A stretch of DNA of 64,000 nt from Variovorax paradoxus. GTDB lineage: Bacteria; Pseudomonadota; Gammaproteobacteria; Burkholderiales; Burkholderiaceae_C. The translations under genes and the position numbers were made by a program. The notes beneath the pieces are model-generated. The model had not been told where the DNA came from. It did no database searches and was given only the letters and a program-made list of their open reading frames with translations. Positions 1 through 64,000 of this stretch are shown here, one piece after another (the first letter of the stretch is position 1; the number at the start of each line of letters is the position of its first letter). The stretch covers positions 1-64,000 of the forward strand of contig NZ_JXQQ01000017.1 of NCBI RefSeq assembly GCF_000834655.1, written 5' to 3'.

Positions 1-427
1 GCGCCGTCGTGCCCCCATCCCAGCCTTCCCCCGGGAGGGGAAGGAGCAATGCATCAGGCCCGTGTCGCATGTCCTGCTTTTCTCCCTCCCCTTCCGGGGG
101 AGGGTCGGGGTGGGGGCACAGTGGCCGAGCGAAGCAAAGGCCCGAGCTCCGAGCCGAGCGCAACAATGGCCTGTAGGTTTCCTAATCCCCTATGGCTGCG
201 CCGAGGAGCGCAGCGTTTCGCGGATCAGGGCTCGCAGCTGTCTGAGCGAAGCGAGTTCTGCGAGACCCCGCGAAACGCGAGCACCGCAGGTTGCCCGCAG
301 CGAAGCGGAGAGTCGCAGACAGCGGGGTCGCCTTTCTTTTGCCTACGTTTTTTTTGGCGAAGCAAAGAAAAGTAGGTCGGCCGCCGGGCCGAGACCCGGC
401 CTCGGAACGCAACCGAAGCAGCAAACC
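1..427. repeat. Gene-free left edge with an inverted pair of REP-like repeats
   Basis: No credible gene lies here. Two copies of a C/G-rich REP-like element stand in opposite orientation: one at about 11-48 (CCCCCATCCCAGCCTTCC followed by a GGGAGGGG core), and its near reverse complement at about 84-118 (CTCCCTCCCCTTCCGGGG, then GGTCGGGGTGGGG). A second repeat-like stretch at about 328-385 reads TTTTGCCTAC, a T-run, then AAAGAAAAGTAGG, and is partly self-complementary. The MidA-family gene on the minus strand ends at 428, so part of this may act in 3' end formation. The short ORFs in the stretch look like chance readings of repeats. Confidence 0.6.
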
Positions 428-1540
428 TCACAGCGTATGGCTGCGATCCCCCTCAGCAAACCCCATCGCATCCCAAGGTTCGCCGACCGCAAACCCAATC
501 ACCTTGAAAAGCTCCCCCATCTCATGCTCATGAATGAGCCTGGCAGCCATCGCCCGCTCGGCAACCGAGCCCTGCTCCATCCGGGAAACCAACCCGCAAT
601 TCAGCAGAAACCGCGCCTGGCTCGTATACCCCAGCACCTCGAGCCCCGCATCCTGCCCCGCCAGCGCAATCCCGGTGAAATCGACATGCGCCGTGATGTC
701 CTTGTAGCCCACATCGGCCAGCGGATCCCCGTCCGCCTGGTGCGCCCGGTGGCACATCACCGTCCCCATGTGCCGCTGCGGGTGGTAATACTCGCTCTCG
801 GGAAAACCGTAGTCGATGAGAAAGGCCGCGCCCTTCTCCAGCCGGTCCGCCAGCGTGGCGATGAAAGCCTGCGCCTGCGGATGAATCTCGGTGAGGTAAT
901 CGTGCGCGCCGGGCACGTCGACCGGCGGGCGCAAGTCGGTCGGTCGATCGGCCCAGGTCCAGCCGTCGCCGGTCGCGTTGCGCACCACGCCGCGCTCGAA
1001 CCACTGGCCTTTCACGCGCGCCAATAACTGCACGGGCATCGCATCGAGCACCTCGTTGCCGACGACCACCCCCTGCATCTTCTCGGGCAGTTCGCCGAGC
1101 CATTCGACGCGGTCCGCATAACGCACCAGCGCCTGCTGCTGGCGCTCGCGCAAGGTGCCCGAGAGGTCGACGATGCGGTAGCGCACGTCGCTGCGACCCA
1201 TGTCGTCGAGCGCGTGCAGAAGTTGCACCGCGAGCGCGCCGGAGCCGGCGCCGAATTCCCAGACGGTGTCGGTGCCGGTCTTCTCCAGCGCCTGGGCCAC
1301 CTGCGCGGCCAGCGTCTGGCCGAACATCGGCGTGAGCTCCGGCGCGGTCACGAAGTCGCTGCCCGAGGAGGGCATGTGGCCGAACTTGGCCGAGGTGTTG
1401 GCGTAGTAGCCCAGGCCCGGCGCATACAGGGCGAGTGCCATGAAGCGATCGAAGCCGATCCAGCCGCCCGCGCGCTCGACGGAGCGGGCGATCAGGTGGT
1501 CCAGGGCGGTGGGTAAACTGTTCGGGGTCTTGGTCGTCAC
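428..1540 (-). CDS. SAM-dependent methyltransferase, MidA/NDUFAF7 family (DUF185)
   Basis: The 370-residue protein carries a class I SAM-binding motif (VWEFGAGSGALAVQLLHAL, about residue 95) and a family-typical N-terminus with the LGYYANTSAKFG segment. Mitochondrial members methylate an arginine of complex I subunit NDUFS2; the bacterial substrate is not established, so only the methyltransferase activity is assigned. The gene starts 35 bp from the divergently transcribed SDR gene at 1576, so the two share a very short promoter region. Length and motifs are normal for the family. Confidence 0.85.
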   Translation of the reverse strand: MTTKTPNSLPTALDHLIARSVERAGGWIGFDRFMALALYAPGLGYYANTSAKFGHMPSSGSDFVTAPELTPMFGQTLAAQVAQALEKTGTDTVWEFGAGSGALAVQLLHALDDMGRSDVRYRIVDLSGTLRERQQQALVRYADRVEWLGELPEKMQGVVVGNEVLDAMPVQLLARVKGQWFERGVVRNATGDGWTWADRPTDLRPPVDVPGAHDYLTEIHPQAQAFIATLADRLEKGAAFLIDYGFPESEYYHPQRHMGTVMCHRAHQADGDPLADVGYKDITAHVDFTGIALAGQDAGLEVLGYTSQARFLLNCGLVSRMEQGSVAERAMAARLIHEHEMGELFKVIGFAVGEPWDAMGFAEGDRSHTL

Positions 1541-1575
1541 CCCCCCATTCTCCCTCTGTCCCTCCCTCCCGTCGC

Positions 1576-2352
1576 ATGAGCACTGCCTCCCTCTCCCCCA
1601 TCCGCCGCACCGTCCTCGTCACGGGTGCAGGCCGACGGCTGGGCCGTGAGATCGCATTGGCACTCGCTGCAGGCGGCTGGCAGGTGGCGGTGCACTACCG
1701 CAACTCGCGCGCCGAGGCCGAGCAGACCGTCGCCGATTGCGCCGCGCTCTCGGGCGACTCGGCGCTCTTCGAAGCCGACCTCGAAGACGAGCACGCCACG
1801 CGCGCGCTGCTGCCACGCGTCGCCGCGCGCTTTCGCACCGTCGATGCCGTGGTCCACAGCGCGGCCCTCTTCGAACACGACGACACCGCCAGCTTCAGCT
1901 ACGCGCTCATGGAACGCCATGCACGCAGCAACACGGGCGCGGCCATCCTTCTTGCGCAGGCGCTGCACGATCACCTGGCACGGCGCGATGCGCAGGGCGC
2001 GGTCGTCCACCTGCTCGACCAGAAGCTGTGGAACCCGAATCCCGATTTCCTGAGCTACACGCTCTCCAAGGCCGCACTCGAAGCCGCCACGCCGATGCTC
2101 GCGCTGGCCCTGGCGCCGCGCGTGCGCGTGGTGGGCGTGGCGCCCGGCCTCACGCTGCCGAGCCACATGCTGGACGACGACAAGTTCGCGCAGTTGCACA
2201 AGCTCTCGCCGCTGGGTCGCTCTTCCACGCCGGCCGACGTGGTCGCCACGGTGAAATTCGCGCTGGAGAACGGCTCGATCACCGGCACCACGCTGCTGGT
2301 CGATGGCGGCCAGCACCTGATGAAATTCGAGCGCGATTTCTCGCTCATGTGA
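1576..2352 (+). CDS. Short-chain dehydrogenase, pteridine reductase-like
   Basis: This 258-residue SDR has the nucleotide-binding motif TGAGRRLG near residue 16. It fits the TGxxxRxG variant typical of pteridine reductases rather than the usual TGxxxGxG. The catalytic Tyr161 and Lys165 lie in YTLSK, and a VDGG motif sits near the C-terminus. It ends 8 bp before folB, so the pair is almost certainly co-transcribed. From the motif and neighbour I infer reduction of dihydropterins (a FolM/PTR1-like role) in the cytosol. A generic SDR on another substrate remains possible. Confidence 0.75.
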   Translation: MSTASLSPIRRTVLVTGAGRRLGREIALALAAGGWQVAVHYRNSRAEAEQTVADCAALSGDSALFEADLEDEHATRALLPRVAARFRTVDAVVHSAALFEHDDTASFSYALMERHARSNTGAAILLAQALHDHLARRDAQGAVVHLLDQKLWNPNPDFLSYTLSKAALEAATPMLALALAPRVRVVGVAPGLTLPSHMLDDDKFAQLHKLSPLGRSSTPADVVATVKFALENGSITGTTLLVDGGQHLMKFERDFSLM

Positions 2353-2360
2353 GCACGACG

Positions 2361-2753
2361 ATGTCCATTTCCACGCCTTCGCCTTCGCCGATCCAAGGCC
2401 GCCAGACGCTCACCCTCCAGGGCCTGCGTTTCGACGCCAATCTGGGCATCCTCGATCACGAGAAAACGGCACCGCAGCCCATCCTGGTCGACGCCGAGCT
2501 CAGCCTGGGCCCGCAGCCGCTGCTGCCACAGGACGACGACATCTTCCACGTGCTCGACTACCGCAAGGTGCGCCTGATCATCATCGACGAGTGCACCGCT
2601 CAGCACGTCAACCTGCTGGAAAGCCTCATCGGCAAGGTGGTGCACCGCCTGCTGCAACTGCCCGGCGTGCGGGGCGTGCGGGTGAAGATCGCCAAGCTCG
2701 AAATCTTCGACGACTGCGAAGTGGCGATCCGCATGGAAGCCGGGGAATGGTGA
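2361..2753 (+). CDS. folB: Dihydroneopterin aldolase
   Basis: The 130-residue protein matches the FolB family, which converts 7,8-dihydroneopterin to 6-hydroxymethyl-7,8-dihydropterin and glycolaldehyde in folate synthesis. Recognisable parts are the N-terminal beta strand (TLQGLRFDANLGILDHEK), the DYRKV segment and the C-terminal GVRVKIAKLEIF strand. The ATG at 2361 follows the SDR stop by 8 bp. The frame stays open upstream, but only this start gives the usual family length. The N-terminus is about ten residues longer than usual and Ser/Pro-rich. Confidence 0.88.
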   Translation: MSISTPSPSPIQGRQTLTLQGLRFDANLGILDHEKTAPQPILVDAELSLGPQPLLPQDDDIFHVLDYRKVRLIIIDECTAQHVNLLESLIGKVVHRLLQLPGVRGVRVKIAKLEIFDDCEVAIRMEAGEW

Positions 2754-2805
2754 ACCAAGGCAAAATCGGGGTCCTTTCCCCCGCTTTGCCTGAAGTAGCC
2801 CACCA

Positions 2806-3747
2806 ATGAACGCCGTCTGGATCGACGAGGCGCCTTCCGACGCCGCAACCGTCGCCGCGCCCACCAACTCGCTGAAGATCGAACGCGAGACGCACAAGCT
2901 CGAAAAGCGCCTGTGCCGCGAGGTCGGCCGTGCCATCGTCGACTACAACATGATCGAAGAGGGCGACAAGGTCATGGTGTGCGTCTCGGGCGGGAAGGAC
3001 AGCTACGCGATGCTGGACATCCTGCTCAAGCTCAAGGCGCGCGCACCGATCCACTTCGACATCGTCGCGGTCAACCTCGACCAGAAGCAGCCCGGCTTTC
3101 CCGAAGAGGTGCTGCCCAAGTATTTGAGCGAACTCGGCGTGGCCTTCCACATCGAGAACCAGGACACCTACAGCATCGTCAAGCGCGTCATTCCCGAGGG
3201 CAAGACGACCTGCGGCCTGTGCAGCCGCCTGCGCCGCGGCATCCTGTACCGCGTGGCGGACGAGCTGGGCGCCACCAAGGTGGCGCTGGGCCACCACCGC
3301 GACGACATGCTGCAGACCTTCTTCCTCAACATGTTCTTCGCCGGCAAGCTGAAGAGCATGCCGCCCAAGCTGGTGAGCGACGACGGCAAGCACATCGTGA
3401 TCCGCCCGCTCGCCTACGTGGCCGAGAAAGACCTGGTCCGCTGGGCGCAGCACCGCGAGTTCCCGATCATTCCGTGCACCCTGTGCGGCAGCCAGGAGAA
3501 CCTGCAGCGCAAGCAGGTCGGCGAGATGCTGCGCGAGTGGGACAGGAAGCACCCCGGCCGCGTGGAGAACATGTTCACCGCGCTGCAGAACGTGGTGCCG
3601 TCGCACCTGCTCGACGGAACGCGGCACGACTTCAAGGGTCTGAAGGCGACGGGCGTGGCCGACGACGAAGGCGACAAGGCCTTCGACACGCCCTCCTACG
3701 ACTTGCTCTCCCAGGCACCTGCAGCCCTTCGCATCGTCCAGGGCTGA
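2806..3747 (+). CDS. ttcA: tRNA 2-thiocytidine(32) synthetase TtcA
   Basis: TtcA thiolates cytidine 32 of certain tRNAs, using ATP and a 4Fe-4S cluster. The 313-residue protein has the PP-loop SGGKDS at residues 61-66, the CxxC pair Cys136/Cys139 (TCGLCSRL) and a second CxxC at Cys224/Cys227 (PCTLCGS). All match the family pattern. It begins 52 bp after folB on the same strand and may belong to that transcript. The short extension at the C-terminus beyond the core is unremarkable. Confidence 0.95.
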
Positions 3748-3793
3748 TCGGCTACCCAGGGGAATTTGGGGCATCGCTGCCCGGAGACCCTTT

Positions 3794-4432
3794 ATGAAAC
3801 GTGCTTCTCTCGCTCTGCTTTTGGTAGCAGCAGCAACCCTCAGCGGCTGCGCCACCTCCTGGGTGGTCGACAGCGACGTGAAGAGTTTTTCGTCGATCGG
3901 CAACGTGCCGCCCGGCGCCACCTACCGCTTCGAGCGCCTGCCTTCGCAGCAGGCCGACACCGCCCGCCAGGACTCGCTCGAAGCGATGGCGGCCGCGGCG
4001 CTAGAGAAAGTGGGCTTGCGCCGCGACGACGCCAGGCCGCAGTACAGCGCGCAGATCGGCGCCCGCGTGACCACCGGGCTTTCGCCCTGGGCCGATCCGT
4101 GGCTCTTCGACGGCCCCTGGGGTTATGGCTACGGCGGCGGTTACGGTTACTACGGCCGCCGCGGGTATGGCGGCTGGTACGGCGGCCCGGCGTTCTTTCC
4201 GCCGGCTGCCAACCCCTGGTACGAGCGCGAAGTGAGCATCGTGCTGCGCGAAGCCGGCTCCAACCGGGTGGTCTACGAAACCCGGGCCCGCAACGACGGC
4301 CCGTACAACGCGAGCGCGGCCATCCTGCCGGTCATGTTCCAGGCCGCGCTGCAGGGCTTTCCGAATCCGCCGCAGGGCGAACGCCGGGTGAACATCGACT
4401 TGGCCACGGCGAACAAGCCGGCAGCGCAATGA
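3794..4432 (+). CDS. Lipoprotein with DUF4136 domain
   Basis: The 212-residue precursor has a short lipoprotein signal with a lipobox ending LSGC, so Cys19 would be acylated after cleavage. The mature protein resembles DUF4136 envelope lipoproteins of unknown function. A Gly/Tyr-rich loop (GYGYGGGYGYYGRRGYGGWYGG, about residues 111-132, described here by composition) interrupts the domain. The charged residue after Cys is not Asp, so outer-membrane sorting is possible but not shown. It lies between ttcA and a phosphatase gene with no clear operon partner. Confidence 0.75.
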   Translation: MKRASLALLLVAAATLSGCATSWVVDSDVKSFSSIGNVPPGATYRFERLPSQQADTARQDSLEAMAAAALEKVGLRRDDARPQYSAQIGARVTTGLSPWADPWLFDGPWGYGYGGGYGYYGRRGYGGWYGGPAFFPPAANPWYEREVSIVLREAGSNRVVYETRARNDGPYNASAAILPVMFQAALQGFPNPPQGERRVNIDLATANKPAAQ

Positions 4433-4475
4433 AGCGCGACCGGCCGCGAAACAGCGCACTTCTAGAATCGGGCGG

Positions 4476-5120
4476 ATGCAAGAAGCCACCCGCCTGATCG
4501 CCGTTCGCCACGGCGAGACCGCCTGGAACGTCGACACCCGCATCCAGGGGCAGATCGATATCGGACTCAACGCCACCGGCCTGTGGCAAGCGCAGCGGGC
4601 GGGCCAGGCCCTGGCGGACGAGGACATCGGCGTCATCTATGCGAGCGATCTCTCGCGTGCCTGGCAGACCGCCGAGGAAATCGCCAGGCCGCACGGGCTC
4701 GCCGTGCAGCCCGAGCCCCGCCTGCGCGAACGCGCCTTCGGTCACCTGGAGGGCATGAGCTTCGCGGAGATCGAATCGACGCTTCCCGAGGACGCCAAGC
4801 GCTGGCGCGAGCGCGATCCCGAATTCGAACCCGTCGGCGGCGAGAGCCTGCTGACCTTTCGCGACCGCGTCACGCGCGTGGCGGCCGAGCTGGCGGCGCG
4901 CCATCCGGGCCAACTGGTCACGCTGGTGGCGCACGGCGGCGTGATGGACGTGCTCTATCGCGCCGCCACCCGCCAGGAGCTGCAGGCGCCGCGCACGTGG
5001 CAGTTGGGCAATGCGGCCATCAACCGCATGCTGTGGACGCCCGAGGGCTTCAGCCTCGTGGGCTGGAGCGACGTCGCCCACCTGGCGGCGGACATGCCGC
5101 TCGACGAGGCCACGACCTAG
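4476..5120 (+). CDS. Histidine phosphatase family protein (phosphoglycerate mutase-like)
   Basis: The 214-residue protein opens with LIAVRHGETAWN, the RHG motif whose His is the phospho-acceptor. The second catalytic His lies in TLVAHGGVMDVL, and the acid residue in the LRERAFG segment. This is the GpmB/CobC-like branch of the superfamily. True phosphoglycerate mutase activity cannot be assumed, since relatives dephosphorylate many small phosphoesters. It follows the lipoprotein gene by 43 bp and precedes the Crp/Fnr gene by 53 bp on the same strand. Confidence 0.8.
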   Translation: MQEATRLIAVRHGETAWNVDTRIQGQIDIGLNATGLWQAQRAGQALADEDIGVIYASDLSRAWQTAEEIARPHGLAVQPEPRLRERAFGHLEGMSFAEIESTLPEDAKRWRERDPEFEPVGGESLLTFRDRVTRVAAELAARHPGQLVTLVAHGGVMDVLYRAATRQELQAPRTWQLGNAAINRMLWTPEGFSLVGWSDVAHLAADMPLDEATT

Positions 5121-5173
5121 CGCGACGGCACGATGGGCCGCCTGCCTTTCTCCGCCCCGGGAAAGACGCTCCC

Positions 5174-5860
5174 ATGAAAAGAACCAGTCCCACCCCCTCG
5201 GCATACGCCAGCTGGGATGCATCCCAGACGCTGTCCGCGCCGTGGATCGACGCCACGCAGCTGGGAAGCTTCGTCACCCTGGAAGCCGGCGACACCATCG
5301 CGCGCGAAGGGGAGCGGCACGATTACTTCTATCTGCTGCGGTCCGGGTTCGTTCATTCCACGATCCATCGGAGCAACGGCGCGGAGTTCCTGCTCGAGAT
5401 CTTCGGGCCGGGGGCGATTTTTGGCGAAGGCCCGGCGTTTGCCGACAGTCCCCGGCCGACGACGACCCGGGCGGTCGCGCCGGCCCTTCTCAGCCGCTAC
5501 CGACCGGCGGATGTCGCGCAGCAATTCTCGGAGCTTCCCGAGCTTGCGACCTCCCTGATCCAGCTGCTCGGATTCAAGAACCACATGATCGTCGCCAAAC
5601 TTGCCGGGGTGGCCTCGGCGGCGCCCAAGGAGCGGGTCATCGATCTGCTGCTGCGCGTGGCACGCCTGGCATCGACGCAGGCATCGAAAAAACTCACCGT
5701 CGATCTGACGCACGAGCAGATTGGCGCCATGACGGCATTGAGCCGCGTCACCGTCACCCGCACGTTGAATTCGCTGGCAGGGCTCGGGCTCATCGAGACG
5801 CGGGCCCGGCAGGTCACCATTCCGGATGCGCCGGCATTGCGCCATTTCCGCGATGCGTGA
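5174..5860 (+). CDS. Crp/Fnr family transcriptional regulator
   Basis: The 228-residue protein has an N-terminal cyclic-nucleotide-binding-type jelly roll (GDTIAREGERHDYFYLLRSG onward, about residues 40-140), a dimerisation helix and a C-terminal winged helix (LTHEQIGAMTALSRVTVTRTL, about residues 175-195). There is no N-terminal Cys cluster, so an Fnr-type iron-sulfur sensor is unlikely. I cannot tell the ligand. The ATG at 5174 follows a purine-rich stretch. The frame stays open far upstream, but that part overlaps the phosphatase gene and is shadow. Confidence 0.82.
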   Translation: MKRTSPTPSAYASWDASQTLSAPWIDATQLGSFVTLEAGDTIAREGERHDYFYLLRSGFVHSTIHRSNGAEFLLEIFGPGAIFGEGPAFADSPRPTTTRAVAPALLSRYRPADVAQQFSELPELATSLIQLLGFKNHMIVAKLAGVASAAPKERVIDLLLRVARLASTQASKKLTVDLTHEQIGAMTALSRVTVTRTLNSLAGLGLIETRARQVTIPDAPALRHFRDA

Positions 5861-6057
5861 CCCCGGAGAAATAGACCGCTTCCTGTATCGCTGGATACCG
5901 TCGACACCTTCACACCATCGCGATCATCCATCCCGTCACACACAAGAGAAGAGCGATGGCGGAGGGAACGGGAGCCGTTGAAAAAAGAGGCCGGAGCGCC
6001 TTCGATGGGCGATGGCCTGGGTGTGGCGTTTCGCAGGACTGCAGAAGTCCTTCGTGG

Positions 6058-6086
6058 CCGGATGGCTCACTTTCATGACCATCCGG
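6058..6086. terminator. Perfect 8-bp inverted repeat between convergent genes
   Basis: CCGGATGG and CCATCCGG flank a 13-nt loop. The element sits 17 bp beyond the stop of the minus-strand RND permease gene and about 200 bp beyond the plus-strand Crp/Fnr gene. Only a weak T-run (CATCTTTTG) follows on the plus strand and none on the minus strand, so termination is an inference from position and structure. Apart from this hairpin I see nothing in 5861-6103. Confidence 0.4.
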
Positions 6087-6103
6087 CATCTTTTGAATTT
6101 CCG

Positions 6104-9100
6104 TCAGGCGTGCGAGGCCGCGTGCCCTCCGGCACCGGCTTCGGCCTTCGCTTCGCCGGGGAGGTCGACCATTGGCCCGGTGCCGCTGTAGCGGTCGAGC
6201 GCCAGGTAGATCGCGGGCGTGATGTACAGCGTGATCACCTGAGAGAAGATCAGCCCGCCCACCACCGCCACACCCAGCGGCTGGCGCAATTCGGCGCCGG
6301 CGCCCAGGCCCAGTGCGAGCGGCAATGCGCCCATCAGCGCGGCCAGCGTGGTCATGAGAATCGGGCGGAAGCGCAGCCGGCAGGCTTCGCGGATCGCATC
6401 GACCGGCTTCAGGCCTTCGGTGCGCTGCGCATCGAGGGCGAAGTCGATCATCATGATCGCGTTCTTCTTCACGATGCCGATCAGGAGCAGGATGCCGATG
6501 GTCGCGATCAGCGTGAGGTCGAAGCCGAAGATCTTGAGCGACAGCAGCGCCCCCACGGCCGCCGAGGGCAGGCCCGCAAGAATGGTCAGCGGGTGGATGT
6601 AACTCTCGTACAGCACGCCCAGCAGCACGTAGATGACCAGCACCGCAAGCACCAGCAGCACGGCCTGGCTCGACTGCGAGCTCTGGAACACCGCCGCATC
6701 GCCGCCGTAGGTGGTGATGATCGATTGCGGCATCTTCAGCTCGTTCTTGAACTGGTCGATCTTGGCGGTCGCGTTGCCCAGCGGCACGTCGGGCGCGAGG
6801 TTGAACGACACCGTCACCGCCTGCAGCTGGCCCTGGTGGTTGACCGAGGTCGGCCCCACGGTGCGGTTGATGGTCGAGAAGGCCGACAGCGGCACCAGCT
6901 TGCCCGTGGTGCTGCGCACCGACAGGCGCGAGACGTCGTCCTCGAACTGGCGGTCGTTGTCGGCGGCCGAAAGGATCACCTGGTAGGTGTTGCTCGCCGC
7001 GTAGATGCTGCCGATCTGCCGGTCGCCGTAGGCGTTGTAGAGCGCGGTGCGCAGGTCTCCCACCGCCACGCCGAGCACGCCGGCCTTGTCGCGGTCGATC
7101 TCCAGCGTGGCCTGCAGGCCCCGGTTCTGCGAGTCGCTGGTCACGTCGCGGAAGGCGGGGTCGGCTCGCATGCGTTCCATGAGCCGCGTGGCCCAGGGCA
7201 CCATCTCGCCGGCATTCACGCTCTGCAGCGTGTACTGGAAGCGCGCCTTGCTCTGGCGCCCGCCCAGGCGCAGGTTCTGCACCGGCTGCATGTAGACGGC
7301 AATGCCCGGGATCTCGCGGAAGCGCTGGCGCAACGACTCGAGCACCTTGGCCATCTGCGGGCGCTCGCTGCGCGGCTTGAGCACGGCGAAGAGGCGGCCC
7401 GAATTCTGCGTGGCGGTCGGGCCGCCCACGCCGACGAACGAGCTCACGTAATCGACGCTCGGGTCGTCCTTGAGCGTTGCGGCCACGCGGTCCTGCAGCA
7501 CCTTCATCGCGGTGAAGGAGATGTCCTCGGCCGCCTCGGTGGTGATCTGTATCTGGCCGATGTCTTCCTCGGGGAAGAAGCCCTTGGGAATGGTGACGAA
7601 GAGCCAGGCCGTGACGACGAAGGTCAGGCCCGCGGCCGTGAGCATCACCCAGCGGTGCTCGAGCGTCCAGTCGAGCGTGCGCATGTAGTTGCTGTGCACC
7701 CAGCGGTAGCCGCGCTCGAAGGCGCGGCCGATGGCGGTGCCGGGCTCGGGGTGCTCTTCTTCATGGTCGAGCGCACCCTCTTCGCGCGGCACATGCTTCA
7801 GAAGCCGGCTCGCGAGCATCGGCACCAGCGTGAGCGACACGATGGCCGACACCAGCACCGCCAGCGCCACCACCACGGCGAACTCGTGGAACAGGAGTCC
7901 GATGACCCCCGGCATGAAGAAGATCGGGATGAACACGGCCACCAGCGAGATGGAAATCGACACGATGGTGAAGCCCACCTCGCGCGCGCCGCGCAGCGCC
8001 GCCGCGAAGGGCTCCATGCCCTTTTCGACGTAGCGCATGATGTTTTCGAGCACCACGATCGCGTCGTCCACCACCAGCCCCACGGCCAGCGTGATGCCCA
8101 GCAGCGAGACGTTGTCCAGGCTATAGCCGAAGGCGTAGAGCAGCGCCACCGCGCCGATCAGCGAGATCGGAATGGTCGCCGCCGGGATCAGCGTGGCCAC
8201 CAGCCGGTGCAGGAACAGGAAGATCACCAGCACCACCAGCGCGATGGTGCCCAGGAGCGTGAGCTGCACGTCGTGCACCGCCTCGCGGATGGAGAGCGAG
8301 CGGTCGTTCACCATCTGGATCTCGACCGACTGCGGCAGCTCCGCCTTGAAGCGCGGGATGAGCGCGCGCACGGCGTCCACCACCTGCACGGTGTTGGCAT
8401 TGGGCTGGCGCTGCACGGCGAGCGAAATGGAGTCCTGGCCGTTGAAGCTGCTGGCGGTCTTGACCGATTCGAAGCTGTCTTCGATGGTCGCCACTTCGTC
8501 CAGCCGCACCGGCGCGCCGTTGCGCTGGCCGACGATCAGCTTGGCGAAATCTGCTGCCTTCACGAGTTGGCGATTGGCCTGGATGGTGAGCGTCTGGCGC
8601 GGGCCGTCGAGCACGCCGACGGGCGTGTTGGCGTTGGCCGAATTCACCGCCTTGGCCAGTTCGTCGAGCGTGATGTTGCGCGCATTGAGCAGGTCGGCAT
8701 TCGCCTTGATGCGGACCGCAAAGGCCTTGCGGCCATACACGCCCACCTGCGCCACGCCGTCGATGGTCGAGAGCGTGGGGGAGATGAGGTTCTCGGCGTA
8801 GTCGTTGAGCTCGGCCGGATTCATCGACGGCGAGATCAGCGCGATGAACAGCACCGGCGCATCGGCCGGGTTCACCTTGCGGTACGAGGGGAGCTGCGTC
8901 AGCTCCTGCGGCAGCTGGCGCTGGGCGCGCAGGAGCGCGGCCTGCACGTCGACGGCGGCGGCGTCGATGTCGCGGCTGCTGACGAATTCGAGCGTGAGCG
9001 AGGTCACGCCCTGCGTGTTGACCGAGCTGATGGTCTGCAGGCCCGGGATGGTGGAGAACTGCTTTTCGAGCGGCAGCGCAACCGAACTCGCCATGGTGTC

Positions 9101-9268
9101 GGGACTCGCGCCCGGCAACTGCGCGTTGACGTTGATGACCGGCGTGTTGTAGCTGGGCAGCGCCGCCACCGGGATGCTGAAGTACGCAAAGATGCCGACC
9201 ACCACCACCGCGGCAGACAGCAGCACCGTCATCGCAGGACGACGGATGCAGAGCTCCGAGATGTTCAT
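6104..9268 (-). CDS. RND efflux transporter permease (HAE1/MdtB-MdtC type)
   Basis: The 1054-residue inner-membrane protein is a full-length proton-driven RND pump. It has an N-terminal transmembrane helix, two large periplasmic loops and two blocks of five transmembrane helices. The proton-relay acidic pair is in GLVVDDAIVVLEN and the partner Lys in GIVKKNAIMMIDF. The sequence is closest in style to the MdtB/MdtC and MexF-like multidrug group. It lies 61 bp downstream of the adaptor gene, and the two form an operon. No outer-membrane channel gene is in the window, so the pump presumably uses a TolC-like protein encoded elsewhere. Confidence 0.9.
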   Translation of the reverse strand: MNISELCIRRPAMTVLLSAAVVVVGIFAYFSIPVAALPSYNTPVINVNAQLPGASPDTMASSVALPLEKQFSTIPGLQTISSVNTQGVTSLTLEFVSSRDIDAAAVDVQAALLRAQRQLPQELTQLPSYRKVNPADAPVLFIALISPSMNPAELNDYAENLISPTLSTIDGVAQVGVYGRKAFAVRIKANADLLNARNITLDELAKAVNSANANTPVGVLDGPRQTLTIQANRQLVKAADFAKLIVGQRNGAPVRLDEVATIEDSFESVKTASSFNGQDSISLAVQRQPNANTVQVVDAVRALIPRFKAELPQSVEIQMVNDRSLSIREAVHDVQLTLLGTIALVVLVIFLFLHRLVATLIPAATIPISLIGAVALLYAFGYSLDNVSLLGITLAVGLVVDDAIVVLENIMRYVEKGMEPFAAALRGAREVGFTIVSISISLVAVFIPIFFMPGVIGLLFHEFAVVVALAVLVSAIVSLTLVPMLASRLLKHVPREEGALDHEEEHPEPGTAIGRAFERGYRWVHSNYMRTLDWTLEHRWVMLTAAGLTFVVTAWLFVTIPKGFFPEEDIGQIQITTEAAEDISFTAMKVLQDRVAATLKDDPSVDYVSSFVGVGGPTATQNSGRLFAVLKPRSERPQMAKVLESLRQRFREIPGIAVYMQPVQNLRLGGRQSKARFQYTLQSVNAGEMVPWATRLMERMRADPAFRDVTSDSQNRGLQATLEIDRDKAGVLGVAVGDLRTALYNAYGDRQIGSIYAASNTYQVILSAADNDRQFEDDVSRLSVRSTTGKLVPLSAFSTINRTVGPTSVNHQGQLQAVTVSFNLAPDVPLGNATAKIDQFKNELKMPQSIITTYGGDAAVFQSSQSSQAVLLVLAVLVIYVLLGVLYESYIHPLTILAGLPSAAVGALLSLKIFGFDLTLIATIGILLLIGIVKKNAIMMIDFALDAQRTEGLKPVDAIREACRLRFRPILMTTLAALMGALPLALGLGAGAELRQPLGVAVVGGLIFSQVITLYITPAIYLALDRYSGTGPMVDLPGEAKAEAGAGGHAASHA

Positions 9269-9329
9269 CGGAGGACCTCCGCGCTTCGCGCTGCGGTGCG
9301 AGCTTGCTTGGGGCGGCCCGGCGCGGCGC

Positions 9330-10601
9330 TCATGCGCGTTCCCGCTGCGGCGGCTTGACGTCCGTGCCTTCGGACGAAGCGGCGCTACCCGGGGTCACGC
9401 CCGTGGTGCCGTTCGGGGCGGCGCCCGGCCCGCCCGTCTTCGCATCGACGCGGACCTTGCCGCCCGGGCGCACGTTCTGGCTGCCCTCGATCACGACCTG
9501 CTCGCCGGGCTCGATGCCGCTCACGGCCACCTTGGTGCCGAAGGTGTGCAGCGTCTTCACCTTGCGGCGGGTGGCGGTCTTGGCCTGGTCGACCACGTAG
9601 AGCGAGGTGCCGTCGGACAGCATCATCAGCGCCGCGGCGGGCACGACCGTGGCACCGCTGAGCGTGCGCACGGTGATGCGCGTGCCGACGAACTGGCCCG
9701 GCCAGAGGCCCTGGTCGGCATTGGCGAACACGGCCTTGGCGCGAACGGTGCCGATCTGCGGATCGACCGTGTTGTCGACGAAATCGAGCGAGCCGATGAG
9801 GGGGGTCTTGCGCCCGGTGACCAGCGCCTCGACGGGCGCGCGGCTCCGCGCAGCTTCCAGCAAGTCCTGCAGGTTGCCCTCGGGCACGGGGAAGCTCACC
9901 GCGATCGGGTCCAACTGCGTGACGGTCACCAGCGACAGCGTCGGCTGCACCAGCGTGCCCGGGTAGATGTTGACGGCGCCGATGCGCCCGGCGATCGGCG
10001 CGCGCAGCGTGGCATAGCCCAGCGCCACCTGCGCCGACTGCACGGCGGCGCGGTCGGCGGCGACGGCGGCGCGCTGCGCCTCGAGCTGGGAAAGCGTGGC
10101 GTCGGCCGCGCTCTTGGCGATGAAGTTCTGCGCCACCAGGTCTTGGCTGCGCTTGTACTGGCGCTCCAGGTCGGCCATGGTGGCCTCGTCCTTCTGCTGC
10201 TGGGCGCGGGCGCGGGCGAGGTTGGCCTGGTCGTTGCGGTCGTCCAGCGAGAAGAGCAACTGGCCCGCCTTGACGAACTGGCCTTCCTTCACATGCACGG
10301 TGCTGACGGTGTTGGTGACCTGGGGGCGCAGGTCGACGCTGTTCAGGGAGACCACGCTGCCGTTGACCTGGACCGTGACCGGCACGTCCTGCTTCTCGGC
10401 GGTGGCCAGGGTGACCAGGGCGGGTGCGCCGCCGCCGGCCGGGGCGCCGTTCCCGGTGGCAGCCGCCGTCTTTGCATTCTTTGTCCCGAGCTTGTCTCCG
10501 GACATGCTCCACCACCCGCCCGCGACGGCTACGATCAACACACCCGCAAGGGCAATGGCAGCATTTTTCTTCATGGGTTCTTGTGCACTTTGGGCTGACA
10601 C
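9330..10601 (-). CDS. RND efflux periplasmic adaptor (MdtA/MexE-like membrane fusion protein)
   Basis: The 423-residue protein starts with an uncleaved or signal-type hydrophobic segment (about residues 11-30). It then has the biotinyl-lipoyl half-motifs (VSTVHVKEGQFVKAGQLL and ATLRAPIAGRIGAVNIYPG) around an alpha-helical hairpin, followed by beta-barrel and membrane-proximal domains. It bridges the RND permease to an outer-membrane channel. It is the first gene of the two-gene minus operon. Its start is separated from the plus-strand gene at 10761 by a 159-bp region where both promoters must lie. Confidence 0.9.
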   Translation of the reverse strand: MSAQSAQEPMKKNAAIALAGVLIVAVAGGWWSMSGDKLGTKNAKTAAATGNGAPAGGGAPALVTLATAEKQDVPVTVQVNGSVVSLNSVDLRPQVTNTVSTVHVKEGQFVKAGQLLFSLDDRNDQANLARARAQQQKDEATMADLERQYKRSQDLVAQNFIAKSAADATLSQLEAQRAAVAADRAAVQSAQVALGYATLRAPIAGRIGAVNIYPGTLVQPTLSLVTVTQLDPIAVSFPVPEGNLQDLLEAARSRAPVEALVTGRKTPLIGSLDFVDNTVDPQIGTVRAKAVFANADQGLWPGQFVGTRITVRTLSGATVVPAAALMMLSDGTSLYVVDQAKTATRRKVKTLHTFGTKVAVSGIEPGEQVVIEGSQNVRPGGKVRVDAKTGGPGAAPNGTTGVTPGSAASSEGTDVKPPQRERA

Positions 10602-10760
10602 TGGCTATTGAATCAGCGCCCGACTCACGGGGTTCATGGTTCCCGTAAAGAAATGTAAAGCAGGTCAACCGACAAGCCCGCGCTCAACCTGCTGTGGCCG
10701 GCACGAAGGGGGTTTCACCCCTCGTTAAAATCCCCGCTCCACAGCCTCTGGATATACCCC

Positions 10761-11216
10761 ATGAACCGCTGCAAGAAAACCACGAATGCCCTCACTTTCA
10801 CCGCGTTTTGCGCCCTCGCCGCAAGCGCCGGACTTTTCTCCCTGCAAGCCAGCGCCCAGGACGAGGTTCCTCGCCCCCAGACCCAGAACGAGTCGCTCAA
10901 CGGCGGGCGCACCTTTCCCATCGGCACGCTGCGCGGCAAGTTCATGGTGACCAATGCGCCCGACGTCGAGCTGGACGGCAACGCCGACCGCCTGGGCGCC
11001 GGGGCCCGCATCCGCAGCCCGCAGAACATGCTGGTGATGCCCGGCGCGATCATTGGCCAGAAGTACCTCGTGAACTACACGCGCGATGCCGCCGGCCTGC
11101 TGCGCGAGATCTGGATCCTCACCCCCGAGGAAGCCGTGGCCAGCCGCGAGTCGCTGAACAAGCCGTTCCTGAACATCTGGCCGTTCACCTCGAACGACAC
11201 CCTCAATACGCAGTAA
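10761..11216 (+). CDS. Exported protein of unknown function
   Basis: I do not recognise a named family. The 151-residue precursor has a clear Sec signal (MNRCKKTTN, a hydrophobic core to about residue 31, and a likely cleavage at ASA-QDE). The mature part is about 118 residues, with several beta-strand-like stretches ([33 protein letters not shown]). It is likely periplasmic. It runs just ahead of miaB (83 bp gap) in the same direction; this is probably positional rather than functional. Confidence 0.7.
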
Positions 11217-11299
11217 CCGCTGCAAGAAAGAAAGCGGCGCAGGCCTTCCGCGCCCGCCGCGGCGCCCTCCACCTCCGGAGGGCCTCAGAGAGCATTCCC

Positions 11300-12667
11300 A
11301 TGAAAAAAGTATTCATCAAGACCTTCGGCTGCCAGATGAACGAGTACGACTCGGACAAGATGGCCGACGTGCTGAACGCCGCACAGGGCTACGAGCCGAC
11401 GCAGGACGTGGACGAGGCCGACCTCATCCTGTTCAACACCTGCTCGGTGCGCGAGAAGGCGCAAGAGAAGGTGTTCTCCGACCTCGGCCGCGTGAAGCAC
11501 CTGAAGGCCAAGGGTGTGAAGATCGGCGTGGGCGGCTGCGTGGCCAGCCAGGAGGGCGCGGCCATCATTGCGCGCGCGCCGTATGTCGACATCGTGTTCG
11601 GCCCGCAGACGCTGCACCGCCTGCCCGAGATGCTCAACGACCGCGTGCGCCTGGACCGCCCGCAGGTGGACATCAGCTTCCCCGAGATCGAGAAGTTCGA
11701 CCACCTGCCGCCCGCGCGCGTGGAAGGCGCGACCGCCTTCGTGTCGATCATGGAAGGCTGCTCCAAGTACTGCAGCTATTGCGTGGTGCCCTACACCCGC
11801 GGCGAGGAAGTGAACCGCCCGCTGGACGACGTGCTGGTGGAAATCGCGGGCCTCGCCGACCAGGGCGTGCGCGAGATCACGCTGCTCGGCCAGAACGTGA
11901 ACGCCTACCGCGGCCGCATGGGCGACACCGCCGAAATCGCCGACTTCGCGCTGCTCATCGAATACGTCGCCGAGATCCCCGGCATCGAGCGCATCCGCTA
12001 CACCACCAGCCACCCGAACGAGTTCACGCCGCGGCTCATCGAGGCCTACGCCAAGGTGCCGCAGCTGGTGAGCCACCTGCACCTGCCGGTGCAGCACGGC
12101 AGCGACCGCATCCTGATGGCCATGAAGCGCGGCTACACCGCCATGGAATACAAGAGCACGGTTCGCAAGCTGCGCGCCATCCGCCCCGACCTGGCCCTCT
12201 CCAGCGACTTCATCGTTGGCTTCCCCGGCGAGACCGACGAAGACTTCGCCAGGATGATGAAGCTCATCGACGACTGCCAGTTCGACAACAGCTTCAGCTT
12301 CATCTTCAGTCCGCGCCCCGGCACGCCGGCCGCCGCGCTGAAGGACGACACGCCGCACGAGGTGAAGCTCGCGCGCCTGCAGACGCTGCAGCGCGTGATC
12401 GACGGCAACGTGCGCCGCTTCGGCGATGCGCTCGTGGGCAGCACGCAGCGCGTGCTGGTCGAGGGCGCTTCCCGCAAGGACGCCAACGAGCTGATGGGCC
12501 GCACCGCCTGCAACCGCGTCGTCAACTTCGAAGGTGACGCCCGCCTGGTCGGCCAGATGACCGACCTGCGCATCACGCGCTCGCTGGCCTACACGCTGCG
12601 CGGCGAAGTGGTGACGCGCGAATCGTCGCCGGTGTTGCCGCAGTCCGCCGTGGCGCTCGCCCACTGA
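11300..12667 (+). CDS. miaB: tRNA-2-methylthio-N6-dimethylallyladenosine synthase MiaB
   Basis: MiaB methylthiolates i6A37 in tRNAs reading UNN codons, using two 4Fe-4S clusters and SAM. The 455-residue protein has the N-terminal UPF0004 domain ([15 protein letters not shown]), the radical-SAM triad Cys154-Cys158-Cys161 (GCSKYCSYC) and a C-terminal TRAM region. The ATG at 11300 gives the canonical [17 protein letters not shown] start. Its TGA overlaps the next ATG by one base (TGATG), so glrK is translationally coupled to it. Confidence 0.96.
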
Positions 12668-14094
12668 TGGCGAAGCGACCGTCGATCCGGGGCTCGTTCC
12701 AGCAGCTCCTGCTCTTTGCCTTCCTGCTGATCACCGCGCTGCTGGTGGGCGTGGCGCTGCGCTCGGTGTTCCAGTACGACGCGCTCATGACCCAGAGCCG
12801 CGATGCCGCCGCGCGCGCGCTGCGCCTCTCGGGCGCGTCCCAGTCGCTGGCCGAACGCAGCGCGGCCATGGAGCGCGCCGGCCGCCAGTCGCTGGTGCTC
12901 AACGACGCGGTGCTGCGCCGCCGCTTCGACGAAGCCGCGCGCGAGTCGCACCAGGTGCTCGAGAGGCTCGAGCGAAACGGCCTCCTGCCCGCCAGCATCG
13001 AGCCGTGGCGCGCGCAGCTGGGCGTGATCGAGGGCCTCATGAGCGGCAGCGCCGACAGCGCCCTCACGCGCGAAAGCACGATGGCCATGCAGTTCCGCGA
13101 GCTCGACACGCTCAACACCAACCTCGCCCAGCAGGCCCAGTTCCTCATCGAGATGCAGAACGACGCGCTCGCCAAGCGCATCGAGAACGCGCGCCGCCGG
13201 CTGATGCGCGAAGTGGTGGCCGCCAGCGTGCTGGCCGTGGTGCTGGCGCTGGCCTTCGGCATCTGGCTCGCGCGCCCGTTCAAGCGCATGGAGCACGCCA
13301 TCGTCGGCCTCGGCCAGAACCGGCTGGACGTACCCATCGACATCCGCGGCCCGGCCGACGTGCGGCGCGTGTCGCAGCAGCTCGAATGGCTGCGGCTGCG
13401 CCTGACCGAGCTGGACGCCGACAAGGCGCGCTTTCTGCGCCACGTGTCGCACGAACTGAAGACGCCGCTGGCCGCGCTGCGCGAAGGCGTCTCGCTGCTG
13501 GAAGACGGCGTGACGGGTCCGCTGAGCCCGGCGCAGCTGGAAGTGGCGCAGATCCTGAACCAGAACACCGTCTCGCTGCAGAACCAGATCGAAGCGCTGC
13601 TGCGCTTCAACGCCGCCGCCTTCGAGGCGCGCGAACTGCGCCGCGAACGCACCGAACTGCTGCCACTCATCGAAGAGCAGATCGAGGCCCAGCGGCTGCA
13701 ATGGCAGGCCCACGGGCTGCGGGTGCGCGCCGAGGGCGAGCCGCTCGCGCTCACCGTCGACCGCACCAAGCTCGGCACGGCGATCGCCAACCTGTTATCC
13801 AACGCCATCCGCTTTTCGGTAACGGGCGGTGTCATCACGCTCGCGGTGTCCGGCACGCCGGAAGCGGTGTACATCGACGTGAACGACGCCGGGCCGGGCA
13901 TTGCCGAGGGCGATCGCGACCGGATCTTCGAGCCCTTCTTCCGCGGCGAACGCCAACCCGAGCACACGGTGAAAGGCACCGGCATCGGACTTTCCATCGT
14001 GCAGGAGTACATTGCAGCCCACGGGGGCCGCATCACGCTGCAGCCTGGCGGGCCCGGTGCACGTTTTCGCATCGAGTTGCCGCGCACGGCCTGA
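12667..14094 (+). CDS. glrK: Sensor histidine kinase GlrK (QseE-like)
   Basis: The 475-residue kinase has transmembrane helices at about 13-33 and 182-202 flanking a periplasmic sensor region. A HAMP linker, HisKA with phospho-acceptor His262 (HVSHELKTPLA) and a HATPase_c domain (N box NLLSNAIRFS; G boxes DAGPGI and GTGIGLSI) follow. The order kinase, lipoprotein, sigma-54 activator is that of glrK-qseG-glrR in enterobacteria, which answers envelope stress, and I assign it on that basis together with domain order. The ligand is unknown. Confidence 0.82.
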   Translation: MAKRPSIRGSFQQLLLFAFLLITALLVGVALRSVFQYDALMTQSRDAAARALRLSGASQSLAERSAAMERAGRQSLVLNDAVLRRRFDEAARESHQVLERLERNGLLPASIEPWRAQLGVIEGLMSGSADSALTRESTMAMQFRELDTLNTNLAQQAQFLIEMQNDALAKRIENARRRLMREVVAASVLAVVLALAFGIWLARPFKRMEHAIVGLGQNRLDVPIDIRGPADVRRVSQQLEWLRLRLTELDADKARFLRHVSHELKTPLAALREGVSLLEDGVTGPLSPAQLEVAQILNQNTVSLQNQIEALLRFNAAAFEARELRRERTELLPLIEEQIEAQRLQWQAHGLRVRAEGEPLALTVDRTKLGTAIANLLSNAIRFSVTGGVITLAVSGTPEAVYIDVNDAGPGIAEGDRDRIFEPFFRGERQPEHTVKGTGIGLSIVQEYIAAHGGRITLQPGGPGARFRIELPRTA

Positions 14095-14155
14095 CCTTGC
14101 CCGCGGCACGTCCCCTCTGAATCACCGCTTCGCGCCTTCGTCCCTTTTTCGACCC

Positions 14156-14824
14156 ATGTCCTTTTCGTTCGTCCGCAGTTCCACCCTCGCCGGGGCGTTG
14201 GCCGTGCCTTTCGCCCTGTTGCTTGCCGCCTGCGCCACGCAGCCCAAGCCGCCCGCCGAGGCCGATGCGCTGCCCCCGCCCGTCGTGGTGCCGCGCGTGA
14301 TGCCGGTCGAGGCCGAGCCCCGCGCGCCCGCCACCCAGCCGGCGTCGCTCTTCACGCTGATGACCCAGGGCCCGCAGGCCGCGATGCTGTCGTATGCCGA
14401 CAAGGTGCGTCCGCTCGGCGGCGGCGAGCTGAGCGGCGAGATCGCGCGCATCGGCGACCCCGGCGATTCGCCCACCGCGCAGATGCAGCTGGCGATCCTG
14501 CTGTCGCAGACCCGCGTGCCGGCCGACCTGGCACGCGCGCTGGGCCTGCTGCAGCGCGTGATCGCCAATCCCTCGGCCGAGGCACAGCCGCTGCAGCCGC
14601 TCGCGCGCGCCCTCGCCGCACGCTATGCGGAGCAGCGCCGCGTCGAGGACGACCGCGACAAGCAGGTGCAGCAACTGCGCGACAGCCAGCGCCGCATCGA
14701 CCAGCTCAACGACCGCATCGAAGCGCTGCGCGCCATCGAACGCAGCTTCGCGCGGCCCGCCAGCACGCCGGCGCCGGCTGGCGCGCCTGCACAGGCACCC
14801 AACGGAACCAAGACAAGCCCATGA
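14156..14824 (+). CDS. Lipoprotein in the QseG position
   Basis: The 222-residue precursor has a lipoprotein signal ending LLAAC, so the lipidated Cys is at about residue 24. A Pro/Ala-rich linker, a helical middle and a C-terminal coiled-coil-like stretch (QQLRDSQRRIDQLNDRIEAL) follow. It lies between glrK and glrR exactly as QseG/YfhG does in enterobacteria, where this outer-membrane lipoprotein helps activate the kinase. Sequence similarity to QseG is not obvious to me, so the assignment rests on position. The last four bases overlap the glrR start (ATGA). Confidence 0.72.
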   Translation: MSFSFVRSSTLAGALAVPFALLLAACATQPKPPAEADALPPPVVVPRVMPVEAEPRAPATQPASLFTLMTQGPQAAMLSYADKVRPLGGGELSGEIARIGDPGDSPTAQMQLAILLSQTRVPADLARALGLLQRVIANPSAEAQPLQPLARALAARYAEQRRVEDDRDKQVQQLRDSQRRIDQLNDRIEALRAIERSFARPASTPAPAGAPAQAPNGTKTSP

Positions 14825-16209
14825 GCACCACCGGCGCCCGCCTCCTCGTGGTCGACGACGACCCGGACATGCTTCGGCTGATCTCGATGCGGCTGGTGTC
14901 GGCGGGCTACCAGGTCACGGCCGTGACCTCGGCAGAAACCGCGCTCACGCAGTTGGAGATCGAACATCCGCAGCTGGTGCTGAGCGACGTGCGCCTGCCG
15001 GGCCGTGACGGACTCGCCCTCTTCGACGAGATCAGGAAGCGCCATCCTTCGCTGCCCGTGATCCTGCTCACCGCCCACGGCACGATTCCCGACGCGGTCG
15101 AGGCCACTGCGCGCGGCGTGTTCACCTACCTCACCAAGCCCTACGACGCCCGCGAACTGCTCGACAAGATCGGGCAGGCGCTGGCGCTCGGCGCTCCCGC
15201 CAGCACGCCGGCCAAGGGCGGCGACGAAAGCTGGCGCGCCGAAATCGTGAGCCGCAGCAACCGCATGGCCGAACTGCTGGCCGAGGCGCGCATGGTCGCC
15301 AAGTCGGACGCCTCGGTGCTGCTGCGCGGCGACTCGGGCGCGGGCAAGGAACTGCTCGCACGCGCCATCCACAAGGCCAGCGCGCGCGCCGACAAGCCCT
15401 TCGTGGCGGTCAATTGCGGGGCGATTCCCGAGGCGCTGCTCGAATCGGAGCTGTTCGGCCACATGAAGGGCGCCTTCACCGACGCCCACGCGAACCACAA
15501 GGGCCTGTTCCAGCAGGCCGACGGCGGCACGCTGCTGCTCGACGAAATCGGGGACATGCCGCCCGCCCTGCAGGTGAAGCTGCTGCGCGTGCTGCAGGAG
15601 CGCGCCGTGCGGCCGCTGGGCGCGAGCCAGTCGATCGAGGTCGACGTGCGCATCGTCTCGGCCACCCACCGCGACCTGGACGCCGCGATGGAGGCGGGCC
15701 AGTTCCGCGAAGACCTCTATTACCGCCTGAACGTGGTGACGCTCACGCTGCCGCCGCTGTCGGCGCGGCGCGAAGACATCCCGCTCCTGGCCAACCACTT
15801 CCTGCAGCGACTGTCGACGAAATACGGCAAGCGGCTCTCCGGTTTCGCCCCCGAGGCGCTGAAGGCGCTGACCACGGCCGCGTGGCCCGGCAACGTGCGC
15901 CAGCTTTTCAACGTGGTCGAGCAGGTGTGCGCACTGTCGAGCTCGCCGCTGATTCCGCTGGCGCTGGTTCAGCGCGCGCTGCGGGTGCCGACGGTCGAGG
16001 TCCAGACCTATGCCGACGCCAAGCAGCGCTTCGAACGCGACTACCTCGTCGGCCTGCTCAAGCTGACCGACGGCAACGTGGCCGACGCGGCCCGTCTTGC
16101 CGATCGCAACCGCACCGAGTTCTACCGCCTGCTGCAGAAGCACGAACTCACGCCGGGCCACTTCAAGGCCGACGCTGTCGCTCCGGGCTCGGACCCTGTC
16201 GCCGAGTAG
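14821..16209 (+). CDS. glrR: Sigma-54-dependent response regulator GlrR (QseF-like)
   Basis: The 462-residue activator has a receiver domain with Asp56 as phospho-acceptor (LSDVRLPGRDG). Its AAA+ domain has Walker A GDSGAGKE at 170-177 and the sigma-54 contact loop GAFTDA starting at 217; GlrR proteins also often carry D rather than G in this loop. The C-terminal region has a Fis-type helix-turn-helix (DGNVADAARLADRNRTEFYRLL). It is translationally coupled to the lipoprotein gene. An exact GlrR-type operator and a sigma-54 promoter lie just downstream, ahead of mdoH, suggesting a local target. Confidence 0.85.
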   Translation: MSTTGARLLVVDDDPDMLRLISMRLVSAGYQVTAVTSAETALTQLEIEHPQLVLSDVRLPGRDGLALFDEIRKRHPSLPVILLTAHGTIPDAVEATARGVFTYLTKPYDARELLDKIGQALALGAPASTPAKGGDESWRAEIVSRSNRMAELLAEARMVAKSDASVLLRGDSGAGKELLARAIHKASARADKPFVAVNCGAIPEALLESELFGHMKGAFTDAHANHKGLFQQADGGTLLLDEIGDMPPALQVKLLRVLQERAVRPLGASQSIEVDVRIVSATHRDLDAAMEAGQFREDLYYRLNVVTLTLPPLSARREDIPLLANHFLQRLSTKYGKRLSGFAPEALKALTTAAWPGNVRQLFNVVEQVCALSSSPLIPLALVQRALRVPTVEVQTYADAKQRFERDYLVGLLKLTDGNVADAARLADRNRTEFYRLLQKHELTPGHFKADAVAPGSDPVAE

Positions 16210-16214
16210 CGACG
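16197..16214. promoter_or_regulatory. Near-match to a GlrR operator
   Basis: TGTC-N10-GACG spans the glrR stop codon. It differs at one base from the TGTC-N10-GACA pattern known for GlrR sites upstream of enterobacterial glmY. It is 67 bp upstream of the exact site at 16264. Proposed from sequence only. Confidence 0.45.
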
Positions 16215-16218
16215 CACC

Positions 16219-16231
16219 TAAGTCGTTGATT
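16219..16231 (-). promoter_or_regulatory. IHF-type site, exact consensus
   Basis: Read on the minus strand the 13 bases fit WATCAANNNNTTR completely (AATCAACGACTTA). The 11-base core AAGTCGTTGAT recurs at 16345-16355. IHF bending is required between activator sites and sigma-54 promoters in related systems. Confidence 0.55.
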
Positions 16232-16263
16232 TAAAAGGCCATTCTCTGCTGGCCTTCCGGGCT

Positions 16264-16281
16264 TGTCGGGATTCGGCGACA
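16264..16281. promoter_or_regulatory. GlrR operator, exact TGTC-N10-GACA
   Basis: TGTCGGGATTCGGCGACA matches the GlrR/QseF binding pattern described for glmY. Its centre is about 130 bp upstream of the predicted start of the sigma-54 promoter at 16376-16390, a normal distance for an enhancer-type activator. Confidence 0.65.
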
Positions 16282-16343
16282 AAAACAGGGGTTTCGAAGG
16301 CTTCCGGCAGGCCTCCCCACCGAAAAACGCATCCAGATCGCTC

Positions 16344-16356
16344 CAAGTCGTTGATC
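16344..16356 (-). promoter_or_regulatory. IHF-type site, one mismatch
   Basis: Minus-strand GATCAACGACTTG fits WATCAANNNNTTR except for the first base. It lies between the exact GlrR operator and the sigma-54 promoter, where an IHF bend would bring the activator to the polymerase. Confidence 0.5.
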
Positions 16357-16375
16357 TGAAAGCGTTTTTCCAGGC

Positions 16376-16390
16376 TGGCACAGGGTTTGC
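16376..16390 (+). promoter_or_regulatory. Sigma-54 promoter (-24/-12)
   Basis: TGGCAC, five bases, then TTGC is an exact -24/-12 element. The predicted transcript starts near 16401. That leaves a leader of about 210 nt before the mdoH ATG at 16612. No terminator with a T-run is visible in that leader, so read-through into mdoH is expected. Confidence 0.75.
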
Positions 16391-16611
16391 CCCTGTACTG
16401 GCATGACAGCACTTACCAGCCCATCTTTCGCACTGCGCCAGCAGCGCGACGGCCTGCGTCAAAAGCAGTTTTCCCTCTCGCGGCCCCGTGCCGCGGGTCA
16501 TTCGTCCGCCGCGCTCGCCAGCGCAGGCGGCGCCGAGCCGGATTGCGTCGTCAAGCGCTTTCCTGCCATTGGCGACACCCCTTCCCTCGACAAGCAACGT
16601 TGGTAAATCAC

Positions 16612-18636
16612 ATGAAGCCCACTGACTTCTCCCAACTGAACGTGCTGACCGAAGCCGATTTCTCGCACCGCAGCCCGGTGCGCGAAGAACGCCATCCCAA
16701 CTCGGTCACCGCACCGCCCGTCAACCGCGGTTCGATGACGCCCCGCCCCTGGCGCGGTTTCTGGAACAGCATCGGCACCGCCCTGCTGGTCAAGCTCGGC
16801 GCTGGCCGTGCGGCCGAAGGTTCCGACGCCGAATCCACCGAATCGGCCCAGCAGGTCAAGCAGCCGTGGCAGCGCGCCGCGGCCCGCCGCCGCAACGCGT
16901 TCATGCTGCTCACCGTGCTGAGCACCGTGATCGCCTCGACGCTGTTCGCCGGCGTGCAACCCGACTACGACAACGTCTGGCTCGAATACGGCCAGATCGG
17001 CCTGTACGGCCTGCTCTCGGGCTGGGTCGTGACCGGTTTCGTCACCGCCCTCATGGGCTTCTATGTTTCGGTTCGCGGTGACAAGCATGCGCTGTCGGCC
17101 AAGCAGGTCGCCAACCATCCGATGAACCCCGAGGCACGCACCGCGATCATCATGCCGATCTGCAACGAAGACGTTGCCACGGTGTTCGCCGGCCTGCGCG
17201 CCACCTGCGAATCGGTTGCCTCCACCGGCCATGCGAAGCAGTTCGACGTGTTCGTGCTGTCCGACAGCTACAACCCCGAGACCGCAGCCGCCGAGCGCGC
17301 CGCCTGGGAAGATCTGCGCGCCGCCCTGGCCGACAGCCCGAACCAGCCGCAGGTCGAGGTGTACTACCGCCTGCGCACCCGCCGCACGCACCGCAAGGCC
17401 GGCAACGTGGCCGACTTCTGCCGCCGCTGGGGCAAGGACTACCGCTACATGGTCGTGCTCGACGCCGACTCCGTGATGAGCGGCGACTGCCTGACCTCGA
17501 TGGTCAAGCTGATGGAAGCCAACCCCACCGCCGGCATCATCCAGACCGCGACGCAGGCCATCGGCCACGTCACGCTGCACGCTCGCGCACAACAATTCGC
17601 TTCCCGCGTGACGGGCCGCCTGTTCACGCTGGGCATGCAGTTCTGGCAACTGGGCGAATCGCACTACTGGGGACACAACGCGATCATCCGCGTCGAGCCC
17701 TTCATGAAGCATTGCGCGCTGGCCCCGATCAAGGGCACCGGCGGCATGTCGGGCGGCATCATGTCGCACGACTTCGTCGAAGCAGCGCTGATGCGCCGTG
17801 CCGGCTACAACGTGTGGCTGGTGTCCGACCTGGTCGGCAGCTACGAGCAGCAACCGCCGGACCTCCTGGCCGAACTGCAACGCGATCGCCGCTGGTGCCA
17901 GGGCAACCTGCAGAACGCCCGCCTGATGGCCGAGCCCGGAATCCATTCCGTGCACCGCGCCATGTTCGTTACCGGCACCATGGCCTATGTTTCCGCTCCG
18001 CTGTGGCTCGCGTTCCTGACGCTGGGCACTGCCCTGTGGCTCAGCGGTTCCAGCCTCGTGTCGAGCTGGAGCGTGCTGCCCGCCGAACTGGCCGGCCTCT
18101 GGATCTGGACCCTGTGCCTGTTGTTCCTGCCGCGCGTGCTGGGCATCGCTGCCGTGCTGATGCGCGGTGAGCAACGCCAATACGGCGGTACCTGGGGCCT
18201 GGTGAAGAGCTCGGTGATGGAAAGCGCCCTGGCCATCGTGCAGGCGCCGGTCCGCATGCTGGCCCACTCGCTGTTCGTGCTGGTTGCCCTCACCGGCATC
18301 AAGCTCGACTGGAAGTCGCCCCCGCGTGAAGCCAACGCCGTGCCCTGGAAGATCGCTGCCACGCAACTGGCGCCCATGACGCTGGTGATCGGCATGCTGG
18401 CCGTCGGCGTCGCGATGATCGACCCGAGCGCTCTGATCTGGCTCATGCCTGTCGGCCTGCCGCTGCTACTGGCGATTCCGCTGACCGTGCTCACCAGCCA
18501 GATCGCGCTGGGCACCACACTGCGCGACCGCGGCTTCCTGCTGATTCCTGAGGAATCGCGTTCGCCCGCCGTGCTGCGCCGCGCGTGGATGCATGCGCTT
18601 CGCCTGGCACGTCCTGCCGCGTTGGCTGCAGCCTGA
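16612..18636 (+). CDS. mdoH: Glucans biosynthesis glucosyltransferase MdoH (OpgH)
   Basis: OpgH is an inner-membrane GT2 enzyme that makes the beta-1,2-glucan backbone of osmoregulated periplasmic glucans from UDP-glucose. The 674-residue protein has a soluble N-terminus, transmembrane helices near 95-145 and again through about 445-640. It has the GT2 motifs VVLDADSVMSGD, GTGGMSGGIMSHDF and QRDRRWCQGN (the QxxRW signature). No mdoG gene adjoins it, unlike the opgGH operon of enterobacteria. The ATG at 16612 lacks a strong Shine-Dalgarno sequence. A sigma-54 promoter upstream suggests GlrR control. Confidence 0.93.
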   Translation: MKPTDFSQLNVLTEADFSHRSPVREERHPNSVTAPPVNRGSMTPRPWRGFWNSIGTALLVKLGAGRAAEGSDAESTESAQQVKQPWQRAAARRRNAFMLLTVLSTVIASTLFAGVQPDYDNVWLEYGQIGLYGLLSGWVVTGFVTALMGFYVSVRGDKHALSAKQVANHPMNPEARTAIIMPICNEDVATVFAGLRATCESVASTGHAKQFDVFVLSDSYNPETAAAERAAWEDLRAALADSPNQPQVEVYYRLRTRRTHRKAGNVADFCRRWGKDYRYMVVLDADSVMSGDCLTSMVKLMEANPTAGIIQTATQAIGHVTLHARAQQFASRVTGRLFTLGMQFWQLGESHYWGHNAIIRVEPFMKHCALAPIKGTGGMSGGIMSHDFVEAALMRRAGYNVWLVSDLVGSYEQQPPDLLAELQRDRRWCQGNLQNARLMAEPGIHSVHRAMFVTGTMAYVSAPLWLAFLTLGTALWLSGSSLVSSWSVLPAELAGLWIWTLCLLFLPRVLGIAAVLMRGEQRQYGGTWGLVKSSVMESALAIVQAPVRMLAHSLFVLVALTGIKLDWKSPPREANAVPWKIAATQLAPMTLVIGMLAVGVAMIDPSALIWLMPVGLPLLLAIPLTVLTSQIALGTTLRDRGFLLIPEESRSPAVLRRAWMHALRLARPAALAAA

Positions 18637-18660
18637 TGCGCTGAAGACACAGCACCTCTA

Positions 18661-18688
18661 AAAAGCCGGCCTCGGGGCCGGCTTTTTT
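18661..18688 (+). terminator. Rho-independent terminator of mdoH
   Basis: AAAAGCCGGCC, a TCGG loop and GGCCGGCTTTTTT form a 7-bp GC stem with flanking A/T pairing and a six-T tail, 24 bp after the mdoH stop. Confidence 0.9.
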
Positions 18689-18696
18689 CATGGTGC

Positions 18697-18993
18697 ATGG
18701 CTGCGCACCACGCGGTCGACCAGTCGAAGGCGCCGCTGCGCAAGCACGAAGGCTTCGTCTGGAGCGCCACCCGCCTGAGCCAGCAGATGCGCACCAAGAC
18801 GCTGGACCTGCTCTGGGTTTATCACGCGCAGATCGAGCCGGTGTACCTGGAGGTGCCGCACGCCGAGTTGATGCGCCGCAACCGCGAGCGGGACACCACG
18901 CTGTCGAACGCGGGCATCGAGCGGACGCTGCACCGCTGGAAGCTACCTGCGCCGATCGAGGCGCACGAAACGATCTACAACGTGCGGACCTGA
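18697..18993 (+). pseudogene. C-terminal remnant of a predicted P-loop kinase (AAA family ATPase)
   Basis: The 98-codon frame encodes what looks like only the C-terminal part of a polynucleotide-kinase-like P-loop protein. Recognisable pieces are GFVWSATRLSQQMRTK, then VYLEVPHAELMRRNRERD, then IERTLHRWKLPAPIEAHE. The Walker A motif and the first half of the domain are missing, and the frame begins only 8 bp after the mdoH terminator, so there is no room for them. A deletion that joined this remnant to the mdoH terminator is the simplest reading. A functional short protein cannot be excluded, but the missing P-loop makes kinase activity unlikely. Confidence 0.65.
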
Positions 18994-19001
18994 AAACGAC
19001 G

Positions 19002-19031
19002 AAGCCCGCCGGGGCATCCCCCGGCGGGCTT
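19002..19031. terminator. Bidirectional terminator hairpin
   Basis: AAGCCCGCCGGGG and CCCCGGCGGGCTT form a 13-bp perfect stem around a 4-nt loop. The hairpin sits between the kinase remnant and the convergent ffh gene. T-runs on both sides are short. Confidence 0.8.
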
Positions 19032-19059
19032 CTATCTCTGTCTATATATATGTGTGCGC

Positions 19060-20457
19060 TCAGAACGGCAGCTTGGGACCGCCCGGGCCACCCATGCCGC
19101 CCATGCCGCCCATGCCCTTCATGCCGCCCATCTTCTTCATCATCTTCATGAGGCCGCCGCCCTTCATCTTCTTCATCATTCCCTGCATCTGCTCGAACTC
19201 GTTGAGCAGGCGGTTCACTTCCTGAACCTGCACGCCCGCGCCGGCCGCGATGCGGCGCTTGCGCGTGGCCTTCAGCAGCTCGGGCTTGCGGCGCTCCAGC
19301 GGCGTCATGCTCTGGATGATCCCTTCCTTGCGGCGGATGTCGCGCTCGGCGCGCGTCATGTCGGCCTCGGTGGCCTTGGCGGCCATCTGCGTGGGCAGCT
19401 TATCCATGAGGCTGGAGAGCCCGCCCATCTGCTTCATCTGCTGCAGCTGGCCGAGGAAGTCGTTCAAATCGAAGCCCGCGCCGCTCTTGACCTTGGCCGC
19501 GAGCTTTTGCGCCGCCGCCACGTCGACGCCGGCCGTGACCTGCTCGACCAGCGCGACGATGTCGCCCATGCCCAGGATGCGGCCCGCATGGCGCTCGGCA
19601 TCGAACACCTCCAGGCCGTCGATCTTCTCGCTCGTGCCGGCGAACTTGATCGGCACGCCCGTGACCTGCCGCACCGACAGCGCCGCGCCGCCGCGCGAAT
19701 CGCCGTCGGTCTTGGTCAGGATGATGCCGGTGAGGGGCAGCGCTTCCTTGAAGGCCTTGGCGGTGTTGATCGCATCCTGGCCCTGCATGGCATCGACCAC
19801 GAACAGGGTCTCGACCGGATCGAGCGCCGCGTGCAGCTGCTTGATTTCGGTCATCAGCACTTCGTCGATCGCGAGGCGGCCGGCCGTGTCGACCAGCAGC
19901 ACATCGAAGTAGTGGCGCTTGGCGTGATCGAGCGCGGCGCGCGCGATGTCCAGCGGCTTCTGGTCGGGCGTGCTCGGGAACCATTCGGCGCCGGCCTGCT
20001 TCGTGACGGTCTTGAGCTGCTCGATGGCGGCCGGGCGGTACACGTCGCCCGACACCGTGAGCACCTTCTTCTTGCGCTTCTCGATCAGGTGCTTGGCCAG
20101 CTTGGCGGTGGTGGTGGTCTTGCCGGCGCCCTGCAGGCCGGCCATCAGGATCACCGCGGGCGGCTGCGCTGCGAGGTTGATGTCGGAGACGCCCTCGCCC
20201 ATGGTGGCTGCAAGCTCGCGGTTCACGATGCCGACCAGCGCCTGGCCCGGCTTGAGCGAGCCCAGCACTTCCTGGCCGAGCGACTTCTCCTTCACGCGGG
20301 CGACGAAATCGCGCACCACGGGCAGCGCCACGTCGGCCTCCAGCAGCGCCATGCGCACCTCGCGCAGCATGTCCTGCACGTTGCTTTCGGTGATGCGGGC
20401 CTGTCCGCTCATCGTCTTGACGAGGCGGGAGAACTTTTCTGTAAGGGCGGTGGCCAT
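19060..20457 (-). CDS. ffh: Signal recognition particle protein Ffh
   Basis: Ffh binds 4.5S RNA and hydrophobic signal sequences and delivers ribosomes to FtsY. The 465-residue protein has the N domain, the GTPase motifs GLQGAGKTTTTAKLAKHL, DTAGRL and TKTDGDSRGG, and a Met-rich M domain ending in GGMKGMGGMGGMGG-type repeats. I chose the ATG at 20457 (MATALTEKFSRLVKTM) because the frame upstream of it runs through an intergenic repeat and gives a non-family extension. It is divergent from ypjD. Confidence 0.95.
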   Translation of the reverse strand: MATALTEKFSRLVKTMSGQARITESNVQDMLREVRMALLEADVALPVVRDFVARVKEKSLGQEVLGSLKPGQALVGIVNRELAATMGEGVSDINLAAQPPAVILMAGLQGAGKTTTTAKLAKHLIEKRKKKVLTVSGDVYRPAAIEQLKTVTKQAGAEWFPSTPDQKPLDIARAALDHAKRHYFDVLLVDTAGRLAIDEVLMTEIKQLHAALDPVETLFVVDAMQGQDAINTAKAFKEALPLTGIILTKTDGDSRGGAALSVRQVTGVPIKFAGTSEKIDGLEVFDAERHAGRILGMGDIVALVEQVTAGVDVAAAQKLAAKVKSGAGFDLNDFLGQLQQMKQMGGLSSLMDKLPTQMAAKATEADMTRAERDIRRKEGIIQSMTPLERRKPELLKATRKRRIAAGAGVQVQEVNRLLNEFEQMQGMMKKMKGGGLMKMMKKMGGMKGMGGMGGMGGPGGPKLPF

Positions 20458-20532
20458 GGAGAGGAAGCCTTGCTGCCCGCCGCGGCGGGTCATTGGAAAG
20501 TCGTGAACCTGAGATCGGCTGCCTACTGCCCC

Positions 20533-20630
20533 TTCGGGAAACACCGAGGAACCGGCTTTGCCGGGCCTCTGGTGTTGCCCCCGGTGAGGGGGTTGGCGCT
20601 GCGACACGAAGTGCGCAAGCCTGGGGGAGA
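20533..20630 (+). repeat. Intergenic repeat, copy 1
   Basis: One of five copies in the window of a roughly 95-bp element. The order of blocks is: AACACCG-GGAACCGGCTTTGCCGGGCC, then TGGTGTTGCCCC, a GGGGG-TTGGCG block, CGACACGAAGTGCGC and CCTGGGGG. It fills most of the ffh-ypjD divergent gap, leaving promoters close to the starts. Confidence 0.8.
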
Positions 20631-20642
20631 TAAACTCCGCCG

Positions 20643-21458
20643 ATGATTTTAGCGATCCCCTCCCCACTCGGCGTGGCGCTGGGCATCGCCACCGCGGCGG
20701 CCTACGGATTTGCCGCCGCTGCGGGTGCCCGGCTCAGCCGTCAAACCGTCCAGTGGGCCCTCGGGATCGCGTGGCTCTTGCATGCGGCCGTGCTGGCGCA
20801 CGGACTGATCGGCAGCGAACCGCGCTTCGGCTTTGCACCCGCGCTCTCGGTCACGGCGTGGCTGGTGCTCACCGTCTATGCGATCGAAAGCCGCATGTAT
20901 CCCCAATTGAAGGTGCGACGGGCGCTGGCATGGCTGGGCGCCGCCGCCGTGCTTCTCGCCATTCTTTTCCCCGGCACGCCGCTGCATGTCACCGCCTCGC
21001 CGTGGCTGCCGTTGCACCTCGCGCTGGGCATCGCCTCCTACGGGCTCTTCGGCGCGGCCGTGGTCCATGCGTGGCTGATCACGCGTGCCGAGAAGCAGAT
21101 TCGCCTCACGAGCGGCACGCCCGCCGAAGGCGGCGTGCCGCTGCTCACGCTGGAGCGCCTCACATTCCGCTTCGTGACCGCGGGCTTCGTGCTGCTCTCG
21201 GCCACGCTGCTGGCCGGCCTCTTGTTCACCGAGCAGCTGTACGGCGCCGCGGGCCGCGCATGGAAGTGGGACCACAAGACGACGTTCTCCGTGCTCGCCT
21301 GGGTCACCTTCGCGGTTCTCCTGATCGGCCGCGCGCGCTTCGGCTGGCGCGGCCGCACGGCCCGCCGCGTGCTGTACGCCGGCTCCGCCCTGTTGTTGCT
21401 GGCCTATGTGGGTTCCCGCTTCGTGCTCGAAGTGGTGCTGGCGCGTCCTCCCGTATGA
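20643..21458 (+). CDS. Inner-membrane protein of the CcsA/YpjD family
   Basis: The 271-residue protein has about eight transmembrane helices and the family region GRAWKWDHKTTFSVLAW. It resembles the cytochrome c assembly protein domain of CcsA/CcmC but belongs to the YpjD group, which sits beside ffh in many proteobacteria. YpjD (CorE) has been linked to metal-ion tolerance rather than haem handling, so I do not assign a haem role. Its TGA overlaps the next ATG (ATGA), showing translational coupling to the small downstream gene. Confidence 0.82.
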   Translation: MILAIPSPLGVALGIATAAAYGFAAAAGARLSRQTVQWALGIAWLLHAAVLAHGLIGSEPRFGFAPALSVTAWLVLTVYAIESRMYPQLKVRRALAWLGAAAVLLAILFPGTPLHVTASPWLPLHLALGIASYGLFGAAVVHAWLITRAEKQIRLTSGTPAEGGVPLLTLERLTFRFVTAGFVLLSATLLAGLLFTEQLYGAAGRAWKWDHKTTFSVLAWVTFAVLLIGRARFGWRGRTARRVLYAGSALLLLAYVGSRFVLEVVLARPPV

Positions 21459-21727
21459 AATACCTCCTCGTCCTCGCCGTGCTCTGGATCGCCATCTGGC
21501 TCTGGCGCAAGAACCGGCGCGAAGAAATGCGCGATGCCCAGCGCGAGCGCATGGCCAAGGCGCAACAGCGCCCGGCCTCGCCGGCGGCGGTCGCCGCGCC
21601 GCAGGCCATGGTGCGCTGCGCCCATTGCGGCCTGCACCTGCCCGCGAGCGATGCCATCGCCGGCCCCGACGACGCGGTCTATTGCAGCGCTGCGCACCGT
21701 CAAGCCGCCGTCGCGGCGCGCGGTTGA
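21455..21727 (+). CDS. Small membrane-anchored zinc-ribbon-like protein (PP0621 family)
   Basis: The 90-residue protein has one N-terminal transmembrane helix (LLVLAVLWIAIWLW) and a charged helix. The C-terminus has the pattern CAHCGLHLP, about 17 residues, then YCSAAHR. The Cys/His spacing (CxxC...C..H) suggests a small metal-binding knuckle. The function is unknown. It lies between ypjD (4-bp overlap) and pilS (16-bp gap), and this gene order recurs in Burkholderiales. Confidence 0.75.
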   Translation: MKYLLVLAVLWIAIWLWRKNRREEMRDAQRERMAKAQQRPASPAAVAAPQAMVRCAHCGLHLPASDAIAGPDDAVYCSAAHRQAAVAARG

Positions 21728-21743
21728 ACGCGCAGCCTGCGCC

Positions 21744-23441
21744 ATGAGCACCCCTCTCTGGTCGCGCGGCGAGCCGGTCACCGACTGGGACCTGCTCGAG
21801 CAAGGCGGCAGCGAGAGCACAGCGCTGCTGCGTCTGTGGCGCGGCTTCATGGCCGCGCGCTGTTTCGTCGCACTGGTGCTGGTGCTGCTGCAGGGCGTGG
21901 CCTACGTGCTCGGACAACCGATGCAGGCGGTGACCATCGCGATCTCGGCCGGCTACCTCGTCGCCACCTGGCTGGAGATGCGCTATGCGCACTTCGAGCC
22001 GCCGATCCGCGGCTTCTCTACGCTGTGGCTGCTGACCATCGGCATCGACCTGGCAACCTTCACCGCGCTTCAGGTGCTGCAGGGCGGCAACGTCAACTAC
22101 ACGCCGCTCTTCGCGCTGCCGGTGCTCATGAGCGCGGTGCTCGGCACGGTGATCGTGAGCCTGGGCACCACGGCCAGCGTCACGCTGCTGCTGCTGGCCG
22201 ATGCCGGATGGCACTGGCTGCAGCAGCCGGGCGACTCTTCTGCGCGCTTCGTGCAGGCGGCGCTCACCGGCACCGGCCTTTTCGTGGTGGCGCTGCTCGC
22301 GCACGAGCTGGCACGGCGGCTCGCACGCGAAGAGGCGGTGGCGCAGCGCAACCGCAGCAGCGCGCAGATGCAGGCGGAGGTCAACGACCTGGTGATCGAG
22401 ACGCTCGCCGAAGGCGTGCTGGTGATCGATGCCGAAGGCATGGTGCACGCGGCCAACCCGGCAGCCGACGCGATCCTCGGCCAGGGCCTGGCGAAACTCT
22501 CGCTGCCGTTCGCGCTGCATGCGCAGCCCGCCTGGCATGCACTGGCCGCGCTCTCGCGCCAGACCTTCGCGCGGCGGGCCCCGCAGGCCGAGGAAATCCC
22601 CGTCGCGCAGGCCCGCGGCGCGGCGCGCGAAGTGCGCGTGCGCACCCGGCTCACGCCCACCAGCGACAAGCGCGCCGACAGCCTCTGCGTGATGTTCCTG
22701 CAGGATTTGCGCGAACTCGAGGCCCGCATCCGCACCGAGAAGCTGGCCGCGATGGGCCGCATGTCCGCTGCCGTCGCCCATGAAATCCGCAACCCGCTGG
22801 CCGCCATCGCGCAGGCCAGCGCGCTGCTGAGCGAAGACCTCACCGACCCGGCGCACCGCAAACTGACCGACATGGTCCAGCACAACGCGCAGCGCCTGGC
22901 CCGCATCGTGGACGACGTGCTCGACGTCTCGCGCGCGCGCCAGCAGCGCGTGCTTTCGCTCGGCGAACAGGTGGTGCTCGACCCCGCGGTGCAGGTGCTG
23001 GCCGAGGAATGGGTGCGCCAGACGCAGCGCAAGGGCGTGCTCATCGCGCTGGAGGCGCCCGGCGTCGACGTGCGCTTCGACGCCGAACACCTGCGCCGCC
23101 TGCTGGTGAACCTGCTGGACAACGCATCGCGCTATGCGGGCAAGGGCGACGGCGCGATCCAGGTCATCACCACGCTGCAGCGCGCGGGCACCAACCGCCC
23201 GGCGCTGCAGGTGTGGAGCGACGGCGCACCGCTGGAGCCGGCGGTGCAGCGTCATCTGTTCGAGCCCTTCTTCTCGTCCGAGAGCCGCTCCAGCGGCCTG
23301 GGCCTGTTCCTTTGCCGCGAGTTGTGCCGGCGCCATGGCGCCACCATCGGCTACGAGAGGCGGGCGCTCGCGGCGGGCGGGCCCGAGGGCAACGAATTCT
23401 TCGTCAGCTTTGCCGCCAGCGAGAACCGGCTGACACAATAG
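21744..23441 (+). CDS. pilS: Sensor histidine kinase PilS
   Basis: PilS controls type IV pilus genes through PilR. The 565-residue protein has about six N-terminal transmembrane helices (residues 30-190), a PAS-type domain (VNDLVIETLAEGVLVIDAEG onward) and HisKA with His346 (AVAHEIRNPLAAI). A HATPase_c domain follows (LLVNLLDNASRYA; SGLGLFLCREL). In Pseudomonas, PilS senses pilin in the membrane. No pil structural gene is in the window, so its targets lie elsewhere. pilR follows with a 4-bp gap. Confidence 0.88.
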   Translation: MSTPLWSRGEPVTDWDLLEQGGSESTALLRLWRGFMAARCFVALVLVLLQGVAYVLGQPMQAVTIAISAGYLVATWLEMRYAHFEPPIRGFSTLWLLTIGIDLATFTALQVLQGGNVNYTPLFALPVLMSAVLGTVIVSLGTTASVTLLLLADAGWHWLQQPGDSSARFVQAALTGTGLFVVALLAHELARRLAREEAVAQRNRSSAQMQAEVNDLVIETLAEGVLVIDAEGMVHAANPAADAILGQGLAKLSLPFALHAQPAWHALAALSRQTFARRAPQAEEIPVAQARGAAREVRVRTRLTPTSDKRADSLCVMFLQDLRELEARIRTEKLAAMGRMSAAVAHEIRNPLAAIAQASALLSEDLTDPAHRKLTDMVQHNAQRLARIVDDVLDVSRARQQRVLSLGEQVVLDPAVQVLAEEWVRQTQRKGVLIALEAPGVDVRFDAEHLRRLLVNLLDNASRYAGKGDGAIQVITTLQRAGTNRPALQVWSDGAPLEPAVQRHLFEPFFSSESRSSGLGLFLCRELCRRHGATIGYERRALAAGGPEGNEFFVSFAASENRLTQ

Positions 23442-23445
23442 CGTC

Positions 23446-25017
23446 GTGAGCACCCCACTGTCTTCCGCCCCGCGTCCCGCGCAGATCCTTGTCATCGACG
23501 ACGAGCCCGATCTGCGCACGCTGTATGAACTGACGCTGCTGCGCGAGGGCTATCACGTCGAGGCCGCGGGCAGCGTGTCAGAAGCCTGGCAACACCTTGA
23601 GGCCGGGCGCTTCGATGCGGTGATCACCGACATGCGGCTGCCCGACGGGCAGGGCATGGAGATCATCCACCGCATCCAGAAGAACCAGCGCAGCGAGCGC
23701 TGCGTGGTGATGACGGCCTACGGCTCCGCTGAAAACGCGGTCGAGGCGCTCAAGGCGGGCGCGTTCGACTACCTCACCAAGCCGGTCGACCTGAAGCAGT
23801 TTCGTGCCGTGGTCGCTTCCGCGGTGCAGGCCACGCGAGCGCCTGTCGTGCAGGTCAAGCCGGAGAAGGCGGCCGCCGCTGCCAGCACCGGCACGCGCGC
23901 CGAGGCCGGCTCGATCACCGGCAGCAGCGGCGTTGCGGCGCTCGATCGCCTGGTGGGCGATTCGGACCCGATGCGCCTAGTCAAGTCGCGCATCGCCAAG
24001 GTGGCGCGCGGCATGGCGCCGGTGCTGGTGCGCGGCGAATCGGGCACCGGCAAGGAGCTGGTGGCGCGTGCGGTGCATGCCTGCAGCCAGCGCAGCGACG
24101 GTCCGTTCGTCGCGGTCAACTGCGGCGCGATTCCCGAGAACCTGCTCGAAGCCGAATTCTTCGGCGCGAAGAAGGGCTCGTACACCGGCTCCTCGCAGGA
24201 CCGCGACGGCTATTTCCAGGCTGCGCGCAGCGGCACGCTGTTCCTCGACGAAATCGGCGACCTGCCGCTGGCGATGCAATCGAAGCTCCTGCGCGCGATC
24301 CAGGAGCGCAGCGTGCGCTCGATCGGCTCGACGCAGGAAGAAGCGGTCGACGTGCGCATCGTGAGCGCCACCCATAAAGACCTGCATGCGGAGGTGCAGG
24401 CCGGCCGCTTCCGGCAAGACCTTTTCTACCGCCTCAACGTGATCGAGATCGCGGTGCCCGCGCTGCGCGATCGCCGCGAAGACCTGCCCGCGCTCTGCGC
24501 CGCGCTGCTCGCGCGCATCGCGCAGGACGGCGGGCTGCCGGTGCCGCACCTGTCGGCCGAGCTGCTGCGCCGCCTTGCGCTGCACCCGCTCGATGGCAAC
24601 GTGCGCGAGCTCGAGAACCTGCTGCACCGCGCGGTCGCGCTCAACGACGGCGACGAGCTGCACCTGGACCTGATGGGCGGCAATGTCGCGACGACGATGG
24701 CGGCGGCCGATGTGGCGTCGGTCGCGCCCTCGCAACCCGCGCCTCGCAACGACGCCCCTGTCGTTGCCGCGCCCGCACCGGCACCGGTGGCAGAAATCAA
24801 GCCCGCGCCGCCGCCACTTCCCTCCGACCTGCAGGCCTATCTCGACCAGCAGGAGCGCGAGATCCTCGTGCGTGCCCTGCACGAGAGCGGCTTCAACCGC
24901 ACCGCCGCCGCCGCGCGCCTGGGCATGAGCCTGCGCCAGATCCGCTACCGCATCGCGCGGCTGGGCATCACCACGCCCAACGGCGACGATGGCGCCAGCA
25001 GCCATGTCGACGACTGA
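23446..25017 (+). CDS. pilR: Sigma-54-dependent response regulator PilR
   Basis: The 523-residue regulator has a receiver domain with Asp62 (VITDMRLPDGQG) and an AAA+ domain with Walker A GESGTGKE. A Fis-type helix-turn-helix at the C-terminus (NRTAAAARLGMSLRQIRYRI) lies behind an Ala/Pro-rich linker of about 60 residues. The sigma-54 contact loop, usually GAFTGA, reads GSYTGS at 244-249. Translation starts with GTG at 23446, 4 bp after pilS. The 3' end overlaps ampD. Confidence 0.9.
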   Translation: MSTPLSSAPRPAQILVIDDEPDLRTLYELTLLREGYHVEAAGSVSEAWQHLEAGRFDAVITDMRLPDGQGMEIIHRIQKNQRSERCVVMTAYGSAENAVEALKAGAFDYLTKPVDLKQFRAVVASAVQATRAPVVQVKPEKAAAAASTGTRAEAGSITGSSGVAALDRLVGDSDPMRLVKSRIAKVARGMAPVLVRGESGTGKELVARAVHACSQRSDGPFVAVNCGAIPENLLEAEFFGAKKGSYTGSSQDRDGYFQAARSGTLFLDEIGDLPLAMQSKLLRAIQERSVRSIGSTQEEAVDVRIVSATHKDLHAEVQAGRFRQDLFYRLNVIEIAVPALRDRREDLPALCAALLARIAQDGGLPVPHLSAELLRRLALHPLDGNVRELENLLHRAVALNDGDELHLDLMGGNVATTMAAADVASVAPSQPAPRNDAPVVAAPAPAPVAEIKPAPPPLPSDLQAYLDQQEREILVRALHESGFNRTAAAARLGMSLRQIRYRIARLGITTPNGDDGASSHVDD

Positions 25018-25627
25018 AGAAACCTCCACGCAGAACACGCCGCCCGCAGACGACGGGCTCTGGCGGGCCGGCTGGTACCGCTTCGCGAAAGCCCTGCCCT
25101 CGCCGAACTTCGGCCCGCGTCCCGCCGGCGCGCAGACCGACCTGATCGTGCTGCATTCGATCAGCCTGCCGCCCGGCGAATATGGCGGCGATGCGGTGCA
25201 GCGGCTCTTCACCAACCGGCTCGACTGGGACGCGCATCCCTACTTCCAGTCGATTCGCGGCATCGAGGTGTCCTCGCATTTCTACGTGCGTCGCAACGGC
25301 GAGCTCTGGCAGTTCGTGAGTTGCGACCACCGCGCCTGGCATGCGGGCGTGTCGTCGTGGCGCGGCCGCGCCAACTGCAACGACGACTCGATCGGCATCG
25401 AGCTCGAGGGCCTCGAAGGCCACACGTTCGAAGCCGCGCAGTACGAGACGCTCGCCAGCCTCTGCCCCGCGATCGCGCAGCACTACGCCATCGCGCACAT
25501 CGCGGGTCACGAACACATCGCGCCAGGCCGGAAACAAGACCCCGGCGCGGGCTTCGATTGGCGATTGCTGCACGCGCAATTGGGGTGGAAATCACAGATG
25601 TTTCCCCCATCTGTGGTGGAGCGCTAA
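25004..25627 (+). CDS. ampD: 1,6-anhydro-N-acetylmuramyl-L-alanine amidase AmpD
   Basis: AmpD is a cytosolic zinc amidase that removes the peptide from anhydro-muropeptides during wall recycling. The 207-residue protein has the zinc-ligand regions LIVLHSISLP and HIAGHEHIAPGRKQDPG, and the substrate-loop segment SSHFYVRRNGELWQFV. The catalytic Glu is in the SIGIELEG stretch. The ATG at 25004 overlaps the end of pilR by 14 bp. An ATG five codons upstream (24989) is also possible. Recycling connects it with mpl at 37724. Confidence 0.92.
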   Translation: MSTTEETSTQNTPPADDGLWRAGWYRFAKALPSPNFGPRPAGAQTDLIVLHSISLPPGEYGGDAVQRLFTNRLDWDAHPYFQSIRGIEVSSHFYVRRNGELWQFVSCDHRAWHAGVSSWRGRANCNDDSIGIELEGLEGHTFEAAQYETLASLCPAIAQHYAIAHIAGHEHIAPGRKQDPGAGFDWRLLHAQLGWKSQMFPPSVVER

Positions 25628-25977
25628 TTTTTTCAATCGCGTGACGCCCCGCGATGCCCTGCCTGCCGGCCGCATCGCTTTCGACAATGCGAATGTGAAC
25701 CTTAGCAACCATGCGCCTTGCAGGCTCAAATCGGCTTGCAAGCCACGTCCCATGCGGGTTGCGCGACCATAGGCCAGTATTCACGCGGGATCGCCAGCCA
25801 TGGCCTATGTCTAGAGAGATACCCGCGGTAGGTGAACCACTCACAAAACACTACCTGTAGTGGCTTGTAGACCCCTGGCACCCTAGATATAGTGTCCTCC
25901 GTCCGGTCAACTGCACCGGCGCGGCGCCCAGCCAAGGCGTCGCCACCCAACAAGAATTGCCAACCGAGAGGAAGCGA
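25628..25977 (+). promoter_or_regulatory. nrdA upstream region with paired NrdR boxes
   Basis: This 350-bp gap carries two NrdR-like palindromes, ACACTACCTGTAGTGG at 25848-25863 and ACCCTAGATATAGTGT at 25880-25895. They begin 32 bp apart, three helical turns, which is the spacing NrdR repressor uses at class I reductase promoters. They lie 80-130 bp upstream of the nrdA ATG. I see nothing else gene-like in the stretch. A GAGAGGAAG ribosome-binding site ends just before 25978. Confidence 0.75.
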
Positions 25978-28893
25978 ATGCAAACTGCCCTGAACACCCC
26001 ATCGACCCCGCGTGCCGTTCCCTCCACGCCCCCTCAACAGCAGCGAGACACGGCCGGCTCCCCGACCGGCCAGAACCTTGCGCACTACCAGATCATCCGC
26101 CGCAACGGCGCGGTCGTTCCCTTCGAGCCGAACAAGATCGCCATCGCGATGATGAAGGCCTTCCTGGCCGTGCACGGCACCCAGGGCGCGGCTTCGGCCA
26201 GCGTGCGCGAGACGGTCGACGTGCTCACGCAAGGCGTGATCCGCGCCATGGTGCGTTCGCGTCCGGGCGGCGGCACCTTCCATATCGAAGACGTGCAGGA
26301 CCAGGTCGAACTCGGCCTGATGCGCGGCGGCCACCACGAGATCGCACGCGCCTACGTGCTGTACCGCGAACGCCGCACGCAGGAGCGTTCCAAGCAGGTC
26401 GAGCAGGAAACGCCGGCCACGCCGACGCTGCATGTGCTGGACAACGGCGAACGCGTCGCGCTCGACCTGAACCAGCTCAAGGGCCTGATCGAATCGGCCT
26501 GTGAAAACCTCGGCGACAGCATCACCGCCCAGCCGATCGTCGCCGAGACGATGCGCAACCTGTACGACGGCGTGCCGCTCGACGAGGTCTACAAGGCCTC
26601 GATCCTGGCGGCCCGCACGCTGATCGAGAAAGACCCCGACTACACCTTCGCCACCGCGCGCCTCCTGCTGCACACGATCTTCAAGGAAATCATCGGCCGC
26701 GAAGTGATGCCGGTGGACCGTGCCACCGCCTATGCCGACTACTTCCCGCAGTTCATCAAGAAGGGCGTGGAGAACGACCTGCTCGACGAGAAGCTGCTGC
26801 AGTACGACCTGCCCCGCCTGGGCGCGGCGCTGAAGGCCGAACGCGACAACCAGTTCGACTACCTGGGCCTGCAGACGCTGTACGACCGCTACTTCCTGCA
26901 CGTGCGCAAGACCCGCATCGAACTGCCGCAGGCATTCTTCATGCGCGTGGCCATGGGCCTGTCGCTCGGCGAAATCGACCGCGAAGCGCGCGCCATCGAG
27001 TTCTACGAAGTGCTGTCGTCGTTCGACTTCATGTCGAGCACGCCGACGCTCTTCAACGCCGGCACGCTGCGCTCGCAGCTGTCCAGCTGCTACCTGACCA
27101 CCGTGCCCGACGACCTGGACGGCATCTACGAGTCGATCAAGGAAAACGCGCTGCTCTCGAAGTTCGCGGGCGGCCTGGGCAACGACTGGACCCGCGTGCG
27201 CGCGCTCGGCAGCCACATCAAGGGCACGAACGGCGAATCGCAGGGCGTGGTGCCGTTCCTGAAGGTGGTGAACGACACCGCCGTGGCGGTGAACCAGGGC
27301 GGCAAGCGCAAGGGCGCGGTCTGCACGTACCTCGAATCGTGGCACCTCGATATCGAGGAGTTCCTGGAACTGCGCAAGAACACCGGCGACGACCGCCGCC
27401 GCACGCACGACATGAACACGGCCAACTGGATCCCCGATCTCTTCATGCGCCGCGTGATGGAAAAGGGCACCTGGACGCTGTTCTCGCCCTCCAACGTGCC
27501 TGACCTGCACGACCTGTTCGGCGCCGACTTCGAGCGCGCCTACGTCGCCTACGAAGAGAAGGCCGCGCGGGGCGAGATCAAGCCCAGCCGCACCGTCCAG
27601 GCGTCGGACCTGTGGCGCAAGATGCTCACGATGCTGTTCGAGACCGGCCATCCCTGGATCACGTTCAAGGACGCCTGCAACGTGCGCTCGCCGCAGCAGC
27701 ACGCAGGTGTCGTGCACTCGTCGAACCTCTGCACCGAAATCACGCTGAACACCAGCGACACCGAAACAGCCGTCTGCAACCTGGGTTCGGTGAACCTGCT
27801 GCAGCATCTGAAGGACGGCAAGGTCGACCAGGAAAAGCTCAAGCGGACGATCTCGACCGCGATGCGCATGCTCGACAACGTGATCGACATCAACTACTAC
27901 GCCGTGAAGAAGGCGCGCGACTCTAACCTGCGCCACCGTCCGGTGGGTCTGGGCCTCATGGGCTTCCAGGACGCGCTGTACGAGCTGCGCATTCCCTACG
28001 CCTCGCAGGAAGCCGTGCAATTCGCCGACGAGTCGATGGAAGCCATCTGCTACCACGCCTACTGGGCATCGACCGAGCTGGCCAAGGAACGCGGCAAGTA
28101 CTCGAGCTACAAGGGCTCGCTGTGGGACAAGGGCATCCTTCCGATCGACACGCTCGACCTGCTGGAGCAGGCACGCGGCGGCTACGTCGAAGTGGACCGC
28201 TCGGCCACGCTCGACTGGGACGCGCTGCGCCAGAAGATCAAGGCCGACGGCATGCGCAATTCGAACTGCGTGGCCATCGCACCGACCGCGACCATCTCGA
28301 ACATCATCGGCGTGGACGCATCGATCGAGCCGTGCTTCGGCAACCTCTCGGTCAAGTCGAACCTGTCGGGCGAATTCACCGTGATCAACCACTACCTGGT
28401 GCGCGACCTGAAGCGCCTGGGCCTGTGGGACGACGTGATGGTGATGGACCTGAAGCACTTCGACGGCTCGCTGCGTCCGATCGACCGCGTGCCGCAGGAC
28501 GTGAAGGCGCTCTACGCCACCGCGTTCGAAGTGGAAACCACGTGGCTCGTCGAAGCCGCCTCGCGTCGCCAGAAGTGGATCGACCAGGCGCAATCGCTCA
28601 ACATCTACATGGCCGGCGCATCGGGCAAGAAGCTCGACGACACCTACAAGCTCGCATGGCTGCGCGGCCTGAAGACGACCTACTACCTGCGCACGCAGAG
28701 CGCGACGCACGCAGAAAAATCGACGGTGCAATCGGGTCGTCTCAACGCGGTGTCGTCGGGCAACGAAGCACCCTCGGGCATGAGCGCACTCGAAGCCGCC
28801 GCTGCTGCAGCGAAGGCACAGATGAGCGCGATGCCCGCCACCGACATCGCCTTCTGCGGTGTCGACGATCCGACCTGCGAAGCGTGCCAGTGA
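25978..28893 (+). CDS. nrdA: Class Ia ribonucleoside-diphosphate reductase, alpha subunit
   Basis: NrdA reduces ribonucleoside diphosphates with the NrdB radical. The 971-residue protein has an N-terminal ATP cone (IIRRNGAVVPFEPNKIAIAM onward, about residues 35-120). The active-site pieces are SSCYLTTV, NLCTEI (Asn, Cys, Glu) and AVCNLGS, and the C-terminal redox pair is CEAC. It is longer than the E. coli enzyme (about 760) because of a Ser/Pro-rich N-terminal tail and an Ala-rich linker near the end. The ATG at 25978 has a good ribosome-binding site. The paired NrdR boxes upstream indicate repression by NrdR. Confidence 0.95.
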   Translation: MQTALNTPSTPRAVPSTPPQQQRDTAGSPTGQNLAHYQIIRRNGAVVPFEPNKIAIAMMKAFLAVHGTQGAASASVRETVDVLTQGVIRAMVRSRPGGGTFHIEDVQDQVELGLMRGGHHEIARAYVLYRERRTQERSKQVEQETPATPTLHVLDNGERVALDLNQLKGLIESACENLGDSITAQPIVAETMRNLYDGVPLDEVYKASILAARTLIEKDPDYTFATARLLLHTIFKEIIGREVMPVDRATAYADYFPQFIKKGVENDLLDEKLLQYDLPRLGAALKAERDNQFDYLGLQTLYDRYFLHVRKTRIELPQAFFMRVAMGLSLGEIDREARAIEFYEVLSSFDFMSSTPTLFNAGTLRSQLSSCYLTTVPDDLDGIYESIKENALLSKFAGGLGNDWTRVRALGSHIKGTNGESQGVVPFLKVVNDTAVAVNQGGKRKGAVCTYLESWHLDIEEFLELRKNTGDDRRRTHDMNTANWIPDLFMRRVMEKGTWTLFSPSNVPDLHDLFGADFERAYVAYEEKAARGEIKPSRTVQASDLWRKMLTMLFETGHPWITFKDACNVRSPQQHAGVVHSSNLCTEITLNTSDTETAVCNLGSVNLLQHLKDGKVDQEKLKRTISTAMRMLDNVIDINYYAVKKARDSNLRHRPVGLGLMGFQDALYELRIPYASQEAVQFADESMEAICYHAYWASTELAKERGKYSSYKGSLWDKGILPIDTLDLLEQARGGYVEVDRSATLDWDALRQKIKADGMRNSNCVAIAPTATISNIIGVDASIEPCFGNLSVKSNLSGEFTVINHYLVRDLKRLGLWDDVMVMDLKHFDGSLRPIDRVPQDVKALYATAFEVETTWLVEAASRRQKWIDQAQSLNIYMAGASGKKLDDTYKLAWLRGLKTTYYLRTQSATHAEKSTVQSGRLNAVSSGNEAPSGMSALEAAAAAAKAQMSAMPATDIAFCGVDDPTCEACQ

Positions 28894-28918
28894 CGCGCCG
28901 ATGCTCGCGACGACGGTA

Positions 28919-28945
28919 AGTCAGTTGAGTCAGTTGAGTCAGTGA
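28919..28945 (+). repeat. Three tandem copies of a 9-bp unit
   Basis: AGTCAGTTG occurs twice and then AGTCAGTGA, 26 bp after the nrdA stop. An inverted repeat CGATGTGA/TCACATCG at 29042-29073 lies further on, before nrdB. No terminator T-run is seen, so nrdA and nrdB may be joined by this 212-bp spacer. Confidence 0.6.
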
Positions 28946-29105
28946 GGTGCATGCGAAAGTCGCGCGACGTTCAAGCAATGAAGGCATTGACTGACATCGC
29001 GCGATGCATGCGAGCAACATAACAACCACATAAATGGAGCGCGATGTGAACGAGCACTTTGCAACTCACATCGTTACTCCGATAATTTGAGCATTGGATT
29101 TTTCT

Positions 29106-30344
29106 ATGTTGACCTGGGACGAAGAAGTCAAGCCCTCCTTACCAAAGGATATGCAACAAGGATTGCAGCACCACAACGCATCGACCAGCGGCTTGCCCGC
29201 AGGCCGTTCGGTGGACGCTCCGACTTCGTCGATTGCACAACCCGCATCGTCTGCCTCGCGCACGCTCGATGACGGCGCCGCCGCACCGCTGCGTCAGGTT
29301 GCTCCCGCTTCGGTTCCCGTCGTGGCGCAACGCGTCAAGGCTTCCGACAAGCGAATCATCAACGGCCAGACCGACGTCAATCAGCTGGTGCCGTTCAAGT
29401 ACAAGTGGGCGTGGGAAAAATACCTCGCCACCTGCGCCAACCACTGGATGCCGCAGGAAGTGAACATGACGCGCGACATCGCGTTGTGGAAAGACCCGAA
29501 CGGCCTGACCGAGGACGAACGCCGCATCGTCAAGCGCAACCTCGGCTTCTTCGTGACCGCCGACTCGCTGGCCGCCAACAACATCGTGCTGGGCACTTAC
29601 CGCCACATCACGGCCCCCGAATGCCGCCAGTTTCTGCTGCGTCAGGCCTTCGAGGAAGCGATCCACACGCACGCGTACCAGTACATCGTCGAGTCGCTCG
29701 GCCTGGACGAGAGCGAGATCTTCAACGCTTACAACGAAGTGCAGTCGATCCGCGAGAAGGACCAGTTCCTGCTCCCGTTCATCGAGGCCATCAGCGATCC
29801 GCACTTCAAGACCGGCACGCACGAGACCGACCAGACGCTGCTCAAGTCGCTCATCGTGTTCGCCTGCCTGATGGAAGGCCTCTTCTTCTACGTCGGCTTC
29901 ACGCAGATCCTTGCGCTCGGCCGCCAGAACAAGATGACCGGCGCTGCCGAGCAGTACCAGTACATCCTGCGCGACGAGTCGATGCACTGCAATTTCGGCA
30001 TCGACCTGATCAACCAGCTCAAGCTCGAGAATCCCGGCCTCTGGACCCCCGAGTTCAAGGCCGAGATCAAGGACCTCTTCATGAAGGCCGTCGAGCTCGA
30101 ATACAAATACGCCGAAGACACCATGCCGCGTGGCGTGCTCGGCATGAACGCCTCCATGTTCAAGGGCTACCTGCGGTACATCGCCAACCGGCGCGCACAG
30201 CAGATCGGCCTCGAAACGCTCTTCCCGAACGAAGAAAACCCGTTCCCCTGGATGAGCGAAATGATTGACCTGAAGAAAGAGCGCAACTTTTTCGAAACCC
30301 GCGTGATCGAGTACCAGTCGGGTGGTGCGCTCTCCTGGGATTGA
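29106..30344 (+). CDS. nrdB: Class Ia ribonucleoside-diphosphate reductase, beta subunit
   Basis: NrdB carries the diiron-tyrosyl radical. The 412-residue protein has the EEAIHTHAY segment containing the Glu, His and radical Tyr in the class Ia arrangement. It also has further carboxylate and His ligands in [27 protein letters not shown] and [14 protein letters not shown]. The ATG at 29106 gives [11 protein letters not shown], the usual start in the genus; a TTG four codons upstream is less likely. An insertion of about 60 Ala/Pro/Ser-rich residues follows the first 20 residues, ahead of the conserved core. Confidence 0.95.
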
Positions 30345-30540
30345 ATCTTTCCGATAAGAATTAATGAATTCAAGAATTGCCCTTGCCACCGATCGCGCCG
30401 AAGAGCGCGGCATGGACGAGGGCTCAGGTGTTCATGGTGCTGGGGCTCAGATTCCAACGCCATGAATCGCTTCACGCTCCCAACGTGCGTGGAGTGCTTC
30501 AATAGGTTGATTTTTTCAACTTGATCAAGGAGAAATAGAA

Positions 30541-31071
30541 ATGGCAACTGCAAAGAAAGCGCCGGCTAAGAAAGCCGCTGCAAAGAAGGCTCCGGCAAAG
30601 AAGGTCGCGGCCAAGAAGGCTCCGGCAAAGAAGGTAGCAGCGAAGAAGGCACCGGCCAAGAAGGTTGCTGCCAAGAAGGTCGCCGCCAAGAAGGCTCCTG
30701 CCAAGAAGGTAGCAGCGAAGAAGGCAGCACCGGCCAAGAAGGCTGCTGCGAAGAAGGCTCCGGCGAAGAAGGCCGCTGCCAAGAAGGCGCCGGCGAAGAA
30801 GGCCGCGGCGAAGAAGGCTCCTGCCAAGAAGGCAGCTGCCAAGAAGGCCCCTGCAAAGAAGGCCGCCGCCAAGAAGGCTCCTGCGAAAAAGGCTGCGGCC
30901 AAGAAAGCCGCGAAAAAGCCCGCTGCCAAGCCTGCCGCTGCTGCCAAGAAGCCTGCTGCGAAGAAGGCTGCCAAGGCACCCGCCAAGGCCGCTGTAGCGC
31001 CTGCCCCTGCCGCGCAAACGACGCTGAATCCCCAGGCAGCCTGGCCGTTTCCTACGGCCAGCAAGCCCTGA
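30541..31071 (+). CDS. Histone H1-like lysine/alanine-rich DNA-binding protein
   Basis: The 176-residue protein is almost wholly made of [13 protein letters not shown]-type repeats, extremely basic, with a short neutral tail ending PFPTASKP. This is the bacterial histone H1-like type (HctB/BpH-like), disordered and expected to bind and compact DNA without sequence specificity. A good ribosome-binding site (AAGGAGAAA) precedes the ATG. The gene has its own terminator. The 196-bp gap after nrdB probably contains its promoter; the T-rich TTGATTTTTTCAACTTGATC lies about 30 bp upstream of the ATG. Confidence 0.88.
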
Positions 31072-31093
31072 GTAATCTCAGCGCCTTGACGGC

Positions 31094-31128
31094 AAAAAAC
31101 CCGGCACCTCACGGTGTCGGGTTTTTTT
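31094..31128. terminator. Strong bidirectional rho-independent terminator
   Basis: AAAAAACCCGGCACC, a four-base loop and GGTGTCGGGTTTTTTT form a long stem with an A-run on one side and a T-run on the other. It can serve both the histone-like gene and the convergent PfkB-family gene that ends at 31153. Confidence 0.92.
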
Positions 31129-31152
31129 ATGGGCGCTCGGAAAAGCGGCTTC

Positions 31153-32055
31153 CTACAAGCCCAGTGCCTTGCGGTCGACCTGGTAGTTCTGCGGTCCGCG
31201 CTGCGCGATCTTGAGCGCGCCGACGCGGTTGCCCAACGCCGCGCATTTCGCGAGCGGCCATTCCTTTTCCAGACCGAACAACAGCGCGCCGCGCCATGCA
31301 TCGCCACACCCCGTGGGCTCGACCACGGCAGTGGGCGTCACGCCCGGCACGTGTTCGCGCTCGCCGTCGATCCAGACTTCGCAGCCCTCAGCCGCCAGCG
31401 TGACCACCAGGCCGCGAACGCGTGTGGAGATCTCGGCAAGGCTCCAGCCGGTGCGCTGCGACAGCATCTTTCCTTCGTAGTCGTTGACCACGACCCAGCT
31501 TGCGAGATCGACGAAGTGCTTGAGTGCGTCGCCGTCGAACATCGGCAGGCCCTGGCCCGGATCGAACACGAACGGAATGCCGGCGGCCGCGAATTGCTCC
31601 GCGTGCTGCAGCATCGCCTCGCGACCATCGGGCGCGATGATGCCGACCTTGAAGTCGTCACGCGCGGCCACCGTGGTGATGTGCGCCTGCTGCATCGCAC
31701 CGGGGTGGAACGCGGTGATCTGGTTGTTGTCGACGTCGTTCATGATCATCGCCTGCGCGGTGAAGGTGTCGTCGAGCTGGCGCACGAATTCGGTGTCGAT
31801 GCCCAGCGAGCGCATGCGCTCCAGGTAGTCGGCGCCGTCGCTGCCGAGCGTGGCCATCGGGAGTGCCGTGCCACCGAGCGCGTTGAGGCTGTAGGCGATG
31901 TTGCCGGCGCAGCCGCCGAAGTCACGGCGAAGGCCCGGCACCAGGAACGACACGTTCAGGATGTGCAGCTGGTCCGGAAGGATCTGATCGGCGAACCGTC
32001 CCTCGAAAGTCATGATGGTGTCGAACGCGAGGGAACCGCAAATCACTGCTGCCAT
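31153..32055 (-). CDS. PfkB/ribokinase-family carbohydrate or nucleoside kinase
   Basis: The 300-residue protein has the PfkB N-terminal motif [16 protein letters not shown] and the C-terminal signature [15 protein letters not shown], with the catalytic Asp in GCGD. The opening [20 protein letters not shown] resembles adenosine kinase-like members. The true substrate (adenosine, ribose or another sugar) cannot be fixed from sequence. I chose the ATG at 32055; upstream the frame runs inside the DUF3426 gene. It is the last gene of a minus-strand series that starts near 37612. Confidence 0.82.
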
Positions 32056-32117
32056 GGGTGGGCCGTTTCGTTGAATGAAGATGAATGGAAGAAGGACGCT
32101 TGCGCACAGGCGTCCCG

Positions 32118-33557
32118 CTAGGGATAGAAGGCTTCCACGCGGTAGCCCGCGATGGGCGGCAGCGCAGCGGCTTCGTTCGGCGACAGCGTCAGCGGCAACG
32201 AAGCCGCTCGATCGGCGCGCGGCGCGAGCACCGACGGCGCGCCGTAGTCCGCGGGCGTCAGCACGCGCCGCACCACCGCGCGCTCCTGCGTGTCGAGCAG
32301 CGACAGCTCCACAGCCGGCATCGCGAGCGGCACGGTGGCGCCGTTGCGCAAGGTGAAGCTGAGGCGGTAGTCGTTGCCGCCGCTCTTCTCGCGCGCGAAG
32401 GCGGCGCCCTCGATCATGATGTCGCCGATCTGGCGCAGCGCCGAGAGTTCGCAACCGGTGTGCTGGCACAGCGCAGCCAGCGCAGGCCGCAGGCCCGGCT
32501 GGCGCGCGACGATGCCGTCGCGCTCGTGGCGAACGATCTGCACGATGAGCAGAAGAACAGCCAGCACCGCCAGCAGCACCAGCAAGCGCCGAACGCCCTT
32601 GCGCTGCCAGAAGCCGGGAGCGTGGGCATCGTGTTCCTCGTCGTCGGAGAAAGCGTGCTCTTCCTCGCGCTCGGCGAACATCGGCGGCAGCGATGCGGCG
32701 CTCTCCGGCTCGCTCGCCTCCCGGACCATCGAGGACGACGCGGCCTTGGCGGCGGCCCTGGCCTCGCGCGACTTGTTGGCGCTCGCGATCTTGGCCGACT
32801 TGATGCGCGCCCGGCGCAGCGCCTTCTGCATCTGCACCTGGTCGTGGTTCTTCTCGCTGTCTTGCTTGTCCTCGTTCTCCTCGGCGTCGTCATCGAGGGT
32901 CGGCTCGACCAGCCCATGCCCCTTGGCACGCGGCACCGGCAACGGGGGTGCTGGCGGAGGCGGCGATGGAGGCGGCGCCGCGAGATTCAGATCGATGTTC
33001 GGGAACGGCGGCAGGGAGCTCGCGGGCGGCCGCCACGCAGGCTCGCTGACATCCAGGTCGGACCACGGCTCGTCCGCGATGATGCCGTGCGCGGGCAACT
33101 CGAGCGCCGGGGCCGGCGGAGATGGCGCGGGTGGCGGCGGTGGGGATTGCGGTGGCGTCGGCTCAGGCGGCGGCGCTGCTGCGATGTCCACAGCCCCGGG
33201 CTCTTCCGATGCTGGCGGCGGATGCGCTGCCTCGGGCTGGTCGCGCTCTTCAGGCTCGTCATCGAAGAAGTCCGCATCTTCGGAGGACTGGGACGGCTTC
33301 GACGCCGCGGGCGGCGCAGACGGCGCGTCAACCCGGCTCTCGGAGGACGGTTCGACCAGCGCGGGTGAATACGCCGCCGTTGGCGACGGTGCGGGCGTCC
33401 CGGCGGGCGCCCCATCGGACGATTCGTGCAGATCGAGCGTCGCGTCGAACACGTTGCTGCAGCGACCGCAACGCACCCAACCGTCGGAGATGCGAAGCTG
33501 ATCGCGCACCACCTTGAAGGTGGTGGTGCAGGCGGGGCAACGCGTGACAAGGCTCAT
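32118..33557 (-). CDS. Membrane protein with MJ0042-type zinc ribbon and DUF3426
   Basis: The 479-residue protein begins with a zinc ribbon (CPACTTTFKV ... VRCGRCSNVFD). A long acidic, Pro-rich disordered part (about residues 45-300) follows, then one transmembrane helix (GVRRLLVLLAVLAVLLLIVQIV, about 325-345). It ends in a DUF3426 domain on the periplasmic side, with C-terminal beta strands. The function is unknown. In betaproteobacteria this gene commonly follows prmA, as here (82-bp gap). It may couple a cytosolic metal-binding head to an external domain. Confidence 0.82.
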   Translation of the reverse strand: MSLVTRCPACTTTFKVVRDQLRISDGWVRCGRCSNVFDATLDLHESSDGAPAGTPAPSPTAAYSPALVEPSSESRVDAPSAPPAASKPSQSSEDADFFDDEPEERDQPEAAHPPPASEEPGAVDIAAAPPPEPTPPQSPPPPPAPSPPAPALELPAHGIIADEPWSDLDVSEPAWRPPASSLPPFPNIDLNLAAPPPSPPPPAPPLPVPRAKGHGLVEPTLDDDAEENEDKQDSEKNHDQVQMQKALRRARIKSAKIASANKSREARAAAKAASSSMVREASEPESAASLPPMFAEREEEHAFSDDEEHDAHAPGFWQRKGVRRLLVLLAVLAVLLLIVQIVRHERDGIVARQPGLRPALAALCQHTGCELSALRQIGDIMIEGAAFAREKSGGNDYRLSFTLRNGATVPLAMPAVELSLLDTQERAVVRRVLTPADYGAPSVLAPRADRAASLPLTLSPNEAAALPPIAGYRVEAFYP

Positions 33558-33639
33558 GACCGGGCGATTGTAGGGTTGGGCCCCCGCCGTACGAATGGCG
33601 CGAACGGTGCGCGGCAGCGCGAAAACAAGGCCGCGCTGC

Positions 33640-34530
33640 TCAGCAGCGTGCCGTCATGAGGATCCAGCCGTCCTCGCTGTCGCTGACCTCGAGGGCTGCA
33701 TATGGCGCGTAGGCCTCTTTCAGCTCGTCGGCCTGGCGCTCGAGGATGCCGGCCATCACCAGTGATCCGCCCGGCGCCACGTGGCTGCGCAGCAGCGGTG
33801 CGAGCAACTTGAGCGGCGTGGCCAGGATGTTGGCGAGCACGGTGTCGTAGGCGCCCTTGGCCACATCCGGCAGGCCCGCGTTGAGGCGGACGCCGTTGGC
33901 TTCGGCATTGAGACGGGTCGAAGAGACAGCGGCCTCGTCGATATCGACGGCATCGATGTCGAGTGCGCCGAACTTCGCCGCGCCGATCGCCAGGATGCCG
34001 GAGCCGCAGCCGTAGTCGAGCACGCGCTGCTTGCCGAAAGCGCCCTCGCCCTGCCTTGCGATCCAGCGCAGGCACATGCGCGTGGTCGGATGCGTGCCGG
34101 TGCCGAAGGCCAGGCCCGGGTCGAGCCGGATCACTTGCCTGGCCTCGGCGGGCGGCTCGTGCCAGGTCGGCACGATCCAGAACTCCGGCGTGATCTCCAC
34201 CGGCGCGAACTGCGATTGCGTAAGGCGCACCCAGTCCTGCTCGGGCACCGGCGCGACGCCGAGCACCGCGCAGCCGTCGAAGAAGTCCTGCAGCGCGAGC
34301 AGCGATGCGGCTTCGTTCGCGAGCGCCTCGTCGGAAAACAGCGCGATCACGCGCGAGCGCTGCCAGCCCTCCTTGGGAGGCGGCATGCCAGGCTCGCCGA
34401 ACAGCGCCTGCTCGGCATCGGTCTGCGCGTCGGCATCCTCGACCGAGACGCTCAGCGCATCGAGTGCGTCGAGCGCGTCGCTGAGCATTTCGACCCGGTC
34501 TTCCGGGGCCATCAGGCGAAGTTCGAACAT
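33640..34530 (-). CDS. prmA: Ribosomal protein L11 methyltransferase
   Basis: PrmA trimethylates several amino groups of ribosomal protein L11. The 296-residue protein has a small N-terminal substrate-recognition domain and a class I methyltransferase domain with motif I VLDYGCGSGILAIGAAKFGA. The LDPGLAFGTGTHPTTRMCL segment is a signature of the family. It starts 16 bp after accC on the same strand, an arrangement (accB-accC-prmA) widely conserved in proteobacteria. Confidence 0.95.
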   Translation of the reverse strand: MFELRLMAPEDRVEMLSDALDALDALSVSVEDADAQTDAEQALFGEPGMPPPKEGWQRSRVIALFSDEALANEAASLLALQDFFDGCAVLGVAPVPEQDWVRLTQSQFAPVEITPEFWIVPTWHEPPAEARQVIRLDPGLAFGTGTHPTTRMCLRWIARQGEGAFGKQRVLDYGCGSGILAIGAAKFGALDIDAVDIDEAAVSSTRLNAEANGVRLNAGLPDVAKGAYDTVLANILATPLKLLAPLLRSHVAPGGSLVMAGILERQADELKEAYAPYAALEVSDSEDGWILMTARC

Positions 34531-34546
34531 GGCGTCGTCCCGTGGA

Positions 34547-35896
34547 TCAGCGCTTGTGCGCTGCCAGCCACTCTTCGAGGTAGTGGATGTTCGTGCCGCC
34601 GCTCATGAACTTGGCGTCGACCATCAGCTCGCGGTGCAGCGGGATGTTGGTCTGGATGCCTTCGATCACGGTCTCGTTCAGCGCCGTGCGCATGCGCGCC
34701 ATGGCCTGTTCGCGCGTGTCGCCGTACACGATGATCTTGCCGATCATCGAGTCGTAGTTCGGGGGCACGAAGTAGTTGGTGTAGGCATGCGAATCGACGC
34801 GCACACCGGGGCCGCCCGGCGGGTGCCACATCGTGATCCGACCCGGCGACGGCGTGAACTTCCAGGCGTCTTCGGCGTTGATGCGCACCTCGATGGCGTG
34901 GCCGCGCATCTCGATCTGGCGCTGGGTGAACGGCAGCTTCTCGCCGGCGGCCACCATGATCTGCGTCTTCACGATGTCGATGCCGGTCGTGAACTCGGTC
35001 ACCGGATGCTCCACCTGCACGCGCGTGTTCATCTCGATGAAGTAGAACTCGCCGTTCTCATAGAGGAACTCGAAGGTGCCGGCGCCGCGGTAGCCGATCT
35101 TCTTGCAGGCGGCAGCGCAGCGCTCGCCGATCTTCTCGATCAGCTTGCGCGGAATGCCGGGGGCCGGCGATTCCTCGATCACTTTCTGGTGGCGCCGCTG
35201 CATGGAGCAGTCGCGCTCGCCCAGGTAGACCGCGTTCTTGTGCTTGTCGGCGAGGATCTGGATCTCGATGTGGCGCGGGTTCTGGAGAAACTTCTCCATG
35301 TACACGGCCGGATTGCTGAAGGCCGCACCGGCCTCCGCCTTGGTCATCTGGATCGCGTTGACCAGCGCCGCCTCGGTGTGCACCACGCGCATGCCGCGGC
35401 CACCGCCACCGCCTGCCGCCTTGATGATGACCGGGTAGCCGATCGCACGGGCGATGCGCTTGTTGGTGGCGGCGTCGTCCGAGAGCTCGCCCTCGGAGCC
35501 GGGCACGCAAGGCACGCCGGCCTTGATCATGGCCTGCTTGGCCGAGACCTTGTCGCCCATCGTGCGGATGTTCTCGGGCGTCGGGCCGATGAACTGGAAA
35601 CCGCTCTGCTCCACGCGCTCGGCGAAGTTGGCGTTTTCGCTCAGGAATCCGTAGCCGGGGTGGATGGCTTCGGCGTCCGTCACTTCGGCCGCCGAAATGA
35701 TCGCCGGCATGTTGAGATAGCTCAGCGCCGACGGGGCGGGCCCGATGCACACGGCTTCCTGCGCCAGCTTGACGTACTTGGCGTCGCGATCGGCTTCGGA
35801 ATAGACCATGACGGCCTTGATGCCCATCTCGCTGCAGGCGCGCTGAATCCGGAGGGCAATCTCCCCCCGGTTTGCAACCAGGATCTTCTTGAACAT
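34547..35896 (-). CDS. accC: Acetyl-CoA carboxylase, biotin carboxylase subunit
   Basis: AccC carboxylates biotin on AccB using ATP and bicarbonate, the first step of fatty acid synthesis. The 449-residue length is that of E. coli AccC. Motifs are [16 protein letters not shown] at the start, the ATP-grasp glycine loop [11 protein letters not shown], and [14 protein letters not shown] in the active site. The ATG at 35896 lies two bases after the accB stop. A GTG two codons earlier is possible. Confidence 0.97.
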
Positions 35897-35898
35897 GG

Positions 35899-36360
35899 TC
35901 ACTCGATGATGAACAACGGCTGGCCGTATTCGACCGCTTGCCCGTTTTCGCCGAGGATCTGGGTGATCGTGCCGGACTTGTCAGCTTCGATTTCGTTGAG
36001 GATCTTCATCGCCTCGATGATGCAGATCGTGTCGCCCTCGTTCACCTTGCTGCCGACTTCGACAAAGGCAGGTGCACCCGGGCTGGACGAACGGTAGAAC
36101 GTGCCCACCATGGGCGACTTGACTGCGTGGCCGGCCGGAGCGGCTTCGGCCGCGGGGGCGCTTGTGGCGGCCGGGGCTGCAGGCGCACCTGCAGCCGGGG
36201 CGGCAGCGGGGGGCGCTGCCAGGGTTTGCACATACTGCACCGGGGCGGCGCCGCCGCCCTTGACGATGCGAACCTTGCCTTCGGTTTCGGTGATTTCCAA
36301 TTCGGAAATATTCGATTCGGACACCAGATCGATCAGTGTCTTGAGTTTGCGCAGATCCAT
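35899..36360 (-). CDS. accB: Acetyl-CoA carboxylase, biotin carboxyl carrier protein
   Basis: The 153-residue carrier has an N-terminal helix region, an Ala/Pro-rich linker (about residues 48-78) and the C-terminal biotinyl domain. Lys119 in EAMKILNEI is the biotin acceptor, 34 residues from the end as usual. It is followed directly by accC. A perfect 9-bp inverted repeat at 36405-36425, upstream of the start, could be an operator. Confidence 0.97.
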
Positions 36361-36404
36361 GGGACTCCAGTGCCGGCTTTGCCGGTCATTCGGATATAAC
36401 TGAG

Positions 36405-36425
36405 CTGAAAATCGGCGATTTTCAG
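36405..36425. promoter_or_regulatory. Perfect palindrome upstream of accB
   Basis: CTGAAAATC-GGC-GATTTTCAG lies 45 bp before the accB start and 36 bp after the tlpA-type gene stop. It has no T-run, so an operator seems as likely as a terminator. Confidence 0.4.
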
Positions 36426-36460
36426 CGTTTGGTGGCTAACGCCAGCTTGGGCGGCCGATT

Positions 36461-37015
36461 CTAACCATGAACAAGTTCACGCCGCCATGTCTCCAGATCG
36501 GCGGATTCGAGCTTGCCCATTTTACGAGCTGCAACCGAACCGTTACCGTTGAGGACCAATGTGAACGGCAAGCCACCGCCGGTATTGCCGAGGTTCTTGA
36601 CCAGTTCGGTGCCTTGCAGGCCGGCCAGACCGGTGGGGTACGTAACCGGGGTACGCTGGAGGAACTTGCGCACCGCGCTGGGCTGATCGATGGCCAATCC
36701 CACCACTTGCCATCCATTGCCGCCGTTTTGACGGAAGAAGGCGTCGATCATCGGCATTTCTTCGACGCAGGGCGGGCACCAGGTAGCCCAGAAGTTCAGC
36801 AGCAGCGGCTTGCCGCGCAAGCTCGAAAGTGCAAGCTCACCACCCTCCGGCCGTTCGAATTTCTGGGCCCAGAAGGCCGCGTCCAGCTGCTCGCCACCCC
36901 CCGCATTGCTGCCGGCGCTGCGTTCCCGCCACCAGGCGCCACCCACTCCGGCAGCGGCGGCCACCGCCGCCACGCCGCCATAGAGCATGCCGCGTCGTGT
37001 CGGCGAAGAAGTCAT
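36461..37015 (-). CDS. TlpA-family thiol:disulfide oxidoreductase
   Basis: The 184-residue protein has an N-terminal membrane anchor or signal (about residues 9-28) and a thioredoxin-like fold with the active-site pair Cys80/Cys83 in WATWCPPC. It would act as a periplasmic reductase in the manner of TlpA/ResA/CcmG, but its partner is not evident. A helix-rich N-terminal spacer precedes the fold. It starts immediately after the stop of the upstream gene at 37016. Confidence 0.88.
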   Translation of the reverse strand: MTSSPTRRGMLYGGVAAVAAAAGVGGAWWRERSAGSNAGGGEQLDAAFWAQKFERPEGGELALSSLRGKPLLLNFWATWCPPCVEEMPMIDAFFRQNGGNGWQVVGLAIDQPSAVRKFLQRTPVTYPTGLAGLQGTELVKNLGNTGGGLPFTLVLNGNGSVAARKMGKLESADLETWRRELVHG

Positions 37016-37612
37016 TCACTTGTCCTTTTCTCTTTCAATCAGTCGGCGCAATGCAGGCAGGTCGCCGCGCGGCGTGCGGCCCTGGGCGTCGGGCTTCAGG
37101 GCCCCGCGCAGGTCGTCCAGGTCGTAGACCAGCAAGTGCACGCCGATTTCCTCGCCGAGGGCCCGGCTCGGCGCATGCACGCTCAAGGCCTCGACCTGTT
37201 CGCCATGAAAACCGGTGACCATGCGCGGTTCGTAATCCACGTGGTGGTCGATCAGGGCGATCTCGGCGGACTTGGAATCATCGCAGAACATCTGTATGTA
37301 AATGTCCGACAGCCGGGTGGCGGTCCCGTGCCACACGGCGCCGCCGATATGCGGGCGGAAAGCTGCCATGCGCTCCATCCATTCCAGCGCCAACAACCGC
37401 AAGGCATGCAGTTCCTGCGGCTGGGTGTCGGCGCAGAAAAGCGCGATGTAGTCGCGCACCTCGGCCTCGACTTCGTCGTTGTTCGGCAGCGAAGTGCGCG
37501 CCGACAGGCCCAGGTCACGCACGGCCCGTCGTTTGGCGGGACCGTATTCCAGCCCTTCCTCGACGACAAGGCGGGCTGCGGTGGCGGCGATTTCACGCTT
37601 GGACGTGTCCAT
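37016..37612 (-). CDS. Conserved protein of unknown function beside mpl
   Basis: I cannot name a family for this 198-residue protein. It opens with a helical KREIAATAARLVVEEGLEYGPAKRRAV segment and has a compact C-terminal part with MFCDDSKSAEIALIDHH and GVHLLVYDLDDLRGAL. There is no signal peptide or membrane helix. The ATG at 37612 is preferred over one 11 codons upstream because the conserved part begins there. It is divergent from mpl (111-bp gap), and homologues often flank mpl in Burkholderiales, but I see no enzyme motif. Confidence 0.7.
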   Translation of the reverse strand: MDTSKREIAATAARLVVEEGLEYGPAKRRAVRDLGLSARTSLPNNDEVEAEVRDYIALFCADTQPQELHALRLLALEWMERMAAFRPHIGGAVWHGTATRLSDIYIQMFCDDSKSAEIALIDHHVDYEPRMVTGFHGEQVEALSVHAPSRALGEEIGVHLLVYDLDDLRGALKPDAQGRTPRGDLPALRRLIEREKDK

Positions 37613-37723
37613 CGGGGCATTTTGCCCGCAGTAGGCGTCACGCACACGAAATCAACATGAAGCTCGGGGCGAAGCGCGGACTCGCCTGCGAAGCCCCGCT
37701 TTCCGCCTCCCTAGAATCGCCCG

Positions 37724-39127
37724 ATGCACATTCATATTCTGGGTATCTGCGGCACGTTCATGGGCGGAGTGGCCGCCCTGGCGCGCGAAGCGGGCCACCG
37801 GGTCACGGGCTGCGATGCCGGCGTGTACCCCCCGATGAGCGACCAGCTGCGCTCCCTCGGCATCGACCTGATCGAAGGCTTCGGCGCCGACCAGCTCGCC
37901 CTCGCGCCCGACATGTTCGTGGTCGGCAACGTGGTTTCGCGGGCGCGACTGCCCGACGGCAACCCCAAGTTCCCGCTGATGGAAGCCATCCTCGACGCCG
38001 GCAAGCCCTACACCAGCGGCCCGCAATGGCTGGCCGAGCACGTGCTGCTGGGCCGCCATGTGTTGGCCGTGGCCGGCACGCACGGCAAGACGACCACCAC
38101 ATCGATGCTGGCCTGGGCGCTCGAAAAGGGCGGCAAGGCGCCGGGCTTCCTGGTGGGCGGCGTGCCGCTGGATTTCGGCGTGTCGGCCCGATTGGGCGAC
38201 GGCGCGGCCTTCGTCATCGAAGCCGACGAGTACGACACCGCCTTCTTCGACAAGCGCAGCAAGTTCGTTCACTACCGGCCGCGCACCGCCGTGCTCAACA
38301 ACCTGGAGTTCGACCACGCGGACATCTTCGACGACCTGGCCGGCATCGAGCGCCAGTTCCATCACCTCGTGCGCACCGTGCCCGGCACCGGGCGGCTGGT
38401 GGTCAATGCCACCGAAAAGAGCCTGCAGCGCGTGCTGGCCCAGGGTTGCTGGAGCGGGCTCGCGCGTTTCGGCACGGGCGGTGAATGGCAGGCCCGCGGG
38501 TCGCACGACGCCTTCGATGTGCTGCGGCAGGGCGAGGTCGTGGGCCGGGTCGAGTGGGAGCTCTCCGGCCTGCACAACCAGATGAATGCGCTGGCCGCCA
38601 TCGCCGCCGCCGACCACGTGGGCGTGGCGCCGGCCGATGCGGCGCGCGCGCTCGGCAGCTTTCGCAACGTGCGCCGGCGCATGGAGTTGCGCGGCACGGT
38701 CGAACGCAACGGCGGCGCGATCACGGTCTACGACGACTTCGCGCACCACCCCACCGCCATCCGCACCACGCTCGATGGCCTGCGCAAGAAGCTGGACGAC
38801 GCCGGCAGGAAGAGCGAGCGCATCCTCGCCGCCTTCGAGCCGCGCAGCAACACGATGAAGCTGGGCGTCATGGCCGCGCAGTTGCCGTGGAGCCTGGAGG
38901 CGGCCGATCTTTCGTTCTGCCACACGGCCGGACTCGACTGGGATGCCGCGGCAGCCCTCGCGCCGATGGGCAACCGCGCGCAGGTCGCCGCAGCCGTCGA
39001 GCCGCTGGTCGCGCAGATCGTCGCGGCCGCGCGGCCGGGCGATCACATCGTCTGCATGAGCAACGGCGGCTTCGGCGGCGTGCACGACAAATTGATTGCG
39101 GCCCTGCGCGCCGCGACGGCATCATGA
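37724..39127 (+). CDS. mpl: UDP-N-acetylmuramate:L-alanyl-gamma-D-glutamyl-meso-diaminopimelate ligase
   Basis: Mpl reattaches recycled tripeptide to UDP-MurNAc. The 467-residue protein has the Mur-ligase signature starting MHIHILGICGTFMGG, the ATP loop [15 protein letters not shown] (about residue 116) and the EADEYDTAFFDKRSKF segment characteristic of Mpl rather than MurC. A C-terminal Mur domain follows. It completes the recycling route that begins with ampD in this window. The last bases overlap the next ATG (ATGA). Confidence 0.95.
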   Translation: MHIHILGICGTFMGGVAALAREAGHRVTGCDAGVYPPMSDQLRSLGIDLIEGFGADQLALAPDMFVVGNVVSRARLPDGNPKFPLMEAILDAGKPYTSGPQWLAEHVLLGRHVLAVAGTHGKTTTTSMLAWALEKGGKAPGFLVGGVPLDFGVSARLGDGAAFVIEADEYDTAFFDKRSKFVHYRPRTAVLNNLEFDHADIFDDLAGIERQFHHLVRTVPGTGRLVVNATEKSLQRVLAQGCWSGLARFGTGGEWQARGSHDAFDVLRQGEVVGRVEWELSGLHNQMNALAAIAAADHVGVAPADAARALGSFRNVRRRMELRGTVERNGGAITVYDDFAHHPTAIRTTLDGLRKKLDDAGRKSERILAAFEPRSNTMKLGVMAAQLPWSLEAADLSFCHTAGLDWDAAAALAPMGNRAQVAAAVEPLVAQIVAAARPGDHIVCMSNGGFGGVHDKLIAALRAATAS

Positions 39128-39633
39128 CCGCCATGCGCGCCCGGGAACTGATCGACAACCTGAAGCTGCAGCCCCACCCCGAGGGCGGCTGGTACAGCGA
39201 GGTGTTCCGTTCGTCGGCCAGTGTCATGCCGGCCGATGGCCGCGCGCCGCGCAGCGCGCTCACCAGCATCTATTTCCTGCTGGAGGCGCACCAGCATTCG
39301 CGCTGGCACCGGGTGTTGTCCGACGAAGTCTGGGTACACCTTGAAGGCGTGCCGCTGGCGCTCTGGACCTGCGATGCCGCGATGCGCACGGCGCCGGCCC
39401 ATGTGCGGCTGGGTCCCGTCGACGTGCACGGCACGCGCCCCCAGCACGTGGTGCCGGCCGGCCAATGGCAGGCGGCCCGGCCGATCCAGGGCCATTCTTC
39501 AGGCGACTACACCCTGGTCGCCTGCATGGTCGGCCCGGGCTTCGACTTCGCCGACTTCTCGATGGTGCCGCCGGACAGCGACGAGGCGGCGTCGATGCGG
39601 CACCACTGGCCCGACCTGGCCGGGATGCTCTAG
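39124..39633 (+). CDS. Cupin-fold protein, DUF985 family
   Basis: The 169-residue protein has the DUF985 opening LKLQPHPEGGWYSEVFRS and the cupin core HSRWHRVLSDEVWVHLEGVPL, whose His residues could bind metal. The function of DUF985 proteins is not established; they resemble sugar epimerase or dioxygenase-like cupins. It is translationally coupled to mpl (4-bp overlap). It ends 16 bp from the convergent DAHP synthase gene. Confidence 0.8.
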   Translation: MTAMRARELIDNLKLQPHPEGGWYSEVFRSSASVMPADGRAPRSALTSIYFLLEAHQHSRWHRVLSDEVWVHLEGVPLALWTCDAAMRTAPAHVRLGPVDVHGTRPQHVVPAGQWQAARPIQGHSSGDYTLVACMVGPGFDFADFSMVPPDSDEAASMRHHWPDLAGML

Positions 39634-39649
39634 CCGCCCGGCCTTTCCT

Positions 39650-40768
39650 TCAACCGCGGCGGGCCTTGACGGCCTGCGACAGCGTCTCGAGCACCTGCAC
39701 CGAATCGTCCCAGCCGATGCATGCATCGGTGATGCTCTTGCCGTATTCGAGGCCCGAGATCTGATCCTTGCCCGGCGTGAACTTCTGGGCGCCCGCCTGC
39801 AGGTGGCTCTCGACCATCACGCCGAACACGCGGTTCGAGCCGCTGGCGATCTGACCCGCGATGTCCTTGGCCACATCGATCTGCTTCTGGTGCTGCTTGG
39901 AACTGTTGGCGTGGCTGCAGTCGACCATCAGCGTGGGCGGGAGCTTCGCGGCTTCGAGGTCCTTGCAGGCGGCTTCGACGCTGGCGGCGTCGTAGTTCGG
40001 CGCCTTGCCGCCGCGCAGGATCACGTGGCAGTCGCGGTTGCCGTTGGTCTGCACGATCGCGACCTGGCCGTTCTTGTGCACCGAGAGGAAGTGATGGCCG
40101 CGCGCCGCTGCCTGGATGGCGTCGGTGGCGATGCGGATGTTGCCGTCGGTGCCGTTCTTGAAGCCGATGGGGGCCGACAGGCCCGAGGCCAGCTCGCGGT
40201 GCACCTGGCTTTCGGTGGTGCGCGCGCCGATGGCGCCCCAGGCGATCAGGTCGCCGATGTACTGGGGCGAGATCACATCCAGGAACTCGCTGCCCGCCGG
40301 CAGGCCGATGCGGTTGATGTCGATCAGCAACTGGCGCGCGATGCGCAGGCCCTCGTCGATGCGGAAGCTCTCGTCCAGGTACGGGTCGTTGATCAGGCCC
40401 TTCCAGCCGACAGTGGTGCGCGGCTTCTCGAAGTACACGCGCATCACGATCTCGAGGGTGCCGGCGTATTTTTCGCGCTCGACCTTCAGGCGGCGGGCGT
40501 ATTCGAGCGCCGCGGCGGGGTCGTGGATCGAGCAGGGGCCCATGATCACCAGCAGCCGGTCGTCCTTGCCGGCCATGATGTTGTGGATGCTGCGGCGGGT
40601 GCCCTCGATGAGCGTTTCGACCGGCGTGCCGCGGATCGGGAAGAAGCGGATCAGATGTTCAGGAGGGGGCAGCACGTTGATGTCCTTGATGCGTTCGTCG
40701 TCGGTCTTGCTGGTTTTTTCGACGCTCGCATACCAGCTGTCGCTGGCCGGGGCAGTGTTCGTGCTCAT
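39650..40768 (-). CDS. aroG: 3-deoxy-7-phosphoheptulonate (DAHP) synthase, class I
   Basis: The enzyme condenses phosphoenolpyruvate and erythrose 4-phosphate, the first step of aromatic amino-acid synthesis. The 372-residue protein has the class I AroF/G/H motifs: a Lys-rich start (RIKDINVLPPPEHL), LLVIMGPCSIHDP, MRVYFEKPRTTVGWKG, and SPIGFKNGTDG with the Schiff-base-region Lys. Which aromatic acid inhibits it cannot be told. The ATG at 40768 follows AAGGAACAGC. Transcription appears controlled by the leader ORF and terminator just upstream (40807-40935). Confidence 0.93.
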   Translation of the reverse strand: MSTNTAPASDSWYASVEKTSKTDDERIKDINVLPPPEHLIRFFPIRGTPVETLIEGTRRSIHNIMAGKDDRLLVIMGPCSIHDPAAALEYARRLKVEREKYAGTLEIVMRVYFEKPRTTVGWKGLINDPYLDESFRIDEGLRIARQLLIDINRIGLPAGSEFLDVISPQYIGDLIAWGAIGARTTESQVHRELASGLSAPIGFKNGTDGNIRIATDAIQAAARGHHFLSVHKNGQVAIVQTNGNRDCHVILRGGKAPNYDAASVEAACKDLEAAKLPPTLMVDCSHANSSKQHQKQIDVAKDIAGQIASGSNRVFGVMVESHLQAGAQKFTPGKDQISGLEYGKSITDACIGWDDSVQVLETLSQAVKARRG

Positions 40769-40806
40769 GGTGCTGTTCCTTGTTGGAGTGAATATCGTCA
40801 GGGCAT

Positions 40807-40842
40807 AAAAAAACCGCCGGGGCTTGGGGCGCCGGCGGTTTT
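40807..40842 (-). terminator. Attenuator-type terminator in the aroG leader
   Basis: On the minus strand AAAACCGCCGG and CCGGCGGTTTTTTT form an 11-bp stem with an 11-nt loop and seven T. It lies between the aromatic-rich leader ORF (ends 40861) and the aroG ATG (40768), so it would stop transcription before the gene. A competing pairing is available: the leader segment at 40880-40892 reads CGGTTTTCGGCGG and can pair with the 5' arm, as an antiterminator. Confidence 0.82.
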
Positions 40843-40860
40843 GGAGGGTGTTCGTTTGCT

Positions 40861-40935
40861 TTACGCGCTCGCCTCTCGTCCGCCGAAAACCGGGAACCAA
40901 AAGTAGGCAAAAAAGTAAGCGCGGAGGGCGGACAT
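40861..40935 (-). CDS. Putative aromatic leader peptide of aroG
   Basis: The 24-codon ORF has five Phe, two Tyr and one Trp; residues 7-17 read YFFAYFWFPVF. It ends 19 nt before the terminator stem. Ribosome stalling at the aromatic codons in starved cells would expose the antiterminator pairing and open aroG. A likely promoter (TTGACC, 17 bp, GCTACA) puts the start only about 4 nt before the ATG, so the peptide would be read almost leaderless, as for rhizobial trpL. Part of the sequence resembles a TTTGCCTAC-type repeat found at about 330, so a chance ORF is possible. Confidence 0.6.
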   Translation of the reverse strand: MSALRAYFFAYFWFPVFGGREASA

Positions 40936-40945
40936 AGGGGCGGAA

Positions 40946-40974
40946 TGTAGCACGGAAAATAAAGACCCGGTCAA
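40946..40974 (-). promoter_or_regulatory. Sigma-70-type promoter of the aroG leader
   Basis: Minus-strand TTGACC (40969-40974) and GCTACA (40946-40951) are separated by 17 bp. The -35 differs from consensus at one base. The predicted start is near 40939. The ORF at 40861-40935 begins just after it. Confidence 0.5.
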
Positions 40975-40996
40975 GCGGCCGGGTCCGGGGCGTGGT

Positions 40997-41533
40997 TTAC
41001 CGGTAGCCCGATTCGTTGGGGTTGTGAATGATCCAGATCAGGTTGCCGCTGGTGTATTCACCCATGCCGCCGCCCGCGAAGATCAGCCGCCCCTGGCCCT
41101 TGTAGGTCATCTCGAAACGATGGCGATCGCTGCCGAAATAGAACGGAATGAAGGCCTTGCCCGTCACGTAGGCACCCTGGTCGGTCGGCGCGCCGGCGAT
41201 GTCGGTGACTTGCTTGGCGCTCATGCCGATCTGCAGGCGGGTGAACTTGCTGTTGCGCGCGGGGTTGCCGGTGATTTCGCCTTCGTAGCCGTTCAGGCCC
41301 TTGACCGTGCGGCCGCTGCCGGCTTCGACCTTGGAGGAATCGGTCACGTTGCCCCGGCCGTCCATGCCGGCGCCGGAACCGCTGCGCGCCGAAGCCGCGG
41401 GTGCGGGGGCCGGTGCCGCCGCAGGCTGGCTGGCGCCGGCTCCGCCGCGCGATGCGCAACCGGCGCTCGCAAGCACGACCACGGCAGCCGCAGCCCACAG
41501 GGCCGCAGACGAATTGATCTTGTTGTTCCTCAT
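40997..41533 (-). CDS. BamE/SmpA-like lipoprotein of unknown role
   Basis: The 178-residue precursor has a lipoprotein signal with the lipobox SAGC (Cys at about 26), an Ala/Pro/Ser-rich linker and a C-terminal domain. That domain has the pattern FTRLQIGMSAKQVTDIAGAPTD typical of the BamE/OmlA fold. It is unlikely to be BamE itself, since it is larger and lies away from the expected neighbours. The ATG at 41533 has a good AAGGAG site; an ATG 14 codons upstream gives a poor signal peptide. tldD ends 46 bp upstream on the same strand. Confidence 0.75.
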   Translation of the reverse strand: MRNNKINSSAALWAAAAVVVLASAGCASRGGAGASQPAAAPAPAPAASARSGSGAGMDGRGNVTDSSKVEAGSGRTVKGLNGYEGEITGNPARNSKFTRLQIGMSAKQVTDIAGAPTDQGAYVTGKAFIPFYFGSDRHRFEMTYKGQGRLIFAGGGMGEYTSGNLIWIIHNPNESGYR

Positions 41534-41579
41534 CGAATGCTCCTTCCTTGTTTGTGAAGGAGCGCAGCTTAACAAGCCT

Positions 41580-43040
41580 TCAGGCCGTTCCGCCCACGGT
41601 CAACCCATCGATCCGAAGGGTCGGCTGGCCGACGCCCACGGGCACGCTCTGGCCTTCCTTGCCGCAGGTGCCCACGCCCGAATCGAGCGCCATGTCGTTG
41701 CCGATCATGGTCACGCGGGTGAGCGCGTCGGGGCCGTTGCCCACGATGGTCGCGCCCTTGACCGGGTACTGGATCTTGCCGTTCTCGACCCAGAAGGCCT
41801 CGCTGGCCGAGAACACGAACTTGCCGCTCGTGATGTCGACCTGCCCGCCGCCGAAGTTGGTGGCGTAGAGGCCCTTCTTGATGCTGGCCACGATTTCTTG
41901 CGGGTCCTTGTCGCCGCCCAGCATGTAGGTGTTGGTCATGCGCGGCATCGGCACGTGGGCATAGCTCTCGCGGCGGCCGTTGCCGGTGGGCTTGACCTTC
42001 ATGAGGCGGGCATTCATCGAGTCCTGGATGTAGCCCTTGAGGATGCCGTCCTCGATCAGCACGTTGCGCTGGCTGGCGTTGCCCTCATCGTCGACGTTGA
42101 GCGAGCCGCGGCGGTCGGCGATCGTGCCGTCGTCGAGCACCGTGACGCCCTTGGCCGCCACGCGCTGGCCGATGCGGCCCGAGAACGCGCTCGAACCCTT
42201 GCGGTTGAAGTCGCCTTCCAGCCCGTGGCCGATCGCCTCGTGCAGCAGGATGCCGGGCCAGCCGGAGCCGAGCACCACTGTCATCTCGCCGGCCGGTGCC
42301 GGCCGGGCGTCCAGGTTGGTCAGCGCGGCCTTCACGGCCTGGTCGACGTATTCGGCGATCTTCTCGTCGTCGAAATAGGCCAGGCCAAAGCGCCCGCCGC
42401 CGCCGCCGGAGCCGACTTCGCGCCGGCCGTTCTGTTCGGCGATCACGGTGACCGACAGGCGCACCAGCGGACGCACGTCGGCGGCCAGCGTGCCGTCTGC
42501 GCGCGCCACGAGCACCACGTCGTATTCGCTCGCCAGGCCCGCCATGACCTGGGCCACGCGCGGGTCGCGCGAACGCGCCAGCTTCTCGGTCTTTTCGAGC
42601 AGCTTGACCTTGGCCGTGCTGTCGAGCGTGGAAATGGGATCGACGCCGTTGTAGAGCGAGCGGCTCGAGGCGATCTTGCGGGTCGGCGTCTTCACGCGGC
42701 CGGTGCGGCCGGCGGAGGAGATCGAGCGGACGGTGCGGGCCGCATCGAGGAGCGACGCCTCGGAAATATCGTCCGAATAGGCGAAGGCGGTTTTCTCGCC
42801 GCTGACCGCGCGCACGCCGACGCCTTGGTCGATGCTGAAGCTGCCGGTCTTGACGATGCCCTCTTCGAGGCTCCAGCCTTCGCTGCGCGTGTACTGGAAA
42901 TAGAGGTCGGCGTCGTCCACCTTGTGAGAGGTGATCTCGGCCAGGGCCTTGCTCAGGTGCGATTCGTCCAGGCCGAATGGCGTGAGCAGGAGTTGTTGGG
43001 CTGTGGCGAGGCGCTCGATGGTGGGTTCGCGGGAGATCAT
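41580..43040 (-). CDS. tldD: Metalloprotease TldD
   Basis: TldD pairs with TldE/PmbA to form a cytosolic zinc protease that trims unfolded peptides. The 486-residue protein has the metal-binding motif HEAIGHGLEGDFN, then the GRIGQRVAAKGVTVLDDG segment, and a conserved Cys near the C-terminus (GTCGKEGQSVPVGVGQPTLRIDGL). No pmbA homologue is seen in the window. Its start is separated from rodA by one copy of the intergenic repeat. Confidence 0.95.
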   Translation of the reverse strand: MISREPTIERLATAQQLLLTPFGLDESHLSKALAEITSHKVDDADLYFQYTRSEGWSLEEGIVKTGSFSIDQGVGVRAVSGEKTAFAYSDDISEASLLDAARTVRSISSAGRTGRVKTPTRKIASSRSLYNGVDPISTLDSTAKVKLLEKTEKLARSRDPRVAQVMAGLASEYDVVLVARADGTLAADVRPLVRLSVTVIAEQNGRREVGSGGGGGRFGLAYFDDEKIAEYVDQAVKAALTNLDARPAPAGEMTVVLGSGWPGILLHEAIGHGLEGDFNRKGSSAFSGRIGQRVAAKGVTVLDDGTIADRRGSLNVDDEGNASQRNVLIEDGILKGYIQDSMNARLMKVKPTGNGRRESYAHVPMPRMTNTYMLGGDKDPQEIVASIKKGLYATNFGGGQVDITSGKFVFSASEAFWVENGKIQYPVKGATIVGNGPDALTRVTMIGNDMALDSGVGTCGKEGQSVPVGVGQPTLRIDGLTVGGTA

Positions 43041-43054
43041 GGTCGATTATTGCT

Positions 43055-43151
43055 CGCCCCCAGGCTGGCGCGCACTTCGCGTCGCTTTCGCCTTCCCCCG
43101 GCCGGGGGCAACACCCGAGGCCCGGCAGAGCCGGCTCCCCGGTGTTTCCGG
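43055..43151 (-). repeat. Intergenic repeat, copy 2 (minus orientation)
   Basis: Same element as at 20533, reversed, lying between rodA and tldD. It fills nearly the entire gap. Confidence 0.75.
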
Positions 43152-43153
43152 AC

Positions 43154-44308
43154 TCAGTTCTGCGCGAGCTTCCGGGCCCGGGCGATCGACATCAGGATGC
43201 CCAGGCCCAGCCCCAGCGTCACCATCGCCGTCCCGCCGTAGCTGATGAAGGGCAGCGGCACCCCCACCACCGGCAGGATCCCGCTCACCATGCCCATGTT
43301 GACGAAGGCATAGGTGAAGAAAATCATCGTGACCGCCCCTGCCAGGAGCCGCGAGAACAGGGTCGCCGCGCTGGTCGCGATGGCCAGCCCGCGGAAGATC
43401 AGCAGGATGAAGGCCGAGATCAGCGCCAGGTTGCCCACCAGCCCGAATTCCTCGGAATAGGCGGCGAAGATGAAGTCGGTGGTGCGCTCGGGAATGAATT
43501 CGAGGTGCGTCTGGGTGCCCTGCATGAAGCCCTTGCCGCCGACGCCGCCCGAGCCGATGGCGATCATCCCCTGGATGATGTGGAAACCCTTGCCCAACGG
43601 GTCCTTGCTCGGGTCGAGCAGCGTGCACACGCGCTGCTTCTGGTAGTCGTGCAGCACCCGCCAGTCGACGCCGTCGGTGCACAACCTCGACTCGAAGCTC
43701 ACGATCAGCGTCACGGCGATGGCGCCGATCACCACCGGCGGCACGATCAGCTTCCAGGGGAGGCCGGCAAAGAAGATCACCGCCATGCCCGCGGCCAGCA
43801 CCAGCAGGGAGGTGCCCAGGTCAGGCTGCTTCATGATGAGCCCGACCGGCACCGCCAGCAGCACCGTGGCCACCACGAAATCGAGCGGCCGCAACTGGCC
43901 TTCGCGCCGCTGGAACCACCAGGCCAGCATCAGCGGCATGGCGATCTTGAGAATTTCGCTGGGCTGGATCACCACGCCGATGTTGATCCAGCGCTGGGCG
44001 CCCTTCTTGGTGATGCCGAAGAGCGCCACCGCGATCAGCAGCGCCACCCCGGCCGCGTAGAGCGGCACCGCGAACATCATCAGCCGCTGCGGCGGCACCT
44101 GCGCCACCACGAACATGATGAAGCCGGCCAGGAGCATGTTGCGGCCATGGTCGACGAAGCGCGAGCCGTGGTCGTACCCGGAGGAATACATGGTCAGCAA
44201 CCCGGCGAAGGCCAGGAGCAGCACGGCGAAGGCCAGAAAGCCGTCGAAGCCCTGGAAGATGGGCGCGATTCGGCGCGCCAGGGAGGGCTGATTGAACACG
44301 GCGGACAT
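43154..44308 (-). CDS. rodA: Rod shape-determining protein RodA (SEDS glycosyltransferase)
   Basis: RodA polymerises lipid II for lateral wall growth. The 384-residue protein has ten transmembrane helices and typical SEDS segments: GWLGKGF-like GVGGKGFMQGTQTHLEFIPERTTDFIFA, and a C-terminal LPFISYGGTAMVTLGLGLG. It resembles RodA rather than FtsW by length and the GSGGVGGKG loop. No mrdA (PBP2) gene adjoins it, which is unusual. Instead, a sensor kinase gene lies 32 bp upstream on the same strand. Confidence 0.93.
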   Translation of the reverse strand: MSAVFNQPSLARRIAPIFQGFDGFLAFAVLLLAFAGLLTMYSSGYDHGSRFVDHGRNMLLAGFIMFVVAQVPPQRLMMFAVPLYAAGVALLIAVALFGITKKGAQRWINIGVVIQPSEILKIAMPLMLAWWFQRREGQLRPLDFVVATVLLAVPVGLIMKQPDLGTSLLVLAAGMAVIFFAGLPWKLIVPPVVIGAIAVTLIVSFESRLCTDGVDWRVLHDYQKQRVCTLLDPSKDPLGKGFHIIQGMIAIGSGGVGGKGFMQGTQTHLEFIPERTTDFIFAAYSEEFGLVGNLALISAFILLIFRGLAIATSAATLFSRLLAGAVTMIFFTYAFVNMGMVSGILPVVGVPLPFISYGGTAMVTLGLGLGILMSIARARKLAQN

Positions 44309-44340
44309 GGGGGCGGATTATCCGCGCCCCGAAACCCGTT

Positions 44341-46197
44341 TCAGCCAAAAGCCAGTTGAACGACCGTGCGCCCCGGTCGGCTTTCGACCGACAGCCGCGC
44401 GCCGATGGCCCCGGCGCGCTCCCACAGGGCCCTGGGCACCTGCGAGGCGTCGAAGCCCCGGCCGTTGTCGATGACCCGGAGCCGCACCGTGTCGCCCTGC
44501 ATGTCAGCCTCGATCCGCAGCACGCTCGCCTGCGCATGCTGCAGCACGTTGGAGATGGCCTCGAACAGCAGGAACTGCAGTTGCCGCATGGCATGCGCGT
44601 CGAGCAGTTGCACCGGCGCGACCTCGTCCACGGCCCATTCGAATTCGATGCCCGCCGCCGCCAGCCGGGGTTCCAGCCGGTAGCGCAGCGCTGCCAGCAG
44701 CGCGCCGACGTCGCCCGGCGGCAGGTGGATCGAGTCGATCGAGAGCTTGAGCTGGTCGAGCGAGTCGCGCAGCGTGCGCAGCAGTTCCTCGGAGCTGGTC
44801 TGGCCCGACTGCAGCTGCCGGATCGCCGAGCTGATGTGCGAACCCACGCCGTCGTGCATGTCGCGCAGGATGCGCTCGCGCTCGTGGGTGCGGGCCTGGT
44901 CGCGCGCCACCTGTTCGAGCTCGGCATAGGTCGACGCCAGTTCGCGCTCGCGCTGCGCCACCCGGTCGGCCAGCGCCGCGACCCATCCGCGCGCCTGCGT
45001 GCTCACGGCGTGAAAGCGCCGCAGCACGATCAGCAGCAGCGCGATGCCGAAGAAGATCGACGAATAGCGCACCCAGGTGGTCTCGCCGTAGGCGTCGCTC
45101 AGGCGGATCACCAGCCAGTCGCGCACGCCGAAGGCCACCGTCACGAGCGCCGCGAGGGCCACCAGCATCCGCTCGGTGCTCGGATGGCGCACCGTGGACA
45201 CCACGAAGCCGCTCACGAAGACGCCGATGATCACGATCTCGATGGCGAGCCAGCCGGTGAGCCACACCGGTTGCTCGCGCTGCAGCGCCAGCGTGCTCGC
45301 CACCACCGTTCCGGCGACGACGGCGGCGAGCGGCCAGCGCAGCCACTGCAGCCGGGGATTGCGGGCCCAGCCCGCGAGGTGGTAGCAGAACATCATGGCC
45401 GAGGCCGCCCAGCCCGCGTAGCAGGCGGCCATTAGCACGCCCCAAGGAACCCAGGGCAGCGGCGGCTCGGCAATCACGCCGTCGGCCACCCGGACTGCCC
45501 AGCAGAACTCGGCGAGCGCCGCCCACAGATAGATGCCGTCACGCCGGTGGCGGCCCACGGCGCCGGTGTCGACCTGCGTGAGCCAGAGGGCCAGCGCGAT
45601 GCTGCCGACGATCAGGCTGAAGGCCGTGAGCAGCACCGAGCCGGTAAAGCGCCACGCATAGGCGCTCTCGAAGAATTCGGTGCGCACCGGCGTCGCGGGG
45701 CCGACGACCACGCGCGAGAGCCCGGCGCGCCGGGCGCTGTCGGCGCGCAAGCGGATCTGCAGGTGGTTCTCGCCGGCTTGCAGCAGGCGACCGGGCACGG
45801 GCACGTAGATCGGCGCCTTGGCGTAGTCGGCCTCGTTGCCCACGCTCATGTCGCCGTAGACCTGCAGCAGCGCCCCGTTCAGCTGCACCTCGAAGACATT
45901 GCCGACGCGGGGAATGAAGATGCCCCAGGGCGTTTCCGGCGCAGCTGCAAGGGTGAGCGGCAGGTCGAAGCTCGCAAGGCCGGGCTGGCCCCGGTGCTGG
46001 CGGTCCCAGTGGTAGGAGAGTTCGACCGGCCCGGTGCGCGTGATGCCGTCGACCGACGTCGTGATCGTGCCCCGGCGCAGTTCGATCGAGCCATCGGCGG
46101 CCTGGAGCGTCTCTGCCGCCGCAGCCCCCGTGCCCGCAGCGCCCGCCGCCAGCATGGCCAGCCACAGCGAGAGCAGCGATGCCAGCCTCGCCAGCAT
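44341..46197 (-). CDS. Sensor histidine kinase with 7TM-type membrane region (HisKA_3)
   Basis: The 618-residue protein has a signal peptide, a periplasmic jelly-roll-like region (about 30-190) and seven transmembrane helices (about 190-400). A NarL-type kinase core follows, with the phospho-acceptor His in RERILRDMHDGVGSHISSAI and an HATPase domain (ISNVLQHAQAS; DNGRGFD). The layout matches 7TMR-DISM receptors. It ends 32 bp before rodA and lies 6 bp after the response-regulator gene, so the pair and rodA may share a transcript. The stimulus is unknown. Confidence 0.85.
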   Translation of the reverse strand: MLARLASLLSLWLAMLAAGAAGTGAAAAETLQAADGSIELRRGTITTSVDGITRTGPVELSYHWDRQHRGQPGLASFDLPLTLAAAPETPWGIFIPRVGNVFEVQLNGALLQVYGDMSVGNEADYAKAPIYVPVPGRLLQAGENHLQIRLRADSARRAGLSRVVVGPATPVRTEFFESAYAWRFTGSVLLTAFSLIVGSIALALWLTQVDTGAVGRHRRDGIYLWAALAEFCWAVRVADGVIAEPPLPWVPWGVLMAACYAGWAASAMMFCYHLAGWARNPRLQWLRWPLAAVVAGTVVASTLALQREQPVWLTGWLAIEIVIIGVFVSGFVVSTVRHPSTERMLVALAALVTVAFGVRDWLVIRLSDAYGETTWVRYSSIFFGIALLLIVLRRFHAVSTQARGWVAALADRVAQRERELASTYAELEQVARDQARTHERERILRDMHDGVGSHISSAIRQLQSGQTSSEELLRTLRDSLDQLKLSIDSIHLPPGDVGALLAALRYRLEPRLAAAGIEFEWAVDEVAPVQLLDAHAMRQLQFLLFEAISNVLQHAQASVLRIEADMQGDTVRLRVIDNGRGFDASQVPRALWERAGAIGARLSVESRPGRTVVQLAFG

Positions 46198-46203
46198 CCG
46201 TCC

Positions 46204-46935
46204 TCAGCCCGGGTGAGGCAGCAGGCCCAGGCGCGTGGCCTCGAAGACCGCCTCGCTCTTGGAATGCACCGCGAGCTTGCCGTAGAGGTTCTTGATGTGC
46301 GTCTGCACCGTGTGCACGCTCAGGCCCTTGAGCCGCGCGATTTCCGCATACGAGAAACCGCGCGCGATCAGCGTCAGCACCTCGTGCTCGCGCGCCGAGA
46401 GCAGGCCGCGCTCGCTGTCTTCGAAGGCCGCCTCGGGTGCGGCCAGGCCCGGGCCGGGGATGCTGGCCGATTGCAGGCTGCGGTACTTGGCCAGCACGCG
46501 GCGCGCGATCATGGGCGAGATCGGCGATGCGCCGGCCTTCATTTCCACGATGGTCTGCGCGATGTCCTCGGGCGCGGCGTCCTTGTGGATGTAGCCCACG
46601 GCGCCGGCCTCGATGCTGGCGAGCACGTTCTCCTCGTCGCCGAAGACCGACACCACCAGCGGCTCGCAGCCCGGAAAGCGCGCAACGGCGTCGCGGATCA
46701 CGTCCAGGCCCGTGCCGTCGGGCATGCCGAGGTCCACCAGCAGGACATCGGGAATCGTCGTCGTGCGCGCGAGCCAGCCCAGCGCCTCTTGCACAGTGCC
46801 CGCACTGCCGAGCCAGAAAAGACGCGGGCTGCGCTGCACGCTCGCCTCGAAGAAAGCGCGCGCGCGACTGTCGTCCTCGACCACGAGCACGCCCCATCGG
46901 CGCAGCGTCCCGTCATCCAGTGCCTCTGTGTTCAT
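46204..46935 (-). CDS. LuxR/NarL-family response regulator
   Basis: The 243-residue regulator has a receiver domain with the phospho-acceptor Asp in LLVDLGMPDGTG (about residue 67). A C-terminal LuxR helix-turn-helix follows (LSAREHEVLTLIARGFSYAEIARLKGLSVHTVQTHIKNL). It is followed by the kinase gene with a 6-bp gap, so the two form one system. No strong ribosome-binding site is seen for either ATG (46935 or 46947). Confidence 0.85.
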   Translation of the reverse strand: MNTEALDDGTLRRWGVLVVEDDSRARAFFEASVQRSPRLFWLGSAGTVQEALGWLARTTTIPDVLLVDLGMPDGTGLDVIRDAVARFPGCEPLVVSVFGDEENVLASIEAGAVGYIHKDAAPEDIAQTIVEMKAGASPISPMIARRVLAKYRSLQSASIPGPGLAAPEAAFEDSERGLLSAREHEVLTLIARGFSYAEIARLKGLSVHTVQTHIKNLYGKLAVHSKSEAVFEATRLGLLPHPG

Positions 46936-47313
46936 GGGCACGAGCATAAGCCTCGAGGGCCCGCCGAATGGCGTACATGCATACCCCTTTCATGGGATGT
47001 GCGGCAGGAATCGCCTCCCGAGAATCGGGCGTTTTCAATTTTGTTTGCAGCTGGTTCACCGCCGCGCGCGCGACGGCGGCAACGAGGAGCAGCCCATGAA
47101 TACTTTCGGATTCCAGCCAGACGGCCGACGCAGGGCCGGGGCCGGCGAGGTGTTCACGCGGTGTAAGTCGTTATGAGTCATCGCCTTCCCGAAGAACCCA
47201 TCGCGGCAGGGTTTTTGAATGCCGCGAGCCGTTTTGCGGGCACGGACCTCATGCAAAATCACCGCGCTTCCGCCAGCGAGGTGCGGCGTTCGCACCTTCC
47301 CTCCCTTCCCCCC
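46936..47313. other. Divergent intergenic region with a small ORF
   Basis: This 378-bp stretch separates the response-regulator gene (minus) from the esterase gene (plus). It contains a 26-codon ORF at 47096-47176 preceded by an AACGAGGAGC ribosome-binding site. The ORF overlaps (ATGA) with an upstream in-frame ATG of the esterase frame at 47173. A small GC hairpin lies at 47061-47080. No promoter is certain. Confidence 0.5.
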
Positions 47314-47907
47314 ATGGACCCGCAAACCACCCATCTGCTGTACCTGCACGGCTTCCGTTCCTCGCCCCGTTCGACGAAGGCGCGGCTCGTGGCGCAGCGC
47401 GTGGCACACGCACATCCGAACCTGCAGTGGTGGTGCCCGCAGTTGCCGCCTTCGCCGCACGACGCCATCGACATGGTGATGAAAGGCATTGCGCAATGGC
47501 CGCGCAAGTCGATGGCGGTGATCGGCTCGTCGCTGGGCGGCTTCTATGCCACCTACGTCGCCGGCATGACGCGCTGCCGCGCGGTGCTGCTCAACCCGGC
47601 CGTGCATCCGGCGCGCGACCTCACGCGCTACATCGGCGACCAGACCGTCTGGCACGACCCGGCCGAGCATTTCTATTTCCGGCCCGAATACATCCACGAA
47701 CTGCGCGCCATGGAAGTCGGCTCGCTCACGCGGCCCGAGCGCGTCTTCGCCATCATCGCCAAGGGCGACGAAGCGCTCGACTGGCACGAGATGTCGGCCC
47801 GCTACCCGGACAGCAACGTCAAGCTGCTGGAAGGCGGCGACCATGCGCTGTCGGATTTCGAGTCCGCGCACCTCGATGACGTGATGGCGTTCATCAACCC
47901 TGTCTGA
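47314..47907 (+). CDS. YqiA-like alpha/beta hydrolase (esterase)
   Basis: The 197-residue protein has the YqiA opening LLYLHGFRSSPRSTKA, the nucleophile elbow GSSLGGFYA and a C-terminal GDHALSDFE with the catalytic His. YqiA-type proteins hydrolyse short-chain esters; the physiological substrate is unknown. The frame opens 47 codons upstream at 47173, but that part is not conserved-looking, so I prefer the ATG at 47314. The intergenic repeat follows after its stop. Confidence 0.82.
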   Translation: MDPQTTHLLYLHGFRSSPRSTKARLVAQRVAHAHPNLQWWCPQLPPSPHDAIDMVMKGIAQWPRKSMAVIGSSLGGFYATYVAGMTRCRAVLLNPAVHPARDLTRYIGDQTVWHDPAEHFYFRPEYIHELRAMEVGSLTRPERVFAIIAKGDEALDWHEMSARYPDSNVKLLEGGDHALSDFESAHLDDVMAFINPV

Positions 47908-47919
47908 ACTCCAGGAGCA

Positions 47920-48005
47920 CCACGCAACCGGCTCTGCCGTGCCGCAGGTGTTGCCCCTGGAAGGGGTTGGCGGCCACACGAAGTGGGCAAGCCTGGGGGA
48001 GAGCC
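47920..48005 (+). repeat. Intergenic repeat, copy 3 (partial)
   Basis: Shorter copy of the element at 20533, lacking the first AACACCG block. It lies between the esterase and the RNase II-family gene. Confidence 0.7.
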
Positions 48006-48031
48006 CATTCCTCGCGTGGGACAATCGCCGG

Positions 48032-50092
48032 ATGTTTGTATTGTTTGAAGAAGCCGGCAAGTACCTCGGTGGCCGCGTCCTGTCGGAGGCCGAAGCCTCG
48101 GCGCAGGTCGAGCTCGAGACCGGCAAGCGCGTCAAGGTCAAGGGCGCCAACATCGTTCTGCGTTTCGAGAAACCGTCCCCGGCCGAGTTGATCGCCGAGG
48201 CGCGCACGCTCGCCGCCGCGATGGACCTCGATCTGGCCTGGGAATTCGCGGCCGAAGGCGAATTCGGCTTCGCCGACCTGGCTGCCGACTATTTCAGCGA
48301 CAAGCCCTCGCTGGCGCAGCAGGCCGCCGCGCTGTTCGCGCTCTTCGAGGCGCCGCACTACTTCCGCCGCGCGGGCAAGGGGCGCTTCAAGAAGGCGCCG
48401 GCCGAGATCGTGCAGCAGGCGCTCGCCGCCATCGAGAAGAAGAAAGTCATCCAGGCGCAGATCGTCGAGTGGGCCGGACAACTGGCCGAGGGCGTGTGCC
48501 CGCCGCCGATCCGCGAGCAGCTCTACAAGATCCTGTTCAAGCCCGACAAGAACGCCCCCGAATACAAGGCCGTGGTCGACGCCGCGCGCGCCACGCAGCG
48601 CCCGCCGCTCGACCTGTTGGAGCGTGCCGGCGCGATCGACTCGCCCTACCAGTTCCACTGGCGCCGCTTCCTGTTCGAGAACTTCCCCAAGGGCACCGGC
48701 TTTCCCGCGCTCGCGGCGCCGGCCATCGTGGACGAGCTGCCCGTCGCCACCGGCGTCGAGGCCTTCTCGATCGACGATTCGCAGACCACCGAAATCGACG
48801 ATGCGTTGTCGGTGCAAGGTCTTGGCAGCGGCACCGTCACGGTCGGCATCCACATTGCGGCGCCTGCCCTGGCGCTCACGCCCGGCAGCGCCATCGACAA
48901 CGTCGCGCGCGCACGCATGTCGACGGTCTACATGCCGGGCTACAAGATCACGATGCTGCCCGACGACGTGGTCGACACCTACACGCTGCTCGAAGGCGCC
49001 GACCGCCCGGCTGTGTCGCTCTATGCACGCTTCGACGAAGCCACGCTGGAGTTGCAAGGCACCGAGACCAGGCTCGAACGCGTGCCGATCGTCGCCAACC
49101 TGCGCCACGACCAGCTCGACAGCGTCGTCACGCAACCCTGGCTTGAAGACGCCGCGGTCACGAGCGAAAACACGCCCGAGGCCGCCGCGAAACTTCGCGC
49201 CCCGCTCTCCTTCCTGTTCCGCCTCGCCAAGCAATTGAAGGCGCAGCGCGAGGTGGTGCGCGGCAAGCCCGAGAACTTCAACCGGCCCGACTACAACTTC
49301 CGCCTCGTCGGCAACGACGGCAACGAGCCCACCGGCAACGAGCAGGTGCAGATCACGACGCGCCAGCGCGGCGCACCGCTCGACCTGATCGTCTCGGAAG
49401 CGATGATCCTGGCCAACAGCAGCTGGGGCGGCTGGCTGGGCGAGCTCGGCGTGCCCGGGCTCTACCGCAGCCAGGCGAGCCTGGCACCCGGCATCAAGGT
49501 GCGCATGGGCACGCGCGCGTTGCCGCATGCAGGCCTGGGCGTGAAGAGCTACGCGTGGAGCACCTCGCCGCTGCGCCGCTACACCGACCTGGTGAACCAG
49601 TGGCAGATCATCGCGGCCGCCCGCCACGGCAAGACCGCCGCGCTGGCTGCGCCCTTCAAGCCGAAGGACGCCGACCTGTTCTCGATCCTCTCGGGCTTCG
49701 ACGCCGCCTATGCCACGTACAACGGCTACCAGGGCGGCATGGAACGCTTCTGGACGCTCAAGTACCTGCAGCAGAACGGCATCACCGAGCTCGAAGCGAC
49801 GGTCATCAAGGACATCCCCAACGGCGCGCTGGTGCGTGCCGATGCGCTGCCGCTGGTGTTTCCGGTCGCCGGCCAGCAGGAGCGCGGTGCGCGCCTGCGC
49901 GTGAAGCTCGGCGAGATCGACGAGATCGCGCTCGATGTGAGCGGCACCGTGCTCGAACGCCTCGATGCGCCGAAGACCGATGCCTCGGCCGAGGACGAGA
50001 GCGGCGAGGATGAAGAAGAAGTCGCCGGCCCGATCGCCATTGCCGTCGATCTGAGCGACAGCGAGGCCGCGCCGGAAAACACACCTGCATGA
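48032..50092 (+). CDS. RNase II-family 3'-5' exoribonuclease (RNB domain)
   Basis: The 686-residue protein has the RNB catalytic centre SIDDSQTTEIDDALS at about residues 246-260, supplying the metal-binding Asp residues. The family region LPHAGLGVKSYAWSTSPLRRYTDL is also present. The N-terminal RNA-binding part is short and not a clear cold-shock domain, so it is nearer to the RNase II-like enzymes of beta- and cyanobacteria than to RNase R. It ends in an acidic tail (DEDEE-rich). The tonB-like gene follows after 49 bp. Confidence 0.88.
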   Translation: MFVLFEEAGKYLGGRVLSEAEASAQVELETGKRVKVKGANIVLRFEKPSPAELIAEARTLAAAMDLDLAWEFAAEGEFGFADLAADYFSDKPSLAQQAAALFALFEAPHYFRRAGKGRFKKAPAEIVQQALAAIEKKKVIQAQIVEWAGQLAEGVCPPPIREQLYKILFKPDKNAPEYKAVVDAARATQRPPLDLLERAGAIDSPYQFHWRRFLFENFPKGTGFPALAAPAIVDELPVATGVEAFSIDDSQTTEIDDALSVQGLGSGTVTVGIHIAAPALALTPGSAIDNVARARMSTVYMPGYKITMLPDDVVDTYTLLEGADRPAVSLYARFDEATLELQGTETRLERVPIVANLRHDQLDSVVTQPWLEDAAVTSENTPEAAAKLRAPLSFLFRLAKQLKAQREVVRGKPENFNRPDYNFRLVGNDGNEPTGNEQVQITTRQRGAPLDLIVSEAMILANSSWGGWLGELGVPGLYRSQASLAPGIKVRMGTRALPHAGLGVKSYAWSTSPLRRYTDLVNQWQIIAAARHGKTAALAAPFKPKDADLFSILSGFDAAYATYNGYQGGMERFWTLKYLQQNGITELEATVIKDIPNGALVRADALPLVFPVAGQQERGARLRVKLGEIDEIALDVSGTVLERLDAPKTDASAEDESGEDEEEVAGPIAIAVDLSDSEAAPENTPA

Positions 50093-50141
50093 ACTTCGGC
50101 GGAACGTCCGGAGAAATGCAGCCCCTGGAGGAGTTTCGAGA

Positions 50142-50993
50142 ATGAACTTCAAGGACCTCAGCACGCTGCAGATTGCCCTGGGCGTGTCGGTCATTGCGCA
50201 TGCCGCGCTGCTGGCGGTGCGCTTCGTCGATCCCGAGTCGTTCAACCGCGCGTTCACCGACACGCCGCTGGAGGTGATCCTGGTCAACAGCAAGACCAAG
50301 GAGCGCCCCGACGCGAATGCCAAGCTGATGGCGCAGACCTCGCTCGCGGGCGGCGGCGACCTCGACAAGGGGCGCGCGACCAGCCCGCTGCCGCCGTCGA
50401 GCTTCACCGCCGTGGGCGATTCGTTCGAGGACGCGCGCAAGCAGGTCGACGCCCTGCAGGCCGAGCAGATGCAGATGATCACGCAGCTTCGGCGCGACAT
50501 CGCCGCCATGCCGGTGCGCGATCCGCGTACCGCGGGCGACCCGACCGAAGCTGCCGCGCAGGAAGAAAAGCGCCGCCAGATGGTCGAGTTGCTGGCCCAG
50601 ATCGAGCGCCGCGTGAACGAGGAAAACTCGCGCCCCAAGAAGCGCTACATCAGCCCGTCCACGCGCGAAGCCGCCTTCGCGGTGTACGTCGACACCATGC
50701 TGCGCCGCGTCGAGGCGCGCGCCGCGGAAAACTTCCCCGAGCTGGCTGGCAAGAAGCTGTACGGCGAGCTCAAGATGACGATGACCGTCAACTTCGACGG
50801 CAACGTGCTGGCCACCGTGGTCGACCAGAGCTCGGGCAACATCGCGCTCGACCGCCGGGCACAGGCCATCGTCGTCAGCACCGGCAACTTCGGCAAGTTC
50901 ACGAGCGCGATGCGCCAGGAACAGGCCGACCAGATGGTGATCCAGGGCACGTTCCGCTTCGCGCGCGACGGCACGATGGAAATCTCCCAGTAA
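50142..50993 (+). CDS. TonB-like energy transducer protein
   Basis: The 283-residue protein has an N-terminal transmembrane helix (about residues 10-27), a coiled-coil-like middle (QVDALQAEQMQMITQLRRDI, about 100-120) and a C-terminal TonB-type domain (LYGELKMTMTVNFDGNVLATVV). It lacks the Pro/Lys-rich spacer of classical TonB and no exbBD adjoin it, so coupling to a proton channel is unproven. It lies between the ribonuclease gene and aroE with short gaps. Confidence 0.75.
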   Translation: MNFKDLSTLQIALGVSVIAHAALLAVRFVDPESFNRAFTDTPLEVILVNSKTKERPDANAKLMAQTSLAGGGDLDKGRATSPLPPSSFTAVGDSFEDARKQVDALQAEQMQMITQLRRDIAAMPVRDPRTAGDPTEAAAQEEKRRQMVELLAQIERRVNEENSRPKKRYISPSTREAAFAVYVDTMLRRVEARAAENFPELAGKKLYGELKMTMTVNFDGNVLATVVDQSSGNIALDRRAQAIVVSTGNFGKFTSAMRQEQADQMVIQGTFRFARDGTMEISQ

Positions 50994-51016
50994 AGAAGAA
51001 CAGCGAGACCGCCGCC

Positions 51017-51874
51017 ATGGATCTGTACTGCGTCATGGGCAACCCCGTCGAGCACAGCCGCTCGCCGCGCATCCATGCCCGCTTTGCCGAACTCTGCGGC
51101 CAGCAGATGGACTATGGCCGCCGGCTGATTCCGCTGGGCGCCTTCGCCGAAGGCATTGCCGCTTTCCGCCGGGAAGCCGCCGAACGCGGCGACAGCGCGC
51201 GCGGCTGCAACATCACCGTGCCCTTCAAGTTCGAGGCCGCCGCGTTGGCCGAGCACACGAGCGCGCGCGCCACGCTTGCGCAGGCGGTCAACACGCTGCG
51301 CTTCGAGGCCGACGGCAGCATCCACGCGGACAACACCGACGGCATCGGCCTGGTCAACGACATCGTCCGCAACGCGGGCGTGCCGCTCGCGGGCAAGGCG
51401 CTGCTGCTGATCGGCGCCGGCGGTGCCGCCGCCGGCGTGCTGGGCCCGCTGCTCGACGCAGGCGCCTCGCGCATCGTGGTGGCCAACCGCACCGTCGACA
51501 AGGCGATCGCGGTGGTCCAGCGCCATGCGGCGCTCGCGCTCGGCCACGGCGCCACGCTCGAAGCCTGGGCGCTCGACGAAGTGCCGGGCGCCTTCGACGT
51601 GGTGGTCAACGCCACCGCCTCCAGCCTCGTCGGCGACGCGGTGCCGGTGAGCGCCAACGTGCTGCGCCCCGGCGCGCTCGCGGTCGACATGATGTACGGC
51701 CCCGCGGCCGCGGGCTTCATGGCATGGGCCGAGGCGCATGGCGCGGTGCCGCGAGACGGGCTCGGCATGCTCGTCGAGCAGGCGGCCGAATCGTTCGAGA
51801 TCTGGCGCGGCGAGCGCCCGCCGTCGGCACAGGTGCTGGCCGAGCTGCGCGCGTCGCTCGCCGCCGGCCACTGA
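51017..51874 (+). CDS. aroE: Shikimate dehydrogenase
   Basis: AroE reduces 3-dehydroshikimate with NADPH. The 285-residue protein has the substrate motif NPVEHSRSPRIH, the catalytic Lys in NITVPFK, the DNTDGIG segment and the NADP loop LLIGAGGAAAGVLGPLL. It lies 23 bp after the TonB-like gene and 4 bp before mtgA, probably in one operon. Confidence 0.95.
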   Translation: MDLYCVMGNPVEHSRSPRIHARFAELCGQQMDYGRRLIPLGAFAEGIAAFRREAAERGDSARGCNITVPFKFEAAALAEHTSARATLAQAVNTLRFEADGSIHADNTDGIGLVNDIVRNAGVPLAGKALLLIGAGGAAAGVLGPLLDAGASRIVVANRTVDKAIAVVQRHAALALGHGATLEAWALDEVPGAFDVVVNATASSLVGDAVPVSANVLRPGALAVDMMYGPAAAGFMAWAEAHGAVPRDGLGMLVEQAAESFEIWRGERPPSAQVLAELRASLAAGH

Positions 51875-51878
51875 ACCC

Positions 51879-52622
51879 ATGAAGGCCGTGCTGCGCCTCA
51901 TCGCCTGCCTTGCGGTAGCGGGCATCGCGCTCGAGTTGTTTTTCGTGGTGCGCATCGCGGCCATGGCGGTGATCGATCCGCAGAGCACCGCGTTCCAGCG
52001 CTCCGCGGCCTGGCAGGTCGCGCGCCAGAAGGGCAGCGAGGGCGGCTGGCGCCAGGAGTGGGTGCCGTATGCGCAGATCAACGACACGCTCAAGCGCGCG
52101 GTGATCGCGAGCGAAGACGCCGGCTTCGTCGATCACAACGGCGTGGAGTGGGAGGCCATCGAACGCGCGCGCCAGCGCAACGCGAAGGCCGAGGAGCTCG
52201 CAGCCAAGCGCGCCGCCCGCGCCGCGGCACGCGGCAAGCCGATGCAGCCCGTGCGCCTGCGCGGCGGCTCCACCATCACACAGCAGCTGGCGAAGAACCT
52301 GCTGCTCTCGGGCGAGCGCACGATGCTGCGCAAAGGCCAGGAGCTGGTGCTCGCGACGCTGCTCGAGGTGTTTCTCGACAAGCGCCGCATCCTGGAGATC
52401 TACCTGAACAACGTCGAATGGGGCGAAGGCGTGTTCGGCGCCGAGGCCGCGTCGCAGTATTACTTCAAGAAGCCCGCCTCGCGCCTGGGCGCCAACGAGG
52501 CCGCACGGCTCGCGGTGATGCTGCCGAGCCCGAAGTTCTTCGAGCGCCGGCCCGGCTCGCCGTACCTCAGCGGACGGGCGTCGACGGTCGTGGCGCGGAT
52601 GGCGTCGGCCGAGCTGCCCTGA
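51879..52622 (+). CDS. mtgA: Monofunctional peptidoglycan transglycosylase MtgA
   Basis: MtgA polymerises lipid II glycan strands in the periplasm. The 247-residue protein has a transmembrane anchor (about residues 4-24) and the GT51 motifs AVIASEDAGFVDHNGVEW (catalytic Glu), RGGSTITQQLAKNL and RRILEIYLNNVEWG. An Ala/Arg-rich insertion lies between the first two motifs. The aroE-mtgA pairing is common in betaproteobacteria. The last 56 bp overlap the convergent DUF2809 gene. Confidence 0.93.
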   Translation: MKAVLRLIACLAVAGIALELFFVVRIAAMAVIDPQSTAFQRSAAWQVARQKGSEGGWRQEWVPYAQINDTLKRAVIASEDAGFVDHNGVEWEAIERARQRNAKAEELAAKRAARAAARGKPMQPVRLRGGSTITQQLAKNLLLSGERTMLRKGQELVLATLLEVFLDKRRILEIYLNNVEWGEGVFGAEAASQYYFKKPASRLGANEAARLAVMLPSPKFFERRPGSPYLSGRASTVVARMASAELP

Positions 52623-52998
52623 TCCCGAACTTCGCACGCAGCGCTTCGAGGGCCAGCACGGCCGCGAAGCCGATCGTGTAGGCCACCACGTCCCACCAAT
52701 CGGCGGTGCTGCCGAGCACGATGCGCAGGGCCCGGTTCGGAATGTGCAGATGCCAGGCCGACGCGAGGAACTGGCCCAGTTCCACCGCACAGCCCACGCC
52801 GAGCGCGGCCAGTGCGAGCGGCAGGACGCGCGCGGCGATGAAGGTTTTGAAGACGAAGTAGACCCACACCACCGCCAGCACATCGCCGAAGAAACTCCGC
52901 AGCCATCCCCATCGCGCGCCGACGGTGGCCAGCAGCGCAAGAACAATGAACAGGGCCACCGCCCACACGAGTGAAAGAGGATCGAAACGCCATCGCAT
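52567..52998 (-). CDS. DUF2809-family membrane protein
   Basis: The 143-residue protein has about four transmembrane helices and the DUF2809 region ALGVGCAVELGQFLASAWHLHIPNRALRIVLGSTADWWDVVAY. This family is of unknown function and distantly recalls VanZ proteins. I chose the ATG at 52998; 53010 is also possible. Its start is only 21 bp from the divergent plsC-type gene, and its 3' end overlaps mtgA, so the locus is very compact. Confidence 0.8.
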   Translation of the reverse strand: MRWRFDPLSLVWAVALFIVLALLATVGARWGWLRSFFGDVLAVVWVYFVFKTFIAARVLPLALAALGVGCAVELGQFLASAWHLHIPNRALRIVLGSTADWWDVVAYTIGFAAVLALEALRAKFGIRAARPTPSAPRPSTPVR

Positions 52999-53019
52999 GG
53001 CCCGTATCATCGCGCCCAT

Positions 53020-53883
53020 ATGCTGGCAAAGCTCACAGGTTGGTTGTTGTTGGGAATCGTCCGGTTGCTCACGGGCGCGCAGGCGCGCTGGTACGGCTGC
53101 CCACCGAAAGCCGAGCAGCGCATCTATTTCGCCAACCACCAGAGCCACGCCGACCTCGTGATGATCTGGGCGGCCCTGCCCGAGGAACTGCGCAGCATCA
53201 CGCGGCCGATCGCTGCGCGCGACTACTGGGCCAACACGCCGGTCAAGCGCTGGATCACGACGGAGGTGTTCAATGCGGTGTACGTGGAGCGTGCGGCCGC
53301 GGCGCCTGCTGCAGCAGTTGCACCCGAGTCGGTGCAGGCCGAGCCGGCGCCCCAACCTGCGGCCGTGGCATCGCCCGCCGAACGCATCGAGCCGTCGATG
53401 GAACCGCTGCTGCCGGCCACGCCGCCCATCGCCGAAGCCGTGAACGAACTGCAGGGAGAACTCGACCTTCCGCCACCGCCACCACCGCCGCCCGCACCTA
53501 TCGCGCCGCCGCCATCCGTTGCGGAACCGGCACCACCGGCCGAACCCGCGGCACCCGTGTCCGACCCGCTCGCGCCACTCGTCGAGGCGCTCCGAAGCGG
53601 CGACTCGATCATCATCTTTCCCGAGGGCACGCGCGGCCACACGGGCGAGCCGCAGAAGTTCAAGTCCGGCCTCTACACGCTCGCGACGATGTTCCCCGAC
53701 GTGGTGCTCGTGCCGGCCTGGATCGACAACGTGCAGCGCGTCATGCCCAAGGGCGAGATCGTGCCGGTGCCCATTCTTTGCTCCGTCACCTTCGGCGCGC
53801 CGCTTCGCGTCGAGGACGGCGAAGAGCGCCGCCCCTTCCTCGATCGCGCGCGCGCCGCGGTGATCGCATTGCGCGACGTCTGA
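53020..53883 (+). CDS. plsC: 1-acyl-sn-glycerol-3-phosphate acyltransferase with a large Pro-rich insertion
   Basis: The 287-residue protein has the PlsC motif NHQSHAD (His40, Asp45) and the substrate motif FPEGTRG at about residues 200-206, separated by about 160 residues. The extra length is a low-complexity Ala/Pro/Glu segment at about 91-183, where other members have only a few residues. Both catalytic motifs are intact, so activity is plausible. cdsA follows after 4 bp, giving a phosphatidate synthesis pair (acylation, then CDP activation). Confidence 0.82.
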   Translation: MLAKLTGWLLLGIVRLLTGAQARWYGCPPKAEQRIYFANHQSHADLVMIWAALPEELRSITRPIAARDYWANTPVKRWITTEVFNAVYVERAAAAPAAAVAPESVQAEPAPQPAAVASPAERIEPSMEPLLPATPPIAEAVNELQGELDLPPPPPPPPAPIAPPPSVAEPAPPAEPAAPVSDPLAPLVEALRSGDSIIIFPEGTRGHTGEPQKFKSGLYTLATMFPDVVLVPAWIDNVQRVMPKGEIVPVPILCSVTFGAPLRVEDGEERRPFLDRARAAVIALRDV

Positions 53884-53887
53884 CGAC

Positions 53888-54877
53888 ATGAACCAGTTCC
53901 TGCGCAGCCTCACCCCGACCCAGCAGGTCGCGGCGCTCTTTCTCATCATCTTCGGCGTGCTGGTCGTCATCAGCACCACGGCCTTCTTCCTGAGCTTCAG
54001 GGAAAAGCGCAACCCGGTGCACGACGCCACCTGGCAGGCCGAGCTCGCGCACTTTCGCGCGCTGCTGGGCACCACCTGGTTCATGGTGGTGGTCTTCTGG
54101 ATCGGCTGGGCGCTCGGCGAAACGGTGGCGACGGTGCTCTTCGCGCTGATCTCGTTCTTCGCGCTGCGCGAGTTCATTACGCTCTCGCCCACGCGGCGCG
54201 GCGACCACCGCAGCCTGATCCTCGCGTTCTTCGTGGTGCTGCCGATCCAGTTCTGGCTCGTGGCGACCGCGCGCTTCGATCTCTTCACCGTGTTCATCCC
54301 GGTCTACGTGTTCCTCGCGATCCCGGTGGCGAGCGCGCTGGCCAACGACCCGAGCCACTTCCTCGAACGCAACGCCAAGCTGCAGTGGGGCATCATGGTC
54401 TGCGTCTACGGCATGAGCCATGTGCCTGCGCTGCTGCTCCTGAGCTTCCCCGGCTACGAGGGCAAGAGCGCGTTCCTCGTGTTCTTCCTGGTGTTCGTGG
54501 TGCAGACCTCGGTGCTGGTGCAGCACGTCATCTCGCGCCGCACGCAGCGCGCGCCGTTCGCGCCCAACGTGAGCCGCAGCTTCAACTGGACCAGCTGGGG
54601 CATCGGCATCGTGGTGGCGAGCCTGGTGGGCGCGCTGTTCTCGTTCATCACGCCGTTCAAGTTCGGCCAGGCGCTGGCGGTGTCGGTCATCGCCTGCATC
54701 GCGGGCTCGATGGGGCACCTGGTGATGAAGGCGCTCAAGCGCGACCGTGGCATTCCGAACTGGGGCAAGAAGGGCGTGGGCGTGACCGGCGCGAACGGCC
54801 TCCTGGACCGCGTCGATGCGCTGTGCTTCGCGGCGCCGATCTTTTTTCACTCGATCCGCTGGTACTTCAACGCCTAG
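53888..54877 (+). CDS. cdsA: Phosphatidate cytidylyltransferase
   Basis: CdsA makes CDP-diacylglycerol from phosphatidate and CTP. The 329-residue protein has about eight transmembrane helices and the C-terminal signature region KRDRGIPNWGKKGVGVTGANGLLDRVDALCFAAP. This deviates somewhat from the classical KD...PGHGG..DR form (GVTGANG instead of PGHGG), as in the CdsA-like group found next to plsC genes. A second, housekeeping cdsA may exist elsewhere. Confidence 0.8.
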   Translation: MNQFLRSLTPTQQVAALFLIIFGVLVVISTTAFFLSFREKRNPVHDATWQAELAHFRALLGTTWFMVVVFWIGWALGETVATVLFALISFFALREFITLSPTRRGDHRSLILAFFVVLPIQFWLVATARFDLFTVFIPVYVFLAIPVASALANDPSHFLERNAKLQWGIMVCVYGMSHVPALLLLSFPGYEGKSAFLVFFLVFVVQTSVLVQHVISRRTQRAPFAPNVSRSFNWTSWGIGIVVASLVGALFSFITPFKFGQALAVSVIACIAGSMGHLVMKALKRDRGIPNWGKKGVGVTGANGLLDRVDALCFAAPIFFHSIRWYFNA

Positions 54878-54885
54878 GATGAAAC

Positions 54886-54980
54886 TCACCCCCAGTCTTC
54901 GCGCACTTCGTGTCGCTGCGCCAACCCCCTTCCAGGGGGCGGCACCAGCGGCCGGGCCAAGCCCGTTCCGCGGTGTCCCT
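54886..54980 (-). repeat. Intergenic repeat, copy 4 (minus orientation)
   Basis: Same element as at 20533, reversed, between cdsA and ruvC. It shows the CACCCCCAG start, GCGCACTTCGTGTCGCTGCG, CCAACCCCCT and GGGGGCGGCACCAG blocks. Confidence 0.75.
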
Positions 54981-55041
54981 TGCCTTGGCAGCGCCGGTTT
55001 CATGCGCCACAAGCCGCGCGCGAAGCCGTGGAGCAACTGAC

Positions 55042-55590
55042 ATGCGCATCCTCGGCATCGACCCTGGCCTCCTGACCACCGGCTTCGGCGTGGTGGACGC
55101 GGACGGCCATGCACTGCGCTACGTGGCCAGCGGCACCATCAGCACGCGGCACCTGGGCAGCGGGAACCTGCCGGCGCGCCTGAAGGTGCTGTTCGACGGC
55201 ATCGCGGAAATCGCCGCGCGCTACCAGCCCGATGCGTCGGCGGTGGAAATCATCTTCGTCAACGTCAACCCGCAGTCGACGCTGCTGCTGGGACAGGCGC
55301 GCGGCGCTTGCGTGACCTCGCTGGTGAACAGCAACCTCACGGTCGCCGAATACACCGCGCTGCAGATGAAGAAGGCGGTGGCGGGCCACGGCCAGGCGGC
55401 CAAGGCGCAGGTGCAGGAGATGGTCAAGCGCCTGCTCGACCTGCCAGGCCTACCCGGCGCCGATGCGGCCGACGCACTGGGCATCGCAATCACGCATGCG
55501 CAGGTGGGGCGGTCGATGGCACGGCTGGCCCAGGCGGCGGAGTTGTCGAAGACGCATGCCGGCACCTACCGGCAAGGGCGTTCGCGCTGA
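55042..55590 (+). CDS. ruvC: Holliday junction resolvase RuvC
   Basis: RuvC cuts Holliday junctions in the RuvABC complex. The 182-residue protein has the four acidic residues in the usual places: [28 protein letters not shown] and [15 protein letters not shown]. The ATG at 55042 gives MRILGIDPG. Neither ruvA nor ruvB is in the window. An intergenic repeat precedes the gene. Confidence 0.95.
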
Positions 55591-55603
55591 CCGGGACGAC
55601 GAG

Positions 55604-55780
55604 CTAGGCGACGCGCTCGGCGATCAGCACCGCGAAGAAGCCGAACGCAGCGAGCAGCGTCCACTTGAGCACGATCCAGCCGACGCGCCGGTACTTGGCC
55701 TGCCCGGTGCCCGCATAGAACGCGAACGACACGCCGGCCACCAGCAAAAGCAACAGGATGGCCCAGCGGAAGAGAAGCAT
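55604..55780 (-). CDS. Small two-helix membrane protein downstream of lpxC
   Basis: A 58-codon frame encodes a protein with an N-terminal membrane helix (RWAILLLLLVAGVSFAFYAG), a basic loop (KYRRVGW) and a second helix (LKWTLLAAFGFFAVLIAERV). It starts 19 bp after the lpxC stop on the same strand and ends convergent to ruvC. Well-formed membrane segments with charged ends and a clean start suggest a real gene of unknown function. Confidence 0.6.
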   Translation of the reverse strand: MLLFRWAILLLLLVAGVSFAFYAGTGQAKYRRVGWIVLKWTLLAAFGFFAVLIAERVA

Positions 55781-55799
55781 CGTCTGGGCGGCGGCGCGC

Positions 55800-56723
55800 C
55801 TACCAGGCCCGCGCCACTTCGCCGAAGCCGCGCGGTGCGCGCTTCTCGTCGTCGAAGGTCACGATCTCGTAGGCATCGCTGTGCGAGAGCAGTTCGCGCA
55901 GCAGCTTGTTGTTGAGCGCATGGCCCGAGCGGAACGCGGTGTAGGCGGCGAGCAGCGGCTTGCCGATGATGTACAGGTCGCCCATCGCGTCGAGGATCTT
56001 GTGCTTCACGAACTCGTCGTCGTAGCGCAGGCCGCCGGCATTGAGCACCTTGGTGTCGTCCATCACGATGGCGTTGTCGAGGCCCCCGCCAAGAGCCAGG
56101 CCCTTGCTGCGCATGTACTCGACTTCCTTCGTGAAGCCGAAGGTGCGGGCGCGCGCGATGTCGCGGCTGTACGAATCGGTGCCGAGGTCGAACTCCACGC
56201 GCTGGCCGGTGGAATTGACCACGCGGTGATCGAAGTCGATCTCGAAGCTCAGCTTGTAGCCGTGGTACGGCTCAAGGCTCGCCCACTTCTCGTTGGCGCC
56301 CTCGCCTTCGCGCACCTCGACCTTGCGGGTCACGCGGATGAAGCGGCGCGGTGCCTTCTGCAGCTCGATGCCCGCGCTTTGCAGCAGGAACACGAAGGAC
56401 GAAGCCGATCCGTCGAGGATGGGCACTTCGTCGGCCGTGATGTCGATGTAGAGGTTGTCGATGCCAAGGCCGGCGCAGGCCGACATCAGATGCTCGACCG
56501 TCTGCACCTTCGCGCCGCCGGTGGAGACCGTGGAGGCGAGGCGCGTGTCGGTGACCGCTTCGGCCGTCATGCGGATCTCGGCCGGCTCGGGGAGGTCGAC
56601 GCGGCGGAACACGATGCCCGTGTCGGCCGGGGCCGGTCGCAGGGTCAGTTCCACGCGTTGGCCGCTATGAAGCCCCACGCCCACGGCGCGGCTGATCGAC
56701 TTGAGGGTTCGTTGTTGCAGCAC
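55800..56723 (-). CDS. lpxC: UDP-3-O-acyl-N-acetylglucosamine deacetylase
   Basis: LpxC catalyses the committed step of lipid A synthesis with zinc. The 307-residue protein has the metal and active-site segments [16 protein letters not shown] (zinc His), [12 protein letters not shown] (second His and Asp) and [13 protein letters not shown]. The start is GTG at 56723, giving [13 protein letters not shown], which matches the family start. It follows ftsZ in the dcw cluster, as in other betaproteobacteria, after a 304-bp gap. Confidence 0.96.
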
Positions 56724-57027
56724 GCCGGGGATTTTAGGCGCGCCACGGGTGTGGCGGCCTATTCCCCTCGCTATGGCAGCGATAGACATGGGTTCTATGC
56801 AATCCCGGCAATGGACGCAAAGGGCACGAGCTGGACGCAGCGCCTAGAGCCGGCAGAAGTCCCTTTCAGGTCTTCCCCGTACCCCTTGCGAACCCTCGTG
56901 CCCTCTGCGTCGCGTTGAGTCACTTCGCGAAACACAGCGGAACCGGCTTTGCCGGGCCGCTGGTGTTGCCCCGGGCAGGGGGCTGGCGAAGCGACACGAA
57001 GTGCGCACGGCCTGGGGGTGAGCCCAG
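56724..57027. repeat. ftsZ-lpxC gap with intergenic repeat, copy 5
   Basis: The 304-bp stretch between ftsZ and lpxC holds a plus-orientation copy of the repeat at about 56924-57022. A remaining 200 bp shows no gene or clear terminator. lpxC probably has its own promoter here. Confidence 0.75.
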
Positions 57028-58257
57028 TCAATCGGCCTGACGGCGCAGGAATGCCGGAATCTCGAAGTCGTCCATGCCGCCCGACGACAGCGCATCCACC
57101 TTGGCCGCGGCCATCGTGCGGTTGGTGCGCCACACGCTGGGAACCGCCATGCCGTCGTAGTTCGGCTGGTTGCCACCACCGCCGTGACCGCTGGTGTGGC
57201 CGCCCGTTCCGCCCATGCCCATCGTGGGCACGTTGAACGGGATGTTGTCGGTGCCGGTGCGAATGACTTCCAGCGTCGGGGCCTGGCGGCGTGCGTCCGC
57301 GCGCGAGAGGCCCGTGGCCACCACGGTCACGCGCATCTCGTCGCCCAGGGCTTCGTCGTAGGCAGCGCCGTAGATCACGTGCGCATCGGGCGAGGCGTAG
57401 GCGCGGATGGTGTTCATCGCGAGCTTCGACTCGTTCAGCTTCAGCGAACCCTTCGATGCCGTCACCAGCACCAGCACGCCCTTCGCGCCCGACAGGTCGA
57501 TGCCTTCGAGCAGCGGGCAGGCCACGGCCTGTTCGGCAGCGATGCGCGCGCGGTCCGGACCCGCGGCCGCAGCCGTGCCCATCATGGCCTTGCCGGGCTC
57601 GCCCATCACGGTGCGCACGTCTTCGAAGTCGACGTTCACGCCGCCGTACTCGTTGATGATTTCCGAGATGCCGCCCACGGCGTTCTTGAGCACGTCGTTG
57701 GCGTGCGCGAAGGCTTCGTCCTGGGTGATGTCTTCACCGAGCACGTCGAGCAGCTTCTCGTTGAGCACCACGATCAGCGAATCGACGTTGGCTTCGAGCT
57801 CGGCCAGGCCGTCGTCCGCGTTCTTCATGCGGCGGCCGCCTTCCCAGTCGAAGGGCTTGGTCACAACACCCACGGTCAGGATGCCCATTTCCTTGGCGAC
57901 GCGCGCGATCACCGGCGCAGCGCCGGTGCCCGTGCCGCCACCCATGCCGGCGGTGATGAACAGCATGTGCGCGCCGTCGATGGCCGCGCGGATTTCGTCC
58001 ACGGCGGCTTCGGCGGCTTCACGGCCCTTGTCGGGCTTGCTGCCGGCGCCCAGGCCGCTGGTGCCCAGCTGGATGATCTTGTTCGCGTTGCTGCGGGTGA
58101 GCGCCTGCGCGTCGGTGTTGGCGCACACGAATTGCACGCCCTGCACACCACGCTCCATCATGTGGGCGACTGCATTGCCGCCACCGCCGCCCACACCGAT
58201 CACCTTGATCTGCGTGCCTTGATTGAATTCTTCGACTTCGATCATTTCGATGGTCAT
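57028..58257 (-). CDS. ftsZ: Cell division GTPase FtsZ
   Basis: FtsZ forms the cytokinetic ring. The 409-residue protein has the GTP-binding GVGGGGGNAV and GGGTGTGAAPVIA loops, the T7 catalytic loop GGVNVDFEDVRTVM, a long linker and the C-terminal FtsA/ZipA-binding tail DDFEIPAFLRRQAD. An AAGGAG site lies directly before the ATG at 58257. The 170-bp gap to ftsA carries a hairpin at 58323-58377. Confidence 0.98.
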   Translation of the reverse strand: MTIEMIEVEEFNQGTQIKVIGVGGGGGNAVAHMMERGVQGVQFVCANTDAQALTRSNANKIIQLGTSGLGAGSKPDKGREAAEAAVDEIRAAIDGAHMLFITAGMGGGTGTGAAPVIARVAKEMGILTVGVVTKPFDWEGGRRMKNADDGLAELEANVDSLIVVLNEKLLDVLGEDITQDEAFAHANDVLKNAVGGISEIINEYGGVNVDFEDVRTVMGEPGKAMMGTAAAAGPDRARIAAEQAVACPLLEGIDLSGAKGVLVLVTASKGSLKLNESKLAMNTIRAYASPDAHVIYGAAYDEALGDEMRVTVVATGLSRADARRQAPTLEVIRTGTDNIPFNVPTMGMGGTGGHTSGHGGGGNQPNYDGMAVPSVWRTNRTMAAAKVDALSSGGMDDFEIPAFLRRQAD

Positions 58258-58322
58258 TTCTAACTCCTTGAATATTGCAGTTGCCGTTTTGTATCTATGA
58301 ATAATTCTTTTGCCGTGACGTG

Positions 58323-58377
58323 TTCAACGAGAGCGTCGTCACGATGGTGGACCTGTGCGTCGCCATCGCTCGTTGAA
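58323..58377. promoter_or_regulatory. Hairpin in the ftsA-ftsZ spacer
   Basis: TTCAACGAG (58323-58331) pairs with CTCGTTGAA (58369-58377), and CGATGG (58342-58347) with CCATCG (58363-58368). The two stems stack with one 10-nt bulge. There is no T-run, so this is a structured leader or operator rather than a clear terminator. Confidence 0.45.
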
Positions 58378-58427
58378 ATGCAACGGCGGACTGCCGCGAG
58401 CGAGCCAGAGTGGGGAGTGGTTCATGG

Positions 58428-59657
58428 TCAGAAGTTCCCCACGATGAAGTCCTTGAAACGTCCGAACGCAGTCTTTACCGACCCGTTCTTCTGCGCGACC
58501 TTGAAGCCGCGCATGCGTGCGAAGCGCGCCTCCTCGAGCAGGCCCATGACGGTAGCCGCACGGGGCTGCGCCACCATGTCGGACAACGCGCTGGAATACT
58601 TCGGGATGCCCCGGCGCACGGGCTTGAGGAAGATGTCTTCCCCGAGCTCGACCATGCCCGGCATCACCGCGCTGCCGCCGGTGAGCACCACGCCCGAAGA
58701 GAGCACCTCTTCGTAGCCCGACTCGCGCACCACCTGCTGCACGAGCGAGAAGATCTCCTCGATGCGCGGCTCGATCACGCCGGCCAGGGCCTGCTTGCTC
58801 AGCATGCGCGGGCCGCGGTCGCCCAGGCCCGGCACTTCCACCTGCTGGTCGGGGTCGGCCAGCAGCTGCTTGGCATAGCCGCTCTCGACCTTGATGTCTT
58901 CCGCGTCCTTGGTGGGCGTGCGCAGCGCCATCGCGATGTCGCTGGTGATGAGGTCACCCGCGATCGGGATCACCGCCGTGTGGCGGATCGCGCCGTTGGT
59001 GAAGATCGCCACGTCGGTCGTGCCCGCGCCGATGTCCACCAGCACCACGCCCAGTTCGCGCTCGTCTTCGGTCAGCACCGCCTGGCTGGAGGCCAGCGGG
59101 TTGAGCATCAGCTGGTCGACCTCCAGGCCGCAGCGGCGCACGCACTTGATGATGTTCTCGGCCGCGCTCTGCGCGCCGGTCACGATGTGCACCTTGGCCT
59201 CCAGGCGCATGCCGCTCATGCCGATCGGCTCCTTCACGTCCTGGCCGTCGATCACGAACTCCTGAGGCTCCACCAGCAGGAGGCGCTGATCGCTCGAGAT
59301 GTTGATCGCGCGCGCGGTTTCCACCACGCGGGCCACGTCGGCGGGCGTCACTTCCTTGTCCTTCACCGCCACCATGCCGCTCGAATTGATGCCGCGGATG
59401 TGGCTGCCGGTGATGCCGGTGTAGACGCGGCTGATCTTGCAATCGGCCATCAGCTCGGCTTCTTTCAGCGCCTGCTGGATGCTCTGCACCGTGGCGTCGA
59501 TGTTCACCACCACGCCGCGCTTCAAGCCATTGCTCGGCGCGATGCCGAGCCCGGCGAGCTTGAGCTCGCCGCCGGGCAGCACCTCGGCCACGACCACCAT
59601 CACCTTGGCGGTGCCGATGTCCAGTCCTACGACCAGGTCTTTGTATTCTTTGGGCAT
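58428..59657 (-). CDS. ftsA: Cell division protein FtsA
   Basis: FtsA is the actin-like membrane tether of FtsZ. The 409-residue protein has the phosphate-binding motif VGLDIGTAKV, a second ATPase motif in VLVDIGAGTTDVAIF, the SHIRGINSSGMV 1C-subdomain region and GGSAVMPGMVELGEDIF near the end. Its C-terminal membrane-targeting helix is GRFKDFIVGNF. ftsQ ends 30 bp upstream. Confidence 0.97.
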   Translation of the reverse strand: MPKEYKDLVVGLDIGTAKVMVVVAEVLPGGELKLAGLGIAPSNGLKRGVVVNIDATVQSIQQALKEAELMADCKISRVYTGITGSHIRGINSSGMVAVKDKEVTPADVARVVETARAINISSDQRLLLVEPQEFVIDGQDVKEPIGMSGMRLEAKVHIVTGAQSAAENIIKCVRRCGLEVDQLMLNPLASSQAVLTEDERELGVVLVDIGAGTTDVAIFTNGAIRHTAVIPIAGDLITSDIAMALRTPTKDAEDIKVESGYAKQLLADPDQQVEVPGLGDRGPRMLSKQALAGVIEPRIEEIFSLVQQVVRESGYEEVLSSGVVLTGGSAVMPGMVELGEDIFLKPVRRGIPKYSSALSDMVAQPRAATVMGLLEEARFARMRGFKVAQKNGSVKTAFGRFKDFIVGNF

Positions 59658-59687
59658 TGAGATATGTCCTCGATTTCTCGCTGTGCG

Positions 59688-60476
59688 CTACTTGATTCTT
59701 CTTGGGGTCTCGGGTGAGACCGTGGTGACGCCGCGCAGCCGCAATGCATACGCGTCGTTGTGGCGCAGGTCGGCGCCTTCGACGTCGGCCACCGTGCGGT
59801 GGTACTGGCCCGCGACCTGCGTCACGGTCTTCAGGAAGCGCTGCAACCGGGCCGACACCTCTTCGCTCTGCCCGCGCCCCAGCTCGATCTGCGCACCGCT
59901 GTCCAGCACCACCTTCCAGCTGCCGCGGCTGGACAGAGTGAGCTCGTCGATGCCGAAGTCGTAGGGCTGGAACTGCGGCGCGAGCACGCGGTACATGCCC
60001 AGCACCTGCCCGGCCTGCTCGATGGGGCCGTCCAGGCGCGGCAGGTTCTCGTCGACCTCGGCCACGTTCGCCTCGAACACATCGCCGAAACCGTTGATGA
60101 GCTTGGAGCCGGCCTCGTCGCCCCAGCTGGCCACCGGCACCTGCTCGGTCAGCGTCACGCGCAGCTTGTTCGGGAACTCGCGCCGCACCACCGCGCTGCG
60201 CACCCACGGCACCGCCTCGAAGGCGGTGCGCGCACGCGCCAGGTCGATGGTGAAGAAGTTGCCCGACAGCTGCGGCGCCACGTTGGCGCGCAGCGTGACC
60301 GCGTTGTTGTGCGTCACTTCGCCGTCCACCTTGATCCCCGCGAGCGGGAAGAAAGGCTGGCGCAGCACCCACCAGGCGCCCGCCGCCAGCAGCATGAACG
60401 CCACCGCCACGAACGCGAGGTTCGCCACGATGTTCATGAGCTTGACGTCGAAGGGCGCGGGGATGCTGTCGGCCAT
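59688..60476 (-). CDS. ftsQ: Cell division protein FtsQ
   Basis: FtsQ is the bitopic hub of the FtsQLB complex. The 262-residue protein has one transmembrane helix (about residues 15-38), a POTRA domain (PLAGIKVDGEVTHNNAVTLR onward) and the FtsQ/DivIB beta domain. It starts 2 bp after the ddl stop. The C-terminal end is rich in arginine. Confidence 0.93.
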   Translation of the reverse strand: MADSIPAPFDVKLMNIVANLAFVAVAFMLLAAGAWWVLRQPFFPLAGIKVDGEVTHNNAVTLRANVAPQLSGNFFTIDLARARTAFEAVPWVRSAVVRREFPNKLRVTLTEQVPVASWGDEAGSKLINGFGDVFEANVAEVDENLPRLDGPIEQAGQVLGMYRVLAPQFQPYDFGIDELTLSSRGSWKVVLDSGAQIELGRGQSEEVSARLQRFLKTVTQVAGQYHRTVADVEGADLRHNDAYALRLRGVTTVSPETPRRIK

Positions 60477-60478
60477 GG

Positions 60479-61450
60479 CTATTGCGCGCCTCCCTTTGCG
60501 TCCAGCGAAGCGGAGGCCAGCACGCGCAAGCACAGCTCTTCGTAGGGAATGCCGGCCGCACGCGCCGACATCGGCACCAGCGAATGGCTGGTCATGCCGG
60601 GCGAGGTGTTCATCTCGAGCAGGAAGGGCTTGCGGTCGCTGGCGCGGATCATCACGTCGGCGCGGCCCCAGCCGCGGCAGCCGAGCGTGTGGTACGCGGC
60701 CAGCGTGATGCGCTGGATCTCGTGCTCCTCGGCAGCCGGCAGGCCGCTCGGGCACTGGTACTTCACGTCGTCGGTGAAGTACTTGTTCTGGTAGTCGTAG
60801 GCGCCTTCGGGCGCGGCGATGCGCACCACCGGGAGCGCACGCGCGTCGAGCCCCTGGCCGAGCACGGCGCAGGTCACTTCCTCGCCTTCGATGAACTCCT
60901 CGCAGAGCACGTCGGCGTCGTATTTGGCCGAGAGCGCGACGGCGTCCTGCATCTGCGAATAGCCCTCGACCTTGGTCACGCCGATGGACGAGCCCTCGCG
61001 CGGCGGCTTCACGATCAGCGGCAGGCCCAGCACGTCGGGCACCACCATGACCTGCTCGCGGCTTTGCTGGTCGAAGGCCAGGCGCACGTACTTGGGGGTC
61101 GGCAGGCCGTCGGCCTGCCAGATGCGCTTGGTCATGACCTTGTCCATCGCCACGCTCGAGGCCATGACGCCCGAGCCGGTGTAGGGAATGCCGAGCAGTT
61201 CGAGCGCGCCCTGCACCGTGCCGTCTTCGCCATGGCGGCCATGCAGCGCGACGAAGCAGCGCGCGAAGCCTTCGCGCTTGAGCTCGACCAGCTCGCGCTC
61301 GGCCGGATCGAAGGCATGCGCGTCGACGCCGCGCGAGCGCAACGCCTCCAGCACGCCGGTGCCCGACATCAACGAGACTTCGCGTTCCGCGGAACTGCCG
61401 CCGAACAGCACGGCGACCTTGCCGAAGAGTTTTGGATCCTGAAGGCTCAC
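60479..61450 (-). CDS. ddl: D-alanine--D-alanine ligase
   Basis: Ddl makes D-Ala-D-Ala for the wall stem peptide. The 323-residue ATP-grasp enzyme has [19 protein letters not shown], the ATP loop [13 protein letters not shown] and [18 protein letters not shown] near the end. The start is GTG at 61450, with the murC stop overlapping (GTGA) and a GGGGAGGG ribosome-binding site before it. The position between murC and ftsQ is that of ddlB in E. coli. Confidence 0.95.
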
Positions 61451-62904
61451 GACGCCCTCCCCTTGCGCGAGCCGCGCTCCGATGTTGTTGAAGATGGTGC
61501 GGCGGCGCCGCCGAGCTCGACCACCTTGCCCGGCACCGCGCCGATGGAACCGGCGCCCATGGACAGCACCACGTCGCCCGGGCGCGCGTTGTCCAGCACC
61601 GCTTGCGGCATGGCCGCGATGTCGTCGACGAACACCGGCTCCACCTTGCCGGCCACGCGCAGCGCGCGCGCCAGCGTGCGGCCGTCGGCGGCCACGATGG
61701 GCGCCTCGCCCGCGGCATAGACCTCGCCGAGCAGCACCGAATCGGCCGTGCCGATGACCTTCACGAAATCCTCGAAGCAATCGCGCGTGCGGGTGTAGCG
61801 ATGCGGCTGGAACGCCAGCACCAGCCGGCGGCCCGGAAACGCGCCGCGCGCGGCGGCGATCGTGGCCGCCATCTCGACCGGGTGGTGGCCGTAGTCGTCG
61901 ATCACGGTGAAGCTGCCGGCATCGCCCGGCACGCGCACTTCGCCGTAGCTCTGGAAGCGGCGGCCCACGCCCTTGAAGCCCGCGAGGCCGCGCTGCACCG
62001 CCTCGTCGGGAATGCCCAGCTCGACCGCCACCGCGATCACAGACAGCGCATTGCGCACGTTGTGCTCGCCCGGCAGGTTCAACACGATGGGCAGGTCCGG
62101 CAGCGTCACGCCGTTGCGGCGCTGCGCGGTGAAATGCATCTGGCCGCCAACGGCGCGCACGTCGATCGCGCGCACCTGGGCGTCCTCGCCGAAGCCGTAG
62201 CTGGTGACCGGGCAGGTGACGTCTGCCACGATGTCGCGCACCGCCGGATCGTCGGTGCAGAGAATCGCCACGCCATAGAACGGCATGCGGTGCAGGAAGT
62301 CGACGAAGGCCTTCTTGAGCTTCGCGAAGTCGTGCCCGTAGGTCTCCATGTGGTCGGCGTCGATGTTCGTGACCACCGCCATCACGGGCAGCAGGTTCAG
62401 GAACGAGGCATCCGACTCGTCGGCCTCCACCACGATGTAGTCGCCGCTGCCCAGTTGTGCGTTCGCGCCCGCGCTGTTCAGGCGCCCGCCGATCACGAAG
62501 GTCGGGTCGAGCCCGGCCGCGTCGAGCACGCTTGCCACGAGGCTCGTGGTGGTGGTCTTGCCGTGCGTGCCGGCGATCGCGATGCCCTGCTTCAGGCGCA
62601 TCAGCTCGGCCAGCATCAGCGCGCGCGGCACGACCGGAATGCGTTTCTCGCGCGCGGCCAGCACTTCGGCGTTGTCCGGCTGCACGGCAGTCGAGGTGAC
62701 GACCGCGTCCGCGCCGTCGATGTGCGCGGCCGCATGGCCCACGAAAGTGCCGATGCCCAGGCCCGCAAGCCGGCGCAGCGTGGCGCTGTCGGACAGGTCG
62801 GAGCCGGTGATCTTGTAGCCCAGGTTGAGCAGCACCTCGGCGATGCCGCTCATGCCCGAGCCGCCGACGCCGACGAAGTGGATGTGGCGAATGGCGTGCT
62901 TCAT
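61447..62904 (-). CDS. murC: UDP-N-acetylmuramate--L-alanine ligase
   Basis: MurC adds the first stem-peptide residue. The 485-residue protein has the UDP-binding loop [17 protein letters not shown], the ATP loop [17 protein letters not shown], the [10 protein letters not shown] motif and a C-terminal Mur domain. The ATG at 62904 overlaps the murG stop (ATGA), and its own stop overlaps ddl. The whole dcw section is thus tightly coupled in translation. Confidence 0.97.
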
Positions 62905-63965
62905 TTGGCAAGCTCCTCGCAAGCGCGGACCACCGCTTCCACGGCTTCGGTCTTCTGCATGGTCTTGGCCTTGGCGGCCTTCTCGATCAGCGCGGTGCGC
63001 TCGGTTTTCTGTAGCAAATCAGCCAGCAATTCAGGTGTGAGGTCGGCCTGCTGCACCAGCCAGCCGCCGCCCGCGTCCACGAGGAAGCGCGCGTTGGTGG
63101 TCTGGTGGTCATCGACCGCCGAGGGAAAAGGCACGAACAGCGCTGCTGCGCCGACGGCCGCGATTTCTGTGACGGTGCTGGCACCGGCGCGCGCGACGAT
63201 GATGTCCGCGTCGGCATAGGCCTGCGCCGTGTCTTCGATGAACGGCGTGAGTTCGCCCTCGACGCCGGCGGCCGTGTAGTTGGCGCGCAGCTCGTCGATC
63301 TGCTTGGTACCGCTCTGGTGCAGCACCTGCGGGCGCGTGGCCGGCTCGATGCGGGCCAGCGCCTGCGGCACCACGGTGTTGAGGCCGCGCGCGCCGAGGC
63401 TGCCGCCCACGACGAGCAGCTTGAGCGGACCGCTGCGGCCCACGAAACGCGTGGCCGGATCGGGCTGCGATGTGAACGCCGTGCGCAGCGGGTTGCCCAC
63501 CCACTGCGCCTTCTTCAGCACATTGGGGAAGGCGGTGAACACGCGATCTGCCACGCCCGCCAGCACCTTGTTGGCAAGGCCGGCGACCGAGTTCTGCTCG
63601 TGCAGCACCAGCGGCTTGTTGAGCAGCACGCCCATCATTCCGCCCGGAAAGGTGATGTAGCCGCCCAGGCCCACCAGCACGTCGGGCTTCACGCGGCGCA
63701 CCACGCGAAAGCTCTGCCAGAAGGCGCGCAGCAGTTTCAACGGCAGCAGGAACAGCGTGAGCGGGCCCTTGCCGCGCACCCCGCCGAACTGCACCGGCTC
63801 GAACGCGAAGCCACGCGGCGGCACGAGCTTTTCTTCCATGCTGCCGGGCGCGCCCAGCCAGTGCACGCGCCAGCCGCGCTCGCGCAATGCCTCGGCCACC
63901 GCGAGGCCCGGAAAGATGTGGCCGCCGGTGCCGCCGGCCATGACGAGTGCAGTACGCCCTGTCAT
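62901..63965 (-). CDS. murG: UDP-GlcNAc:lipid I N-acetylglucosaminyltransferase MurG
   Basis: MurG converts lipid I to lipid II on the inner face of the membrane. The 354-residue GT28 enzyme has the glycine loop [16 protein letters not shown], the second loop [12 protein letters not shown] and the UDP-binding segment [10 protein letters not shown]-like [16 protein letters not shown]. Its ATG overlaps the end of ftsW (ATGA), giving the usual ftsW-murG-murC order. Confidence 0.97.
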
Positions 63966-64000
63966 ACGCGGCCTCCGCGCATAAGAACGCGATTTTCATA
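63962..64000 (-). CDS. ftsW: Cell division protein FtsW, C-terminal end only
   Basis: Twelve codons and a stop at the window edge read [12 protein letters not shown] on the minus strand, fitting the short polar C-terminal tail of FtsW. The stop overlaps the murG ATG. The rest of the gene lies outside the window. Confidence 0.75.
   Translation of the reverse strand, partial: YENRVLMRGGRV

Follow-up and report, generated by a model that had tools for sequence, protein, structure and literature searches.

The aroG gene of the Variovorax paradoxus DNA analysed here encodes 3-deoxy-7-phosphoheptulonate (DAHP) synthase, the enzyme of the first step of the shikimate pathway. As judged from sequence comparison, the region before it is very probably a transcription attenuator of the ribosome-mediated kind, by which expression of DAHP synthase would follow the availability of aromatic aminoacyl-tRNAs; we put the probability of this reading at roughly nine in ten.

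The aromatic leader ORF and terminator upstream of aroG

The following elements were located in the window, i.e., the whole stretch of 64,000 nucleotides that was analysed.

40944-40952, minus strand: extended -10 element TGC-TACATT (TGTGCTACATT), ending 8 nt before the leader ATG
40861-40935, minus strand: leader peptide ORF MSALRAYFFAYFWFPVFGGREASA, 24 codons plus stop, with counterparts in relatives
40894-40917, minus strand: aromatic run TAC TTT TTT GCC TAC TTT TGG TTC (YFFAYFWF), proposed stalling site
40880-40886, minus strand: segment 2 (UCGGCGG), antiterminator 5′ arm within the leader ORF (conserved core and covariation)
40872-40875, minus strand: GAGG, 5′ strand of the second antiterminator helix (predicted fold and species-swap test)
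40844-40847, minus strand: CCUC, 3′ strand of the second antiterminator helix (predicted fold and species-swap test)
40832-40838, minus strand: segment 3 (CCGCCGG), common to antiterminator and terminator (fold and covariation)
40807-40842, minus strand: intrinsic terminator with an 11-bp stem, AAAACCGCCGG...CCGGCGGUUUU, and a T run (seven T) at 40813-40807
39650-40768, minus strand: aroG, DAHP synthase gene (TIGR00034, 1.5e-161, above cut-off)

An earlier note on this DNA had described a 24-codon minus-strand ORF with eight aromatic residues, an 11-bp terminator with seven T between this ORF and aroG, and a pairing of the leader with the 5′ arm of the terminator. The ORF is indeed present (40935-40861), with eight F/Y/W residues among its 24 codons, the terminator folds as claimed (z = -3.01 for the fold of 40807-40870), and the antiterminator pairing is possible in the predicted fold and covaries among relatives. 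The short ORF thus contains a run of codons for the very amino acids made by the downstream pathway, and an intrinsic terminator separates it from the structural gene. Its eighth aromatic residue, F17, is peculiar to the window copy, most same-genus leaders having Ser at this position. No other ORF of 9-50 codons in the 64 kb reaches 6 or more aromatics in 10 residues, and no comparable aromatic ORF (9-50 codons, ≥6/10) was found in 20 dinucleotide shuffles of the window.

The same note had cautioned that the aromatic run may be repeat-derived. A separate inverted repeat, CTTTTGCCTAC...GAAAAGTAGG, lies at 337-375 of the window and has 10 bp in common with the leader, which is the point in favour of a repeat or chance origin. 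On the other hand, the aromatic stretch CTTTTTTGCCTACTTTTGG occurs only once in the 6.9-Mb genome, even with up to 2 mismatches allowed, and therefore the 10-bp match is a coincidence and a derivation from the repeat is refuted. Since, in addition, 122 such leaders stand before aroG, we regard a repeat-derived or chance sequence as a negligible prospect.

Distribution of the leader among relatives

Two collections of loci were compared. The first consists of 130 aroG upstream regions, scored for an aromatic ORF followed by a terminator, and holds some genomes twice owing to two DAHP synthase genes (L010/L051, L001/L050, L060/L072, L070/L098, L086/L099). The second is a scan of the best 80 of at least 592 matches, in which the CCGCC/GGCGG stem and the segment 2 core were additionally required. 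In the first set, the aromatic ORF and the terminator are found in 66/130 regions, namely at 32 of the 33 same-genus aroG orthologues and in 34 regions outside the genus, spread over 13 families (the window's own and 12 others). The same-genus exception is L015 (G025:C2), from one Variovorax genome, whose aromatic run has one T too many, so that the leader is frameshifted; this may be a sequencing error or a loss. In the second scan, the architecture precedes aroG at 56/80 loci, with carriers in Polaromonas, Acidovorax, Ramlibacter, Hydrogenophaga, Comamonas, Limnohabitans and Rhizobacter, as well as in Cupriavidus lacunae, Burkholderia, Paraburkholderia, Caballeronia, Massilia, Rugamonas and Janthinobacterium. 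The closest AroG among these best 80 of at least 592 matches is that of Variovorax sp. Root318D1 (97%). Altogether, the leader was absent or the test failed at about half of the 130 first-set loci and at 24/80 loci of the second scan. The latter include Polynucleobacter, Thauera, Azoarcus and Methylotenera, the AroG copies found in C. necator UYPR2.512 and C. pampae, three near misses (L173, L219, L228) and one locus without upstream sequence (L165).

The aroG upstream regions L121 (G165) and L148 keep a CCGCCAG...CTGGCGG terminator without an aromatic ORF and are apparently, as far as their sequence indicates, decayed attenuators. Before the second, 58%-identical DAHP synthase gene no leader was present in the two genomes checked (L050, L051).

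A covariance model of the leader, R1, was searched in 160 genomes of the order. All 36 matches of at least 65 bits lie directly before AroG, and the next match scores 40.3 bits. Of 37 same-genus genomes, 34 have a match of at least 85 bits, and the other 3 are those in which no full-length AroG orthologue was found; in the window's own genome the next listed matches (27 bits) cover the terminator only. A class-wide scan of 274 genomes, among them the window's genome and two of its family, revealed the leader in two genomes of one family outside the order, in both cases before a 357-aa protein that is AroG by its sequence. These genome scans used stricter filters, and weak copies may be missed.

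Conservation of the aromatic codons

The pooled leaders number 122, of which 118 are unique. Phe is encoded in all 118, Tyr in 112 and Trp in 90, while 87 hold all three. As a control for the choice of ORFs, we used the 175 loci with at least 200 nt of upstream sequence (L035-L131 and L152-L231), a sample that includes misses and paralogues and is nearly all from outside the genus. Here, an ORF with at least 6 aromatics in 10 residues occurs in 85 loci on the sense strand and in 1 on the antisense strand, and in 0-1 loci in each of ten shuffles; with the threshold lowered to 5 aromatics in 10, the corresponding figures are 94, 5 and 2-13. Within the runs of the 118 leaders, 809/1180 in-frame codons are aromatic vs 248 and 191 in the other two frames, and 716/718 TTN/TAN codons end in a pyrimidine; these two counts are descriptive only, as the ORFs were picked for aromatic content, and the control is the 175-locus comparison. 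Outside the run the peptides differ between families, as illustrated by MSAKFYFYFFWHLKPLADREG (a Caballeronia) and MYTRAAHWFFFGFFLPLAEGIDRRC (another family), and the sequence in which F, Y and W follow one another varies as well, with aromatic codons interchanged among leaders (MSAKFYFYFFWHL, MYTRAAHWFFFGFF, MLRTAPYFFWFWY).

The position of the run relative to segment 2 is confined to a narrow range. A GGCG(G/A) core is found beyond the run in 66/66 first-set leaders, although these were chosen without requiring it, and in 64 of them the last aromatic codon starts 10-20 nt before the core; the distances in the other two are 8 and 3, the latter in the window, where it is F17, past the run, that is counted. 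Across the pool of 118, in which codons within about two codons of the core are left out, the last codon of the run lies 10-20 nt from the core with a mode of 12 (47/118), and the window has its core 12 nt past the first base of the run's last codon. Judged by the size of the ribosome footprint, this spacing is such that a ribosome stalled on the regulatory codons would leave segment 2 free.

A narrow distance between run and segment 2 suits any stalling mechanism, including a sequence-specific arrest peptide that senses a free aromatic amino acid and not tRNA charging, for which TnaC is the model. We consider such a peptide highly improbable here: the peptide diverges and its aromatic codons are interchanged, and the regulated gene is biosynthetic, so that stalling is expected with shortage. 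The reading of tRNA charging by a run of aromatic codons remains the preferred one.

Covariation of antiterminator and terminator

The 5′ arm of the terminator, CCGCC(G/A)G, is also the pairing partner of the segment 2 core with its flanks, so that antiterminator and terminator are mutually exclusive. At the antiterminator pair next to the core (j+5), 65 of the 118 leaders have C-G and 29 have T-A, a degree of pairing reached in 0/20,000 permutations, while at pair j+6 covariation did not exceed chance in the same permutations of 118 leaders. In an alignment of 51 sequences (A2), 93.8% of the antiterminator cells are paired and 21 are double-change cells; 0/500 shuffles were as high and slid versions of the helix gave at most 4, while the number of antiterminator pairs with a double change (2) was not above shuffles (252/500 as high). 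The A2 terminator has 94.7% paired cells and 28 double-change cells, and the columns without variation are those of the start codon, of the core of segment 2 and of the terminator.

The pairing was also examined by exchanging strands between species, using 51 representatives less than 80% alike. No swap out of 20,000 was as good as the species' own segment 2-3 duplex, and for the second helix alone the own pairing was better on average than 20,000/20,000 swaps; in an earlier set of 39, swaps as good numbered 0/20,000 for the whole duplex and 125/20,000 for the second helix. Permutations and swaps do not fully correct for relatedness. Most of the covariation signal comes from a single pair and from the second helix. 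In answer to the question that the earlier note had left to orthologous leaders, the 13 sampled families of the order have retained an aromatic ORF, a terminator and the alternative pairing, with covariation.

These observations bear on two other explanations. The first is a ligand- or protein-binding leader, such as a riboswitch or a TRAP-like element, in which the ORF would be incidental. Such elements, too, act through a terminator/antiterminator pair; however, the invariant columns of A2 mark the start codon, the core of segment 2 and the terminator, the reading frame and the aromatic identity are kept, and no Rfam family matches at gathering score in the window or in 15 other loci, the best sub-threshold match at the leader being Thr_leader with 16.7 bits vs 55 (E = 1). 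We therefore give this explanation hardly any weight. According to the second, the locus is a small-protein or small-RNA gene of its own, making a functional hydrophobic peptide or an RNA acting in trans, with the hairpin as its 3′ end and aroG separately promoted. The compact unit with its own promoter and terminator would fit such a gene, and attenuator leaders can also act in trans, as described for S. meliloti trpL (PMC7298713). Yet the peptides diverge between families outside the run and change the order of F, Y and W, a lone terminator needs no competing helix whereas here the competing helix covaries, and every strong R1 match (36/36) precedes aroG. This makes an independent gene improbable, if somewhat less so than a binding leader, and the architecture of transcription attenuation proposed in the earlier note is supported by the kept ORF, the terminator and the covarying pairing, from which we infer the regulation.

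Predicted folding states

The folding of the 51 representatives was predicted with parts of the RNA masked to mimic the position of the ribosome. In the stall mask, pairing is allowed from 10 nt downstream of the position where the last aromatic codon begins, or from 1 nt before the core. Under this mask, which frees the RNA just past the stalled ribosome, and before segment 4 has been transcribed, 51/51 are predicted to form the antiterminator. The terminator is predicted in 51/51 when the mask extends 13 nt beyond the first stop-codon base, a mask that by design keeps segment 2 from pairing. When nothing is masked, the terminator has the lowest predicted energy in 49/51, and it is still the minimum in 43/51 with the stall mask and segment 4 present. 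In constrained energies, the terminator is better by 4.0 kcal/mol on average, the 2:3 pairing being more stable in 7/51. A count in which the antiterminator was more stable in 42/51 was discarded, as it compared unequal stretches. Nor do we claim a thermodynamic default for the untranslated leader, given that the fair constrained comparison favours the terminator.

As the terminator is the minimum even under the stall mask, antitermination in these models must be kinetic, the antiterminator winning by forming first. The antiterminator of the trp attenuator likewise wins in this way. On the other hand, the 1:2 pause/protector hairpin of the textbook trp sub-type is not conserved in the aroG leaders: it is better than shuffled in 25/51 representatives, which is the chance level. 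The window copy does have a 1:2 hairpin of its own (-15.5 vs -12.5 kcal/mol shuffled). The attenuator therefore belongs to the wider ribosome-mediated kind only and not to the trp sub-type.

Promoter and predicted transcript start

The earlier note had placed a TTGACC/GCTACA promoter directly before the leader. Its downstream half holds: an extended -10 element stands just before the ATG in 33/33 same-genus loci, as TGCTACATT in 28 and as TGCTAGAGT or TGCTAAAGT in 5, and across the 118 unique leaders TGnTAnnnT ends 6-9 nt before the ATG in 71, against 0-2/118 at five control positions. This -10 was absent at this spot from the Burkholderia-type leaders of the 80-locus scan. TTGACC, 19 nt from the -10, is found in only 7/33 same-genus loci, and among the 71 leaders with an extended -10 only 7 show a -35-like match (at least 4/6 bases, spacing 16-18 nt). 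Its role as a conserved -35 was thus rejected, and the leaders have no conserved -35.

The window also contains, at 40956-40985, an inverted repeat GACCCGG...CCGGGTC followed by TTTATTTT, which overlaps TTGACC; repeat and T's are probably the terminator of the upstream gene. That gene (40997-41575) has a weak BamE-like match below cut-off.

With the -10 ending as close as 8 nt to the ATG, a leaderless or nearly leaderless mRNA is probable, and for the 71 leaders with an extended -10 the natural reading would be a predicted start on the ATG or a few bases from it. A Shine-Dalgarno-like 4-mer precedes the leader ORF in 6/118 cases and aroG in 94/118, any candidate aroG start being counted. For S. 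meliloti trpL and C. glutamicum ilvL (PMC7298713, PMC11857589), which are Trp and branched-chain leaders, transcripts are described that start on the leader's start codon or a single nucleotide from it; the start is reported there and predicted for the aroG leader. In B. cenocepacia, 82 short 5′ UTR transcripts have been reported (PMC5688073).

Proposed mechanism

Comparison of the sequences shows the aromatic codons, their narrow spacing and two exclusive, covarying helices, and likewise the terminator, the promoter position and the link to aroG. As to where transcription starts, how the leader is translated, where the ribosome stalls and what each amino acid does, we infer the following course. 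Judging by the promoter position, transcription would begin on the leader ATG or no more than about 3 nt from it, and a ribosome would load on the leaderless mRNA. When Phe-, Tyr- or Trp-tRNA is scarce, this ribosome would stall in YFFAYFWF, leaving the segment 2 core free to pair with segment 3 once the latter is made; the antiterminator so formed would block the pairing of segment 3 with segment 4, and RNA polymerase would continue into aroG. When aromatics are plentiful, the ribosome would cross segment 2, which lies within the ORF, and halt at the stop codon just past it; segments 3 and 4 would then pair and transcription would terminate at the U tract.

The composition of the runs is best explained if the leader reads the supply of Phe, Tyr and usually Trp together. 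Going beyond this, we tentatively propose, at odds clearly below even, a cumulative sensor of the three aromatics at the committed step, with a leaderless mRNA and an antiterminator arm inside the ORF, in which occlusion by the ribosome would replace the 1:2 hairpin and which, in much of the Burkholderiales, would take the place of DAHP synthase control of the TyrR/TrpR type. If so, untranslated leader RNA would read through and not super-terminate. In C. glutamicum, where the ilvL transcript begins a single nucleotide from the leader ATG, losing the ilvL start codon lowered expression (PMC11857589), and by analogy this would speak against the read-through variant.

Comparison with known attenuators

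In the E. coli pheL-pheA and trpL-trpE systems, a run of regulatory codons and an antiterminator competing with a terminator precede a biosynthetic gene for the same amino acids. The aroG leader resembles them in its codon run, its antiterminator/terminator pair and the same-pathway gene that it precedes (compared partly from the description in PMC11802643). Unlike them, it stands before the gene of the common first step, one leader covering up to three amino acids, and it has segment 2 inside the ORF, no conserved 1:2 hairpin and a probably leaderless mRNA.

Attenuators of DAHP synthase genes are already in print for Corynebacterium and Acholeplasma. In C. glutamicum aroR-aroF, a leader with Phe and Tyr codons precedes a DAHP synthase gene (Neshat et al., 2014, via PMC11802643), and Phe limitation causes ribosome stalling and more transcription (PMC11802643). 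As described there, the aroR run is Phe-Tyr-Phe and unaffected by Tyr availability, whereas 87/118 aroG leaders hold F, Y and W; moreover, that system belongs to an unrelated phylum and is likened here by its description. The Acholeplasma uORFC-13-1, upstream of aroF, combines a uORF with Phe codon(s) and a terminator, for which attenuation was proposed (PMC8632094). It is described there from Acholeplasma and environmental sequences only, and its description includes an RBS and one or more Phe codons, while the aroG leaders have a long mixed aromatic run and mostly no Shine-Dalgarno sequence. For E. coli aroF an attenuation-type control has been hypothesised (PMC8632094, citing a 1980 paper), and aroF and aroH of this organism are described as responding to TyrR and TrpR (PMC11802643, PMC5343134). 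Our literature search found no description of an aroG attenuator for Burkholderiales, where an earlier mention, e.g., in subscription surveys, is possible; the element is apparently undescribed there. The combination of a mixed aromatic run, a probably leaderless start, an antiterminator arm within the ORF and no conserved protector hairpin appears unusual from the sequences compared.

A different aromatic leader was observed at three loci: L262 (G153:C20:48230-48373, minus strand; YFYWY) before an ORF for a 204-aa protein, L264 (G170:C6:38247-38374, plus strand; YYWY) before one for a 179-aa protein, and L269 (G166:C1:1424305-1424450, minus strand; YFYWY) before one for a 168-aa protein. In each case a terminator-like inverted repeat follows the leader and the downstream protein is uncharacterised, without a Pfam match above cut-off; by its sequence this leader looks like an aromatic attenuator of an uncharacterised gene.

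Significance

DAHP synthase is the entry to aromatic synthesis, and in the 13 sampled families an RNA switch appears to do the job of TyrR and TrpR. This switch would read up to three amino acids with one ribosome, in a range of bacteria that includes Burkholderia, Caballeronia, Cupriavidus, Massilia and Comamonas. The alignment and the covariance model can be used for annotation, and the element may help to engineer hosts like Cupriavidus and Variovorax for the production of aromatics. Finally, more than 100 natural variants are at hand to test how the timing of attenuation is achieved by a leader that is probably leaderless.
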